From: Limnofasciculus baicalensis BBK-W-15
GTDB taxonomy: Bacteria; Cyanobacteriota; Cyanobacteriia; Cyanobacteriales; Coleofasciculaceae
NCBI RefSeq assembly: GCF_024178385.1
Contig: NZ_JAMZMM010000009.1
Coordinates: 1 to 42,618, forward strand
DNA: 42,618 bases
Reading direction: 5' to 3'
Part shown: positions 1 to 42,618 of the stretch, in pieces
Layout of the letters: the number at the start of each line of letters is the position of its first letter
How positions within the stretch are numbered: position 1 is the first letter of the stretch
Translations under genes and position numbers: made by a program
The notes under the pieces: model-generated
Seen by the model: the letters and a program-made list of their open reading frames with translations, nothing else
What the model was told of the DNA's origin: nothing
Database searches by the model: none

Positions 1-2
1 TC

Positions 3-698
3 TTAGAATTATTAAATCTTTATCAAAAACACTACCCCCATCCCTTGCCTGAAATTGAAACAAAAATAGAGAATATTGAACTAGAATTTATTAGCGAAGA
101 TTTATTAAAAATTCTAGCTTCTATGGAATTTGGCACGGAGCGCATTCAGAAAATTATTCTATCCTTGCGTAACTTTTCCCGTCTTGATGAGTCGGAAATA
201 AAAAAGGTTGATATTCACGATGGAATTGATAATACTATTTTAATTCTGATGTCCCAATTGAACCCAAAGATTGAACTACTGAAGCAGTATGGTAATTTGC
301 CGTTAATTGAGTGCTATCCAGCCCAGCTTAATCAACTATTTATGAATATCATCAACAATGCAATTGATCAACTATTAACTAATTCCACAAAATTATCCAA
401 GCAAATTTTAATTCAAACTAACCCTATTGAAAACGACCAAATTCAAGTGAGGATTCGAGACAATGGTTTAGGCATCCATCCAGAAATAAAAGACAAAATA
501 TTTGATCCATTTTTTACCACGAAGCCGATTGGAGAAGGCACTGGTATGGGGCTGGCTATTTCCTATCAAATTATTGAGAAACATGGCGGGAAAATTGAGG
601 TAATTTCTGAATTGGGTGAAGGTACTGAGTTTGTCGTCACTCTGCCGATATTATCTAGTTTAGTCAAGGAAGGGATCGTGATGAACGCTTTAAGATAA
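3..698 (+). CDS. Sensor histidine kinase, C-terminal part (5' end outside window)
   Basis: The reading frame is open from the first bases of the window, so the N-terminal sensor part is missing. The visible part has the end of a dimerisation helix region (FGTERIQKIILSLRNFSR) and a complete HATPase_c domain: N box (INNAIDQL), G1 box (RDNGLGI), F box (FDPFFTTK) and G2 box (GTGMGLAIS). This is the ATP-binding core of a two-component kinase that phosphorylates a response regulator. The phospho-accepting His lies upstream of the window. A TTG at 45 could be mistaken for a start but is internal. No response regulator follows, so the partner is elsewhere. Family assignment is secure; the signal sensed is unknown. 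Confidence 0.9.
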   Translation, partial: LELLNLYQKHYPHPLPEIETKIENIELEFISEDLLKILASMEFGTERIQKIILSLRNFSRLDESEIKKVDIHDGIDNTILILMSQLNPKIELLKQYGNLPLIECYPAQLNQLFMNIINNAIDQLLTNSTKLSKQILIQTNPIENDQIQVRIRDNGLGIHPEIKDKIFDPFFTTKPIGEGTGMGLAISYQIIEKHGGKIEVISELGEGTEFVVTLPILSSLVKEGIVMNALR

Positions 699-831
699 TA
701 GGATATTGGGGAAAACTCCCAACTCTACGGAGGAGAATTGTAGAGTCAAGTTACCGTATCAGTAAATTTACGGTTACAAAGCCAAAGAAATCTATTCTAT
801 AATCACAGCAGTTGTTTAAGGATATAATGAA

Positions 832-1092
832 ATGTATACAACTGAGATGATTTCAATCAATACTAAATCTCATAACGTTGATTTCCTGTGGCAAGCTGCG
901 GAAACCTTATCATTAAATGAAAAAGCCGAACTTATTGAGAAGTTGCTGGGTAGAGAATCAGGATTGATGCTAATATCTGCTAACAGTAATTTAGCTGATT
1001 ACGTGATTGCTCAGACGCAGTTGTTATCTTTGACAGGGTTAACTTATGTATGGAATGCGATTACTGCTGAGATTGCTGGGAAATTAAGTTAA
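832..1092 (+). CDS. Small hypothetical protein (86 aa)
   Basis: A short frame starting ATG after a purine-rich stretch (aaggatat). The protein is mostly helical in appearance, with a segment AETLSLNEKAELIEKLLG that resembles the short helical regions of small antitoxin-like cyanobacterial proteins. I do not recognise the C-terminal half (GLTYVWNAITAEIAGK). It stands alone between the kinase and a region of gene fragments and could itself be a remnant. Low certainty that it is expressed. Confidence 0.4.
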   Translation: MYTTEMISINTKSHNVDFLWQAAETLSLNEKAELIEKLLGRESGLMLISANSNLADYVIAQTQLLSLTGLTYVWNAITAEIAGKLS

Positions 1093-1241
1093 ATCCTTCT
1101 CAAGTATAAACTCAACAGCCAAGTTAATCGATTAAGATGGTAGGGCACTGGCTGTAGGTGAATTGTTATTTCTATTAAACTAACTTTGTTACTGAAAAAA
1201 ATAACTTGATTTGATAAATATAAAGATCTTCAATCCACATT

Positions 1242-1286
1242 TCAATTAGTAAATGTTAGAATCTTATCGGGGATGGTAATGTCCAT
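1242..1286 (-). pseudogene. Possible 5' stub of an antitoxin-like gene (14 codons)
   Basis: On the minus strand a strong ribosome-binding site (gagaggag) precedes ATG and the peptide MDITIPDKILTFTN, then a stop. The opening resembles the first beta strand of small antitoxins. The strong start signal with only 14 codons suggests the head of a gene that lost its body, in keeping with the fragments just downstream. Speculative. Confidence 0.25.
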
Positions 1287-1339
1287 GGTTTTCTCCTCTC
1301 GACAAGCTAAAAGAGTAAATTGGTCAAGTAATAAAGGTA

Positions 1340-1639
1340 TTATACCTTAACAGCTTCTAATTTACCTGGATAAAATTCCCCGATTTCTACTGGTAATTCT
1401 ACCATCTGACTGTTATAAAATTTGGCAACTAACTTACAAATATTAGAGGCAATTCCCTGATTAAACCTGAAGGTTTCCGAAAAAATATTATTGCCATTAA
1501 TAATTTGGATTTCTCGATCGGCAATGGTATCTATTTCGACTGTTATCGGAAACTGATATTCTTGGTTTCCAATTAAAACTATGACATCGAATATTTTCGA
1601 TATTTTGGTTGGTTTTATGGTTAGGATTTGTACTTTCAT
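1340..1639 (-). CDS. Hypothetical protein after peptidase remnant (99 aa)
   Basis: Minus-strand gene whose ATG overlaps the stop of the peptidase fragment upstream, implying translational coupling in the original locus. The sequence is rich in beta-strand-like segments (VQILTIKPTKI, FDVIVLIGNQEYQFPITVEID) and has no membrane segment. I do not recognise a family. If the upstream gene is a papain/C39-like peptidase, this protein may be its inhibitor, chaperone or immunity partner, but that is only inferred from coupling. Confidence 0.5.
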   Translation of the reverse strand: MKVQILTIKPTKISKIFDVIVLIGNQEYQFPITVEIDTIADREIQIINGNNIFSETFRFNQGIASNICKLVAKFYNSQMVELPVEIGEFYPGKLEAVKV

Positions 1640-1980
1640 GCTTTCCTTAGATAAACGCCTTGTTGATTCCAGTATCGCAAAAATTCATCTTTCTCCATTT
1701 TATATTTTGTGCCTTTACCCTGTGGATCTCGAATCTTAACTTTTCCGGTTTCATCAATACCATCAACCACAACAATATGACCAAATCGCCCTCCTATCTC
1801 CCATAGTACCGCAGACCATGAGCCTTTGGTGTTTAAAGCATCAACCACTTGAGACGGTGTTGCGCCAGGTATCACTAATTCTCCACCACCCCAAAGTCTA
1901 GAAGTGTCAGGATCGAGAGTATTTAGGGCACGGGCAATGGTGCTGGCATCTGTGGGTACTCCTGTTTGGGAGGCGATGCC
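1636..1980 (-). pseudogene. Truncated papain-like (C39-type) cysteine peptidase
   Basis: The minus-strand frame reads through GIASQTGVPTDASTIARAL, then a C-terminal peptidase half with the His region GRFGHIVVVDGI and the Asp/Asn-type motif IRDPQG, ending VYLRKA. This matches the C-terminal half of C39-like or papain-like double-glycine or bacteriocin-processing peptidases. The N-terminal half with the catalytic Cys is absent: the recognisable sequence stops near 1980, where plus-strand antitoxin sequence begins. A GTG at 1875 would give only 79 residues. The fragment cannot be an active peptidase by itself. The downstream 99-residue gene was probably in the same operon. Confidence 0.6.
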
Positions 1981-2173
1981 TGTAATTATTACGGAGCGAG
2001 GGCAACCTGTTATGGTGGCTATTAGCTATGCACAATATGTTTCTCTGTTAGAAACTATTGATATTTTGTCGGATCGGGAATTTAAGGAGCAACTGATAGC
2101 CGGAATTGCAGAAGATCGACAAGGGAAAAGAGTAAGTTTGTCAGATGCTATCATCCAGTTAGGATGGGAGTGA
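1976..2173 (+). pseudogene. Phd/YefM-type antitoxin, N-terminus missing
   Basis: From ATG 1976 the frame reads MPVIITERGQPVMVAIS then a helical C-terminal tail with LSDREFKEQLIAGIAE, a typical Phd/YefM antitoxin pattern. Phd proteins begin about 20 residues earlier with the helix that dimerises and contacts DNA; that part is replaced by antisense peptidase sequence. An alternative start at 1904 only adds residues encoded opposite the peptidase fragment and unlike any antitoxin. The gene has probably lost operator binding, though the toxin-binding tail remains. A RelE/ParE-like stub follows 42 bases later. Confidence 0.65.
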
Positions 2174-2215
2174 ATTATTGATAAGTTAACTAGAAAATGC
2201 CGCGAGAGCTAACTT

Positions 2216-2296
2216 ATGGAATATGAAATTGAGTTAATTCCTTTGGCTATTAAGCTACTAGTAAACAAGCTCTTTTCTTTGCAGGGGAATTATTAA
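2216..2296 (+). pseudogene. RelE/ParE-type toxin 5' stub
   Basis: Twenty-six codons starting MEYEIELIPLAIKLL resemble the first strand and helix of RelE/ParE toxins (pattern MxYxIExxPxAxKxL), as expected next to a Phd/YefM antitoxin. The sequence then diverges (VNKLFSLQGNY) and stops where the minus-strand PIN fragment ends. The two stubs overlap by four bases, so the junction is a recombination scar between two TA toxins. Confidence 0.45.
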
Positions 2297-2397
2297 ATAG
2301 TAATCTGTTGACTTTTAGCTAAATGCAGAAGTTGCGCAGGAATGCCTCCCCACAGTAAAGCTGAAATCCAAACGTTAACATCAAGAACAACTCTCAT
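2293..2397 (-). pseudogene. PIN-family toxin 5' stub (34 codons)
   Basis: The ATG overlaps the stop of the upstream antitoxin gene (ATGA). The peptide begins MRVVLDVNVWISALLWGG, the first strand of PIN toxins of the COG1569 type with the first catalytic Asp (D6) and the DxN pattern. It stops after 34 residues, while full toxins have about 130-140. The catalytic Glu and later Asp residues are missing, so no nuclease activity is expected. Confidence 0.7.
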
Positions 2398-2663
2398 TTT
2401 TTACCCCATAACTCTTGTCTCACTTCTTTGACAATTTCACTGATTTCTTGAAGTGTCGGTTGTTCCGGATCAGGTTCTAGTTCATCAATTTCTTGAAGAA
2501 ATTTATCTAAATCAATTCTTGGCTTGGTAATTTTTTCAAAAATAATAGCTCCTTCTGTAACTGAAATCTTATATTCAGTTAATGGTTGTAATTGTGCTAA
2601 AATTTCTGACGGAATCTCTAATTTGCCATCAGGGGTTACTTTAGCAATTAATTGTGTTTTCAT
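2394..2663 (-). CDS. AbrB/SpoVT-like antitoxin of a decayed PIN toxin
   Basis: The 89-residue product starts MKTQLIAKVTPDGKLEIPSE, the swapped-hairpin AbrB/SpoVT type of DNA-binding domain, followed by an acidic tail (DELEPDPEQPTLQEISE) suited to neutralising a toxin. It is translationally coupled (ATGA overlap) to the PIN toxin stub. The antitoxin seems intact while its toxin is truncated, a common end state because antitoxin loss is lethal while toxin loss is tolerated. Confidence 0.7.
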   Translation of the reverse strand: MKTQLIAKVTPDGKLEIPSEILAQLQPLTEYKISVTEGAIIFEKITKPRIDLDKFLQEIDELEPDPEQPTLQEISEIVKEVRQELWGKK

Positions 2664-2747
2664 TATTTTCTCTCAATCTAAGTTAATTAATATAGGGTGC
2701 GTAATATCCTGTATGCTGCATCAGTTGTGGATATTTTTAACTATTGT

Positions 2748-2815
2748 AGGGGCGAAGCATTCGGGCGATAACCTATTCCAAAAACGATAGTATTTATATC
2801 CGAATGCTTCGCCCT
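2748..2815. repeat. Inverted repeat pair built on GGGCGAAGCATTCGG
   Basis: Arms aggggcgaagcattcggg (2748-2765) and ccgaatgcttcgccct (2800-2815) form a stem of about 15 bp around a 34-base loop. It lies just downstream of ilvB (which ends at 2856 on the minus strand), so it could also act as a transcript end. This kind of dispersed hairpin is common in filamentous cyanobacteria. Confidence 0.7.
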
Positions 2816-2855
2816 GACTGGGGAAAGAAAACACCCCCTATCTACTTAATTTCCA

Positions 2856-4715
2856 TCAAAGTTTCGTCCCACATTCCGGACAGAAATTATGAGTAGAAAT
2901 AGTCTTCGCCCCACAATTACTGCAATAGATTATCTCAGCTACTATGTCACTTTTCGGACGTTCCGGCAAACCAATCATTTGGGCATTACTCTTACCCGGT
3001 GCAACCATCGGATAACAATTTTCATCCTTATTTACCCGGATATCTGCCAAAACAGGACCATCATGTGCGAGAATTTCTGCGATCGCATCCTCCAATTGCT
3101 CCGGGTTTGTCACTTGCATCCCCTTGACACCATAAGCCTCGGCTAATTTCACAAAATCCGGCATCCCTACTTCCATATCGGAGGAAGAATACCGTTCCCC
3201 GTAAAATGCTTCTTGCCACTGACGTACCATCCCTAGCCAACCATTATTCAGAATCACTGTCTTGACATTAATCCCATAATGTGCAAGGGTTCCCAATTCC
3301 TGAATATTCATTTGAATTGAAGCATCGCCCGCCACACAAATTACCTGTTCATTTGGTAGCGCCACCTTCACACCCATGGCTGCGGGCATACCGTAACCCA
3401 TCGTGCCCAAACCACCGCTAGAAATCCAGCGGCGGGGTCCATTTTTCAGGAATTGGGCAGCCCACATTTGATGTTGACCGACATCGGTAGTATAGTAAGC
3501 ATTGGGCGCTTGACGGTGTAACTCTACCACCACTTCTTGGGGAGAAATGCGATCGGGATAGTGAGAAACTTGTAAGGGATATTCTTCACGCCAACGGTTA
3601 ATTCGGGCTAACCACTCTTTAGTTTGTTGTGGTTGGGCAGGAATTCCTTGTTCCTCATAGCGGCGCAACAAATCATTCAATACTAACTTCACATCTCCCA
3701 CAATGGGTACTTGGGGGGCGCGATTTTTCCCTACTTCTGCGGGGTCAATATCAATATGAATTACTTGGGCATGGCTGGCGAATGTATCTAGTTTACCTGT
3801 AACTCGGTCATCAAAACGCGCACCCACAGCGATGAGCAAATCGCACTCAGTTACAGCAAAGTTAGCATAAGCTGTCCCGTGCATACCCAACATACTTACA
3901 GATAGAGGATGATTTTCATCAAATGCCCCCTTACCCATTAAAGTTGTCGTTACCGGAATTTGGAATATTTCGGCTAATTGTTGTAACTCATCATGGGCAG
4001 CCGATGCGATCGCGCCACCTCCCACATATAATAAAGGTCGCTTTGATTCCCGAATCAAATTGAGCGCCTGATTAATTTGGCGAGGATTCCCCTTAACTGT
4101 CGGACGATAACCTGCTAACTTAACAGTACCGGGTTCCACAGGGACATAATCAAATTCTTCCAATCCCACATCCTTGGGAATATCAACTAAAACCGGACCA
4201 GGACGACCAGTGCTAGCAATGTGGAAAGCTTCTGCTATAATCCATGCCATATCCTTGGGGTCCCGCACCACATAAGAATGCTTAACAATTGGTAACGTAA
4301 TCCCATAAATATCAGTTTCCTGAAAAGCATCGGAACCAATTGCCGCCCGTGGCACTTGACCTGTAATAATTACCATGGGAATCGAATCCATGTGGGCGGT
4401 AGCAATACCCGTGACTAAATTAGTTGCACCGGGACCCGATGTCCCGAAACATACTCCCACTTTACCAGTAGCACGAGCATAACCGTCAGCAGCATGAGCT
4501 GCCCCTTGCTCGTGTCTGACTAAGATATGCTGAATTTCGCCACGGGCTTCCCAGCGGTACAATTCGTCATAAATCGGCAGGATAGCGCCACCGGGATAGC
4601 CGAAAATATGCTCGACACCGTGACGTTTGAGACTATCCATTAAGGCAAAAGCGCCTGATTTCGGAGTACTCATCTTCTGTTGGACTTCTTTTTTGGCGAT
4701 GGTTTGAGAACGCAC
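2856..4715 (-). CDS. ilvB: Acetolactate synthase large subunit with C-terminal zinc ribbon
   Basis: ThDP-dependent acetohydroxyacid synthase catalytic subunit, the first common step of valine, leucine and isoleucine synthesis (two pyruvate to 2-acetolactate, or pyruvate plus 2-oxobutyrate). Visible are the ThDP-activating Glu in [14 protein letters not shown] (E69), the FAD/central domain and the ThDP/Mg motif GDASIQMN...ILNN. The chosen GTG start at 4715 follows a good ribosome-binding site (gaggtaa). The last 23 residues form a CxxC-x10-CxxC zinc ribbon (C598, C601, C612, C615), absent from enterobacterial IlvB/IlvI. No ilvN is adjacent; in cyanobacteria the small subunit gene is usually elsewhere. 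Function is certain; the role of the ribbon is unknown. Confidence 0.97.
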
Positions 4716-5020
4716 TCTGATTACCTCACTAAAGAACTAAAGGTTTTTATACGATCCGATATTTATCTAAAATACTTGCTCGGGCTGCGGATAACCCTTT
4801 ATTTTATAGGATAATGGGGATTTCTGTCTAGAGCGGATTTAGGATTGTGATGGTCTATCTTACCTTTTGCAGTATTCTTAGACAAGGATTTGGGCGAATG
4901 CGGAACAACGAATGAGAGTGGCGGAAGCAGCAAAGATTTAGTCGGAAAAAGTGCTGAATATGTCGGGTTTGTTGGCTGTAAATTAGATTAAGTAGGCGCT
5001 CTCGTTTCTTTGGGGATCTT
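4716..5020. other. Intergenic region upstream of ilvB
   Basis: About 300 bases between the ilvB start and the end of the VapC gene. It must hold the ilvB promoter and leader on the minus strand. I see no T-box-like or attenuator structure and no convincing gene; a 65-codon minus-strand frame here has a composition unlike a real protein. Confidence 0.5.
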
Positions 5021-5464
5021 TCAGATCCAGGATTCCAAGTCGAATGGCTCAACTGCTTGAATGCGCTGGAAGTCTCGATCGCTTGTGACTAGGGTAAGTT
5101 GATGCTGGATGGCAACTGCGGCAATCCACAGATCGTTTTCGCCGATGCCCAATTGAGTGATGTTGGTTTGACGGCGTTGGGCTTTGTCTTTTGGGGCGTA
5201 GCGATCGAAAACTGCCGCTTTGAGGTTACCGTAAATTTCGGCGGTGGTTTCGTCGATGGGATAGATGTATAGCCCAAGTAGGAAGCGTTGAACTAGGGCA
5301 AGATTAGCCTGTCGTTGTTGGGATCTCGCCGCCATGTCAATCAGTTCACCCTTAACAATGGTGCAGGTAGCGATTGAGGAATCCCCAAGGCTGGCAAGGT
5401 GTTCGAGTACTTGAGTCTTGCCTAGTATGGCATAGCTACAATGGTTGGTGTCGAGGAGAAACAT
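5021..5464 (-). CDS. vapC: VapC-type PIN-domain toxin
   Basis: A 147-residue PIN ribonuclease of a type II TA pair. It has the first catalytic Asp in MFLLDTN (D5), the conserved Glu in IVKGELI, and the later acidic cluster GENDLWIAA followed by LVTSDRDF. These residues bind the divalent metal that cleaves RNA. The length is typical. Its ATG overlaps the stop of the antitoxin gene by one base, so the pair is translationally coupled. It appears intact. Confidence 0.88.
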   Translation of the reverse strand: MFLLDTNHCSYAILGKTQVLEHLASLGDSSIATCTIVKGELIDMAARSQQRQANLALVQRFLLGLYIYPIDETTAEIYGNLKAAVFDRYAPKDKAQRRQTNITQLGIGENDLWIAAVAIQHQLTLVTSDRDFQRIQAVEPFDLESWI

Positions 5465-5706
5465 TACTCAAAGGGATTGGGGCTGTAGTCAAATTGTGCT
5501 TCGCCGCCTGAGTTTTGGACAGCTTCTAAACATTCTTGGAAGTCATCGCCTGACCAAGTGCCGATTGTCTTGAGGTGGGTGAGGAAGGATTTAGCAGTTG
5601 GGATCGAAGGTTTCGTGGTGAGAGATTTCAGGAAGGAGAGGGCTTCAGCAAGCCTTGTATTGGGCAAAGCTTCGATTGCTTGGAGGAGTTGTTCTTTGAG
5701 AGTCAT
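5464..5706 (-). CDS. vapB: Antitoxin partner of VapC
   Basis: An 80-residue protein starting MTLKEQLLQAIEALPNTRL. It has a helical N-terminus of the DUF2281-like type common in cyanobacterial antitoxins and an acidic, aromatic C-terminus (DDFQECLEAVQNSG...DYSPNPFE) suited to toxin binding. It sits directly upstream of vapC with a one-base overlap. No obvious ribbon-helix-helix or AbrB fold can be read, so the DNA-binding mode is unclear. The role is assigned from context. Confidence 0.7.
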   Translation of the reverse strand: MTLKEQLLQAIEALPNTRLAEALSFLKSLTTKPSIPTAKSFLTHLKTIGTWSGDDFQECLEAVQNSGGEAQFDYSPNPFE

Positions 5707-5729
5707 GATCGTGTATCTTGTCGCTTATG

Positions 5730-5813
5730 GGCGATCGCATCCGCTTGCTTTTGGCATTTACTCTTTCATTTTAGGCGATCGCATCCCCGTGCTTTTGGCA
5801 TTCGCTCTTTCAT
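5730..5813. repeat. Two 40-bp direct repeats containing HIP1
   Basis: Copies at 5730-5769 and 5774-5813 begin ggcgatcgcatcc and end gctctttcat or actctttcat, with a 4-base spacer and a few mismatches. They lie in the promoter region of vapBC. They could be a duplicated operator or a recombination scar. Confidence 0.7.
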
Positions 5814-5823
5814 CCCAGAGTCA

Positions 5824-5908
5824 CTACAGCGTCCAATCTTCGAGTGAAAGTCCCGGAACTTGACCAAAGTCTCGTTGGTTGCGGGTGACAACGACAGAGG
5901 TTCCCCAA
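5824..5908 (-). pseudogene. C-terminal remnant of a second VapC/PIN toxin
   Basis: The minus-strand frame reads [18 protein letters not shown] then SLEDWTL and a stop. [20 protein letters not shown] is the terminal strand-helix of VapC proteins, including the last metal-binding Asp region. About 28 codons are left; the rest of the gene is gone. It directly abuts the 40-bp repeats in front of the intact vapBC. Confidence 0.6.
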
Positions 5909-5966
5909 GTGGATGAAAGAGAAAATTCTGACTATACTACTATAATAACGCCAAATATTTGTTTTT

Positions 5967-6221
5967 ATGATTCTGACTGAATTATTACCAATGCTGCGAG
6001 ATTTATCCCGCCACGATAAGTTGCGTTTGCTGCAATTTTTGGTAGCGGAAATGGCTAAAGAAGAAGGTTTAACTTCGCCAGAAAATGGAGCAGTTTATCG
6101 AGTTTGGTCACCCTATAATTCCCCGGAAGCTGCTCATAAATTAACGAAGCTATTGGAGGAACAGAAGCATAACGGATGGCACGTCTCTATGCCGATGAAC
6201 AATACCCCTATCCTGTTGTAG
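5967..6221 (+). CDS. Antitoxin-like partner of a DUF5615-type toxin
   Basis: An 84-residue protein (MILTELLPMLRDLSRHDKLR ... YRVWSPYNSPEAAHKL) of the small helical family encoded directly before DUF5615 PIN-like toxins in cyanobacteria. It overlaps the following toxin frame by 46 bases. The usual end would be around LLEEQ; the last residues HVSMPMNNTPILL are read out of phase from toxin DNA. Presumed antitoxin from context. Its toxin is truncated, so it may now be an orphan. Confidence 0.6.
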   Translation: MILTELLPMLRDLSRHDKLRLLQFLVAEMAKEEGLTSPENGAVYRVWSPYNSPEAAHKLTKLLEEQKHNGWHVSMPMNNTPILL

Positions 6222-6322
6222 AATTACTGCGAAATTTGGGTCATGATGTGTTAACTGTTCAAGAAGCAGGCAAAGCTAATCAAGGAATTTCTGACTCGGA
6301 TGTTTTAGCTTTTGCTAAGTGA
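6176..6322 (+). pseudogene. DUF5615 PIN-like toxin, truncated after 48 residues
   Basis: From ATG 6176 the frame reads MARLYADEQYPYPVVELLR, then GHDVLTVQEAGKANQGISD and LAFAK, then stops. This is the N-terminal half of DUF5615 PIN-like toxins, with the first acidic pair (D7, E8). Full proteins continue for about 60 more residues with a strand carrying ...LTxNRxDF. Instead the DNA continues in another frame into an unrelated family. The toxin is dead as a nuclease. Confidence 0.75.
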
Positions 6323-6575
6323 AACTAAACCTAAAGATTTTGATGCTTGCTACGATCCGGAAACTGTAGATTTTGAAAATCTGAGAGTAAACGCTCCTAG
6401 ATTATTCAATTATGCCAATCGTGATGCCCAAAAAGCTAAGTATAGAGGAGAGATTTTCCCCTCAGATCAACCTGTAGGTAATTATGGGGAAAATTCTTTC
6501 GAGTTTTTTCAAACTGATAGACAGCAAAACAGAAAAGGAATCATAGCTATAGACTTACTGAGGTGGTCACCATGA
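6312..6575 (+). pseudogene. C-terminal half of a DUF6932-like protein
   Basis: An open frame (TTG at 6312) encodes PKDFDACYDPETVDFENL, then DAQKAKYRGEIFPSDQPVG, SFEFFQTDRQQNRKGIIAID. This pattern (DFDxCxDxxxVD, AQKAKYxGExFP, FFQTD...KGIxxIDL) matches the C-terminal half of DUF6932 proteins, which look nucleotidyltransferase-like and are usually encoded next to an XRE regulator. The N-terminal half is replaced by the DUF5615 fragment; the junction is near 6318. The stop overlaps the ATG of the downstream XRE gene (ATGA). Family naming is from memory of the motif; truncation is clear only if that family is correct. Confidence 0.55.
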
Positions 6576-7096
6576 TCAAAAATGAATCAGAATATAAATA
6601 TAGTCAAGAATGGGCAGAAAAGTTTAAAAGATCTATATCGGCGATGGGGCAAGATGAAGAATGGAAAAGAAATGATTTGAGCAGATGGGAATCAAATCTA
6701 AGTGTGTTACTCTATCATCTGGAGGAGTTAGAAAAAGAAATAGCTGAATATGAAAGACTGATTAATTGCGATTGCAGCCAGCCAATAGAAATTGAAGTTA
6801 AAAAATTTTCTGAACTGGCAGAGGCTTTAATTAAAGCTCGGATGGCAGCCAAAATTAGCCACGAAGAACTAGCAGAAATTGTAGGTTTTGACTCAGGAAG
6901 GATTAAGCAATGTGAAGATAAAAGATATGAATGTGCTAGTTTTGGAGAAATGCTGGAAATTAGTGCAGCTTTAGGTATAGAGTTTAGAAATACAGCGATA
7001 TGGGTAAATTTTGAGGAAATAGAGACAGGTAAAAAAATAGCCAAAAGATGGCGAAAAAGAAGAGAAAAAATGAAGATGGCAAGTACAAGATCTTAA
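6572..7096 (+). CDS. XRE-family HTH protein, probable antitoxin of DUF6932-type module
   Basis: A 174-residue protein starting at ATG 6572, which follows a ribosome-binding site (gaggtgg) and overlaps the previous stop. Residues about 1-80 form a helical, coiled-coil-like region (LEELEKEIAEYERL). Residues about 85-145 form a helix-turn-helix of the XRE type (LIKARMAAKISHEELAEIVG). The tail is very basic (KRWRKRREKMK). This layout (coiled coil, then XRE) is the usual neighbour of DUF6932 proteins and is probably a repressor/antitoxin. It appears intact. Confidence 0.7.
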   Translation: MIKNESEYKYSQEWAEKFKRSISAMGQDEEWKRNDLSRWESNLSVLLYHLEELEKEIAEYERLINCDCSQPIEIEVKKFSELAEALIKARMAAKISHEELAEIVGFDSGRIKQCEDKRYECASFGEMLEISAALGIEFRNTAIWVNFEEIETGKKIAKRWRKRREKMKMASTRS

Positions 7097-7238
7097 AGAG
7101 TTGTAATTTGACCAAGAGGTTGGGTAACATCTGTCAGTGCGAGCTAACATTGAAGTTGTGCGGCGGCTGGTAGCCTTGAACTGAGTCTTCAGATTTCTTG
7201 TCCCTCCGCACCAACCCGGTGTTACGCAATGGGAGATG

Positions 7239-7526
7239 TCAAATTGAAGTAACTCGCAGACGCAAACCAAGTGCCTGGACAACCTTGAGAATTGTAGCAA
7301 ATTCTGGATTGCCTTCAATCGATAACGCCTTATAAAGACTCTCGCGCCCAAGCCCCGTTTCACGAGCGATATGTGTCATTCCCTTGGAGCGAGCAATATC
7401 TCCTAATGCAGCGACGACTAGGGCGGGATCGCCATCTTCAAGTGCTGCTTCGAGATATGCAGCCATATCATCTCTAGTTTCCATGTGATCCGCTGCATCC
7501 CAGGGATAAGTTTGAATTTTGGTCAT
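7239..7526 (-). CDS. higA: HigA-type antitoxin (COG3636-like)
   Basis: A 95-residue protein whose residues about 35-90 form a helix-turn-helix (GDIARSKGMTHIARETGLGR, then ESLYKALS). This is the addiction module antidote type that pairs with HigB/RelE-like killers. It is the second gene of the pair, nine bases after the toxin. It likely represses the pair by binding the inverted repeat upstream of the toxin start. It appears intact. Gene symbol by family convention only. Confidence 0.85.
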   Translation of the reverse strand: MTKIQTYPWDAADHMETRDDMAAYLEAALEDGDPALVVAALGDIARSKGMTHIARETGLGRESLYKALSIEGNPEFATILKVVQALGLRLRVTSI

Positions 7527-7535
7527 AACGATCTC

Positions 7536-7826
7536 CTATAATTTCTCCGCTAAATCTAAGGCTGTCTTTATATCCCGCTCTTGGGTACGTTTGTCCCCTC
7601 CTGCAAGTAAGACAATCAATGTATCCCCGGATTGTACGAAATACACTCGATACCCTGGGCCATAGTCAATACGCACTTCTGATACACCTTTTCCCACTGG
7701 CTTCACGTCACCAGGGTTGCCCATCGATAAACGACGAATGCGAATATCGATACGCGCCCTAGCTTGCCTATCCCGCAAGGAGTTAAACCATCGGGAATAG
7801 ATTTCCGTCTTACGAATTTCAATCAT
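7536..7826 (-). CDS. higB: HigB/RelE-like toxin (COG3657-like)
   Basis: A 96-residue toxin starting at ATG 7826 (MIEIRKTEIYSRWFNSLRD), which follows ggagga at proper spacing. An in-frame TTG or GTG further up, around 7865, would run through the operator repeats and is unlikely. The motifs RIDIRIRRLSMGNPGDVKPV, EVRIDYGPGYRVYF and LLAGGDKRTQ are those of the RelE-superfamily killer proteins that cut mRNA on the ribosome. Toxin-first gene order is characteristic of higBA. It appears intact. Confidence 0.88.
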   Translation of the reverse strand: MIEIRKTEIYSRWFNSLRDRQARARIDIRIRRLSMGNPGDVKPVGKGVSEVRIDYGPGYRVYFVQSGDTLIVLLAGGDKRTQERDIKTALDLAEKL

Positions 7827-7828
7827 GT

Positions 7829-7866
7829 CTTGTATCCTCCGGGATACAAGACAACTGGGATACAAG
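7829..7866. promoter_or_regulatory. Probable autoregulatory operator of higBA
   Basis: A 9-bp inverted repeat, cttgtatcc-tcc-gggatacaag (7829-7850), overlaps the ribosome-binding site of higB, and a third identical half-site gggatacaag lies at 7857-7866. TA operons are repressed by the antitoxin or the TA complex at such palindromes. The spare half-site would allow cooperative binding. Confidence 0.65.
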
Positions 7867-7970
7867 CAGACAACAGAAAGTATTAATTAAGAGTAGCTCC
7901 CTTAAAATCAGCTTAATTATTATTAATTTACTTTGGCACTAAAAAGAGGTAAGCAGAGCTATTCCTAACC

Positions 7971-8075
7971 AACAACCAATAACCAATAACCAATAACCAA
8001 TAACCAACAACCAATAACCAATAACCAATAACCAATAACCAATAACCAATAACCAATAACCAATAATCAATAACT
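7971..8075. repeat. Heptamer array (AATAACC), 15 units
   Basis: Fifteen consecutive 7-base units from 7971 to 8075, mostly aataacc with two aacaacc variants and degenerate last units. This is a short tandemly repeated repetitive sequence typical of filamentous cyanobacteria. It runs up to the stop codon of the ABC ATPase gene and is probably length-variable between strains. Confidence 0.95.
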
Positions 8076-9054
8076 ACTGACTAGACTTAATTCCCCGTCT
8101 CTGTAACTGATTCATAAAAAATTCTTCCAAAGAGACACGCGCCAAGTTAATCCCAATAAGCTGTGCCCCCATTAACCTCAGACTACCAAGAAACTCTTGA
8201 GGTTCGCCCTTTAATTGACCATGCCAAACATCTTCATCGAATGCCAAATCCTCGATCCAACGATTCAGGATATCTATATTACCACCTTTGCCCCTCACCT
8301 GATAGCGATTAGCCTTACCCAGAAGTTGATCCAGGGAACCCATACAGATTAATTCGCCCTCAGCTAAGATGGCAATGCGATCGCAAATCATCTCCACATC
8401 TGATAAAATATGGCTATTGAAGAATATTGTTTTCCCTTGCTCTTGTAGGGAAAGGATAATCTCCCGTATTTGATAGCGTCCGATTGGATCTAATCCTGAC
8501 ATAGGTTCATCAAGAAATATCAATTCTGGATCGTTAATTAGAGCTTGTGCCAAACCGATACGCTGAAGCATCCCTTTAGAATATTGCCGCAGTTGCTTTT
8601 TGCGCCCTGTTTCTTGAGATAATCCGACTAATTCCAATAACTGCGGGATACGTTGGCGCTTTACGCTGGCAGGAATTTGGAATAAGTCAGCCACTAGTTC
8701 CAAAAATTCCCATCCCGTCAGATAATCGTAGAAATAGGCATTTTCTGGCAAATAGCCGATTCGTTGCTTAACTGAAGTATTTCCTATGGGTTTACCCAAT
8801 AACCACCCTCTTCCAGCAGTAGGGCTAACTATCCCTAATAATGTTTTTAATAATGTAGTTTTTCCTGCACCATTTGGGCCAAGTAAGCCAAAGGTTTCTC
8901 CCTGATAGACGGTGAGGGAGAAGCTTTTGAGAGATTCAATTTTTTGATTGAGCCAGAATCCTGTGCGGTAGACTTTCTGTAATTCTAAAGTCTGAATTAC
9001 AGGTATTCTATCTATAACAGTTAGTGCAGACGCTGAATTGACAGTAGAATTCAT
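8074..9054 (-). CDS. ABC transporter ATP-binding protein (ABC-2/CcmA-type)
   Basis: ATPase subunit of an ABC exporter: Walker A GLLGPNGAGKTT, Q-loop region, signature YSKGMLQRIGLAQAL, Walker B ELIFLDEPMSGLDP and H-loop FNSHIL. The C-terminal 90 residues are the extension typical of ABC-2 type ATPases. The start at 9054 (MNSTVNS) overlaps the stop of the lytic transglycosylase gene as ATGA; a longer frame up to 9102 would lie inside that gene. No permease gene follows, so the partner must be encoded elsewhere. The coupling to a peptidoglycan enzyme suggests an envelope role, which is inference. Confidence 0.93.
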   Translation of the reverse strand: MNSTVNSASALTVIDRIPVIQTLELQKVYRTGFWLNQKIESLKSFSLTVYQGETFGLLGPNGAGKTTLLKTLLGIVSPTAGRGWLLGKPIGNTSVKQRIGYLPENAYFYDYLTGWEFLELVADLFQIPASVKRQRIPQLLELVGLSQETGRKKQLRQYSKGMLQRIGLAQALINDPELIFLDEPMSGLDPIGRYQIREIILSLQEQGKTIFFNSHILSDVEMICDRIAILAEGELICMGSLDQLLGKANRYQVRGKGGNIDILNRWIEDLAFDEDVWHGQLKGEPQEFLGSLRLMGAQLIGINLARVSLEEFFMNQLQRRGIKSSQ

Positions 9055-11366
9055 TTGATTTTCGCAGCAATTTGAGGATTGTAAAGCCGCAAGTAATTCC
9101 AATAATTACCAAACACCTGCTTCACATAATCTTGGGTTTCTGGAAAGGGAATAGATTCCACAAATTCATCGGTATCAATTGCTCCTTTTCCTGCCAGCCA
9201 TTGCCCTGTATTCCCAGAGCCAGCATTATAACTGGCAACTGCTAGGGCGGAGTTATTGTTATGGCTTTGCAGCAAATCTGCTAGAAGCCAAGTCCCCAAT
9301 TTGATATTATCGTTGGGGTTGTCTAATTTATATTGCGCCAATTTGATATTTTTGGCAACTAATTCACCTGTGGTAGGCATCATCTGCATTAAGCCAACTG
9401 CACCTGCCGAGGAACGAATATCTGACTCAAAGCGAGACTCTTGGCGAATCAGGGCAATGGTGAGGAGGGGGTTGAGATGGTGTTGTTTTGAATAATTTGC
9501 GATCGCATCCATAAAAGGTAATGGATATAAAGCATACCAGTAAGTTGGTGTTTTTTGCAGTTTCTCGTATTCGGCTTTTTCTTGGGGTGTTTCCCTATCC
9601 TCCAAACTGGCGATGGTGGAAATTCCCTCCAGGTAATCGCCGCTGGCTATCCGGAGTAAGCCATCGGTAAACTCTTCGGTAACGGTGGGCTTAATCCTAT
9701 TGGTAAATTCGGCTTGCCAAAGCATCCAAGCATCTCGATCTTGACCTAGTTGATACAATTCTTTTAAAGTTTCAGATCCAAGAGGTAAAATAGGGCGGGT
9801 TGGTGGTGATACTATTTTAGGATTAATCTGGCGTACTGTACTGAAATCTCCTACTTGCCAACCGAGTTGTACTGCCGATCGCCAAGCATAGTAAGATTGG
9901 GGATGATTGGCGATAACTTGCTCGAAAGCGGCTTTAGCTTCCTGTTTTTGTCCTAGTTTATTCGCCCATTTCCCCGCCCAATATCCTGCCTGACGTGCTA
10001 AAAAACTATCGGGGTTATTTTTAGTAATGGTTTGGGCTAATTGTAATGCAGATTTTGGATCTCCTCCTGCTGCTTTGGCACGAGCAAGTTTCCACTGATA
10101 GGCAGCACCTGCTGGCGATTTGCTATACTTAGTTAGGAGTAATTCACGAGCTACCTCGGCTGCTTGTTGACTGGAAAGACGCTCTAGGGTTTCTGCTTTA
10201 ACTATAACTGCTTCACCTGCGCGATCGGGAAATCGATCTATGGCTTGATCTAAATAAGGAACAGCTTCAATATCCGGTTCTATTTTAGCAATTTTTACCA
10301 GGGCATCAAAGCTTTCTGTGGCTCTGGGAAATTCCTCCACTACTTTTTGGTAAGCTAGTTTAGCCTCACCTCGCTTTTCGGCATATTCTAGTCCTAATGC
10401 AGCTAAGTAAGCATGGCGGGATGTGGGTTCAGTTTTGGCATAGGCGGCACTAGCTTGCCCGTATTTTTTGGCTTTCCAGTAACCAATTGCAATGGCTTCC
10501 CAATCTTTTGGTGAAATAATTGCCTTGTCTTTATCTTCACCAGTTTTACCATATTGGGCAACGAACTGATCGAGTATCTTAGTGATTTTTGGTTGATCGA
10601 AGGCATAGCGAGTTAAGATCGACATTAGTTCCGGTTGAGCTGGATCTTTCTCGATTTTTGCCTTGGCTAATTCTAGAATGAGGGGATGAGAGGGGTATTT
10701 CGCGATCGCGTTTTCCCAGTATTTCGGATCTTTGGGCGAGATAGCAGAAAAATGCTGAAATTTTTCCATCACACCCGACTGATTTGTAGAGGCAGTGAGA
10801 GTAGAATCCAGATATTTAGAAGTTTTGGCAGCAAGGGCATATAAAGCTTCTGCGGCTACTGGTTTATTGCTATGATGTTTTAACAAATCTTGCCAAGCTG
10901 CCAAAGCTTGGCTTTTGTCGCCTATAAGTTCGTAAGATCTAGCTTTCTGAAGTGTAATATAACCTGATAGAATAGGATAATCTTTATCTAAACCATCCAA
11001 CCATGTCAGTGCCTCTTTACCTTGCTTGGCAGCGATAGCATCTGCGGCTAAAATATAACGAGCGCGGGATCTTTCGAGGGATTTTTCGCCTTTTGCGATC
11101 GCTTTAAGTTGCTCGGCTCTCTGAGCAGCAGGTAAAGAAACGAGTCTAAGAGTTGGCGTGTTACCCCGATCTTCTGGTTTAATCGAATTATAGTTCAAGA
11201 AAGGTAGCCAACCAGCAACCGAACCAAGATTATAGTTCCTCGCTAGGATAGTTCCTCCTAACAACAGCGTACAAAGTCCAATCCCAGCAACCACTGCTAT
11301 TAGTGTTTTCCTTTGCTTCCGCCTTGATAAACTGTGGGGAACAAAAATTTGACGTGTTTTCCTCAT
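9051..11366 (-). CDS. Soluble-type lytic transglycosylase (Slt70-like)
   Basis: A 771-residue peptidoglycan hydrolase. Residues about 17-43 hold a basic stretch and one membrane segment (LIAVVAGIGLCTLLLGGTIL), so it is a signal-anchored periplasmic enzyme. Residues about 90-560 are a long helical TPR-like superhelix (repeated YxxAxxLxxxG patterns), as in Slt70. The C-terminal SLT domain has the catalytic Glu in LIRQESRF (E643), then GAVGLMQMMP and ASYNAGSG. It cleaves MurNAc-GlcNAc bonds, giving anhydro-muropeptides during growth and recycling. It is co-transcribed with the ABC ATPase. Full length. Confidence 0.93.
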   Translation of the reverse strand: MRKTRQIFVPHSLSRRKQRKTLIAVVAGIGLCTLLLGGTILARNYNLGSVAGWLPFLNYNSIKPEDRGNTPTLRLVSLPAAQRAEQLKAIAKGEKSLERSRARYILAADAIAAKQGKEALTWLDGLDKDYPILSGYITLQKARSYELIGDKSQALAAWQDLLKHHSNKPVAAEALYALAAKTSKYLDSTLTASTNQSGVMEKFQHFSAISPKDPKYWENAIAKYPSHPLILELAKAKIEKDPAQPELMSILTRYAFDQPKITKILDQFVAQYGKTGEDKDKAIISPKDWEAIAIGYWKAKKYGQASAAYAKTEPTSRHAYLAALGLEYAEKRGEAKLAYQKVVEEFPRATESFDALVKIAKIEPDIEAVPYLDQAIDRFPDRAGEAVIVKAETLERLSSQQAAEVARELLLTKYSKSPAGAAYQWKLARAKAAGGDPKSALQLAQTITKNNPDSFLARQAGYWAGKWANKLGQKQEAKAAFEQVIANHPQSYYAWRSAVQLGWQVGDFSTVRQINPKIVSPPTRPILPLGSETLKELYQLGQDRDAWMLWQAEFTNRIKPTVTEEFTDGLLRIASGDYLEGISTIASLEDRETPQEKAEYEKLQKTPTYWYALYPLPFMDAIANYSKQHHLNPLLTIALIRQESRFESDIRSSAGAVGLMQMMPTTGELVAKNIKLAQYKLDNPNDNIKLGTWLLADLLQSHNNNSALAVASYNAGSGNTGQWLAGKGAIDTDEFVESIPFPETQDYVKQVFGNYWNYLRLYNPQIAAKIK

Positions 11367-11514
11367 AAAATCTCCTGGTGATGCACAATCGGTAATAACT
11401 AATGGCAGCTAGTAAAACAACTTGAAAGTAAAAAAATTAGAGAAAAAAATTAGAGAAAAACTAATTAGCCATGAGCTGTTAGGAATTAGTAGTTAGCCAT
11501 TACCAAGTACAAAA

Positions 11515-11685
11515 ATGAACCGTTCTAAAATTGTTGCTATTATCACAGGTGCAATTTCCCTCATTTTAGCGATCGCGTATCTCCTCCTCGTCCAGATTTT
11601 GGATTTCCGGGGTGAGATGATCCCAGCTCCAGTCAGTCAGATTGAAACATCAGTTATAGTGACTCATCAAGTAACGATCGACTGA
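11515..11685 (+). CDS. 56-residue single-span membrane protein
   Basis: A short gene from ATG 11515 with one hydrophobic helix (IVAIITGAISLILAIAYLLL) followed by a short polar tail (DFRGEMIPAP). The pattern of a basic N-terminus, a single helix and an extracytoplasmic tail suggests an N-in small membrane protein. It is divergent from the lytic transglycosylase. I believe similar short proteins occur in other cyanobacteria but cannot name a family. No clear Shine-Dalgarno sequence is visible. Confidence 0.55.
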   Translation: MNRSKIVAIITGAISLILAIAYLLLVQILDFRGEMIPAPVSQIETSVIVTHQVTID

Positions 11686-11755
11686 TCGTCAACATTCTCC
11701 CACAAATGGGGATCGAATTGAAACTATGCCATCAATTTAATTGATGCTTACTACC

Positions 11756-11860
11756 ATTGGTGGTGTCTAAGTACTTTCACCTAGCCTATTCTAGAGCCTC
11801 GCCCAGCCTATTGCCCAGCCTATTATAGAACATCGCCCAACCTATCCTGGAACATCCCTT
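11756..11860. repeat. Short degenerate tandem repeat (CCTATT...GCCCAG)
   Basis: Between 11780 and 11860 the phrases cctattctagagcctcgcccag, cctattgcccag, cctattatagaacatcgcccaa and cctatcctggaacatccc follow one another. They are about four degenerate copies of a unit of roughly 22 bases. No gene is seen here; it is the leader of the broken Uma2 gene. Confidence 0.5.
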
Positions 11861-11871
11861 ACCCTCAAACT

Positions 11872-12306
11872 ATGATTCCCTCCTCAACAATTTCTTCTCC
11901 TTTAACGATTCCTCCTTTAGAAAACGGCGATAAGCTTACCCGTGCTGAGTTTGAGCGTCGTTACGAGGCAATGGCTGAAGTTAAAAAAGCCGAATTAATT
12001 GAAGGAGTGGTTTATATGGCATCTCCGGTATGCGCAAAAAGTCACGGCAAACCCCATGGAGCCATTATGGGTTGGCTAGTTGCTTGTGAAGCAGCTACGC
12101 CAGGTGTGGAAGCACTCGATAACACAACACTTCGCCTTAATGCCGATAACGAGCCGCAACCCGATGCAATTGAAGTCTTCCCAGGGCTATGGTTGGATAT
12201 AAGCGCTTTATTAGCCGGAGATTTAGCGAGAGTTATAGATTTACTCTAGCAAGAAGTCTCGACTCAATCTCATCAAGATTTTCTAGAAATATTGGGATAT
12301 GCCTAG
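11872..12306 (+). pseudogene. Uma2 (DUF820) family gene with internal deletion and early stop
   Basis: The first 105 codons encode a standard Uma2 start (LTRAEFERRYEAM, KKAELIEGVVYMASPV, SHGKPHG, NTTLRLNADNEPQPDA). The sequence then jumps in frame to IEVFPGLWLDISALLAGD, which is the C-terminal end of the family. About 85-90 codons carrying the nuclease-fold core (the E-V-x-S segment) are missing. A TAG at 12247 then interrupts the tail, which can be read on as QEVSTQSHQDFLEILGYA to 12306. Two independent lesions make a working product improbable. Confidence 0.8.
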
Positions 12307-12366
12307 GGAAAATGATTGCCTAACAATGGCAGATATTTTTCATTAATCTAAAAAAGGATATTGATT

Positions 12367-12738
12367 ATGAGTGTAGCAATGGAAAAGCGGAGTAAGGCTA
12401 TAGAATTAGTCACCAAATTCCCTCCTGAAGTTTTGGATAAAGCCGTAGAATTGTTAGAAGCTTTACAGGCACAATTTGAAAGAGAAACGGCTTTGTTACA
12501 AATTATTGATCGAGCTTTGCCACCGGAGGATCAGCAAAAATTAGATTGCTTGCGAGAGCGTTGCGAGTGGGATAATTTAACTGAATCTGAATATCAGGAG
12601 TTATTAGCTTATGAAGATTGGTTAGAAAATCAAAACGTGGCGAGATTAGAAGCAATTATACAGCTAGCAGAAATTAAAAATATGACTTGGCAAGCTTTCT
12701 ACCAAAAATTAACTCCTAGTGAGGAGTCAATCAACTAA
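12367..12738 (+). CDS. Small protein coupled to HNH endonuclease (module copy 1)
   Basis: A 123-residue protein from ATG 12367, preceded by aaaggat. The N-terminal half is helical (AIELVTKFPPEVLDKAVELL) without a recognised fold. The C-terminal half (NLTESEYQELLAYEDWLE, then NVARLEAIIQLAEIKN) clearly matches that of the protein at 30637 (LTPEEHEQLIQ...DRLEQLNVTRIQALIQLA). Its stop overlaps the ATG of an HNH nuclease by one base, exactly as in the second locus. An antitoxin or immunity-like or adaptor role is inferred from this coupling. I know no name for the family. Confidence 0.75.
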   Translation: MSVAMEKRSKAIELVTKFPPEVLDKAVELLEALQAQFERETALLQIIDRALPPEDQQKLDCLRERCEWDNLTESEYQELLAYEDWLENQNVARLEAIIQLAEIKNMTWQAFYQKLTPSEESIN

Positions 12739-13169
12739 TGTCATCAGAAAGAATAACAGCTAGTCTTAAGCGTTTAGTAACAGAGAGAGCGAAAAGTTAC
12801 TGTGAATATTGTCGTATTTCTAGTCAATATTCGCCTGGTTATTTTACTGTAGATCATATTAAACCATCTCAATCTGGCGGAGAAACAACTTTAGATAATT
12901 TAGCTTTGTCATGTCATGGTTGTAATAGCGTTAAACATACAAAATTTATGGCAATTGATCCTGAAACCAGCACAGAAGTAACTTTATTTAATCCGCGTCA
13001 GCAAGTCTGGAGCGAACATTTTAGTTGGAGTGAAAATTTCCTGGAAATTAGGGGGATAACCCCTTGTGGGAGAGCGACAGTAACAGCACTTAAATTAAAT
13101 AGAATGGGATTAGTTAATTTAAGAGATTTGTTAGTCAAAGCTGGTTTACATCCGCCACCTGAAGTGTAA
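12738..13169 (+). CDS. HNH endonuclease (module copy 1)
   Basis: A 143-residue HNH nuclease with the zinc-stabilised core: CEYC near residue 22, FTVDHIKPSQSGG with the metal-binding DH, TLDNLALSCHGCN with the central Asn and second CxxC. The C-terminal part (IDPETSTEVTLFNPRQQVW...HFSW) is complete, unlike the second copy at 31043. It is predicted to nick or cut DNA with a metal cofactor. Start ATG 12738 overlaps the upstream stop. Substrate unknown. Confidence 0.9.
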   Translation: MSSERITASLKRLVTERAKSYCEYCRISSQYSPGYFTVDHIKPSQSGGETTLDNLALSCHGCNSVKHTKFMAIDPETSTEVTLFNPRQQVWSEHFSWSENFLEIRGITPCGRATVTALKLNRMGLVNLRDLLVKAGLHPPPEV

Positions 13170-13195
13170 AATTTAGTAATTAAGGCATCGCGCTC

Positions 13196-13252
13196 CGAGT
13201 GGGATAATTTAACTGAATCTGAATATCAGGAGTTATTAGCTTATCAAGATTG
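13196..13252 (+). repeat. 57-bp duplicate of the HNH-partner gene
   Basis: Bases 13196-13252 repeat 12564-12620 with a single difference (caa for gaa). They encode the conserved patch EWDNLTESEYQELLAYQD, followed at once by TGA. This is a remnant of a further copy of the small-protein gene, or a short local duplication, at the 3' side of the HNH gene. Confidence 0.9.
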
Positions 13253-13687
13253 ATTATAAATTTCTCCAAACCAATCTTCATCAAGGGCTTTTTTTAAGGA
13301 AATATGAGCATTCTGGGGGATTGCAAAGAGCTTAGAAACAGACTTAACCGCTACAGGATATGCTTTGGCATACATTCCTTCCAGTTCATTTTTTAAACTT
13401 GGACTATCTTCTAAACGATCTTGAATTTGAGCGCGAAAATTGACAATTTCAGCAGCCCAATGATTTCCAGAATATTCTTTTTCAACTTCCCAATAACATA
13501 ATTTAAGCAGATGTTCTAATAAACGGGTTAACAGACTTAACACCGCCCGTCTATCGCTTTTACCCATACTCTCTAACTCTTCTATTAAATTATCCCAGTC
13601 AACCCGATCGAAATTTCGTTCTCTTAATTGGTTGACTGTTTCTTTAATCCATTGATGATGATCTGTTTCGTATCGGGTGAATGACAC
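13244..13687 (-). CDS. DUF29 family protein
   Basis: A 147-residue protein with the DUF29 signature: YETDHHQWIKETVNQLRER near the start, then DWDNLIEELESMGKSDRRA, LLTRLLEHLLKLCYW and an all-helical remainder. DUF29 proteins are abundant in cyanobacteria in many copies; their biochemical role is unknown to me. The start has a good ribosome-binding site (gaggaga). Its 3' end overlaps the duplicated 57-bp segment, so the last codons may be altered. Confidence 0.9.
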   Translation of the reverse strand: MSFTRYETDHHQWIKETVNQLRERNFDRVDWDNLIEELESMGKSDRRAVLSLLTRLLEHLLKLCYWEVEKEYSGNHWAAEIVNFRAQIQDRLEDSPSLKNELEGMYAKAYPVAVKSVSKLFAIPQNAHISLKKALDEDWFGEIYNQS

Positions 13688-13789
13688 GATCTTCTCCTCC
13701 TGTCACTTTTTTGTTTTAAGTTATTCTGTAAATCTATCCTTAACTCATCTGTCCATTAAATTAAAATACTAAATGATCTTCTGTCTTTG

Positions 13790-13834
13790 AATAATAGTCA
13801 TAGATCCGGACGATCCCGATCTATGACTATTATT
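13790..13834. terminator. Perfect 17-bp hairpin
   Basis: Arms aataatagtcatagatc (13790-13806) and gatctatgactattatt (13818-13834) are perfectly complementary around an 11-base loop. It lies about 57 bases past the stop of the gene at 13892 (minus strand). It is probably a transcript end, although no strong T-run follows. It could also be a dispersed palindromic repeat. Confidence 0.6.
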
Positions 13835-13891
13835 CTATCACTCACCTCAACAAAGGTCAAATATTATAAGCAGGTTAACAAGTAGGCACGC

Positions 13892-14476
13892 CTAACCCAC
13901 CCTACCCACTGCGAGAATTCTGCTGTCAGATTGAGAATTACCATCAATCAATGAAACCCTGACACAATGAGCAATATGAATCGCTGCATAACAATAATCA
14001 GGATTTTGATTAGCTTCCGGTAAATAACTATCTATACGCGATACTCGCCAAGGCAATTTGATAAACTCACGCTTTGAGTAATCGTACTCTCTCAAATAAG
14101 CTCCCACCCTAACTTTCTTACCGTAGAAATGGATAGAAGATTGAATCATCTCTCCATTATCAGAAACGGAAATTTGAAGAATAGTAAGAGGATTATCTTT
14201 AAACATCTTAATCCTAACCCAATCCAACCGCTGAGGTAAAACCTCTCCTACCAAACCACAGTGATTCAGAAATACAACCGAATCCGTTTCAAATTCCGGT
14301 TGAGTTTGTGCCTCTAAGCGAAACTCATCAATAGCGACAACCTCCCAACTTCTATCACGGCCAATTGCTACACATTCTCCCTTAACTGGAATTCCTTCAG
14401 CCCATTCCAGACGAGTATATTCTCCAAGTTTGGGATTGAGTTGGTGATGGGTTGCTTCGTAGTATCTGTATGGCAT
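13892..14476 (-). CDS. Hypothetical protein downstream of membrane GTPase
   Basis: A 194-residue protein from ATG 14476 (MPYRYYEATHHQL), one base after the stop of the GTPase gene; a longer frame to 14530 would overlap that gene. The sequence is beta-rich with many aromatic residues (YTRLEWAEGIPVKGECVAIG, RSWEVVAIDEF). There is no signal peptide or membrane segment. I do not recognise the family. The operon with the GTPase suggests a shared process. Confidence 0.65.
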   Translation of the reverse strand: MPYRYYEATHHQLNPKLGEYTRLEWAEGIPVKGECVAIGRDRSWEVVAIDEFRLEAQTQPEFETDSVVFLNHCGLVGEVLPQRLDWVRIKMFKDNPLTILQISVSDNGEMIQSSIHFYGKKVRVGAYLREYDYSKREFIKLPWRVSRIDSYLPEANQNPDYCYAAIHIAHCVRVSLIDGNSQSDSRILAVGRVG

Positions 14477-14477
14477 T

Positions 14478-16043
14478 TTAATTATCTTTATTCTGATACT
14501 CCTTAACTCCATCCGCTTCCTCTTCCTCATTCACTTCTTCTTTGTCTTTCAAAGGCTTAACCACCCGCGCAATTGCATCTGTGACAAATGCTTTAATAAA
14601 CTCATCCCTACGATTAAGCTGAAACTGTCGCTGTACCACTTCCGTCATCCCCCCATCTCCCCAATCTTGATCGTGGCGAAAATATTCAATAAAACTTTTA
14701 CCAGCAATCCGAGTTAAATAAGCGGCTGTAACCCCTTGAATCGCTTTACCAACTAAATAAGTTGCCACATTTAATTGTAAGGCTGTAGAAATAAGTTCAA
14801 TCGCACCCTTAACAATCCCTAAACTGGCAAGAGTTTTGCCCAAAGATAGAGCAAGTTCCCTCCCTCTTTCCATATTTAGTTCACAACCATAAATCCTGCC
14901 AATTTCTACCACCATTTGGGCATTAACAGCAGCAGTTGCCAGTAAATCTATTACAGGTAAAGGCGTAACAGCAATTACCCCCGCGCCAATCCACTGAAAC
15001 CTTTCCACCACTTTCTCTGCCTGTCGTCGCCGCTGATTATCAATTAGGCGGCGGGCAGCCTCGCCCAAACGCTGAGATTGGAGTAAAATGTTATCAGCAA
15101 CCAAATCTTCTCCCTCAGCACGCAAAACGGCCGCAAGACGACGGATTAAAGGCATTACATCAGGTTCGAGATCCCCAACTTCTTCAAGAAGTCGGGAATC
15201 TGGATTAGCTGCGATCGCAACGACATCCATTGCCGCAATAAAACCCCGCACCCGTTGCCGCAATCTGGCTAAAATAATTTCTTTATCTTCATCATTATAG
15301 AGATCGCTTTTATTGAGGACAAGGATCGATCTCTTGCCAATTTCTGCTAATCTCCGTAATGGTTCATATTCCGATTTTCGGATATCATTATCTACGACAA
15401 ATAATAATAAATCTGCCTCTGTCGCTAACTGTCGGGCTAATTGCTCTCTTTCAGTACCCACTACCCCCACCTCTAAAATTCCCGGTGTATCAGTAATGAG
15501 AATCTGGCGATTCAATCCCTTAAGCTTTAAACTATAAGTTTCTCCGGCTGCAGTCGTCCCCATACTAGCACCCACTTTACCCACCATCCGCCCAATTAGT
15601 GCATTCACCAGAGAGGTTTTCCCAGCAGAACCTGTCCCGAATACTACCACCTGTAGTTCACCACGCGCTAAAATAGCCTCAATCTCTCGCGAACGACTCA
15701 AAAGTTCTTGTCGTGCTACTTCATCCTGAATCTGCTTGACTTGCTGACGTACAGCTTTCAGTGTTTCTGATGCCGCCTCCGCCTTGACTTGAGGAACTTT
15801 TGGGCTAAGGCGACGCTGAGTCGAACCCTTCTGAATCCGTCCGAACAATCCCGTATAATAAATAAAGGCAAAAATTAACACCCCCAGTAGGGCAATAATG
15901 AATAACAGGAGGAAATTAGCCAGGAGGGGAGCTGTAAAGGAAATTTGGATATATAGCCGATGGAGGGAATCAATCAGCCAAAGCATTAACCCCAGAATTA
16001 GGCTAAGACCAATAATAAGCGTTAATAGGCGAGGGAGGGGCAT
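14478..16043 (-). CDS. Membrane-associated Era-like GTPase with DUF697 domain
   Basis: A 521-residue protein using ATG 16043 (MPLPRLLTL); the frame extends to a TTG at 16088 but the ATG gives a better membrane start. Two membrane helices fill residues about 1-70. The G domain has G1 GTGSAGKTS (136-144), G3 DTPG (185-188) and G4 NKSD (244-247). The C-terminal part, with VAIAANPDSR and then a hydrophobic helical region ending near TRIAGKSFIEYF, fits the DUF697 domain of YcjF/GTPase fusion proteins common in cyanobacteria. The likely role is in membrane or envelope processes; the exact function is unknown. Confidence 0.88.
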   Translation of the reverse strand: MPLPRLLTLIIGLSLILGLMLWLIDSLHRLYIQISFTAPLLANFLLLFIIALLGVLIFAFIYYTGLFGRIQKGSTQRRLSPKVPQVKAEAASETLKAVRQQVKQIQDEVARQELLSRSREIEAILARGELQVVVFGTGSAGKTSLVNALIGRMVGKVGASMGTTAAGETYSLKLKGLNRQILITDTPGILEVGVVGTEREQLARQLATEADLLLFVVDNDIRKSEYEPLRRLAEIGKRSILVLNKSDLYNDEDKEIILARLRQRVRGFIAAMDVVAIAANPDSRLLEEVGDLEPDVMPLIRRLAAVLRAEGEDLVADNILLQSQRLGEAARRLIDNQRRRQAEKVVERFQWIGAGVIAVTPLPVIDLLATAAVNAQMVVEIGRIYGCELNMERGRELALSLGKTLASLGIVKGAIELISTALQLNVATYLVGKAIQGVTAAYLTRIAGKSFIEYFRHDQDWGDGGMTEVVQRQFQLNRRDEFIKAFVTDAIARVVKPLKDKEEVNEEEEADGVKEYQNKDN

Positions 16044-16138
16044 GATTCCATCTTGTTTCCACAAACTGGGGTTGACAACTGAGTGCAAGAACTTGTAGAT
16101 TATTATACAAAATTATCCTAAATGTAGATGGTTTTAGG

Positions 16139-16200
16139 GATAATGATAAAGGATGAAGGATAAAGGATAATAATAAAGGATGAAGAATAAAGGATGACGA
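16139..16200. repeat. Short tandem repeats around AAAGGAT
   Basis: From about 16139 to 16200 the sequence is made of units such as ataaaggatgaagg, ataaaggata and aaaggatgaagaa. A second heptamer array, ttgatac in three units, lies at 16314-16334. Both are low-complexity arrays in the intergenic region before the DUF937 gene, which contains nothing else I recognise. Confidence 0.7.
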
Positions 16201-16368
16201 GTGAATAAAAATTTCTACTTCTTATAGACAACTGGAATTGTTTGAGGAAGTTTGAGTAAGCTTGATACAGGGGATATCTCACCAGATTACTGTTGCTCTT
16301 TCACACTTCATACTTGATACTTGATACTTGATACTTCACAAATTGTTTTTCTTGGAGCAAAAAATTCT

Positions 16369-16881
16369 ATGAGTCTGTTCAACCAAATTTTAGGCGCAGT
16401 TACTAATCCCACTCAGGAGGGTAGTACTAATCAGCTTGGTAATATTCTCGATACAGTGCAGCAACTAAGTGGCAACCACCAAACCGATTCAGGTGCAGTA
16501 GGCTCTGCTGTTTCTATTGTAGGCAATTATGTGCGAGGCGCACTTCAAGAAAAGCGGAATAATGAGGGAGATGCAGTAGCCCAAGGAATTGTCAATCAAT
16601 TTGGTGGTACTAATCCTAACAATCAAGTAGTGCAAATGCTCTTCAGCGCACCTCAGCTTCAGCAGCTTATTGGCGAAATTGAAAGCAAAACAGGCATGAA
16701 TGCCACCATGATTCAAGCTATGTTGCCTACCTTAGTTCCCGTCGTCCTCAATTTCCTGAAAACTGGTGCAGATACTAGCGGTGGTAATTCTGTTCTCAAT
16801 AGCTTTTTAGATGCAGATGGGGATGGTGATGTTGATATGTTTGACGCGATGCAGTTAGCATCTCGTCATCTTAGTCGTTAA
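16369..16881 (+). CDS. DUF937 family protein with Ca-binding-like loop
   Basis: A 170-residue protein from ATG 16369 (MSLFNQILGAVTNPTQ); an in-frame start at 16321 would lie within the heptamer array. The body has the helical DUF937 pattern (IVNQFGGTNPNNQVVQMLFS, MIQAMLPTLVPVVLNFL). The C-terminus has an EF-hand-like loop DADGDGDVDMFD, as in dockerin or calcium-binding proteins. The product is soluble. The role of DUF937 is not established; the loop suggests calcium sensitivity (inference). Confidence 0.88.
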   Translation: MSLFNQILGAVTNPTQEGSTNQLGNILDTVQQLSGNHQTDSGAVGSAVSIVGNYVRGALQEKRNNEGDAVAQGIVNQFGGTNPNNQVVQMLFSAPQLQQLIGEIESKTGMNATMIQAMLPTLVPVVLNFLKTGADTSGGNSVLNSFLDADGDGDVDMFDAMQLASRHLSR

Positions 16882-16883
16882 AT

Positions 16884-16912
16884 GGTAGAACAGGCATCTC
16901 GCCTGTTCCACC
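16884..16912 (+). terminator. Hairpin terminator after DUF937 gene
   Basis: Arms ggtagaacaggc and gcctgttccacc (one G-T pair) flank a 5-base loop, three bases past the DUF937 stop. The same kind of hairpin, with GAACAGGC and GCCTGTTC arms, is dispersed in cyanobacterial genomes. It probably serves both this gene and the convergent Hpt gene. Confidence 0.7.
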
Positions 16913-16941
16913 TAAATCGAAGCGAAAAGCCTCCGGAAACT

Positions 16942-17979
16942 TTATTCCTGTGCCTTCGCGTGAGCATGGAGTAACTTAACAAGTTGCATGATTTGTTTCT
17001 TGTTAAAGGCTTTGATAATTGCCTTAGCAGCCCCTTTTGGTTCCACTGGAATCTTAATCTGTTTAGTAGTAGCTTCACTAGCAGGTTTAGCCGGAGGTTT
17101 AGCAGAAGTTTCAGTAGCAAGTTTAGCCGGAGGTTTAGCAGAAGTTTCAGTAGCAGGTTTAGCCGGAGGTTGGGGAGGTGGTGCTACGATCGTCAGTTGT
17201 TGTAAATTTGGACTAGGCGCGATCGCATTTCCTTTACCTTGTTGTAATTGATCGCTAGCTAGCTTGACCTCTTTAATTACTAGCGGTGCTAAGGTTTGAT
17301 AGGAATTATTTCGGTTTGCGATCGCGTGATAGCAGGTTTTAAGTAACCCTTGCCACAATTCACTCCCTCCTCCCATCAGTGCTAAACGCTTACAGTATTC
17401 CTGAATTTGTTGGCGATTCGTTGGTGTATCTTCTTGTTTAAACAACTGCAACATTTGTTTGAGAATACCCGTCACTTCAGGGGCAAAGTTGTCAGGAAGC
17501 TTGCTTTGGGCTTTCCCTGGTTGAGGGGAGGTAGGGGCGGTTGTATCAGGAGTGCCCTCACCACTAACGAGGTGTTCCAGATAATTCTGCAATTGGATAA
17601 AATTCGGCTCTGCGGCTTGCACAACTTTCTGGGCTTCGTCTTCCCGCAAGCCAAATGGTCCTTGCAGTTGCTCGATCAAATCTTTGAGGATGTCGTAACT
17701 CTGTAAGAATAACGTTTCCAGCTTGCGATCGACGTTGAGATCGTTCTCCTTAAGGATTTTAAAACCATCCTCTAATCGGTGTGCCGTCTTTTGAATACTA
17801 CCAAAGCCCAGCATCGCCGCACCGCCTTTAACCGAATGGGCGGCGCGGAACATTTCATTCACCGTCTCCGGATCTTTGACAACCGTAGGCAAATCTAATA
17901 GCCCTTTTTCGATGGTGTCGAGGTGTTCTTTCGCTTCTTCGATAAAATAGCCTAAAATCCGCTGATTCCCCGCATCCAC
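16942..17979 (-). CDS. Hpt-domain phosphotransfer protein
   Basis: A 345-residue protein. Residues 1-120 are an Hpt domain with the phospho-accepting His in FRAAHSVKGGAAMLGF (H48), as in the N-terminus of CheA-like kinases of cyanobacterial motility clusters. Residues about 150-230 are a second helical region. Residues about 255-310 are a Pro/Ala-rich linker with internal repeats (SAKPPAK units). A short basic C-terminus follows. No kinase core or receiver is present, so it passes phosphate between separate partners. Neighbours do not identify them. Confidence 0.88.
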   Translation of the reverse strand: MDAGNQRILGYFIEEAKEHLDTIEKGLLDLPTVVKDPETVNEMFRAAHSVKGGAAMLGFGSIQKTAHRLEDGFKILKENDLNVDRKLETLFLQSYDILKDLIEQLQGPFGLREDEAQKVVQAAEPNFIQLQNYLEHLVSGEGTPDTTAPTSPQPGKAQSKLPDNFAPEVTGILKQMLQLFKQEDTPTNRQQIQEYCKRLALMGGGSELWQGLLKTCYHAIANRNNSYQTLAPLVIKEVKLASDQLQQGKGNAIAPSPNLQQLTIVAPPPQPPAKPATETSAKPPAKLATETSAKPPAKPASEATTKQIKIPVEPKGAAKAIIKAFNKKQIMQLVKLLHAHAKAQE

Positions 17980-18838
17980 GGTAGTTTTCCCTACTCAAAA
18001 CGATTGTGTACAACGATACCTACAATGACTGCCACTGGAGATGTTTGCGATATCGCGCACTTTAGCACCGCTTGACTTAGCGAGGCTTGCAGTAGGCACT
18101 GCTGGTGGCAGCCATATCGAGCAATTAGACTCTTTATTTTAGACTATCAAGTTCACTTCAGTTCGTAGTTGTCACCTGAAATATTGATAAAACTGCTAAT
18201 TGCTAATCGCTAATTGCTATATTACTAATTTTACAGCAGGTCAGGCACTGTTTATCGTTAATACAAGGGAAAACTGCTTGTTTTGTGGGTCAATGAGTGA
18301 GATAACAGTTCTAGTGCGATCCAGATCGCTGCGCTGGAGCCTTGGAGAGCCAATCTCCTCGAGCCTAACATAGTTGAGAGGCGCTAAACCTAAGCGCGAC
18401 AATGCTTTGAGAGTAGTGACTCTTCGATCCCTCTTGATTTATAAGAAATGTTGAGTTTCTTTAAAATTTATGACTTTATGATAGGGTGGGTTACAAAAAA
18501 AGTCAGAATATGACAAATGGAAGTTCCGAGTTGAGTCGGTATCGCAACTTACCCTGAAAAGGAAGACAGTGTATAACCCCAAATCGGCTCTACTTAAGAC
18601 TTACGCGAAAATGCCAAATCTCACAACAGAGGTAGGAATATCTCCTGCGTAGTTGCCCTTTCAATTCCCCAACGGGAAACACCTTTCAGTTATAGATAAA
18701 AAAACATTTTTCTGAGTTAAGCTAATAAAACATTAGTCTTTTTTCAAACAAAAACAAGGTTCTTATAATAACTGAATTGGTGTTATTTATACCTGCAAAG
18801 ATTCCGAATAGAAAATATTTTTACGGTAGGTTTTTACT
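17980..18838. other. Long intergenic region (about 860 bp), no gene recognised
   Basis: I found no convincing coding sequence on either strand. It contains short tandem repeats around ctaattgctaatcgctaattgct (18197-18220), several self-complementary stretches near 18320-18430 and half of a ggacttacgc-type repeat end at 18597-18612. It must hold the promoter of the gene at 18839. An unannotated small RNA could be hidden here but I cannot support one. Confidence 0.5.
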
Positions 18839-19930
18839 ATGGCGCACTCATTAATATCAACGGCGACTGAAGATCGTTCTTCTCATAATTCAAGATCGAA
18901 GTATCCACTTGGCAATCCTTCATCTGCACCATCTTCCTCCCAATCCTCTACATCAAATGTCCATTCTTTAGCTGTTCTCTGGGCAAAGAAATATCTGGTG
19001 TCAGTGGAGGGAAAAGATGAGTCATCCCCACTAAAAAATTCTCATAATCTCAAAGATGTTACATCTGTAGAAGGTAGGAAGCAGACTGCCGAGAAACTGA
19101 TGGAAAATCTCACCTTAGCCAGCGCACAAGCTTGGACTCAAACAGAAATTTTGTTAGGAAAAGAATTGCGACGACATAAAGTTAACCCTGACTTAGTTAA
19201 TCCCTTGGAGATTGCTGCCGATACTCGCCATCTCTTTCAAAAAACCCTCGCAGCTTATGGCGAGGAATGTACGCCACGTCGCTTATCTGTAATTGTCGGG
19301 AAAGATTTTGGTAAAGTGCGACATAAATATACTTGTGTCGATCGCCGTGCCATTGGCTTTGTGAGTATGCAGTTTCACTATACTGGGGAAAAGTTATTGA
19401 CTTGGCTTTCTCCTGGGGAACAGCAATTGTGGAAACCTTACCTCAAGGTTATGGACGATCACATGTATATTCCTCTCCATGCTGCCTACGAAGCTGCTGG
19501 CAATCATCCCGATAATTCTCCAATTCTAGCTGCTGTTCAGCATTTTCTCCCGATTATTACTAAAATTGCTATTTCGGTTTCCCAACAAGTTTGCCGTCTC
19601 AACCCTAATCATAAAACCTACAGCGGTTTCCTTAGCGAGTCTACGGTGAGAATTGCCACCATTCGCGATGTGGAAATGTTTCAGATTTATCTCTGCTTAT
19701 GCGTTTTGGAAAATGACATTTGTTCGGTACAGCGAGAACTTTTCCCCCTTTGTGTTATGTTATATCCTCGGTTGGGGGTAACCTGGGGACTGGTACAAGA
19801 GATGTTAAAAATTATCGGTTGGGAAATGTACAATTCTCTATCTCCTGAAGATATGGCAATCTTTTTACCTTATCTGCGCATTTTGACGGAGATGTTTTCG
19901 GGTGAGGTGTTTGATGCTTTGGGAAAGTAA
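18839..19930 (+). CDS. Conserved-looking unknown protein (363 aa)
   Basis: A 363-residue soluble protein with a Ser-rich, low-complexity N-terminus (residues about 10-45) followed by a well-ordered helical body (MENLTLASAQAWTQTEILLG, RRLSVIVGKDFGKVRHKYTC, YLKVMDDHMYIPLHAAYEAA). The C-terminus is aromatic and acidic. No membrane segment, nucleotide-binding motif or catalytic signature can be read. It is preceded by a long region and transcribed alone. I think it is a cyanobacteria-specific family but cannot name it. Confidence 0.8.
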   Translation: MAHSLISTATEDRSSHNSRSKYPLGNPSSAPSSSQSSTSNVHSLAVLWAKKYLVSVEGKDESSPLKNSHNLKDVTSVEGRKQTAEKLMENLTLASAQAWTQTEILLGKELRRHKVNPDLVNPLEIAADTRHLFQKTLAAYGEECTPRRLSVIVGKDFGKVRHKYTCVDRRAIGFVSMQFHYTGEKLLTWLSPGEQQLWKPYLKVMDDHMYIPLHAAYEAAGNHPDNSPILAAVQHFLPIITKIAISVSQQVCRLNPNHKTYSGFLSESTVRIATIRDVEMFQIYLCLCVLENDICSVQRELFPLCVMLYPRLGVTWGLVQEMLKIIGWEMYNSLSPEDMAIFLPYLRILTEMFSGEVFDALGK

Positions 19931-19984
19931 TAGATAGGCAATCTGTTACTCTCTTGGCGTTGGGAGAATTATTTTTTTGATCAA

Positions 19985-20016
19985 CCACTAAGACACTAAG
20001 ACACTAAGACACTAAG
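19985..20016. repeat. Octamer array ACACTAAG, four units
   Basis: Four 8-base units (ccactaag then three acactaag) lie 55 bases past the stop of the preceding gene. The following 500 bases, to 20516, contain no recognised gene. Confidence 0.85.
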
Positions 20017-20447
20017 AAGCTGATTTTTGGCTGTTTAAATCAAGCTTAAGAGGAATTTGCATATCTAAAACAACAGCAACCCTACAACCTGACTTACTGA
20101 GGAATTTCCTGTTTGTGTCACTTCCCTTTGGAGTTGCTCTACACCCCGATTGAGGTAGGTTGTATGGCTCCCGTCTGACTAGCTTAGGAAATATCAGTGT
20201 TCTTGGTGAGTGTTGCTGTTGTTTGTTAGTGAGACAGATTGAAAATTGAACAGCCTTTTTGTACCTCTCAACTTGAATGTTTACTGTACTTTGGGTTCTT
20301 TCATCGAAGCTCTATAGCTTCACTTTCTAATTTAGCACCTTATTCTCAAAGTAGTCAAAAATGAAATTTAAGTTTACATTCTTGGAGTAAATGCTCTTGA
20401 GATTGTGAAATAAAGTTACAATAACTGGGGATCTCGATTAGCACTTG

Positions 20448-20491
20448 AGAAACCCGGTTTCTTGGCGTAACTTCGGCGAAACCGGGTTTCT
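20448..20491. repeat. GAAACCCGGTTTC hairpin repeat
   Basis: agaaacccggtttctt near 20448 pairs with gaaaccgggtttcttt near 20478; each arm is also partly self-complementary. The same AAACCGGGTTT core occurs at 37880-37932, inside the inverted-repeat element there. This is a dispersed cyanobacterial repeat located just past the end of the oxidoreductase remnant. Confidence 0.75.
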
Positions 20492-20516
20492 TTGCCTTTG
20501 GGGATGGGGGGTGGAT

Positions 20517-20741
20517 TTAATTGTTCAAGTTAACCCGACGAAACCCAAAGGCAATCAGCCGCGCGGGGATATCTCGCAGGATGGGTAAGCGTAAGAAGAA
20601 AGGCGGGCTAAAGGTTTGAGTTGTATCTAATGCGGCTTTAATAATTCGCTGCTGCATGAGAGACTGGAATCCCTGAATAATCCGTGTGGGTATTTCTCGC
20701 TCCTGTTGTACAGCCGCTAAATCACTTACATCTACTGGCTA
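20517..20741 (-). pseudogene. C-terminal remnant of a FAD-dependent monooxygenase-like gene
   Basis: The minus-strand frame reads VDVSDLAAVQQEREIPTRII, then GFQSLMQQRIIKAALD, FFLRLPILRDIPARLIAFGF and RRVNLNN plus stop. This is the characteristic tail of UbiH-like FAD-dependent monooxygenases of cyanobacteria (QxER...PTRxIQxFQ, then LRxIPARLIAFGF). A stop lies just upstream of VDVS and the whole FAD-binding body is missing. Only about 73 codons remain. Confidence 0.65.
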
Positions 20742-21079
20742 TCTCTAATCCTAATACCAAGTCTCACATTTTCGACTCTCTCCCGAAAAAGATCCAATCG
20801 GCAATTGTTACATATCGAGAATTAGCCGAAGTATCTCCCGATATAGTAATTAGATTTGCGATCGCTCGCTTCCTAGAGTTAGAGTTCATTCCTATGCCTG
20901 ATAGCCACAGCTATACTGAAAGTCGCAGTATCCTCAATGACTTACCAACTTCTCTCCAAACAGAGATTGAGAAATATGCCGCTGAAGATAATATACCACC
21001 AGAGTTTGTGGTAGAGCTAGCGATCGGTAACAGTAGCGTAAATATCAAGCAACAATGCTTACCTCACTTGCCAAATTAA
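20741..21079 (+). pseudogene. Fragment of a small two-repeat protein family
   Basis: The frame encodes two similar helical units, LPKKIQSAIVTYRELAE...PDIVIRFAIARFLE and LPTSLQTEIEKYAAE...PEFVVELAI, so the protein is an internal tandem repeat. No plausible start is found after the oxidoreductase remnant; the only upstream start in frame (GTG 20684) lies opposite that remnant. The C-terminus runs into the convergent M48-like gene. A similar unit (LPERIQAALIARAAEIEYPI) is found as a fragment at 30403. Probably a truncated gene; family unknown to me. Confidence 0.5.
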
Positions 21080-23386
21080 ATAAGCTCCCCAAGTTGCAGC
21101 ACTAAAAGCTAAAATTGTCAACCATATCGGATAGTAAGCTTTACTCATTTTACCTCCAGAAGTTCGTAGGGTTTCTAAGTCAATCCAAGGTGTTGCACCG
21201 CGACGAAACCATCCTGTTATTGTTATTTGTTCTCCGATTAAATCGCTGGGGCGGTGTCGCTGAGGTAGCAAGTTTCCGAATGCGCCGAGATAGGAAAAGA
21301 GGTGGAGTTTGATTAAGCCTGTGGGGGTTTGTAAAGTTAAATCTGTTCCTAACCAGTTGAGTAAACTATTACGCCCTAGGAGTTTCCCGGTTAATTGGAT
21401 AGGTTTGCTATCGGGAGGGAGGGTATGAGGATTGGCTAATAATTCGCCTAGGTTTGGTTGATTAATAACTGTGCCTGGTTTGATATCGGGAAAGTAATTG
21501 TTAATCCAGAATAATATAGTGAGACTGAAGGCGATTAAAATGCAGGCATCGAGGAAGGAATTGGCATTGTGGAGCCAAATTAGTTGCCAGATATTCAGCC
21601 AGTCGCAAATTATCCCAATTAACCAGAGGATACCTCTGAATAAAATACCCAATATCAGTCCATAGAATAGGGCGCTGTGGAATAGGGGTAATGCTTTGTA
21701 GCCGTTTAGTAGTTTGGCTAGCCGTGCAGTATTATTGCGAATTGGTGGAGTGGGGGTGGGTAAGTCTAATTCTGTACCGATTTTCCAGTGGTGGGAGTAT
21801 CGGGCTATGCTATTTAAGCGATCGCCAATTAGGGGATGTGATGCTGTAATACTTAACCAGTCGCGGTATGGGTTGGTGCAATCCCAGTGTAATATTGCTT
21901 CAAAGGATATTTGTCCGGAACAACTGCTCAAGGGGATGGCTTGTTGATATCCTATGGGTAGCAATAAGTCAAGGCTTTCTAAAATACTGCTGGTTTGTCT
22001 GGAGGTTTGGATATCTTCGGTAATTCCGATGGCAATTTTCAGTAAGGCGCGAGTTAATCCGTTGGGATTTCCGGTGGTTTCGATGGCGGTGCGATCGCTA
22101 TAATAAATTCTAATTCTGGAAAGCCATAGTAGGGGCAATCTTAGCAGATAGTAAGTACAGTAGCCTAAAGATGCGATCGCGCTGCTTATCCCCAGAATTA
22201 TCGGTGGTAAAAGTTTCCGATAGGCGGGTAGTTTCCTATCGATTAGTTGGGATAAGTCTTCTCCCCATTTGCTGACTTGCCAATATATAAGATAAGGAAT
22301 TTGGATGGCTAAGGTAAAAAGAGATATTAAGATAAAATCCCGGTGAATAATATGCCCTAACTCACCTCCATAAATAGTGGCTATTTCATCCTCTGTTAAC
22401 TGAGATAATAATCCTTCACTGACAACAATTCGGGCTGTGCGAGGTAGATTACCATAGGTTATGGCTAGAGGTGCATTTGTGGGTAATATTTCTAAAGTTG
22501 GTAAGGGAAGATGGCGTTGGCGGCAAAAACGCTGTACCATTTTTGCTGCTTCTGGAGAATGAGAGGTAAGTTGACTGAGGGAAAAGGGTTGTAAACCGTA
22601 AAACTGCTTTAAGATTCTATCCATTAACCAGGGTAAGAAAATTAGTAGCAGTGTCAGAATTACCCATAAAGTTGGGGTAGGATCTCGGTAAAATAGTTGG
22701 ATTGGTTCTAAAAAGGGCAACTTTACCAAAATATTATTAGTTGTCCCCATGAGGAATTGTATCCAAAAACGGAGTAAGTAAAAAAATGCGATCGCACTGC
22801 CAATTTCCACACACCACAATTGGAATAATTTAGGGGGTTTGGCAGGTTTCCAACTTTCTGCACGTCCTAGGTTACGGAATCTAGGGCTAGTTGTAAAGAG
22901 GGAGGGTGTAGACGGTGGAGTGTAGGCTACCGGAAGTTGGGATGAGGTTTGCGGTAGTGGTTGTTGGGGAATAGGAGGTTTCTTTTGAGATTTCCCTCCA
23001 GAAAATAAACGCTGCGCCGAATTCCCTAACCACTGTGGAATGTTTGAAGTATTTGGTGATGATGGGGGTGTTTCGTTTAAGGGGACAAATCCTGTCGGGT
23101 TAGTGGTGGGGGGAAACTGAGTCGTCAGTTGAGTCAAGGTATTAGTTGCCCAGGATCTAACTTCGGGGTTAGGATCGTCAGTGAGAATTTGGCAAATTGC
23201 GATCGCTTTTCGTCCATCACCCACCCGCTGATAGGCTGTCACTAGCCCCACGGCAGCGCGGGAAATGAGGGATTCGTCTAATTCCAACTCGCAGACACCA
23301 GACAGATGTGCGATGGCGAGGGCATAATCGCCCTGTTGTAGGGCTGTCATACCGATATCGAGGGAAGGATTGGGAATTGAGTTCAT
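21059..23386 (-). CDS. M48 peptidase-like membrane protein lacking zinc ligands
   Basis: A 775-residue protein. Residues 1-90 are TPR-like helices, 95-185 a Pro/Ser-rich linker, 190-255 two membrane helices, about 270-450 an M48 (HtpX/Ste24-like) domain, then more membrane helices around 570-625 and a final domain and helix near 750-770. In the M48 domain the zinc motif HExxH reads GELGH (residues 341-345), and the third-ligand motif (E-Y/F-x-A-D) reads IYYSD (427-431). Two of three zinc ligands are therefore absent. Sequence around both motifs is otherwise well kept (TEDEIATIYG, SDRTAIETTGNP). The role is probably structural or regulatory rather than proteolytic. Confidence 0.8.
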   Translation of the reverse strand: MNSIPNPSLDIGMTALQQGDYALAIAHLSGVCELELDESLISRAAVGLVTAYQRVGDGRKAIAICQILTDDPNPEVRSWATNTLTQLTTQFPPTTNPTGFVPLNETPPSSPNTSNIPQWLGNSAQRLFSGGKSQKKPPIPQQPLPQTSSQLPVAYTPPSTPSLFTTSPRFRNLGRAESWKPAKPPKLFQLWCVEIGSAIAFFYLLRFWIQFLMGTTNNILVKLPFLEPIQLFYRDPTPTLWVILTLLLIFLPWLMDRILKQFYGLQPFSLSQLTSHSPEAAKMVQRFCRQRHLPLPTLEILPTNAPLAITYGNLPRTARIVVSEGLLSQLTEDEIATIYGGELGHIIHRDFILISLFTLAIQIPYLIYWQVSKWGEDLSQLIDRKLPAYRKLLPPIILGISSAIASLGYCTYYLLRLPLLWLSRIRIYYSDRTAIETTGNPNGLTRALLKIAIGITEDIQTSRQTSSILESLDLLLPIGYQQAIPLSSCSGQISFEAILHWDCTNPYRDWLSITASHPLIGDRLNSIARYSHHWKIGTELDLPTPTPPIRNNTARLAKLLNGYKALPLFHSALFYGLILGILFRGILWLIGIICDWLNIWQLIWLHNANSFLDACILIAFSLTILFWINNYFPDIKPGTVINQPNLGELLANPHTLPPDSKPIQLTGKLLGRNSLLNWLGTDLTLQTPTGLIKLHLFSYLGAFGNLLPQRHRPSDLIGEQITITGWFRRGATPWIDLETLRTSGGKMSKAYYPIWLTILAFSAATWGAYLIWQVR

Positions 23387-23558
23387 AATCTTTATTTAAT
23401 AGGGGGGGATATCCTGTAATAGTAATTCCGATTGGGCAAACCCAAACAAGATTACCCATTGGAATCCAGATTGTTGGAAAGCCTTGGAGAAAGATAGAAT
23501 TGTTTGCGATTGGATCTATTTATAAGTTACATTTATAGTTTCAGGAGAAAACTGACTT

Positions 23559-23897
23559 ATGGATCTGATTATCGATACACAAGTACTTTCATACCGCTTT
23601 AAAGGTATTGAGAAGGATATTCATAGCAAAAGTTTAGCAATTTCATCAATTACGGCTAATGAGTTTTTAATAACTCAGCATAAAGACTCAGAACAACCTG
23701 ACTACTATATTATTCATCCAGCTAGATACCCAGGATTAGACGGCTCTAATATTCCCGATGAATTTACAAACCCTAAATGGGCAAAAATGGGTAATCGTCG
23801 AACAGATCATGTAATTATTGATTTTGGAAATCAGTTCTCAGCGTATCGAGAATTTGGAAATGAGGCAATTTCCGAAATTATCAATGAAAATAAATGA
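23559..23897 (+). pseudogene. PIN-like protein, 3' end truncated
   Basis: The 112 residues begin MDLIIDTQVLSYRFKG, a PIN first strand with the D-T pair, and continue with AISSITANEFLI holding the second acidic position. The C-terminal stretch RTDHVIIDFGNQFSAYREFG is followed by a few residues and a stop. The stop overlaps a copy of the Uma2 3'-tail repeat, so the real 3' end was probably replaced. A PIN domain would be expected to be longer. Activity unlikely. Confidence 0.5.
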
Positions 23898-23965
23898 TGT
23901 TACAGAGTATTGAGCTGGAAATTGCGATCGAGGAATTATATCGGGGTGTAAGTTTAGGGCGATAA
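23897..23965 (+). repeat. Orphan copy of the Uma2 gene 3' tail (69 bp)
   Basis: These bases match 25577-25645, the last 23 codons of the intact Uma2 gene (MLQSIELEIAIAELYRGVSL), with a few changes. Further copies lie at 26545-26609 and 27306-27347. The copies sit between otherwise unrelated TA genes. Confidence 0.9.
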
Positions 23966-24065
23966 TCTGACGGGTGCTTCCTATAGGATGGAATTACGAT
24001 CCAGTTATTTTGAGAATCCTGAAAAAATATGCTAATCTTAAAATTAAAAGTAGAGGAAAGTTCTC

Positions 24066-24305
24066 ATGGCTGAAAATACAGTGAAAGTAGACATCTCATT
24101 TCAATCACTCCTGGAAGCTATTTCGTCACTAGGAATTGCTGAAAGATACAAGATTTGGGAATTTTTGGAAGCTGAATTATTCCCGAATGAGGACGATTCT
24201 CCAGAAGACATTGCCGAAATTCAAGCAGCCCGTGCTGACTACAACGCTGGAGACTACACAACTTTCGATCGATATATGGCACAAAGGGCAAATAAATCGA
24301 CATGA
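24066..24305 (+). CDS. Antitoxin of RelE-type pair
   Basis: A 79-residue acidic protein (MAENTVKVDISFQSLLEAIS...IAEIQAARADYNAGDYTTFD). The C-terminal region with AARADYNAGDY is typical of antitoxins that wrap RelE/ParE toxins. It overlaps the toxin start by four bases (ATGA). A degenerate second copy of its 5' end lies at 27437-27502. It appears intact and gives the pair its likely autoregulation. Confidence 0.78.
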   Translation: MAENTVKVDISFQSLLEAISSLGIAERYKIWEFLEAELFPNEDDSPEDIAEIQAARADYNAGDYTTFDRYMAQRANKST

Positions 24306-24562
24306 CTTACACCATCCTCATCCCTAAAGTTGTGCAAAAGCAGCTAGATGTTCTGCCCAATGATGTCTACGAGCGTATCGCTGTAAAAATCTTGCAACTT
24401 GCCGAAAACCCGCGCCCAGATGTGGTAGTCAAGCTGAAAGGCACTGATAATGAGTACCGTATTCGGATCGGTGATTACCGCGTTCGTTATGAAATCCGCG
24501 ACAAAGAACTCATCATTCTCCTATTACAATGCAAGCATCGAAAAGATGTTTATAAAAGTTGA
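24302..24562 (+). CDS. relE: RelE/ParE-family toxin
   Basis: An 86-residue protein with the RelE core: TYTILIPKVVQKQLDVLP at the start, a central KLKGTDNEYRIRIGDYRVRY and the final strand LIILLLQCKHRKDVY. RelE toxins cleave mRNA in the ribosomal A site. It is translationally coupled to the antitoxin upstream. The last codons run into a 48-bp repeat from the DUF4258 gene, though the terminal strand is complete. Confidence 0.88.
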   Translation: MTYTILIPKVVQKQLDVLPNDVYERIAVKILQLAENPRPDVVVKLKGTDNEYRIRIGDYRVRYEIRDKELIILLLQCKHRKDVYKS

Positions 24563-24674
24563 AATTGGCAAAACCAGGCGAATTTTAACTCTGTACTGGA
24601 CAAATATGGAACTCGTTTATGAGCCACTTCCTGCCTGCGCCTAGCCTGCAAATAATACTTTACAGAGTATTGAG
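24558..24674 (+). repeat. Mosaic of gene tails copied from the DUF4258-DUF2283-DUF4926 cassette
   Basis: Bases 24558-24605 equal 25948-25995 (tail of the DUF4258 gene). Bases 24610-24674 match 26494-26558 (tail of the DUF4926 gene and the start of the repeat after it) with few differences. The 500 bases that separate the two parts at the source are absent here. A fused open frame ending VEIGKTRRILTLYWTN / MELVYEPLPACA results and is not a real gene. Confidence 0.85.
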
Positions 24675-24917
24675 ATTGACTGAAGCGCGATCGCATTCTG
24701 CGGTGTTGGCATGATAGTAAGTTAATGCTGCGTAGACTTCGGCGAGGGTGAGATGGCCGATGCGATCGCAAATCTCTTCAGCATTCAATCCTCGCTTGTA
24801 CCAGGTTACAATCCGACGAACGGTAACGCCTTTACCGAGGATGTGGGGACATCCACCATGCAATCCGGGAGTGCGTGTAATGAGCGTACCAATATCAATA
24901 GATACTGCTGTGGTCAT
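24660..24917 (-). CDS. DUF433 antitoxin-like protein, C-terminus altered
   Basis: An 85-residue DUF433 protein with the family pattern ITRTPGLHGGCPHILGKGVT, RRIVTWYKRGLNAEEI and TLAEVYAALTYYHAN. DUF433 proteins are winged-helix antitoxins usually paired with DUF5615 PIN-like toxins. Here the C-terminus after YYHAN (TAECDRASVNLNTL) is encoded by the cttaca...ttgag repeat end, so the tail has been replaced. No toxin follows on the minus strand. Possibly a functional orphan, possibly decayed. Confidence 0.7.
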   Translation of the reverse strand: MTTAVSIDIGTLITRTPGLHGGCPHILGKGVTVRRIVTWYKRGLNAEEICDRIGHLTLAEVYAALTYYHANTAECDRASVNLNTL

Positions 24918-24968
24918 AAACTATGGAAGTTTGAAGGGACTGATCTTTATTAGAGTATAATCATAATT

Positions 24969-25079
24969 ATGAAGACGTTACACGAGTATGATGTTGTTGC
25001 CTTGAACGAACAAATAATACCTGGTAGTGGCTCGAAAATCGCTACAATTAAGCTATCCAATTTGCCTGCAATACTATGA
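24969..25079 (+). pseudogene. DUF4926-like 5' fragment
   Basis: From ATG 24969 the frame reads MKTLHEYDVVALNEQI, matching the start of DUF4926 proteins and the related sequence at 26289 (TLNEYDVVALTAEI). It then diverges (PGSGSKIATIKLSNLPAIL). It ends in an ATGA overlap with the Uma2 gene. It may be translated to feed the Uma2 start, but as a DUF4926 protein it is incomplete. Confidence 0.55.
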
Positions 25080-25645
25080 TTGCCATTCCCTCTGGATTTA
25101 GCCCCGAAGAGTACCTTTCCATCGAACATGAGAATACGATCCGACATGAATATCGGCGCGGTTTAGTCTACGCAATGGCGGGAGGTAGCGACGATCATAG
25201 CCGTCTCGCGATTAATTTATTAACGCTGATTAATTTTCACCTGCGTGATGGAGAATGTCAGTTTTTTTCCGGTGATGTCAAGGTGAATTATGCGGCTGAG
25301 TTTTTCTATTATCCCGATGCGTTTGTGACGTGCGATCCGCGAGATAAGAACGATCGCTATGTGAAGCGCTATCCTAAGTTGATTGCTGAGGTGCTGTCTC
25401 CTTCGACTAAAAAGTTCGATCGCACTGATAAGTTTGAGGATTATCAACAGTTGGAATCATTGGAAGAGTATGTTTTAATCTCGCAGGATGAGATGTGCGT
25501 GGAGTGTCGCCGTCGGGTGAAAGATGGGGGTGGGGAACGTTGGGAAACGGTGGTTTATTGTGCGGGTGATTTAGTCATGTTACAGAGTATTGAGCTGGAA
25601 ATTGCGATCGCAGAATTATATCGGGGTGTGAGTTTGGAGCGATAA
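25076..25645 (+). CDS. Uma2 (DUF820) family putative endonuclease
   Basis: A 189-residue protein with the full Uma2 pattern: SPEEYLSIEHENTIRHEYRR, YAMAGGSDDHSRLAIN, the acidic YYPDAFVTCD (D81), LIAEVLSPSTKKFDRTDKF (E105 and Lys after it) and LESLEEYVLIS. This is a PD-(D/E)XK-type fold. Uma2 genes occur in very high copy in cyanobacteria; their role is not established, but an origin as nuclease-like toxin or mobile gene is suspected. Start overlaps the previous frame. The 3' end is the source of the repeats seen at four places nearby. Confidence 0.9.
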   Translation: MIAIPSGFSPEEYLSIEHENTIRHEYRRGLVYAMAGGSDDHSRLAINLLTLINFHLRDGECQFFSGDVKVNYAAEFFYYPDAFVTCDPRDKNDRYVKRYPKLIAEVLSPSTKKFDRTDKFEDYQQLESLEEYVLISQDEMCVECRRRVKDGGGERWETVVYCAGDLVMLQSIELEIAIAELYRGVSLER

Positions 25646-25770
25646 ATGAAGTAAGCTAGAGACAAAGGTTTCAAAATAGATGAAAACTCCATAGCAGAGT
25701 GCGAGGCGTTATAATTAAAAATGCAAAATTCCAAATGGAATATACAGAGGACTTGGGAGTATGAGGAGAT

Positions 25771-26037
25771 ATGCAAATTGTTTGGACAAAACACGCCCAG
25801 GAGCGTCAGCTACAATGGGAGGAGCGATTGAAAATCACCAGGGAAGAGGTTGAAGCGGCTGTCACCAATCCTCAACAGATTGTCGTGGAAGAGGATGTTT
25901 TGGTGGCTCAAATTAAACGAGGTAATGGTCTTCTTAGAGTACCCTTTGTTGAAATTGGCAAAACCAGGCGAATTTTAACTCTGTACTGGACAAATCAAGT
26001 TAATCGATATTGGCAGGAGAATCCCAATGAAAGTTAA
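25771..26037 (+). CDS. DUF4258 toxin-like protein
   Basis: An 88-residue protein: MQIVWTKHAQERQLQWEERL, then ITREEVEAAVTNPQQIV and a final region RILTLYWTNQVNRYWQ. The sxHAxeRxxxR-type opening and the strand pattern match DUF4258, a RelE-like small protein often paired with DUF2283. The stop overlaps the DUF2283 start by 11 bases. Predicted toxin of the pair, from known co-occurrence; activity not demonstrated here. Confidence 0.75.
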   Translation: MQIVWTKHAQERQLQWEERLKITREEVEAAVTNPQQIVVEEDVLVAQIKRGNGLLRVPFVEIGKTRRILTLYWTNQVNRYWQENPNES

Positions 26038-26227
26038 ATACGATGCAGAAGCAGACATTCTGATTTTTATCTTCCGTGATGCGTTTCCAACCAATGCTAT
26101 TTCTGAACCTGGAGGTGTGATTGTCAGTTATGACGAAACTGACGAACCTGTTACTATCGAATTTCTCAATGCCTCCAAACGTCAACTGTTTAATCCTCAA
26201 GATCTGATACTAACGATCGCAACTTAG
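26027..26227 (+). CDS. DUF2283 family protein, likely antitoxin
   Basis: A 66-residue protein (MKVKYDAEADILIFIF, then GGVIVSYDETDEPVTIEFLN), the clear DUF2283 pattern of a small beta-strand protein. It overlaps the DUF4258 gene upstream by 11 bases. Such pairs are predicted type II TA systems. Complete. Confidence 0.85.
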   Translation: MKVKYDAEADILIFIFRDAFPTNAISEPGGVIVSYDETDEPVTIEFLNASKRQLFNPQDLILTIAT

Positions 26228-26288
26228 TTGATGTGCTTTATCGAGGTGGCACGGCAATATTGTCAGCTTAATAAGTGAGGATACTATA

Positions 26289-26528
26289 ATAACGTTAAAC
26301 GAATATGATGTTGTTGCCTTGACCGCAGAAATTCAGGCAATCCACAAAGAAACCTCTGGGCCGATTTTGCTCCGACATGGACAAGTTGGCACGATTCTCA
26401 TGAGCTTTGACAATCGCGCTTATCTAGTAGATTTTGCTGATGCTCAAGGCAATACCTATGCAATGGAAACTGTTCCCTCAGAAAAACTCATGCAACTCGT
26501 TTATGAGCCACTTCCTGCCTACGCCTAG
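26289..26528 (+). CDS. DUF4926 family protein; start codon mutated to ATA or TTG used
   Basis: The homologous frame begins at 26289 with ATA ACG TTA AAC GAA TAT GAT GTT, aligned to the ATG-led copy at 24969, so the ancestral ATG is lost. A TTG at 26319 (LTAEIQAIHKETSG) is a possible alternative start. The body GPILLRHGQVGTILMSFDNR then YLVDFADAQGNTYAM and ending VYEPLPAYA is DUF4926-like, a small beta-barrel. Neighbours are TA genes. Expression is doubtful without an efficient start. Confidence 0.6.
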   Translation: MTLNEYDVVALTAEIQAIHKETSGPILLRHGQVGTILMSFDNRAYLVDFADAQGNTYAMETVPSEKLMQLVYEPLPAYA

Positions 26529-26544
26529 CCTACAAATAATACTT

Positions 26545-26658
26545 TACACAGTATTGAGCTGGAAATTGCGATCGCAGAATTATATCGCGGTGTGAGTTTG
26601 GAGCGGCAAATGAAGTAAGCTAGAGACAAAGGTTTCAAAATAGATGAAAACTCCATAG
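26545..26658 (+). repeat. 114-bp copy of Uma2 tail plus downstream flank
   Basis: Bases 26545-26658 match 25581-25694: the last codons of the Uma2 gene and the following sequence up to tccatag. Changes are few; gataa became ggcaa. The homology continues past the stop codon, so DNA rather than a gene was copied. It precedes the DUF433/DUF5615 pair. Confidence 0.9.
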
Positions 26659-26671
26659 AGGGAAACTGGCT

Positions 26672-26917
26672 ATGAATTGGAAAGCATACATTCACTCAAA
26701 TCCTAAAATTCTGCTTGGCAAGCCTGTAATTAAGGGAACACGAATATCAGTAGAGTTTATTCTAGGGTTGTTTTCAGAAGGTTGGACAGAACAACAAATT
26801 ATAGAAAACTACCCAACGCTTAATCATGAATCTATCCAAGCTGTATTTGCTTTCGCGGCTGAATGTCTGAAAGAAGACGTATTTTATACACCTTTACTCT
26901 TTGCTGAGGCAAGTTAA
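26672..26917 (+). CDS. DUF433 antitoxin
   Basis: An 81-residue DUF433 protein: HSNPKILLGKPVIKGTRISV, EFILGLFSEGWTEQQIIENY and a final helix. It has a winged-helix fold, and is known as the antitoxin partner of PIN-like DUF5615 toxins. Its stop overlaps the toxin ATG by one base. It looks complete, unlike the copy at 24660. Confidence 0.9.
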   Translation: MNWKAYIHSNPKILLGKPVIKGTRISVEFILGLFSEGWTEQQIIENYPTLNHESIQAVFAFAAECLKEDVFYTPLLFAEAS

Positions 26918-27273
26918 TGCGGTTTCTGGCAAATGAAAACTTTCCACTGCTTAGTGTACGAATTCTACGACAAGCGGATCTGGAAGTCGCTTCTATTACC
27001 GAGGATTCTCCAGGAATTGAGGATTCCGAGGTTTTGGTTCGTGCGGCGGATGAGCAACGGGTAATTTTGACGTTTGATCGCGATTACGGTGAACTCATTT
27101 ATCGCTTGCGGCTGCCTTCACCAAGAGGTGTCATTTATTTGCGGTTTCGTCCTCACGCACCAGAAGAACCAGCATCAATATTGTTAAATTTATTACAAAC
27201 CGAAGGATTGCAATTTGAGGAATGGTTTACGGTGGTGGAGCGCGATCAAATTCGTCAACGCCCGCTACCATAG
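26917..27273 (+). CDS. DUF5615 PIN-like toxin
   Basis: A 118-residue PIN-like RNase: MRFLANENFPLLSVRILRQ with the first acidic residue, TEDSPGIEDSEVLVRAADE and VILTFDRDYGELIY with the later Asp residues. The ANExFP and LTFDxDYG motifs are typical of DUF5615. Translationally coupled to DUF433. Complete. Confidence 0.9.
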   Translation: MRFLANENFPLLSVRILRQADLEVASITEDSPGIEDSEVLVRAADEQRVILTFDRDYGELIYRLRLPSPRGVIYLRFRPHAPEEPASILLNLLQTEGLQFEEWFTVVERDQIRQRPLP

Positions 27274-27592
27274 TTATTGAAACTGCGATCGCTGTTGCAG
27301 TTGTGGCGATCGCAGAATTATATCGGGGTGTGAGTTTGGAGCGATAACGGTTTGCGGTGCTGGAACGCGATATAACTATTTTGAAAGTTTTGAAGAAATA
27401 TGCTAAATATAAAATTAAAAGTGAAGGAAAGTTTTGATGACTGAGAATGCCGTGAAAGTAGATATCTCATTTCAATCACTGGAAGCTATTTCGTCAGATT
27501 GACTTAAGTGCGATCGATCGGTTTCTGAGGTAGTGTAGCAATCTACCAAATTTTACTTTTAGTTTTTTCATATCGAAGCATAGGAAGATTTT
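27274..27592. other. Intergenic stretch of repeat remnants
   Basis: It contains a 42-bp piece of the Uma2 tail (27306-27347) and then a degenerate copy of the segment upstream of the RelE antitoxin at 24066 (27371-27436). The order matches 23897-24135, so this is an older duplicate of that block. No complete gene. Confidence 0.75.
27437..27502 (+). pseudogene. Degenerate copy of the RelE antitoxin 5' end
   Basis: ATG 27437 reads MTENAVKVDISFQSLEAISSD and stops. It matches the first residues of the antitoxin at 24066 (MAENTVKVDISFQSLLEAIS) with one codon lost and a premature end. The upstream leader is also copied. Non-functional remnant. Confidence 0.85.
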
Positions 27593-30430
27593 ATGGCTGG
27601 TACAACTGTATGGGATCAATTGTCAAACGAGATGTCAAAAAGTGACGATAGTAAGTTTAAGGACAAAGTAATTTCGCTTTTACGAATATTAGATCCTTCT
27701 TTTGAAGAATGTTCAGATATTCCAGGAGCGGATTTTGTTGTAAGGTCTAGTGAAGATAAGCTTGACTGGGTAGTACAGTGTCAGGCTTTTGATGTTGAGT
27801 TCGATTTGGATGAGAATCACGCTTTACAAATTGTTTCTACAACAGAAGCATTTATAAGTGAAGGATTTAGATGCGATAGATATTGGGTACTGCATAATCA
27901 TCAGAATGGGAGGCGTGGGCGAGGGAAATTCAGTCATTTTTTAGGTAAAATTGAAGAATATAAAGCAAGCTTAGAAGCCTCTGGCAATATCAATAATTTT
28001 CGATTATTACAACGTCAAGAGTTTCTTGACAAAGCAGAAAATGAATTTAGAAGTACATTAACCTGTTTACTTCAAGAATATTCACGTCGATACAGACTAG
28101 ACATAGAAAACAAGCTTGAGTTTGGAAAATACTATGTTCCTAACGTACCTGCTGAGGAATCTGAGATTAGCTTTAGAGAGCATGAGCCTATCCCTAATGT
28201 CAAACAAGTACCAAGTAATGGAAATCAGAGTGTTTCCGAACTTGTTATTTCTGAGAGAAAAGATATTATCTGGACTTTGATGCACGGAGAAGCTGGTGCA
28301 GGTAAAACAACTACAGCTCTCTATACTGCAACCACAGCAAATAAAATAGTATTTTTCATCAACTGTGATATCTTGAATTTCTATTCATTACGTTCAGGGA
28401 CTAACTTCTTATTAGAGCATATTCTCAGAATGTTAAATATTTTAGAAGAATTTGAAGATGAAACGGATAGAGAGTTATTGTACTCGCTCTCAGGTGCAAC
28501 CTTGGGAAAAACGATTGAACACTCAGAGAAACATATCCTTGTGTTCGATGGTTTAGATGAAAATAGATTTTATTCAGATCCCAGTAGTGAAGGGATCAAG
28601 CGTTTAAGTGATAGGCTATCAGATATTCACTGCCCAATTATTTTAGTGACTAGGACATCGCATTTTGAAGAAAGTTTATTCAGCGAATTAGTGACTGTGA
28701 ATAATAGCAGAGGGGGAGCTAAAGCTCGTAGGAAAGCAAGAGCTTTAAAACTAGATATCTGGTCGAGCGATCATATTTTGCAGTTAATTGATAAAATTAT
28801 GGAGGACTACAAAAAAAATCTCCCAGATAGTGAAAATTCTCCAAGAATTTTAGATGGTGAAAGTTTCTTAAAAATTCAAAAATTTAGATGTCTTTTTTTA
28901 GATGAATCATACAGAGATTTTTACGGTGAGTTACCTCTCAACCCACTTTTTTTACAATTTATACTGTCTGATGTCGTTGAACGGGATATTCAGCCAGTAA
29001 ACAGACCAACTTTGATATATCAGTGGGTTCGACGAAAAATATATCGAGACATTGAAAAAGATAATCGTCCTTTTATTATTGAAAAAAAATCTGCAAAGGA
29101 TTTAACGTCGTCAGAGCGTAGTGAGCGAAATGTTCAAGTAGACAAAATTTTATATATTATGGAACTTGTATCAAAAGATATGACTTTGGGTCGTGAAGAT
29201 GGTACATTCGTCCTAAAAGATTTGACAGACTCTCAAAAAGTAGAAGAGTTTGCAGCAAAAATTTTTCAGGTAGATAGAGTAAGAATTATAGATGTACTTT
29301 TGAATTCTGTTCTGACATCTCATGCAACATTGACTCGTGAGAAATATCGTTCGACGAAGCAGAAAATCACATTTATATTCAAAATCTTACAGGAGTATTT
29401 TCTAGCATTATTTTTGGTTAGAAATAATGAAGATTTCTCGCGATATCCTAAAAGTATAATATCTTTTTGTGAAGAAATCATAAAAACCGATCCTGAAGAA
29501 GAATTATGGATGTATCTTAGAGAAAACTTTGATTTTTCGCAAGGAAATACACTTATGATTGATAATCAGCGATATGGTTTGAATCCCTTATTTGGGTGCA
29601 AAAACCCAGATCGGAAGGGCGATATTATTTTTGTTCATGGCTTGATGGGTCATGCTACGAAGACTTGGCATCCTAGCGAAAAGGACGATCCAGATTCATG
29701 TTGGTTAGGATGGCTTGCCAAAGATCAAAAGCTATCAGAACTAGGAATTTGGACATATGGATATGAAGCAGAGCCTTCCGCTTGGAAAGGTAAAGGAATA
29801 CCTCTGTTCGATCAATCAAGTCCTCTATTAGATTACTTGGATAGCCAAGAGTTAGGAGACAAACCTATTATTTTTATTACTCACAGTTTAGGCGGTCTCT
29901 TAGTTAAAAAGATGCTGGAATCTGCTGACAAGTATCCCCAATCTCAAAAATTTATTCACCAAACAAAAGGGATTGTGTTCTTGGCAACTCCACATCAGGG
30001 TGCACATCTAGCTGAGTTAATCAAAAATATTGGTACTTTGTTCGCACGTCTTGAACCCATCGTTAACGATCTTAAAGCTAATGAGCATAATCTACGATCA
30101 CTTAATGAAACATACAGGCAAAAATGCCGTAGTTGGTGTATTGAAACTAAGGTATATTTTGAAACAGAAGCAGTGTTCGGAGTGAAAGTAGTTGAAGAAA
30201 TGAGTGCAGATCCAGGACTTTTAGACGTAAAACCATTTGCAGTTCAGGGAGCCAATCACATTTCTATTGCCAAGCCTGAGTCTGAAAATTCGCAAGTATA
30301 CATAGGAGTTAGAAAGTTTATAAAGGACTCCTTGAATATACCTGCAAAAATTCCTTTGAATTTGCCTGATAAAGTTACCAAAATTATTGAGGTTGATGAC
30401 GTTTGCCAGAACGAATTCAAGCGGCTCTGA
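27593..30430 (+). CDS. Nuclease-like / STAND (NACHT-type) NTPase / alpha-beta hydrolase fusion
   Basis: A 945-residue single-gene fusion. Residues about 20-150 resemble a restriction-endonuclease-like (Mrr-type) fold: GADFVV (45-50) and WVVQCQAF (59-66), where the usual Q-C-K is Q-C-Q, so the catalytic Lys may be missing. Residues about 220-610 form a P-loop NTPase: Walker A HGEAGAGKTT (231-240), Walker B HILVFDGLDE (314-323) and a sensor-like ILVTRTS (350-356). Residues 670-910 are an alpha/beta hydrolase: FVHGLMGHATKTW, nucleophile elbow THSLGG (S765), VFLATPHQGAH and His in QGANHISIAKPE (H889). The gene is AT-rich relative to neighbours. Probably a defence protein that oligomerises on sensing phage and activates the lipase/esterase-like domain. 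Ribosome-binding site aggaag. Confidence 0.85.
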   Translation: MAGTTVWDQLSNEMSKSDDSKFKDKVISLLRILDPSFEECSDIPGADFVVRSSEDKLDWVVQCQAFDVEFDLDENHALQIVSTTEAFISEGFRCDRYWVLHNHQNGRRGRGKFSHFLGKIEEYKASLEASGNINNFRLLQRQEFLDKAENEFRSTLTCLLQEYSRRYRLDIENKLEFGKYYVPNVPAEESEISFREHEPIPNVKQVPSNGNQSVSELVISERKDIIWTLMHGEAGAGKTTTALYTATTANKIVFFINCDILNFYSLRSGTNFLLEHILRMLNILEEFEDETDRELLYSLSGATLGKTIEHSEKHILVFDGLDENRFYSDPSSEGIKRLSDRLSDIHCPIILVTRTSHFEESLFSELVTVNNSRGGAKARRKARALKLDIWSSDHILQLIDKIMEDYKKNLPDSENSPRILDGESFLKIQKFRCLFLDESYRDFYGELPLNPLFLQFILSDVVERDIQPVNRPTLIYQWVRRKIYRDIEKDNRPFIIEKKSAKDLTSSERSERNVQVDKILYIMELVSKDMTLGREDGTFVLKDLTDSQKVEEFAAKIFQVDRVRIIDVLLNSVLTSHATLTREKYRSTKQKITFIFKILQEYFLALFLVRNNEDFSRYPKSIISFCEEIIKTDPEEELWMYLRENFDFSQGNTLMIDNQRYGLNPLFGCKNPDRKGDIIFVHGLMGHATKTWHPSEKDDPDSCWLGWLAKDQKLSELGIWTYGYEAEPSAWKGKGIPLFDQSSPLLDYLDSQELGDKPIIFITHSLGGLLVKKMLESADKYPQSQKFIHQTKGIVFLATPHQGAHLAELIKNIGTLFARLEPIVNDLKANEHNLRSLNETYRQKCRSWCIETKVYFETEAVFGVKVVEEMSADPGLLDVKPFAVQGANHISIAKPESENSQVYIGVRKFIKDSLNIPAKIPLNLPDKVTKIIEVDDVCQNEFKRL

Positions 30431-30549
30431 TCGCGCGTGCTGCGGAAATTGAATATCCGATCGCAGCGACGATCGCCATTTCGATCGCCAGTTTTCTCGA
30501 CACAGAAGCATTAGGTTTCGTAGATTGCAAACCAGGAGGCGGGCAGTAA
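30403..30549 (+). pseudogene. 3' remnant of the LP-repeat small protein family
   Basis: In a different frame from the STAND gene, the bases encode LPERIQAALIARAAEIEYPI, then TIAISIASFLDTEALGF and a short tail to the stop at 30549. This is the same type of unit as in the fragment at 20741 (LPKKIQSAIV...). The last codons of the STAND gene overlap it, which marks the STAND gene's insertion boundary. A stop precedes it in frame. Confidence 0.6.
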
Positions 30550-30636
30550 AATCGATAAGTCACAGGCGATGAAGTTTTTGATAAGGTGAAAGCCCGATCG
30601 CTAAAATGATGAATAGATGTTGCTGCCAAGATAACC

Positions 30637-31050
30637 ATGACCACCATCACCCTCAACCTCTCTCCCGAACTCGAACATCAGATCCGCACTGAAGCATCTC
30701 GACAGGGCGTTGAACCCCATCGCTACATCCTCAACGCCCTACAAGAACACCTCCAGCCTAGACTTCCAACCACCCAACCTACTGAAGCCGACTTGCTGCA
30801 ACAAATTAACATCGGCTTTTCTGCAAAAACCTGGGAAGAATATCATGCCCTCATCACCAAGCGTCATGCCGAAACCCTGACTCCCGAAGAACACGAACAA
30901 CTGATTCAAATGAGCGATCGCCTTGAACAACTCAATGTTACCCGCATTCAAGCCTTAATTCAACTCGCAACCTTCCGTAACCAACCTCTGACAGATCTGA
31001 TGCAAACCCTCGGCATCAATCCTCATCCCGATATCGTTGATTATGTCTGA
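30637..31050 (+). CDS. RHH-type small protein coupled to HNH endonuclease (module copy 2)
   Basis: A 137-residue protein. Residues 1-40 (TTITLNLSPELEHQIRTEAS, HRYILNALQEHL) look like a ribbon-helix-helix DNA-binding domain. Residues about 85-135 carry the same helical block as the protein at 12367 (LTPEEHEQLIQMSDRLEQLN, then IQALIQLATFRN). It overlaps the HNH gene by eight bases. The likely role is a partner, antitoxin-like repressor of the HNH gene (inference). Intact. Confidence 0.8.
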   Translation: MTTITLNLSPELEHQIRTEASRQGVEPHRYILNALQEHLQPRLPTTQPTEADLLQQINIGFSAKTWEEYHALITKRHAETLTPEEHEQLIQMSDRLEQLNVTRIQALIQLATFRNQPLTDLMQTLGINPHPDIVDYV

Positions 31051-31282
31051 ATCTCGCCTCACACAGCAGCAACGACAATTCATTAAACAACGCGCCAATG
31101 GTTGCTGTGAGTATTGTCTCAGCCAAGCTAAATTCTCTTCAGATCCCTTCTCCATTGAACACATTATCCCTCGCTCCAAAAGTGGCACCAGTGATTTGGA
31201 TAATCTGGCGATCGCTTGTCAAGGGTGCAACAATTTTAAATACAGTCATATTCGAGTCATCGATATCCTAGAGTTGCTATAA
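31043..31282 (+). CDS. HNH endonuclease, shortened C-terminus (module copy 2)
   Basis: Starting at ATG 31043 (MSESRLTQQQ) the 79-residue product has the HNH core: CCEYC near residue 22, FSIEHIIPRSKSG, DLDNLAIACQGCNNFKYS. Compared with the copy at 12738 it lacks about 60 C-terminal residues, ending IDILELL where the other continues with IDPETSTEV. The zinc and metal ligands are all present, so activity is possible but a 3' deletion is likely. Confidence 0.8.
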   Translation: MSESRLTQQQRQFIKQRANGCCEYCLSQAKFSSDPFSIEHIIPRSKSGTSDLDNLAIACQGCNNFKYSHIRVIDILELL

Positions 31283-31390
31283 TAAAACTAAATCAACCGT
31301 AGGAAAAACATTTGCTTTTATAATGACAGATGTCGCCAGCGGGTTGAAGAGAATGGACTCGCTTCACGCTGCACTTTTCATTAAGGTTAT

Positions 31391-31534
31391 CTCAATCTGG
31401 CTGTTTTGCCACCATCAGAAGTCGCATCAATTATTGCAGCGGGCGGCTTCGATTCACCTGTGCTGTTCTTTCAGAATCTAATAACTTATGCTTGGTACGC
31501 CAGACGCAATACTATTCCTCGATCTTATGGATAA
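31391..31534 (+). pseudogene. C-terminal remnant of a SAM-dependent methyltransferase
   Basis: The frame reads LNLAVLPPSEVASIIAAGGF, DSPVLFFQNLITYAWYARR and stops soon after. The LPP-x-E-V...aGFdxPxxFFQ pattern with a terminal WYxxR is the usual end of a type-12 class I methyltransferase. The AdoMet-binding body is not present upstream. A dead fragment. Confidence 0.6.
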
Positions 31535-31569
31535 CACGAAAAGGGTTCATTGAACCTCACCAAACTATT

Positions 31570-32850
31570 ATGCAAGCAACCAATCTAAAATTCTTGCCAC
31601 CTGCATTGAGATCGAGAAACTATCGCCTCTTTGTTGCAGGACAGAGTATCTCGCTCATCGGGACATGGATGACTCAAATTGCTACTGTATGGCTGGTTTA
31701 TCACCTCACTAATTCGGCTCTAATGTTGGGAGTAGTTGGATTTACCAGTCAAATTCCCAACTTATTATTGACACCCTTTGGGGGCGTATTTGCCGATCGA
31801 TTCTCGCGTCATCGGATCTTAATCGGTACGCAGATTCTGGCAATGGTGCAATCATTAACCCTCGCGGCCTTAGCTTTATCTGGTGTCATCCAAATTTGGC
31901 AGATCTTAGTATTAAGCTTGTTTCAAGGAATAATTAACGCAATAGATGCACCAGCTCGACAAGTATTTGTCACCGAATTGGTCGATCGCCGCGAAGATTT
32001 AGCTAATGCGATCGCGATTAACTCAACGATGTTTAATGGGGCACGATTAATTGGTCCAGCAATTGGCGGATTACTCATTGCCCAAATTGGTGAAGCTTAC
32101 TGTTTCCTGATTGATGGGGTCAGTTATATTGCCGTAATCGCGGCTTTATTAGCGATGAGATTCAAGCCTAAGCAAATGCCAGTCATGAAAGGTAATCCAA
32201 TCCAAATCATTAAAGAAGGATTTGATTATGCTTTTAGTTCTCCGCCGATTCGCGCCATTTTATTACTATCATCTCTAGTTAGCTTGATGGGGACGCAATA
32301 TGTCGTAATCATGCCAGTTTTTGCAGATAAAATTCTCAATGGTGATGCCCAAACACTCGGAATGTTGATGGCAGCATCAGGTATTGGTGCTTTAGCTGGA
32401 GCTATCTATTTAGTTACTAAAAGAACAGTCATCGGACTAGGTAGGCTAATGATTATCGGTCCAGCAATTTTAGGTATCGGTTTAATTGTTTTTGCTTTGT
32501 CACGTTTTTTACCACTGTCTTTATTAGCAATGTTACCGATCGGCTTGGGTACAATTTTACAAATGGCCGCAGGCAATACAGTTTTACAAACAATTGTAGA
32601 TGATGATAAACGCGGGCGAGTAATGAGCTTGTATACCATGTCATTTTTAGGAATAACTCCCTTCGGTAGTCTTTTAGGCGGAACTTTAGCAGATCGAATC
32701 GGTGCGACTAATACCTTAATTCTTGCTGGTATTGCTTGTATTTTAGCTTCGCTATTCTTCCGCAGGCAATTACGAGCCTTAAAGAAAACTGTTTACAACA
32801 TTTATCAACAAAAAGGGATCGATCTGGGGTCGGAGATCCGGAGGAATTAA
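31570..32850 (+). CDS. MFS transporter (MFS_3/EntS-like exporter)
   Basis: A 426-residue membrane protein with about 12 helices. Start at ATG 31570 (MQATNLKFLPPALRSRNYRLF); the longer frame would read through the methyltransferase remnant. Family marks: FVAGQSISLIGTWMTQIATV near the start, then ADRFSRHRI as the cytoplasmic A-motif, EDLANAIAINSTMFNGARLI and a second A-like motif. This is typical of drug or siderophore exporters driven by proton motive force. The substrate is not identifiable. No adjacent siderophore cluster. Confidence 0.9.
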   Translation: MQATNLKFLPPALRSRNYRLFVAGQSISLIGTWMTQIATVWLVYHLTNSALMLGVVGFTSQIPNLLLTPFGGVFADRFSRHRILIGTQILAMVQSLTLAALALSGVIQIWQILVLSLFQGIINAIDAPARQVFVTELVDRREDLANAIAINSTMFNGARLIGPAIGGLLIAQIGEAYCFLIDGVSYIAVIAALLAMRFKPKQMPVMKGNPIQIIKEGFDYAFSSPPIRAILLLSSLVSLMGTQYVVIMPVFADKILNGDAQTLGMLMAASGIGALAGAIYLVTKRTVIGLGRLMIIGPAILGIGLIVFALSRFLPLSLLAMLPIGLGTILQMAAGNTVLQTIVDDDKRGRVMSLYTMSFLGITPFGSLLGGTLADRIGATNTLILAGIACILASLFFRRQLRALKKTVYNIYQQKGIDLGSEIRRN

Positions 32851-33167
32851 ATTTTGATTGATTTTAATACTATCTTTTTAGGCTGCCTATCGTAGTTAAT
32901 CATTTCCAGCATTCTACCCGATCGCCAAAGCTCAAATATTCAATTTGAGAGATAGTTCCGAGCGAAAAAATATCTTAGAGTATAAGTAGAGATGGTAGTA
33001 GTTCAGGCGATAGCATCAAAAGAAATATAACAACCGCGCTGCAAAGGTGTCAAAGTTTACGGTATACTTCGTTAACGCACCCTACAAGAGCAGCGATCTA
33101 TCTCTCTACCTCACGTTAAGCTAAAAACAGACAACAGAGAGTAAACCTAGGCAAAAGGTTAATATTA
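32851..33167. other. Intergenic region with a possible Uma2 5' stub
   Basis: A short frame at 32992-33030 reads MVVVQAIASKEI and stops; this opening is common in Uma2 proteins. The half repeat taacgcaccctaca occurs near 33074. Nothing else is recognised in these 317 bases. The Uma2 stub is a weak call. Confidence 0.3.
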
Positions 33168-33791
33168 ATGGTTGCGATCGCCCAAAAAACCCTTTCCTTC
33201 GAGGAATTTCTTAACTGGGATGACAAATCCGGTAGGTCATTCGAGCTAGTCAAAGGAGTTGCCATGCCCCTGAGTGAACCCACAGCGAAACATGAGGATG
33301 TCGTGGATGGTTTATGTCGTCTCTTGGTGGAGCATTGCCAATCCTTGAACCTTCCCTACATTCCTCGACAAAGTAAACAAGTAAGATTGAACGCTATCCC
33401 TGGCGAAAGTGAATCAAGTCGTAAAGCTGACATTGTGGTATTTGCGAAGGAAGAATGGGTGAGAATGCGTCAAATTTCTGCCTCTGCTGCTGCTTATATT
33501 CCACCTCCCTTGGCGATCGAAGTTGTTAGTACGAATTGGCGGGATGATTACCGGATCAAATTGAATGAGTATGAAACATTAGGAATCCTGGAGTATTGGA
33601 TTGTTGATTATGCAGGGTTGGGAGGCGTTCAGTATATTGGCTCTCCAAAACAGTCTACGGTAACCGTTAACCGCTTAATCGATGGTGAATATCAGGCACA
33701 GCGATATCAAGGAGAAGCCACTATTGTTTCTCCAACATTTCCTCAGTTAGTATTAACGATAGCTCAAATTGTTGCGATGACAGAAGTTTAG
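33168..33791 (+). CDS. Uma2 (DUF820) family putative endonuclease
   Basis: A 207-residue member of a branch distinct from the gene at 25076: FEEFLNWDDKSGRSFELVKG, SSRKADIVVFAKEEW (the Asp), PLAIEVVSTNWRDDYRIKLN (Glu and Lys) and GILEYWIVDYAG. The PD-(D/E)XK-like fold is complete. It precedes xisH in the same direction but without clear coupling. Confidence 0.88.
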   Translation: MVAIAQKTLSFEEFLNWDDKSGRSFELVKGVAMPLSEPTAKHEDVVDGLCRLLVEHCQSLNLPYIPRQSKQVRLNAIPGESESSRKADIVVFAKEEWVRMRQISASAAAYIPPPLAIEVVSTNWRDDYRIKLNEYETLGILEYWIVDYAGLGGVQYIGSPKQSTVTVNRLIDGEYQAQRYQGEATIVSPTFPQLVLTIAQIVAMTEV

Positions 33792-33839
33792 TGTTTGCAA
33801 CTTAGCAGTCATTCTGATTTTTATCTTATGTCTAACCCT

Positions 33840-34256
33840 ATGCCTGCCAGAGATATTTACCATGACGCAGTAAAATCAGCCCTTATTAAAGACAATTGGG
33901 TAATCGTTGCCGATCCTTATCGCATTCAGTGCCAAGATATTGATTTATCCGCCGATATTGCTGATGCAAGACCAATCGCTGCTGAACGAGAAGGTCATAA
34001 AATTGTTGTTGATATCGAATGTTTTGTAGGACGCTCCTTAATGACCGATTTTCACCTGGCACTAGGCAGATATAAGCTCTATCAAATGCTACTGGAAAAA
34101 ACTGCACCCGAATATGACCTTTACCTAGCTATTGATGACATTACATACATCAATTTTTTCAGGCGTGAGGGGATTGATTTTCTGGTGCGCTCCAGTAAAA
34201 TCAAGATCTTTGTTGTGAAGATAGATGAACAGGAGATTGTGCAATGGATAAGCTAA
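33840..34256 (+). CDS. xisH: XisH, element excision controlling factor
   Basis: A 138-residue protein from ATG 33840 (MPARDIYHDAVKSALIKDNW); another ATG at 33828 is also possible. The family motifs are DLSADIADARPIAAEREGHK, IVVDIECFVG and DFHLALGRYKLY. XisH has a restriction-endonuclease-like fold and was named for control of fdxN element excision in heterocyst formers. It overlaps xisI by 13 bases. No excisable element or recombinase is seen in the window. Confidence 0.92.
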   Translation: MPARDIYHDAVKSALIKDNWVIVADPYRIQCQDIDLSADIADARPIAAEREGHKIVVDIECFVGRSLMTDFHLALGRYKLYQMLLEKTAPEYDLYLAIDDITYINFFRREGIDFLVRSSKIKIFVVKIDEQEIVQWIS

Positions 34257-34606
34257 ATCAGTATCGCCAAATTATCGAAAAAATTCTGTCCGAATATCGA
34301 GATTGGGCGGCAGGTGCGAATCAAATTGGCGTACAGGAATGTGTTTCCTTCGATCGAGAACATGACCATTATTTCTGGTTTCATGTTGGTTGGGATGGCA
34401 AGCGGCGAGATTTTGGAGTGACAGTCTACCTCAAAATTGAGCAAGGAAAAATTTGGATTGAAGAAGATTGGACTAAACAGGGCATCGCCAACGAGTTATT
34501 AGATGCTGGAGTTCCTCCCGAAGACATTGTTCTCGGCTTTCAGCATCCCAGTAAGCGCCCCCTCACTGAATTTGCGATGGCTTCGCCCAACCCAGGCATC
34601 GGATGA
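34244..34606 (+). CDS. xisI: XisI, element excision controlling factor
   Basis: A 120-residue protein starting MDKLNQYRQIIEKILSEY. Motifs FWFHVGWDGKRRDFGVTVYL, GKIWIEEDWTKQGIANEL and PPEDIVLGFQHPSKRP are characteristic of XisI. It usually works with XisH; the pair occurs in many cyanobacteria without the fdxN element, and may be a toxin-antitoxin-like module. Complete. Confidence 0.93.
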   Translation: MDKLNQYRQIIEKILSEYRDWAAGANQIGVQECVSFDREHDHYFWFHVGWDGKRRDFGVTVYLKIEQGKIWIEEDWTKQGIANELLDAGVPPEDIVLGFQHPSKRPLTEFAMASPNPGIG

Positions 34607-35129
34607 GCATTAGTATACGATACAAGTAATGACGCTCACTATTCCCGCGAGCCTGCCAATCAGTATCGAACTCATTTTACTCAACTTACTCTTTAATTTC
34701 ATCAAAACTTTACTATAATTTGTTCATTACTTCACATTTCACCCTTTAATCTCTGTGGAAACTTGGATATACTGAAACAGTGAAGGATTCGATCGTGCAT
34801 GAAAACCCTGATGATCCCTCATCAGTTCTGACTGTTATTTCATTTTAATCTTTGGCAGCAACTAAGGCATTGTAGTTTTTAGCACTGACTGCAAACTGCT
34901 AGGGAGCGGTATTGCCGTGGCATCAATTTCCAGGGCAAATCCTTCAGGTTTTACATTGCTTATTGTTGCTTAAATAGCAGGAGTAATTTACTCCTGTCAG
35001 GGATATTTTTTGTCAAAAATGAAATAACTATCAATTCATATCTACCACAGGGTTTTCTTGACGTAGCATCTATCTGTAGCAGATTTAACCTGCTATCAAT
35101 ACCAACTTCAAGTTTATAAGGGTTCTGAA
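34607..35129. other. Intergenic region, no gene recognised
   Basis: A stretch of 523 bases between xisI and the cistern-like gene. A short hairpin with arms caggagtaa and ttactcctg lies at 34978-34998, which may end a transcript or act in the leader of the next gene. No coding frame with protein-like composition was seen on either strand. Confidence 0.5.
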
Positions 35130-35873
35130 ATGTTGAGCTTTGTTGCTAAATCCTGCCTAGGTATCGCTAGTCTTTCAGCTATTTTCTCTTTTTTCTCTTT
35201 CGTTACTCCCTCTGCCTCTGCCTTGAGTATTAATGGAAATAACGTTGAAAACATCACCTCTGGCGATATTGGACAATCCTTTGCTATTTCTTTTGGTGGT
35301 AATATAAGCGGGAAGGATCAAGCTGGATTATCCTCTGAGGCTATATTGAAACTATCCGGATTTGAAACAGTCACCAAAGTAATTAATGGTATCAATAAGC
35401 AGGTGACTGAAGTGAAGTTTGATATCCTTCTGGGCAATACCTCTGACAAAACTATTGTGTCGAGTAGAACATCTGGCTTTGGATTTGACGTTAGCCAAAC
35501 CCTATTGGGTGCAACAATTACAGGGATTGACTCCAAAACCTCGCCCCTTTTTGCTAAGGCTAATTTGGATAGTAAAATGTTTGAAGGGAATAAGGGAAAT
35601 TCCAGCCTTTGCTTTAGCGATAATACAAATAACTGTAGAGGTGGGCAAAATGGTGGGGTGACAACTGGTAATAAAGGCAGCTTTTCAACTTCCTTTTATT
35701 TAGATTCGTCTGTTAAAAAGATTAACCTGAATAATTTCGGAGTTCGCTATCAGAGTATCGATTTGACTAGTACTACAAAATTTGATGGTCAAAGTGGAAC
35801 GGGTTATCCTCTAAAAGTTGCTCCAAAGGGTAGTAAGAATTGGGAAGATTGTAAGGATTCTCAGTTGTGGTAA
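35130..35873 (+). CDS. Cistern-family-like exported protein without PEP-CTERM anchor
   Basis: A 247-residue secreted protein: signal peptide at 1-31 (AIFSFFSFVTPSASA), then a beta-sandwich with SINGNNVENITSGDIGQSFA, TEVKFDILLGNTS, DDN-type loop and the marker LNNFGVRYQSIDLTS. This matches the cistern family of PEP-CTERM proteins. Yet the C-terminus ends APKGSKNWEDCKDSQLW without the VPEPxxxxG-helix-basic sorting tag, so it would be soluble in the periplasm or outside, or the tail is lost. Cys residues in LCFSDNTNNCRG may form a disulphide. Confidence 0.7.
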   Translation: MLSFVAKSCLGIASLSAIFSFFSFVTPSASALSINGNNVENITSGDIGQSFAISFGGNISGKDQAGLSSEAILKLSGFETVTKVINGINKQVTEVKFDILLGNTSDKTIVSSRTSGFGFDVSQTLLGATITGIDSKTSPLFAKANLDSKMFEGNKGNSSLCFSDNTNNCRGGQNGGVTTGNKGSFSTSFYLDSSVKKINLNNFGVRYQSIDLTSTTKFDGQSGTGYPLKVAPKGSKNWEDCKDSQLW

Positions 35874-36085
35874 TTTAACAAATAACAAATAACCAACAAC
35901 AAAAGCATGAAAAATCGGTGAAGCTGAGACAGTCTTGCGAAAAGGTAAATCTTTGTTAAGATGAAAGGAGGAATTTAAGGGAGTCTGATAGAACTCAAAT
36001 AGATTACAGGGTATCCTCTGGCAAAAATAAATCTACCGGGTTCAATTCAGTATTTCCTTTAAAAAAGTAAATACCATAAAAAAAT
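35874..36085. promoter_or_regulatory. Leader region of GspE/PilB-type gene
   Basis: Starts with a short array (aacaaataacaaataaccaacaac), followed by an A+T-rich leader of about 180 bases. An aaaggagg sequence near 35962 is too far from the next start to serve it. No clear promoter can be named. Confidence 0.35.
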
Positions 36086-37723
36086 ATGCAGACTTTACCA
36101 GCTATTTTGACTCCTTGGCAGCGCCTGAAGAATAGAGAAATAAGTTATGAAGAAGCACTGAGGATGTTGGTAGACGATCGGGGGAACATTAATCTAGAAT
36201 TACTTGATGCCGAAGTACATAGTCGCTTCTTTCGACAAGTGCCCAATCGTAGTGCTTTGCCTCCAGTCATTCCTCTATTACTTTGGCGTGGTTGTTACTG
36301 CTTGGGGAGTCCAGTTAGTCTTAAAGAAGAAGATATCCAAAATTTGAGCGATCGCACTCTCACTGAGATTAACATTATTCCCATTTCTGAGAAGAGTTAT
36401 CGCGCTTGGCATCTCAGCCAAACCTTTAATGGCAATAGTATCACATCTGCTACCCCAATTAATCCCCTGACGGGAAAGACGGAACAAGAAGATATCAATG
36501 AAGTTACCGAATTATATCTTAAGAAAGCCAACGACCAAATTAGTCGAATTAAAACTATTATGTCCGGTGCGCTGCGGAATCGTGCTAGCGATATTCACTT
36601 AGAACCCACACCGGAAGGTTTAAAAGTTCGCTATCGAATTGATGGTATTCTCCGAGATATTACTACTTTATCACCAGATCTGAGTCGCCCCTGTGTAGTT
36701 GCTCTTAAAGTTATGTCCAATATGGATATTGCTGAAAGTCGCCGCCCCCAAGATGGGAGAATTGGCGAAAATTATACTTCTGGAGAGGAGACAGATTTGG
36801 GGTTGGATATGCGAGTCAGTACTCTCCCTTGTATGGGTGGCGAGAAAGTAGTAATTCGGTTATTGCCCCGCCGCAACCCATTTTCTGGGATGGAAGAGTT
36901 GGGATTTTCTCCTAATAAGTTGAATATCTACAAAGGTTGGTTAAAGGAACCTCAAGGAATGGTAATTCTCACTGGTCCAACGGGTTCTGGTAAAACTAGT
37001 ACTCTGTACAATTCTTTGCAGGCGATCGCAACTGAAAATGTTAATGTGGTCACAGTAGAAGATCCGGTAGAATATGTGTTACCTCGGATTACCCAAACCC
37101 AGGTAAATGAAATGGCGGGGATGACTTTTGCCGCCGGATTGAGAGCAATTTTACGGCAAGATCCAGATATTATTATGGTAGGAGAAATTCGGGATAGTGA
37201 AACAGCAGAAACCGCAATTCGTGCGGCACTAACTGGACATTTAGTCTTAACTACTCTACATACTAATGATGCGGTAAGTGCGATTCCACGTCTGAAAGAT
37301 ATTGGTCACGATCCCGGTTTAGTTAGTGATGCTTTATTGGGAATAGTCGGACAACGTTTAGTCCGGAAAATTTGCCCTCATTGTGCTGAACCATATAAGC
37401 CAACAGATGGAGATTTGAAGAAGTTAGGGTTATTGAGGGAAGAAGCCAATCCGAAGGCTTGGCGTTGTGGGAAAGGTTGTGCGAAGTGTTTTAATTCTGG
37501 TTATTTGGGAAGAGAAGCGATTGTGGAATTGCTGAATATTGATGATACAGTGCGGCAGCTTATTTATGAAGGGACGATGACTCAGTTACACCAATATTTA
37601 GGTGAAATTAAGTTTCATTCATTTCGGATGGCGGCGATTGAGAAGGTGACAACTGGGGTGACAACTATACAGGAAGTTTTGCGGGTTTTGCCTCATAGTG
37701 CTTTGTATCGGAAGTATGGGTAG
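36086..37723 (+). CDS. GspE/PilB-type secretion or pilus assembly ATPase
   Basis: A 545-residue AAA-type ATPase. Residues 1-130 form a shortened N-terminal part unlike the long N1 domain of canonical PilB. Residues 150-270 contain the N2 domain (RASDIHLEPTPEGLKVRYRI). Core motifs: Walker A GPTGSGKTST (297-306), Asp box VEDPVEY, Walker B DIIMVGEIRD (361-370), His box TGHLVLTTLHTNDA. A zinc module uses C430, C433, C465, C468 as expected for GspE/PilB. It powers type IV pilus extension or a type II-like export. No pilC or pilT is adjacent, so it is a paralogue or isolated copy. Confidence 0.9.
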   Translation: MQTLPAILTPWQRLKNREISYEEALRMLVDDRGNINLELLDAEVHSRFFRQVPNRSALPPVIPLLLWRGCYCLGSPVSLKEEDIQNLSDRTLTEINIIPISEKSYRAWHLSQTFNGNSITSATPINPLTGKTEQEDINEVTELYLKKANDQISRIKTIMSGALRNRASDIHLEPTPEGLKVRYRIDGILRDITTLSPDLSRPCVVALKVMSNMDIAESRRPQDGRIGENYTSGEETDLGLDMRVSTLPCMGGEKVVIRLLPRRNPFSGMEELGFSPNKLNIYKGWLKEPQGMVILTGPTGSGKTSTLYNSLQAIATENVNVVTVEDPVEYVLPRITQTQVNEMAGMTFAAGLRAILRQDPDIIMVGEIRDSETAETAIRAALTGHLVLTTLHTNDAVSAIPRLKDIGHDPGLVSDALLGIVGQRLVRKICPHCAEPYKPTDGDLKKLGLLREEANPKAWRCGKGCAKCFNSGYLGREAIVELLNIDDTVRQLIYEGTMTQLHQYLGEIKFHSFRMAAIEKVTTGVTTIQEVLRVLPHSALYRKYG

Positions 37724-37770
37724 TGGGGAGTGGGGTGTTGGGATATAAGCATGGAACAACCCCTCCCCTA

Positions 37771-37810
37771 AGAGGAGAGGGGAGTAAGATTTCTGGCTCC
37801 CCTCTCCTCT
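37771..37810 (+). terminator. Strong G+C-rich hairpin
   Basis: Perfect 14-bp arms agaggagaggggag (37771-37784) and ctcccctctcctct (37797-37810) with a 12-base loop, 47 bases past the stop of the ATPase gene. Likely a transcription terminator or a dispersed repeat of the same shape. Confidence 0.7.
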
Positions 37811-37848
37811 ATCCACTGGGGAGTGTTAAAGAATCAGCCTTCTAAATC

Positions 37849-37949
37849 AGGAGTTACGCATAAGTCGTCAGAAACTCGGTTTCTTCCTCAACCTTAATCG
37901 TCTAAACCCACGATTTTCTGTAGAAACCGGGTTTGTTTGCGTAACTCCT
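37849..37949. mobile_element. MITE-like element with AGGAGTTACGCA ends
   Basis: Twelve-base perfect terminal inverted repeats, aggagttacgca (37849-37860) and tgcgtaactcct (37938-37949), enclose 77 bases with an inner AAACTCGGTTTCTT and GAAACCGGGTTTG inverted pair. It has no coding capacity. A related element with AGGACTTACGCA ends lies at 39961. Confidence 0.75.
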
Positions 37950-38452
37950 ATAAATATTACTCCAGACGCTAATTCAGTATTTTTACTCACAAGTCAATCC
38001 CGGATCGCAGAAACTTTATCAAAATAAATGGTGATTCCATCAATAAAATTACCGAAAACTTACAGAAATTTGACAGAAAATCAACATATTAGTTAAAACA
38101 CACAATCTTATTTCATGCAATCTTTATCCGGAATACCTGAGTCATTGTCCTCAAAGAATTAAGCCAAATGGCGTAGGCAATATCAGCAAGAATACTGATG
38201 AAAAACTTTGAAAAAAAAAATACATTATTGATATGTGAGCGAAACATTATCTTTTCAATAAAAGAAGATGTTTTATTTGACAACAAGTTCGGTACTATTC
38301 CTTATATATCAAGGGTGACAAACCTTTTTACAAGGTTTTCTGTTAGCAAGATCTACTAGGTTGATTAATCGTCTAAAACCATAAAGTTCTGCTGAACTGA
38401 TCGTGGTGTGGGCAAATGTCTGTCAATTACATTAAGGAATTAAACTATAACT
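37950..38452. other. Intergenic region upstream of the CHAP gene
   Basis: About 500 A+T-rich bases with no recognisable gene. It must hold the promoter of the CHAP-domain gene. I could not identify operator-like symmetry. Confidence 0.5.
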
Positions 38453-39355
38453 ATGAAGGCAACTATCAAACGTTTAACATCTGCGATCGCAGCCACTTCA
38501 ATCCTTACATTCAGCGCCTTGGGTGTAAAAGTTGAAAATGCCAGTATTCAGCCACTACAAGCAGTTGCTCAAACAGTTTCTTGTAACACAATTCGCCCAG
38601 TTAGTACCTTTTTTGCAACAGCCGCATCATCGGGTGTTAATATTCGTTCTGGTCCTTCATTAACTGCTTCTATTGTTGGTCGGTTAGCCCCCAATGAACG
38701 CCGAGATTTTGATGCCTGGACTTATGGTGATATAGTTAACGATCTTTGGCTAAATCGTCCCGATGCGCGGTGGTATCGACTCAAGGGTACAAATTACTGG
38801 GTTGCTAGTGGTGTCGTGTATGGAAATCCAAATCCTGCACCTCCAACATTGTGTTCCAATAGTGGCAACTTTTTCCGAAACCCAGAAGCATTTTTCCAAT
38901 GGGCTAACGGACAAAGAGGTATTCGTCGATTAGATAGAAATGACTTACAAGGTCAATGTGTTACTTTGATCGCCCGCTATGTCCAAGAAGTCTTTATGGC
39001 TTCTAACGAACGAACTATTTCGCGGGCTTACAATCACGGTTATGGCACGGCTGGGACACTTGCAAATAATGCACCTTTCAATCAATATTTCGGTTCTTAT
39101 ATCAGACCTTCTGCTACCTCAGATTTACCCAGACGTGGTGCTGTAATTTCTTTCCCAGGTCCAGATACCAGATACGGACATGTAGGAATAGTCATGGAAG
39201 TGCAACGACTCTCCAATGGACAGCGACAAGTGAAGATATTGGAATCTAACTGGGACAATAAAGCTGAAAATAGCACTGTAAGAATCAGCGGTTGGATCAA
39301 CATTCCTAGCTCTAATAGCTATGGCGGAACCAATGGCTGGACTAATCCTCGATAA
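38453..39355 (+). CDS. Secreted SH3 and CHAP domain peptidoglycan amidase/peptidase
   Basis: A 300-residue exported protein. Signal peptide residues about 1-40 (AIAATSILTFSALGV). Residues about 55-125 are a bacterial SH3 domain (SGVNIRSGPSLTASIVGRLA...RWYRLKG). Residues about 145-290 are a CHAP domain with catalytic Cys in DLQGQCVTLIARY (C169), His in RYGHVGIVMEV (H243) and the acidic/Asn region ILESNWD. It probably cleaves peptide stems or cross-links in the cell wall. The pattern LGCQ-type Cys at 44 and 134 may pair. Complete. Confidence 0.9.
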   Translation: MKATIKRLTSAIAATSILTFSALGVKVENASIQPLQAVAQTVSCNTIRPVSTFFATAASSGVNIRSGPSLTASIVGRLAPNERRDFDAWTYGDIVNDLWLNRPDARWYRLKGTNYWVASGVVYGNPNPAPPTLCSNSGNFFRNPEAFFQWANGQRGIRRLDRNDLQGQCVTLIARYVQEVFMASNERTISRAYNHGYGTAGTLANNAPFNQYFGSYIRPSATSDLPRRGAVISFPGPDTRYGHVGIVMEVQRLSNGQRQVKILESNWDNKAENSTVRISGWINIPSSNSYGGTNGWTNPR

Positions 39356-39373
39356 ATCTATTATCTTACAGTC

Positions 39374-39406
39374 AGAAGTCGGGTTTCTTCAAGAAACCCG
39401 ACTTCT
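39374..39406 (+). terminator. Long perfect palindrome (AGAAGTCGGGTTTCTT)
   Basis: Two 16-base complementary arms, 39374-39389 and 39391-39406, separated by a single base, 18 bases past the stop of the CHAP gene. It can end transcription as an RNA hairpin. The GTCGGGTTTCTT palindrome is a common dispersed repeat in filamentous cyanobacteria. Confidence 0.75.
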
Positions 39407-39463
39407 CAACCCCTGCTAGTGAAGCCGATCGCTTTATAAACAATATAATATCAAGGTAACACC

Positions 39464-39868
39464 ATGCTAAAATTTTTCTATCTAACTCTTTTTGTATCTA
39501 TCACCTTAATTTCCCACACCCAGAAACCCAGTTTCGCCAATAAACCTGACTTACCACACCCTCCTATAAGCGCACAACTCTCCAGAACTTCACCAGAGCA
39601 ACTTATCTCAAATTCTGACACCGATACGCCAGCCTGCTACATTGAAACACCAGATGGTAGTACTGTAGATCTCAGTAATATTTGTGGAAAACAACCTGAA
39701 AACCCAGCGGTTCAACCTACTAATAATTGTGTCCAAATTACCGATCCACAACGTAGAGCATTAATTGCTGAATCCTGCAGTAATGATGGTAATTGTTTAG
39801 CCAATTTGGGATGCCAACAGCCACCACCACCAATGTATTTGCCTAAAGATGGCTCTACACCGGGGTAG
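39464..39868 (+). CDS. Small secreted Cys-containing protein (134 aa)
   Basis: Signal peptide MLKFFYLTLFVSITLIS, then a Pro/Ser-rich region and a short module CYIETPDGSTVDLSNICG, a pattern (CYxxTxxGxxxdLxxiCG) common in small exported cyanobacterial proteins. A second Cys group follows (CVQITDPQRRALIAESC, NCLANLGC). Ends with a Pro-rich tail. Function not known. It follows the secreted CHAP protein, so both may be produced together. Confidence 0.65.
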   Translation: MLKFFYLTLFVSITLISHTQKPSFANKPDLPHPPISAQLSRTSPEQLISNSDTDTPACYIETPDGSTVDLSNICGKQPENPAVQPTNNCVQITDPQRRALIAESCSNDGNCLANLGCQQPPPPMYLPKDGSTPG

Positions 39869-39960
39869 TCTGAGAGAGATTATTATTTTAATAATACTTC
39901 TGTCTTTCCCTAGAAAGGTCGTTATAGACGTTAATTCCCTATAAATTATGTTAAAATATT

Positions 39961-40051
39961 TAGGACTTACGCAGTTATGCTATCAGTAGGGTGCGTTATG
40001 TAACGCACCCTACTATATATGGAGTTTAGTGACAGATTTTGCGTAAGTCCT
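39961..40051. mobile_element. MITE-like element with AGGACTTACGCA ends
   Basis: Perfect 12-base terminal inverted repeats aggacttacgca (39961-39972) and tgcgtaagtcct (40040-40051). Inside, gtagggtgcgtta and taacgcaccctac form a second hairpin. No coding capacity. The ends differ by one base from the element at 37849. The unmatched bases from 39869 to 40225 contain no gene. Confidence 0.8.
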
Positions 40052-40225
40052 GATTCCGTGACGAATAATCTCCGTTTTATCCTTGATACAAGTGTCATTG
40101 TAAGTGAGTATAGTTACTATAACTAGTAGCCATCAACTCGTACAGAAAAAAAATACGATGCCTCTGGCGGGTGAAGGCATCGCACTCCTCTCACCCAATC
40201 TTACCTATCAAGACAAAAACAACCC

Positions 40226-40840
40226 ATGTCTTACAGCGACTTTACCCTGGATGACTTAAAAAGCCAATTCAACCTAACCCTTCAAGAAAGAGTTGAATTA
40301 TTCCCGTCAATCGCACCCATTTCTCCCAGTGCGCTTTTAACAGAAACTCTAGAAGAAAATATTCAGCTTGCCTTAGAAATAGACACAGAAAAAGCCAGGT
40401 CTGAATTAATTATTGCACCAATCCTAGTCGAAATACGCAAGCATTTTCAACGTCAAATCAGCCTCTTCTCTGGCACAGAATTCAATATCGATAAAACCAA
40501 AGGATTAAGTGGTAGATGTGATTTCATCATCAGTCATTCTCCCGAACAATTAATCGTGACTGCGCCAGTAGCAACTATAGTAGAAGCTAAAAACGATAAC
40601 ATTAAATCTGGTATCCCGCAGTCCATTGCCGAAATGCTAGCCGCTCAACTATTTAATCAACAAAAAAATAACAACATTCCCTGTATTTATGGCATAATCA
40701 CTACAGGTAGTATCTGGAAATTTATCAAACTAGTCGAAAATCAAGTTTATCTGGAATCAAGAGAACATTTTATTAATAATCTAGAATTAATTCTCGGTAT
40801 CTTATCCCAGATTATTGACACCACTCGCCCAAATCATTAG
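40226..40840 (+). CDS. PD-(D/E)XK-like nuclease-fold protein
   Basis: A 204-residue protein. A restriction-endonuclease-like core can be read: SGRCDFIISHSPEQ (Asp about 99), then ATIVEAKNDNIKSG with E-x-K (E118, K120), spaced as in PD-(D/E)XK enzymes, and a helix QSIAEMLAAQLFNQQ. The ending LIYGIITTGSIWKF-like strand fits a type I R-subunit-like or similar superfamily member. No methylase or specificity gene is adjacent, so it is a solitary nuclease-like protein of unknown target. Confidence 0.7.
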   Translation: MSYSDFTLDDLKSQFNLTLQERVELFPSIAPISPSALLTETLEENIQLALEIDTEKARSELIIAPILVEIRKHFQRQISLFSGTEFNIDKTKGLSGRCDFIISHSPEQLIVTAPVATIVEAKNDNIKSGIPQSIAEMLAAQLFNQQKNNNIPCIYGIITTGSIWKFIKLVENQVYLESREHFINNLELILGILSQIIDTTRPNH

Positions 40841-40875
40841 CCTAGCCAGACTTGACTTTATCACTTGCACCAATC

Positions 40876-41031
40876 TCAATTGGGCGGTTGTAGACGCGAT
40901 CGCGGCTTCCCGAAGGGTAACCGCAGCTACACAGACAAAACCCGCCTGCGCGGGTTCTGAAACCCTTGATTTTTCCTTAGTCTGCGGAGGCAGACTTTGT
41001 TTGTGTAGCCGCGATTTCCAATCGCCCAGGC
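40876..41031. repeat. Nested inverted repeat (about 155 bp)
   Basis: The ends ...attgggcgg and ...aatcgccca are complementary; inside, gcagctacacagacaaaa pairs with tttgtttgtgtagccgc, and smaller hairpins (acccgcctgcgcgggt, agtctgcggaggcagact) occupy the middle. It is MITE-like, without coding capacity, between the 3' ends of two convergent genes. Confidence 0.75.
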
Positions 41032-41076
41032 TTATTGCTCCCCACCTCCCGATACGGCATCCGCTGTTCCATTCCC

Positions 41077-42501
41077 CTAATCCAAATCGCTCTCCATCAC
41101 AACCGCGATCGCAGATTTGGCATTATCCTGAAATTCCTGAATATTCACCCGCCGCAGCAATATAATTGCCGTAATCATCCCCACCGCTTGCAAAATAAAA
41201 ACCAATCCATAAGCCAACCAAGGCTCGGTAAATAAAACCTTCCCCAAATTCAAAACCGCCCCACCCAAAACCGTAGCAAATCCCCTCGCCATCGCTTGGG
41301 ATAATCCCCAAGCCCCAATAAAAGTACCCGCCACTTCCGCCGCTGTCAAATCCAACATTAAACTAGTCGCCGCCGCAGTAAGTACGCCAGAAGCTAAACC
41401 AAAACATAGTAAGCTAGACTTCAGCAACCCAGGATTAGCAGAGAATCCTGCCATAATAAATAATACCGAACATACTGCTGCTGCTGTACACCCCGCTGTA
41501 ATAGTTTTTTGCTTACCCAATCTTGGTAAAATCAAGAAGCCAGTGATACTAATCCCAATTAAAGTACCCATTCCGAAAGGTACATTCAATTTAGTAGTTT
41601 CCGAGATACACATCCCGAATACTTCCCCACCGAATGGTTCCATTATCGCATCTTGGGTGAATAAACTTAAAGTTAATACTAACAAGAAGCTAAAAAATAT
41701 ACCAGTTTGACGGTTAGCAGTTAACACCCGCAGCGCCCGCACAAAAGTAATTTGCTCTTCTCTTGCAACTAAAGTAGAACGGGAATTATATCGTGAATAT
41801 TTCTTCTCAATACCAATAGTTCCCAGCCAAGATAATCCCAGTACAATCCCTGGCATAATCGTAAATACTGGATTAATCGTAGCTCTTAATTTTGCGATAT
41901 CGGCAAGAGGTGCAGATTGAGATGGATCGTAAGATAAAATTTCATTACCACAAATTTCCGGCTGTGCCAGTAATTTTGAACTAATAATAGCACCCACGAC
42001 AATTCCCACCATCAACATTGACCAAACAACCGCAATCAGTTGAGATCGATTATCCTCATCCGTAACATCTACCAATAAAGCCGCAAATGGGGTGGAGCTA
42101 GCACTAAGAGCTATACCGTAGAGGGCAAAAACAAAGGCGACTACGAGTGCCCAACCATAGCTTTGGATACCCCAACCCGTCGCTTGGATGCTACCACCGA
42201 GTTGCCAGATCGCTTGTAGGGCGATGAAAGATAAAGTAGTAAAAGCTGCAACCCCTAGCCAAACATAGCCAGTGCGATGGTAACCTAATATTGGTCTAGC
42301 ATCGGACATCTGACCAAACCACACCCGCGCTGGGCTGACAAATTGGGACATTGCGATGGCAGCCCCAGCGATGAAGGGCAATACTTTCAACTCATCAATC
42401 ATCACCCGATTCAATACTCCTAGAGTCAGGAGCGACATGATTCCTAATCCCATCTGGAATAAACCCAGACGAAACATAGTCAGGAGGTTAATTTTGGGCA
42501 T
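41077..42501 (-). CDS. PucC/BCD-family MFS carrier
   Basis: A 474-residue membrane protein with about 12 helices. It starts MPKINLLTMFRLGLFQMGLG, a signature of the BCD (bacteriochlorophyll delivery, PucC-like) family, followed by RVMIDELKVLPFIAGAAIAM, DARPILGYHRTGYVWLG and a central ALYGIALSASSTPFAALLVD. Cyanobacterial members are thought to help insert chlorophyll or light-harvesting proteins into thylakoids. Full length. Divergent region upstream may hold its promoter. Confidence 0.93.
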   Translation of the reverse strand: MPKINLLTMFRLGLFQMGLGIMSLLTLGVLNRVMIDELKVLPFIAGAAIAMSQFVSPARVWFGQMSDARPILGYHRTGYVWLGVAAFTTLSFIALQAIWQLGGSIQATGWGIQSYGWALVVAFVFALYGIALSASSTPFAALLVDVTDEDNRSQLIAVVWSMLMVGIVVGAIISSKLLAQPEICGNEILSYDPSQSAPLADIAKLRATINPVFTIMPGIVLGLSWLGTIGIEKKYSRYNSRSTLVAREEQITFVRALRVLTANRQTGIFFSFLLVLTLSLFTQDAIMEPFGGEVFGMCISETTKLNVPFGMGTLIGISITGFLILPRLGKQKTITAGCTAAAVCSVLFIMAGFSANPGLLKSSLLCFGLASGVLTAAATSLMLDLTAAEVAGTFIGAWGLSQAMARGFATVLGGAVLNLGKVLFTEPWLAYGLVFILQAVGMITAIILLRRVNIQEFQDNAKSAIAVVMESDLD

Positions 42502-42568
42502 TTTCGGTTTTTTTTGATCGGAAACTGTCTTACTATAGTAAGCGGTTTGTTATATTCACTTCCAATAA

Positions 42569-42588
42569 AGTAGTGCTGCAGTACTACT
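42569..42588. promoter_or_regulatory. Imperfect palindrome upstream of the PucC-type gene
   Basis: agtagtgctgcagtactact is a 20-base near-palindrome (one mismatched pair), and aataaagtagt recurs at 42564 and 42608. It is about 70-90 bases upstream of the minus-strand PucC-type start, where a regulator could bind. Weak call. Confidence 0.35.
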
Positions 42589-42618
42589 CATAATCCGTTT
42601 CACTGCTAATAAAGTAGT

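What the first reader, a model, noticed from the sequence alone, without database searches (positions are those of the whole stretch)
12367..13169. Two-gene module: exchangeable-head small protein coupled to an HNH nuclease (copy 1)
Here a small protein overlaps an HNH endonuclease by one base. The same pair recurs at 30637-31282. The C-terminal halves of the two small proteins are clearly related (LT..E...L....D.LE..NV.R..A.IQLA) while the N-terminal halves differ: helical here, ribbon-helix-helix there. This is what one expects of an antitoxin family with a constant nuclease-binding part and variable DNA-binding parts. I know of no description of such a TA type.
Basis: partly seen in the sequence, partly recalled or inferred. 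Interest (0 to 1): 0.65.

Follow-up and report, generated by a model that had tools for sequence, protein, structure and literature searches.

The report
Swappable-head partner gene plus HNH nuclease
A small gene that sits in front of a particular bacterial nuclease gene keeps one half constant while its other half has been swapped several times in evolution, which is what one would expect of an undescribed, widespread poison-and-antidote type gene pair, although nobody has yet tested whether the nuclease is toxic.

Summary
Both window pairs are real, but the HNH of copy 2 is truncated (79 aa; intact ones are mostly 140-146 aa). The shared C-terminal block is a domain of about 78 residues that no searched family library models; I call it CT. 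Of 145 distinct near-complete CT proteins, mostly from 388 cyanobacterial genomes, 86 are followed by an HNH gene. In reverse, 78 of 78 members of this HNH subfamily have a CT gene upstream, and so do 80 of 80 best HNH relatives in a separate scan of GTDB genomes, reaching Chloroflexota, Acidobacteria and Proteobacteria. Heads differ by clade and were replaced within the HNH tree, while CT and HNH trees agree. Decay is one-sided: 20 loci keep an intact CT gene beside a broken or partial HNH; 2 show the reverse. Other HNH subfamilies carry small genes with remotely related C-terminal blocks. The HNH protein resembles PtuB, a retron/Septu effector, by profile and by model. Best reading: a type II-like toxin-antitoxin module with modular antitoxins and a PtuB-like nuclease. 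Toxicity, neutralisation, binding and substrate are untested. I found no description in the papers searched.

The parts
12367..12738 (+). copy 1 small gene (123 aa): helical head plus C-terminal CT domain
12484..12717 (+). CT domain of copy 1 (approximate ends)
   Evidence: CT profile built; boundary
12738..13169 (+). copy 1 HNH nuclease gene (143 aa, PtuB-like, full length)
   Evidence: structural similarity of a homologue
30637..31050 (+). copy 2 small gene (137 aa): ribbon-helix-helix-like head plus CT domain
   Evidence: helix pattern of an RHH-headed homologue
30784..31017 (+). CT domain of copy 2 (approximate ends)
31043..31282 (+). copy 2 HNH gene, truncated (79 aa; keeps the HNH motif, lacks the C-terminal part)
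   Evidence: HNH profile positions 1-75 only (L048)
13190..13260 (+). 71-nt partial repeat of the copy 1 small gene (12558-12628), 20 nt after the HNH stop
   Evidence: also seen

Best explanation
A two-gene module that works like a type II toxin-antitoxin pair. The second gene makes a PtuB-like HNH nuclease (the toxin or effector; substrate DNA or tRNA, undecided). The first gene makes a modular neutraliser: its conserved C-terminal CT domain holds the nuclease, probably on the nuclease's own C-terminal part, and its variable head dimerises and probably binds DNA, so that the pair can repress its own operon. The overlapping genes are translationally coupled, small protein first. Shown by sequence: the linkage, the order, the overlap, the head replacement, CT-HNH co-inheritance and the one-sided decay. 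Inferred: nuclease activity, toxicity, neutralisation, the contact surface and autoregulation.
For: HNH subfamily never found without the partner: 78 of 78, 80 of 80. Partner always first; four start positions (-8, -11, -1, -4 relative to the end of the small gene's stop) account for 79 of 95 pairs. Intact partner with broken or partial HNH 20, the reverse 2 (binomial p 1.2e-4, or 7e-4 after removing three doubtful cases). Zn- and active-site residues C22, C25, H40, C59, C62, N63 invariant and N54 nearly so in 50 HNH proteins (the roles of the residues are recalled). Independent head replacement on a co-inherited CT-HNH backbone. Single members carry heads like AF2212-like (over Pfam cut-off) and, below cut-off, ParD, FitA RHH, RelB-like and DUF2281. 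HNH resembles PtuB by profile, E 1.4e-13 over residues 10-131, and by model, Z 7.0-7.5 for four retron PtuB chains against 3.1 for the next. Carried on cyanobacterial plasmids, 34 records at E 1e-15, all tiers together.
Against: No toxicity, binding or structure data. Many CT genes stand alone (39 intact ones with no HNH found, one of them, L085, wrongly so), so CT has some use, or persistence, without the nuclease. The scanned examples of the two commonest heads reach no Pfam cut-off, so DNA binding is unproved for most members. Two second-tier HNH genes have no recognisable small partner (L194, and L003 in this genome). Low-confidence HNH core in both models.
Confidence: 0.6

Rival explanations
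1. A two-subunit defence nuclease (Septu/retron-like): the HNH protein is the effector and the small protein a sensor or trigger that keeps it inactive until a phage signal is read by the variable head. Overlaps with the main reading but predicts activation by phage, not autoregulated addiction.
For: PtuB similarity by profile and by model; a Nostoc plasmid pair next to cas1-cas2; copy 2 lies 207 nt downstream of a 945-aa gene with an AAA-like region and an esterase-like end.
Against: No PtuA-type ATPase or reverse transcriptase of a retron recognised in the annotated plasmid neighbourhoods seen (one has a group II intron reverse transcriptase); not found in phages beyond weak hits; no enrichment test of neighbours was made.
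Confidence: 0.2
2. A DNA-targeted nuclease with interchangeable aiming subunits: the head binds specific DNA and CT delivers the HNH enzyme there, as in a homing or restriction-like system.
For: Heads resemble diverse DNA-binding families in some members, while the nuclease partner part stays constant.
Against: An aiming subunit should be useless without its nuclease, yet 39 intact CT genes have no HNH and 20 sit beside a broken or partial one. No common insertion site or host gene was noticed, but this was not tested.
Confidence: 0.12
3. Mobile gene pair with a housekeeping or regulatory role; the small protein is mainly a transcription repressor and the nuclease a repair or recombination enzyme.
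For: Patchy spread and plasmid carriage; solitary small genes.
Against: Does not predict obligate pairing of the nuclease nor one-sided decay.
Confidence: 0.08

Closest known systems
Type II toxin-antitoxin systems with modular antitoxins (e.g. RHH- or Phd-headed; NetFlax network, PMC10440598, passages read)
   Same: Two overlapping small genes, regulator-like protein first; separable head and partner-linked part; head and partner swapping; solitary antitoxins; plasmid carriage.
   Different: Nuclease is a PtuB-like HNH protein and the partner-linked CT domain matches no searched library. The main text of the 2009 survey of type II systems has no occurrence of HNH (find in PMC2701414). NetFlax mentions HNH once, as PtuB of a PtuAB pair.
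PtuB of Septu and of retron Ec78/Eco7
   Same: HNH protein similar over nearly its whole length by profile and by model. PtuB is an effector: a Septu abstract says tRNA-Tyr cleavage (PMC13096335) and a retron abstract says toxic effector proteins (PMC11555353); start of each abstract seen in the search listing.
   Different: The constant neighbour is a modular protein of about 120-150 aa, not a PtuA ATPase or reverse transcriptase.
DUF2281 plus PIN pair (another pair in this window, 5021-5706)
   Same: Small helical protein followed by an overlapping nuclease gene; one CT protein (L267) carries a weak DUF2281-like head.
   Different: PIN ribonuclease partner and no CT domain.
HNH nuclease MSMEG_1275 with the ArsR regulator MSMEG_6762 (PMC9416677, passages read)
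   Same: A chromosomal HNH nuclease whose over-expression stops growth, linked to a DNA-binding protein.
   Different: Not an operon pair; the regulator activates the nuclease gene.
Colicin E7/E9 HNH DNases and their immunity proteins (colicins named in PMC9416677; immunity proteins recalled)
   Same: HNH nuclease neutralised by a small cognate partner.
   Different: Secreted bacteriocin; partner gene order and fold differ; no heads (recalled).

Membership tests
Type II toxin-antitoxin | two-gene operon, small regulator-like gene first, overlap or short gap | tested here: met
Type II toxin-antitoxin | toxin protein harmful when made alone | not testable with these tools
   only indirect: HNH of this subfamily never without partner, and one-sided decay
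Type II toxin-antitoxin | antitoxin binds and neutralises the toxin | tested here: inconclusive
   read-through models with pTM 0.72 and 0.65; no PAE, coordinates or non-cognate control
Type II toxin-antitoxin | antitoxin carries a DNA-binding domain and autoregulates | tested here: inconclusive
   RHH-like heads in one clade, single AF2212-like and weak ParD/RelB-like heads; commonest heads unassigned; no conserved operator looked for beyond
HNH nucleases (Pfam PF01844) | HNH motif with Zn-binding cysteines and catalytic residues | tested here: met
Septu / retron PtuAB | PtuB-like HNH protein | tested here: met
   (PADLOC profile without curated cut-off; Z below 8)
Septu / retron PtuAB | adjacent PtuA ATPase | tested here: not met
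   annotated neighbours on five plasmids and the window neighbours scanned show none; longer flanks not examined
Prophage or phage gene | relatives in viral genomes | tested here: not met
   only distant fragments in IMG/VR and one Lactobacillus phage (two records) with 45% coverage

The most novel reading that the evidence does not exclude
An undescribed superfamily of toxin-antitoxin modules built on PtuB-like HNH nucleases, in which a family of helical CT-type domains is the universal nuclease holder and is fitted with whatever head is at hand (helical, RHH, AF2212-like, ParD-like and others). Counting the related subfamilies it may be among the commonest two-gene modules of cyanobacteria, and it spans several phyla. 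Solitary CT genes act as anti-addiction guards against incoming modules. The nuclease substrate may be a tRNA, as reported for Septu.
Probability: 0.4. Interest if true: 0.8.

Novelty: new variant of a known kind. Interest (0 to 1): 0.6.

Why it matters
If true, a large and unnamed class of nuclease modules becomes annotatable by one domain, and a link between retron and Septu effectors and simple two-gene toxin-antitoxin pairs becomes testable. Head replacement on a constant nuclease-holder is a clean natural experiment on how antitoxins evolve, and truncated or deleted nucleases next to intact partners show how such modules die. The profile of CT could be used directly to annotate genes now called hypothetical.

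Tried and rejected
Ideas dropped: (a) CT as a known family: no Pfam or NCBIfam model reached its curated cut-off for either small protein; PADLOC and PHROGs have no cut-offs and their weak hits (best 5e-4) point to unrelated names. (b) Phage origin: searches gave only distant fragments. (c) A natural CT-HNH fusion: none in the frames examined. (d) A large first alignment for the pair model misplaced the small proteins on the HNH half and was not used; a smaller set was chosen by placement tests. (e) Foldseek against the PDB gave nothing at E 0.001 or better; VIA-align looked only at 22 chains. No match for CT is no proof of a new fold. (f) Operator search: only weak inverted repeats upstream of both copies; not pursued. 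(g) Copy 1 head as DUF2281: only 1 of 48 small proteins in A2 matched weakly.

Limits of counts: the profiles A1 and A2 were built from paired genes, so the reverse test is partly circular; what is informative is the drop from 78 of 78 at 190 bits or more to 1 of 22 among the next 22 places. The match list was cut by the tool and I compared only its first 100 places. The 78 include G156, whose CT gene is truncated, and its CT place came, not. In the decay tally L026 is cut by a contig end, L097 and L127 lack only about 22 first positions, and L085 was wrongly scored as having no HNH because the genes overlap by 65 nt. The tally mixes genome-search loci with five plasmid loci, dropped identical ORFs, hits under 25 bits and duplicate window loci, and counts loci, not independent events. 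The 20 second-tier HNH loci were picked by me from the list, not at random. The sub4 and sub5 alignments converged on the same 60 frames, some of them the same place fetched twice, so they are one test, not two. The trees used the quick method without mixture model.

Full report
What is in the window. Copy 1 is a small gene (ATG 12367 to stop 12738) followed by an HNH gene (12738-13169); they share one base. Copy 2 is a small gene (30637-31050) followed by an HNH frame with ATG at 31043 and stop at 31282, overlapping by 8 nt. Both HNH proteins match Pfam HNH. The HNH of copy 2 has 79 residues; in 95 pairs from the cyanobacterial set most intact ones have 140-146, so copy 2 keeps the HNH motif but lacks the C-terminal part. 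The window is a 42.6-kb contig of a 6.6-Mb draft genome that I take to be cyanobacterial, since its named relatives in the plasmid and GTDB searches are mostly cyanobacteria.

The shared block is a domain. From two 388-genome searches with the small proteins (88 of 388 genomes each) and fetched flanks, an iterated profile settled on 78 columns, which I call CT. With both small-protein types in one profile, 106 of 388 genomes have a member at E 1e-4. No Pfam or NCBIfam model reaches its cut-off for it, and PHROGs and PADLOC give only weak hits.

Linkage to the HNH gene. Of 175 CT frames, duplicates included, 96 have an HNH domain within 600 nt downstream on the same strand; of 145 distinct near-complete CT proteins, 86 do. 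In reverse, the HNH profile A1 gave 78 places at 190 bits or more, all 78 with a CT gene upstream; of the next 22 places, 1 has one. In a separate scan of GTDB contigs the best 80 of 422 HNH relatives all have a CT gene directly upstream, stop-to-start distance -11 to +29 nt. They include Chloroflexi, Acidobacteria, Armatimonadetes, Aminicenantes, Sorangium, Thiomargarita and Thiofilum. The HNH start sits at -8, -11, -1 or -4 relative to the end of the small gene's stop in 79 of 95 pairs, which suggests translational coupling.

Heads. Among the 145 CT proteins, 69 carry a head of the LLKAV type, 42 the copy 1 type and 14 the RHH type of copy 2; the rest are rare or unclear. In 121 pairs the copy 1 head type (50) lies, with one other row, on one side of a split seen with both proteins (51 against 70; SH-aLRT supports 99 and 98). 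The RHH heads and a short NTQLV head nest inside the LLKAV clade of the HNH tree, and single other heads (L148, L269, L277) sit there too. Heads need 6 changes on the HNH tree and 5 on the CT tree for five named states, so replacement is real but not frequent. CT and HNH distances correlate, r 0.80 over all and 0.84 and 0.78 within the two main head classes, 0 of 2000 permutations each. Co-inheritance in an operon gives such a correlation without contact, so it does not prove binding. Pfam places an AF2212-like head over its cut-off in one CT protein (L023), and below cut-off ParD, FitA-RHH, RelB-like and DUF2281 heads in single proteins, two of them (RelB-like, FitA-RHH) from the related subfamilies.

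One-sided decay. Over distinct CT ORFs: both intact 73; CT intact with HNH broken or partial 20; CT intact with no HNH 39; CT intact at a contig end 3; CT broken with HNH intact 2; CT broken with HNH broken 4; CT broken with no HNH 18. In several cases the HNH core is deleted and a C-terminal remnant remains directly after the intact CT gene (L012 of this genome, L088, L101, L109, L112). 20 against 2 has binomial p 1.2e-4; without L026, L097 and L127 it is 17 against 2, p 7e-4. This is what loss of a toxin under a kept antitoxin would look like. It may also reflect a separate use of the small protein.

Relatives with other C-terminal blocks. Of 20 second-tier HNH loci that I picked, 19 are preceded by a small ORF (13 of one subfamily; 6 others); one, L194, is not. 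Profile comparison joins CT with the subfamily around L210 and L212 at 96-97% probability over 65-70 columns, and with the subfamily around L195 at 90% over 32 columns; the subfamilies around L208 and L211 are weaker against CT, 24% and 83%. Of 60 frames of the L210/L212 subfamily, 43 have an HNH downstream. HNH proteins of all tiers occur in 237 of 388 genomes at E 1e-12; that number mixes subfamilies and is not a count of CT modules.

Structure. A pair whose two genes happen to lie in one frame (L227) was modelled with its stop read as glycine: mean pLDDT 82, pTM 0.72, CT helices at about 90, part of the HNH core lower. An RHH-headed pair (L068) gave pLDDT 74 and pTM 0.65, with two head helices at 11-24 and 28-41 and a poor HNH core. 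I infer from pTM that CT and the C-terminal part of the HNH protein are placed together, because two unplaced halves should score lower; no PAE, coordinates or non-cognate control was available, so this is weak.

Mechanism. The best reading is a type II-like module: coupled translation, small protein first; CT holds the PtuB-like nuclease; the head dimerises and probably binds the operon's own DNA. The substrate is open. Septu is reported to cleave tRNA-Tyr (abstract start of PMC13096335), so DNA is not to be taken for granted.

Literature. Searches listed no paper whose title or abstract start describes this pair. The main text of the 2009 type II survey has no occurrence of HNH, nor has the Synechocystis type II paper; NetFlax mentions HNH once, as PtuB. 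The library holds open-licence papers only, so absence is not proof.

Noticed in passing
window 5021-5706, minus strand: A DUF2281-like small gene (below Pfam cut-off) followed by a PIN-domain gene, overlapping by one base: another toxin-antitoxin-like pair.
   Followed up: partly
window 27593-30430, plus strand: A 945-aa protein with a weak AAA region and a C-terminal serine-esterase-like region, 207 nt upstream of copy 2; looks like a STAND-type defence protein.
   Followed up: no
window 13190-13260: 71-nt repeat of part of the copy 1 small gene (64 of 71 identical) 20 nt after the HNH stop; probably the scar of a former tandem copy or unequal recombination.
   Followed up: partly
window 11872-12249 and 25076-25645: Two Uma2-family genes, the first short and just above the Pfam cut-off.
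   Followed up: no
L023 (G230 contig 21): Two CT genes in tandem before one HNH gene: an AF2212-like-headed one and a helical-headed one.
   Followed up: partly
L017 (NC_011721.1, Rippkaea orientalis PCC 8801 plasmid): An IS4-family transposase gene is inserted between the CT gene and its HNH gene.
   Followed up: partly
L195-L207: A second widespread HNH subfamily with its own small upstream protein (GAVRIELEEGIPIFRAS head, DDYLSFVNR tail); the one member scanned matches no Pfam family.
   Followed up: partly

Follow-up and report, generated by a model that had tools for sequence, protein, structure and literature searches.

A chimeric cyanobacterial gene joins an Mrr-like domain, a NACHT-type STAND NTPase and a C-terminal alpha/beta hydrolase

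A single gene of the cyanobacterium Limnofasciculus baicalensis BBK-W-15 joins, in one reading frame, an Mrr-like domain, a NACHT-type STAND NTPase and an alpha/beta hydrolase. It lies in the window, by which we mean the whole stretch of 42,618 nucleotides that was analysed, and is internal to its contig in a draft genome of 6.6 Mb in 762 contigs. The domain anatomy of the gene is well supported, and comparison with its relatives gives equally good support to the view that it is a chimera of two parts with different histories. The product probably represents a rare variety of the known cell-suicide or anti-virus proteins. The explanation that we prefer, and to which we would give an even chance, is a NACHT-type STAND (NLR-like) suicide protein of reversed polarity, with a sensor-like domain first, the STAND part in the middle and the hydrolase as effector at the C-terminus. 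Such a protein would presumably act against phages.

The gene holds 945 open codons from an ATG with a Shine-Dalgarno AGGA 7 nt 5' of it, and its features are collected in Table 1. Sequence comparison confirms that the open frame and its motifs are far beyond chance, as about 641 residues of the protein align at 39-44% identity with those of two other species. The sequence-only reading had placed Walker A and Walker B motifs in the centre of the protein, and both are present there. G232, G235, G237, K238 and T239 of Walker A are invariant in the three aligned proteins, a STAND-type Arg follows after the next strand (TRTSHF, residues 353-358), and the key STAND residues are invariant in the aligned relatives. 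The Pfam matches of the NTPase region are all under the curated cut-offs (AAA_22 2.6e-4, NPHP3_N 0.007, NACHT 0.036), and the two intact relatives match NACHT at 1.5e-4 and 2.8e-4. The hydrolase matches DUF676 over its Pfam cut-off. Its lipase-type elbow with S765 and the histidine H889, both proposed earlier, were found as described, and the aligned homologues point to E857 as the acid; the catalytic triad is kept in nearly all of the homologous domains. A full-length structure prediction was set aside, its pLDDT of 40 being too poor to read domain contacts, and a sequence search of solved structures with the protein gave nothing useful.

Table 1. Features of the chimeric gene, in positions of the window
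Feature	Residues	Positions	Strand	Conservation or basis
Chimeric gene (945 aa): Mrr-like domain, NACHT-type STAND NTPase, alpha/beta hydrolase	1-945	27593..30430	+	
N-terminal Mrr/PD-(D/E)XK-like domain, probably catalytically dead	1-215	27593..28237	+	
Q62-C63-Q64, where (E/Q)xK is expected	62-64	27776..27784	+	KCH, QCQ and QCH in three relatives
NACHT-type STAND NTPase and helical C-terminal part	216-648	28238..29536	+	
Walker A GEAGAGKT	232-239	28286..28309	+	alignment with relatives
Walker B ILVFDGLDE	315-323	28535..28561	+	alignment with relatives
Internal Shine-Dalgarno AAGGA, 9 nt 5' of the M655 ATG		29541..29545	+	
M655 ATG, probable old hydrolase start codon	655	29555..29557	+	
Alpha/beta hydrolase, DUF676/PGAP1-like, SesB/SERAC1-like kind	655-945	29555..30427	+	
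Nucleophile in THSLGG elbow	S765	29885..29887	+	S in 48 of 50 homologous domains
Probable triad acid (YFETEA)	E857	30161..30163	+	E in 50 of 50 homologous domains
Triad histidine	H889	30257..30259	+	H in 49 of 50 homologous domains

The N-terminal domain is nuclease-like and, judged from its residues, probably catalytically inactive. The earlier description of an Mrr-like N-terminus that reads QCQ holds for the motif and, in part, for the fold. In an hhalign comparison with an alignment of Mrr_cat proteins, taken from genomes of the same family, the domain scores 31.7 (probability 39%, P 3e-4), against 22.4 for the best of 60 block-shuffled decoys and 16.9 for the reversed sequence, and the QCQ column is placed on the QxK motif. 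The score depends on the target, being 21.3 against one Mrr subgroup alone, and Pfam gives no match to the domain. The AlphaFold model of the domain, of moderate confidence (pLDDT 61), has the REase-like order H-H-E-E-E-H-E-H-E-H, and Foldseek with this model returns weak matches, all with E > 1e-3, that include NucS/EndoMS, BstEII, Cap4 and Avs4. Restriction enzymes of the BglII type use Gln in place of Lys, so that one such exchange is no proof of loss. Across the four proteins of the family the catalytic positions read D-QCQ (window), D-KCH, H-QCQ and D-QCH; the D...(E/Q)xK of an Mrr-type PD-(D/E)XK nuclease is conserved in none of these sets, which argues for loss of the nuclease and agrees with the earlier suggestion of an inactive part. 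The conserved residues of the domain sit elsewhere, e.g. C63, C94 and a Y-x-V-x-H-N strand, as would fit a domain that is retained for a different function. One can still imagine the classical polarity, with an N-domain that cuts DNA as the effector and a hydrolase that acts as sensor or modulator; D47 and Q62 are retained in the window protein, and bNACHT25 and bNACHT32 have N-terminal PD-(D/E)XK effectors (PMC12169576). The missing catalytic set, against a hydrolase triad that is conserved, makes this very unlikely.

The first two parts of the protein form a small family of their own. Residues 1-641 match just three other proteins, in Desmonostoc muscorum FACHB-395 (731 aa), in Tychonema sp. 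BBK16 (799 aa) and in a third genome, G469. This last copy is broken by one in-frame stop at position 143 and is open for the remainder (L029, G469:C20), and may represent a recent pseudogene or a case of readthrough. The hydrolase is found in none of the three relatives, which keep Walker A, Walker B and the N-domain and end in other tails of about 90-150 residues. Two short peptide patterns, searched in 84,980 species genomes, recovered Desmonostoc and Tychonema only, and when 391 genomes of the order and 390 of the class were searched by profile, no core homologue beyond these relatives appeared. The core is thus seen in 4 genomes, against about 1100 draws of genomes at the levels of phylum, order and class, with some genomes drawn repeatedly. 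It has no match in plasmid and phage collections or in IMG/VR, and is absent from the one same-genus genome searched (G440). The GC content is 34.3% in the STAND part, 38.9% in the hydrolase and 41.3% in the window; the core of Desmonostoc stands at 30.5% against 41.6% in its surroundings, and that of Tychonema at 34.2% against 45.0%. AT-rich in three hosts and absent from one same-genus genome, the core is typical of mobile accessory genes. The 'empty site' comparison with G440 gave no nameable clean insertion boundary, and the neighbours are scattered over several contigs of that genome.

In the other genomes, the neighbours of the core are partly housekeeping genes, with no clear defence islands, and support from a 'defence island' is therefore weak for the core. 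SERAC1/PGAP1-type hydrolases have lipid-remodelling roles in eukaryotes. Together, these points would suit a signalling or metabolic esterase under NTPase control, unrelated to phage or cell death and used, for example, in lipid remodelling during stress. This is highly improbable in view of the sporadic spread of the core, its AT-rich insert, and the ties of the hydrolase to STAND and ABC-3C systems.

In the window itself, the gene was earlier placed between toxin-antitoxin (TA) debris and an HNH module, and it does lie there, with TA-type and Uma2 cassettes upstream and a CopG-like/HNH pair downstream. Such neighbours are compatible with an accessory region and prove nothing. The upstream region is a mosaic of truncated cassettes. 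Between 23900 and 27480 these appear as recombining cassettes, in which repeats of 42-115 nt hold the Uma2 3' end at 23900, 25580, 26544 and 27306, and G440 has the same repeat blocks in shuffled form on several of its contigs. At 27368-27480, just ahead of the STAND gene, the repeat (81% to 23997-24109) contains a truncated antitoxin-like start. Elsewhere in the window, 14478-16088 encodes a GTPase with DUF697 (MMR_HSR1/Dynamin_N-like), whose PADLOC match to LeoA (2e-21) probably reflects the general similarity of dynamin-like GTPases, and the heptamer TAACCAA is repeated in tandem, in 15.6 copies, at 7966-8074.

The hydrolase was found in 48 of the 391 genomes of the order. The window's own genome has two further copies, 45-57% identical to that of the window, and the nearest hydrolase of all is a free-standing one of this genome (L002, 57% identical). 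The branch of the window hydrolase is fairly long (0.58), and its sequence departs from the consensus at places, e.g. at M870, where most have D. Among 50 distinct domains, a sample of the 90 hydrolase places found in the search of the order, 29 are N-terminal in a longer protein and 20 stand alone; the window's is the single C-terminal one, which bears out the earlier impression of an unusual domain order. The N-terminal domains have up to about 40 residues ahead of them, and that of the window has 666. Partners of the N-terminal hydrolase, in the proteins scanned, are NB-ARC-TPR, NACHT-like, AAA_35 and trypsin-NB-ARC modules, and further FGE-sulfatase, DUF4062 and metallophosphatase-GAF. At L062:3715-5373 the hydrolase stands ahead of an FGE-sulfatase (formylglycine-generating enzyme) domain, beside a second stand-alone hydrolase copy and an NB-ARC-like gene.

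The stand-alone hydrolase genes are, in 13 of the 18 cases listed, directly followed by a STAND/P-loop NTPase gene on the same strand (ten assigned by a visible P-loop and three by Pfam, the STAND profiles being NB-ARC, NACHT and nSTAND3), and in one of 18 by a DO-GTPase1-like gene. From these genes and from the N-terminal fusions, the cyanobacterial copies thus act as effectors coupled to STAND NTPases, in a fixed order that is reversed in the window gene. The proposal that the hydrolase is the effector has accordingly gained ground: it is an effector-type module by its association with STAND and ABC-3C systems, and its homologues, far from being confined to housekeeping contexts, sit with STAND NTPases, GTPases and ABC-3C/Lamassu components.

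The two parts meet at a joint that can still be read. The core ends near YLRENF (648), and M655 follows six residues on. Two of the 12 in-frame ATGs have a Shine-Dalgarno at 4-10 nt, namely M1 and M655, and the stand-alone hydrolases begin at a site that matches M655 (TDSNSLIKISGCDN... in L002). Neither a frameshift nor a stop is seen on either side of the joint. The absence of the hydrolase from all three relatives, with the start codon and Shine-Dalgarno kept at the joint, points to a lineage-specific fusion. The simplest account would be an in-frame fusion between a horizontally moving core gene and a resident type of effector gene, whose start signal was kept. The fusion of STAND NTPase and hydrolase described from the letters therefore stands as far as the domains share one frame, and not as an old trait of the core family; a hydrolase inherited with the core was dropped for its absence from the relatives. 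A match of L002 to STAND residues 573-660 was discarded as spurious, as it runs through three stops at low identity until the hydrolase begins. An assembly error at the joint is unlikely. The joint has 13 kb of the contig on one side and 29.5 kb on the other, the host genome holds a single copy of the core, and its two other hydrolase copies are as divergent from the window's as given above.

The start signal at the joint means that the gene may yield two products. The 945-aa fusion would then be a STAND regulator, and a free hydrolase of 291 aa from M655 would supply the effector subunits that join its assembly. M655 is the sole internal ATG with a Shine-Dalgarno at that spacing, it sits where the stand-alone hydrolases of the family begin, and in these genomes a stand-alone hydrolase usually has a STAND gene beside it; against this, the start may be a mere relic of the fusion. 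We regard two products as possible, with a small share of our confidence. It is more doubtful that both ideas combine, so that an inverted STAND receptor, with a dead nuclease as sensor and a C-terminal hydrolase, and the free hydrolase from M655 would form an immune complex of two parts, receptor and effector, both encoded in one frame. The fusion could also be a functionless accident, in which the core gene, deprived of its tail and stop codon, came to be read on into a hydrolase gene, to give an unselected product that will decay. The case is single and shared with no relative, the upstream region is the mosaic described above, and the relative in G469 is already broken by a stop codon. The accident is nevertheless improbable, given 945 open codons, catalytic and Walker residues that are all intact in spite of a hydrolase only 57% identical to its nearest kin, and a joint that is clean on both sides.

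The tails of the relatives suggest how a C-terminal effector might fit the core. The tails of the two intact relatives have no Pfam match. That of Desmonostoc shares 35-41% identity with the tails of two TIR proteins and one CHAT (caspase-like) protein, and also with a segment that precedes AAA_35 STAND NTPases and another TIR protein; in AAA_35 NTPases of other genomes, this hydrolase takes that N-terminal place. By the 'effector-associated domain' principle, adaptors link effectors to NTPases (PMC8195603, PMC7159879), and the Desmonostoc tail follows the pattern of such an adaptor-like linker. With an adaptor-like segment or the hydrolase at the same position in two unrelated NTPase families, the C-terminal spot appears able to take an effector, which supports, without proving, its use as a place for effector attachment. 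The Tychonema tail is repeated at the C-terminus of a P-loop/HEAT-repeat protein of the window's own genome. In this protein (L139:1914-5024, G000:C678) a tail of about 100 residues is 44% identical to that of the Tychonema core, and a third copy lies on contig C732. This type of tail has the look of an adaptor that cyanobacterial NTPases share.

As a suicide protein of reversed polarity, the product would work through its three parts in turn. The N-domain, a decayed Mrr-type nuclease that would no longer cut, may have a role in sensing, binding or regulation. On a trigger, possibly a phage, the central NTPase would form oligomers, and the clustering would switch on the C-terminal hydrolase, derived from the fusion with a formerly free-standing effector gene. 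The target of the hydrolase would be an ester, most likely a membrane lipid of the cell itself, and the infected cell would die or stop growing. Clustering of the hydrolase by the NACHT NTPase, followed by cell arrest, is the most likely reading, and its chances are about level. The fusion would replace the recruitment of an effector in trans, through the adaptor-like tail seen in Desmonostoc, by a covalent effector. The inverted order, known from one gene of one draft genome, counts against this explanation.

If functional, the protein would be a STAND receptor whose effector works from the C-terminal end, and the rule of 'effector first, sensor last', by which bacterial NLR-like proteins are annotated, would become less strict. 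The joint represents a readable case of effector gene capture, with the start signal of the captured gene still present. From the relatives it seems that one and the same place can be taken either by a direct effector or by an adaptor tail, and the inert nuclease fold offers a test case for retired effectors that turn into sensors.

Several known systems share some of these parts. Avs4/AVAST has an N-terminal Mrr-like fold and a STAND NTPase as well. The window protein differs in size (945 aa against about 1540 residues in the 8dgf chains), shows neither a visible long TPR sensor nor a conserved nuclease site, and carries a C-terminal hydrolase; a PADLOC scan gave no match of an Avs profile to it.

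In Lamassu, an alpha/beta hydrolase is found among the LmuA effectors (PMC10586767), and PADLOC matches the window hydrolase to LmuA (E = 1.3e-8) and to DUF626_VIII (E = 1e-22). Remote homologues on plasmids share 30-38% identity and the triad with it, and take the first place (LmuA position) in ABC-3C operons; 'middle component 5' and a DNA-repair-type ATPase come after the hydrolase gene there. The hydrolase is thus homologous to that of Lamassu/ABC-3C. It stands there in an operon with an SMC-like ATPase and a middle component, whereas in the window it is fused to a NACHT protein and followed by CopG-like and HNH open reading frames, so that the effector domain alone is shared.

Known bacterial STAND and NACHT proteins carry the effector N-terminally and the sensor C-terminally (PMC10907252, PMC12169576), and activation of a C-terminal effector is therefore not guaranteed. 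The window gene is at odds with this tripartite bNACHT/NLR rule, as its effector-type module is C-terminal and its N-domain lacks a conserved active site. It comes near to bNACHT25 and bNACHT32 of clade 6 (PMC12169576) in that one protein combines an N-domain of nuclease fold with a central NACHT-type NTPase and helical part behind it, the likeness to bNACHT25 being drawn from its description. The window protein differs in its nuclease site, which is not conserved, and in an additional C-terminal alpha/beta hydrolase, and its effector is probably at the other end.

The SesB-like NLRs of fungi, in which sesB-like lipases are N-terminal effectors (PMC4986451), and the cyanobacterial hydrolase-NB-ARC, hydrolase-NACHT and hydrolase-AAA_35 proteins combine the same kind of serine hydrolase with a STAND NTPase. 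The hydrolase is N-terminal in those fungal proteins and in 29 of 29 other cyanobacterial multidomain proteins, whereas in the window protein it is C-terminal.
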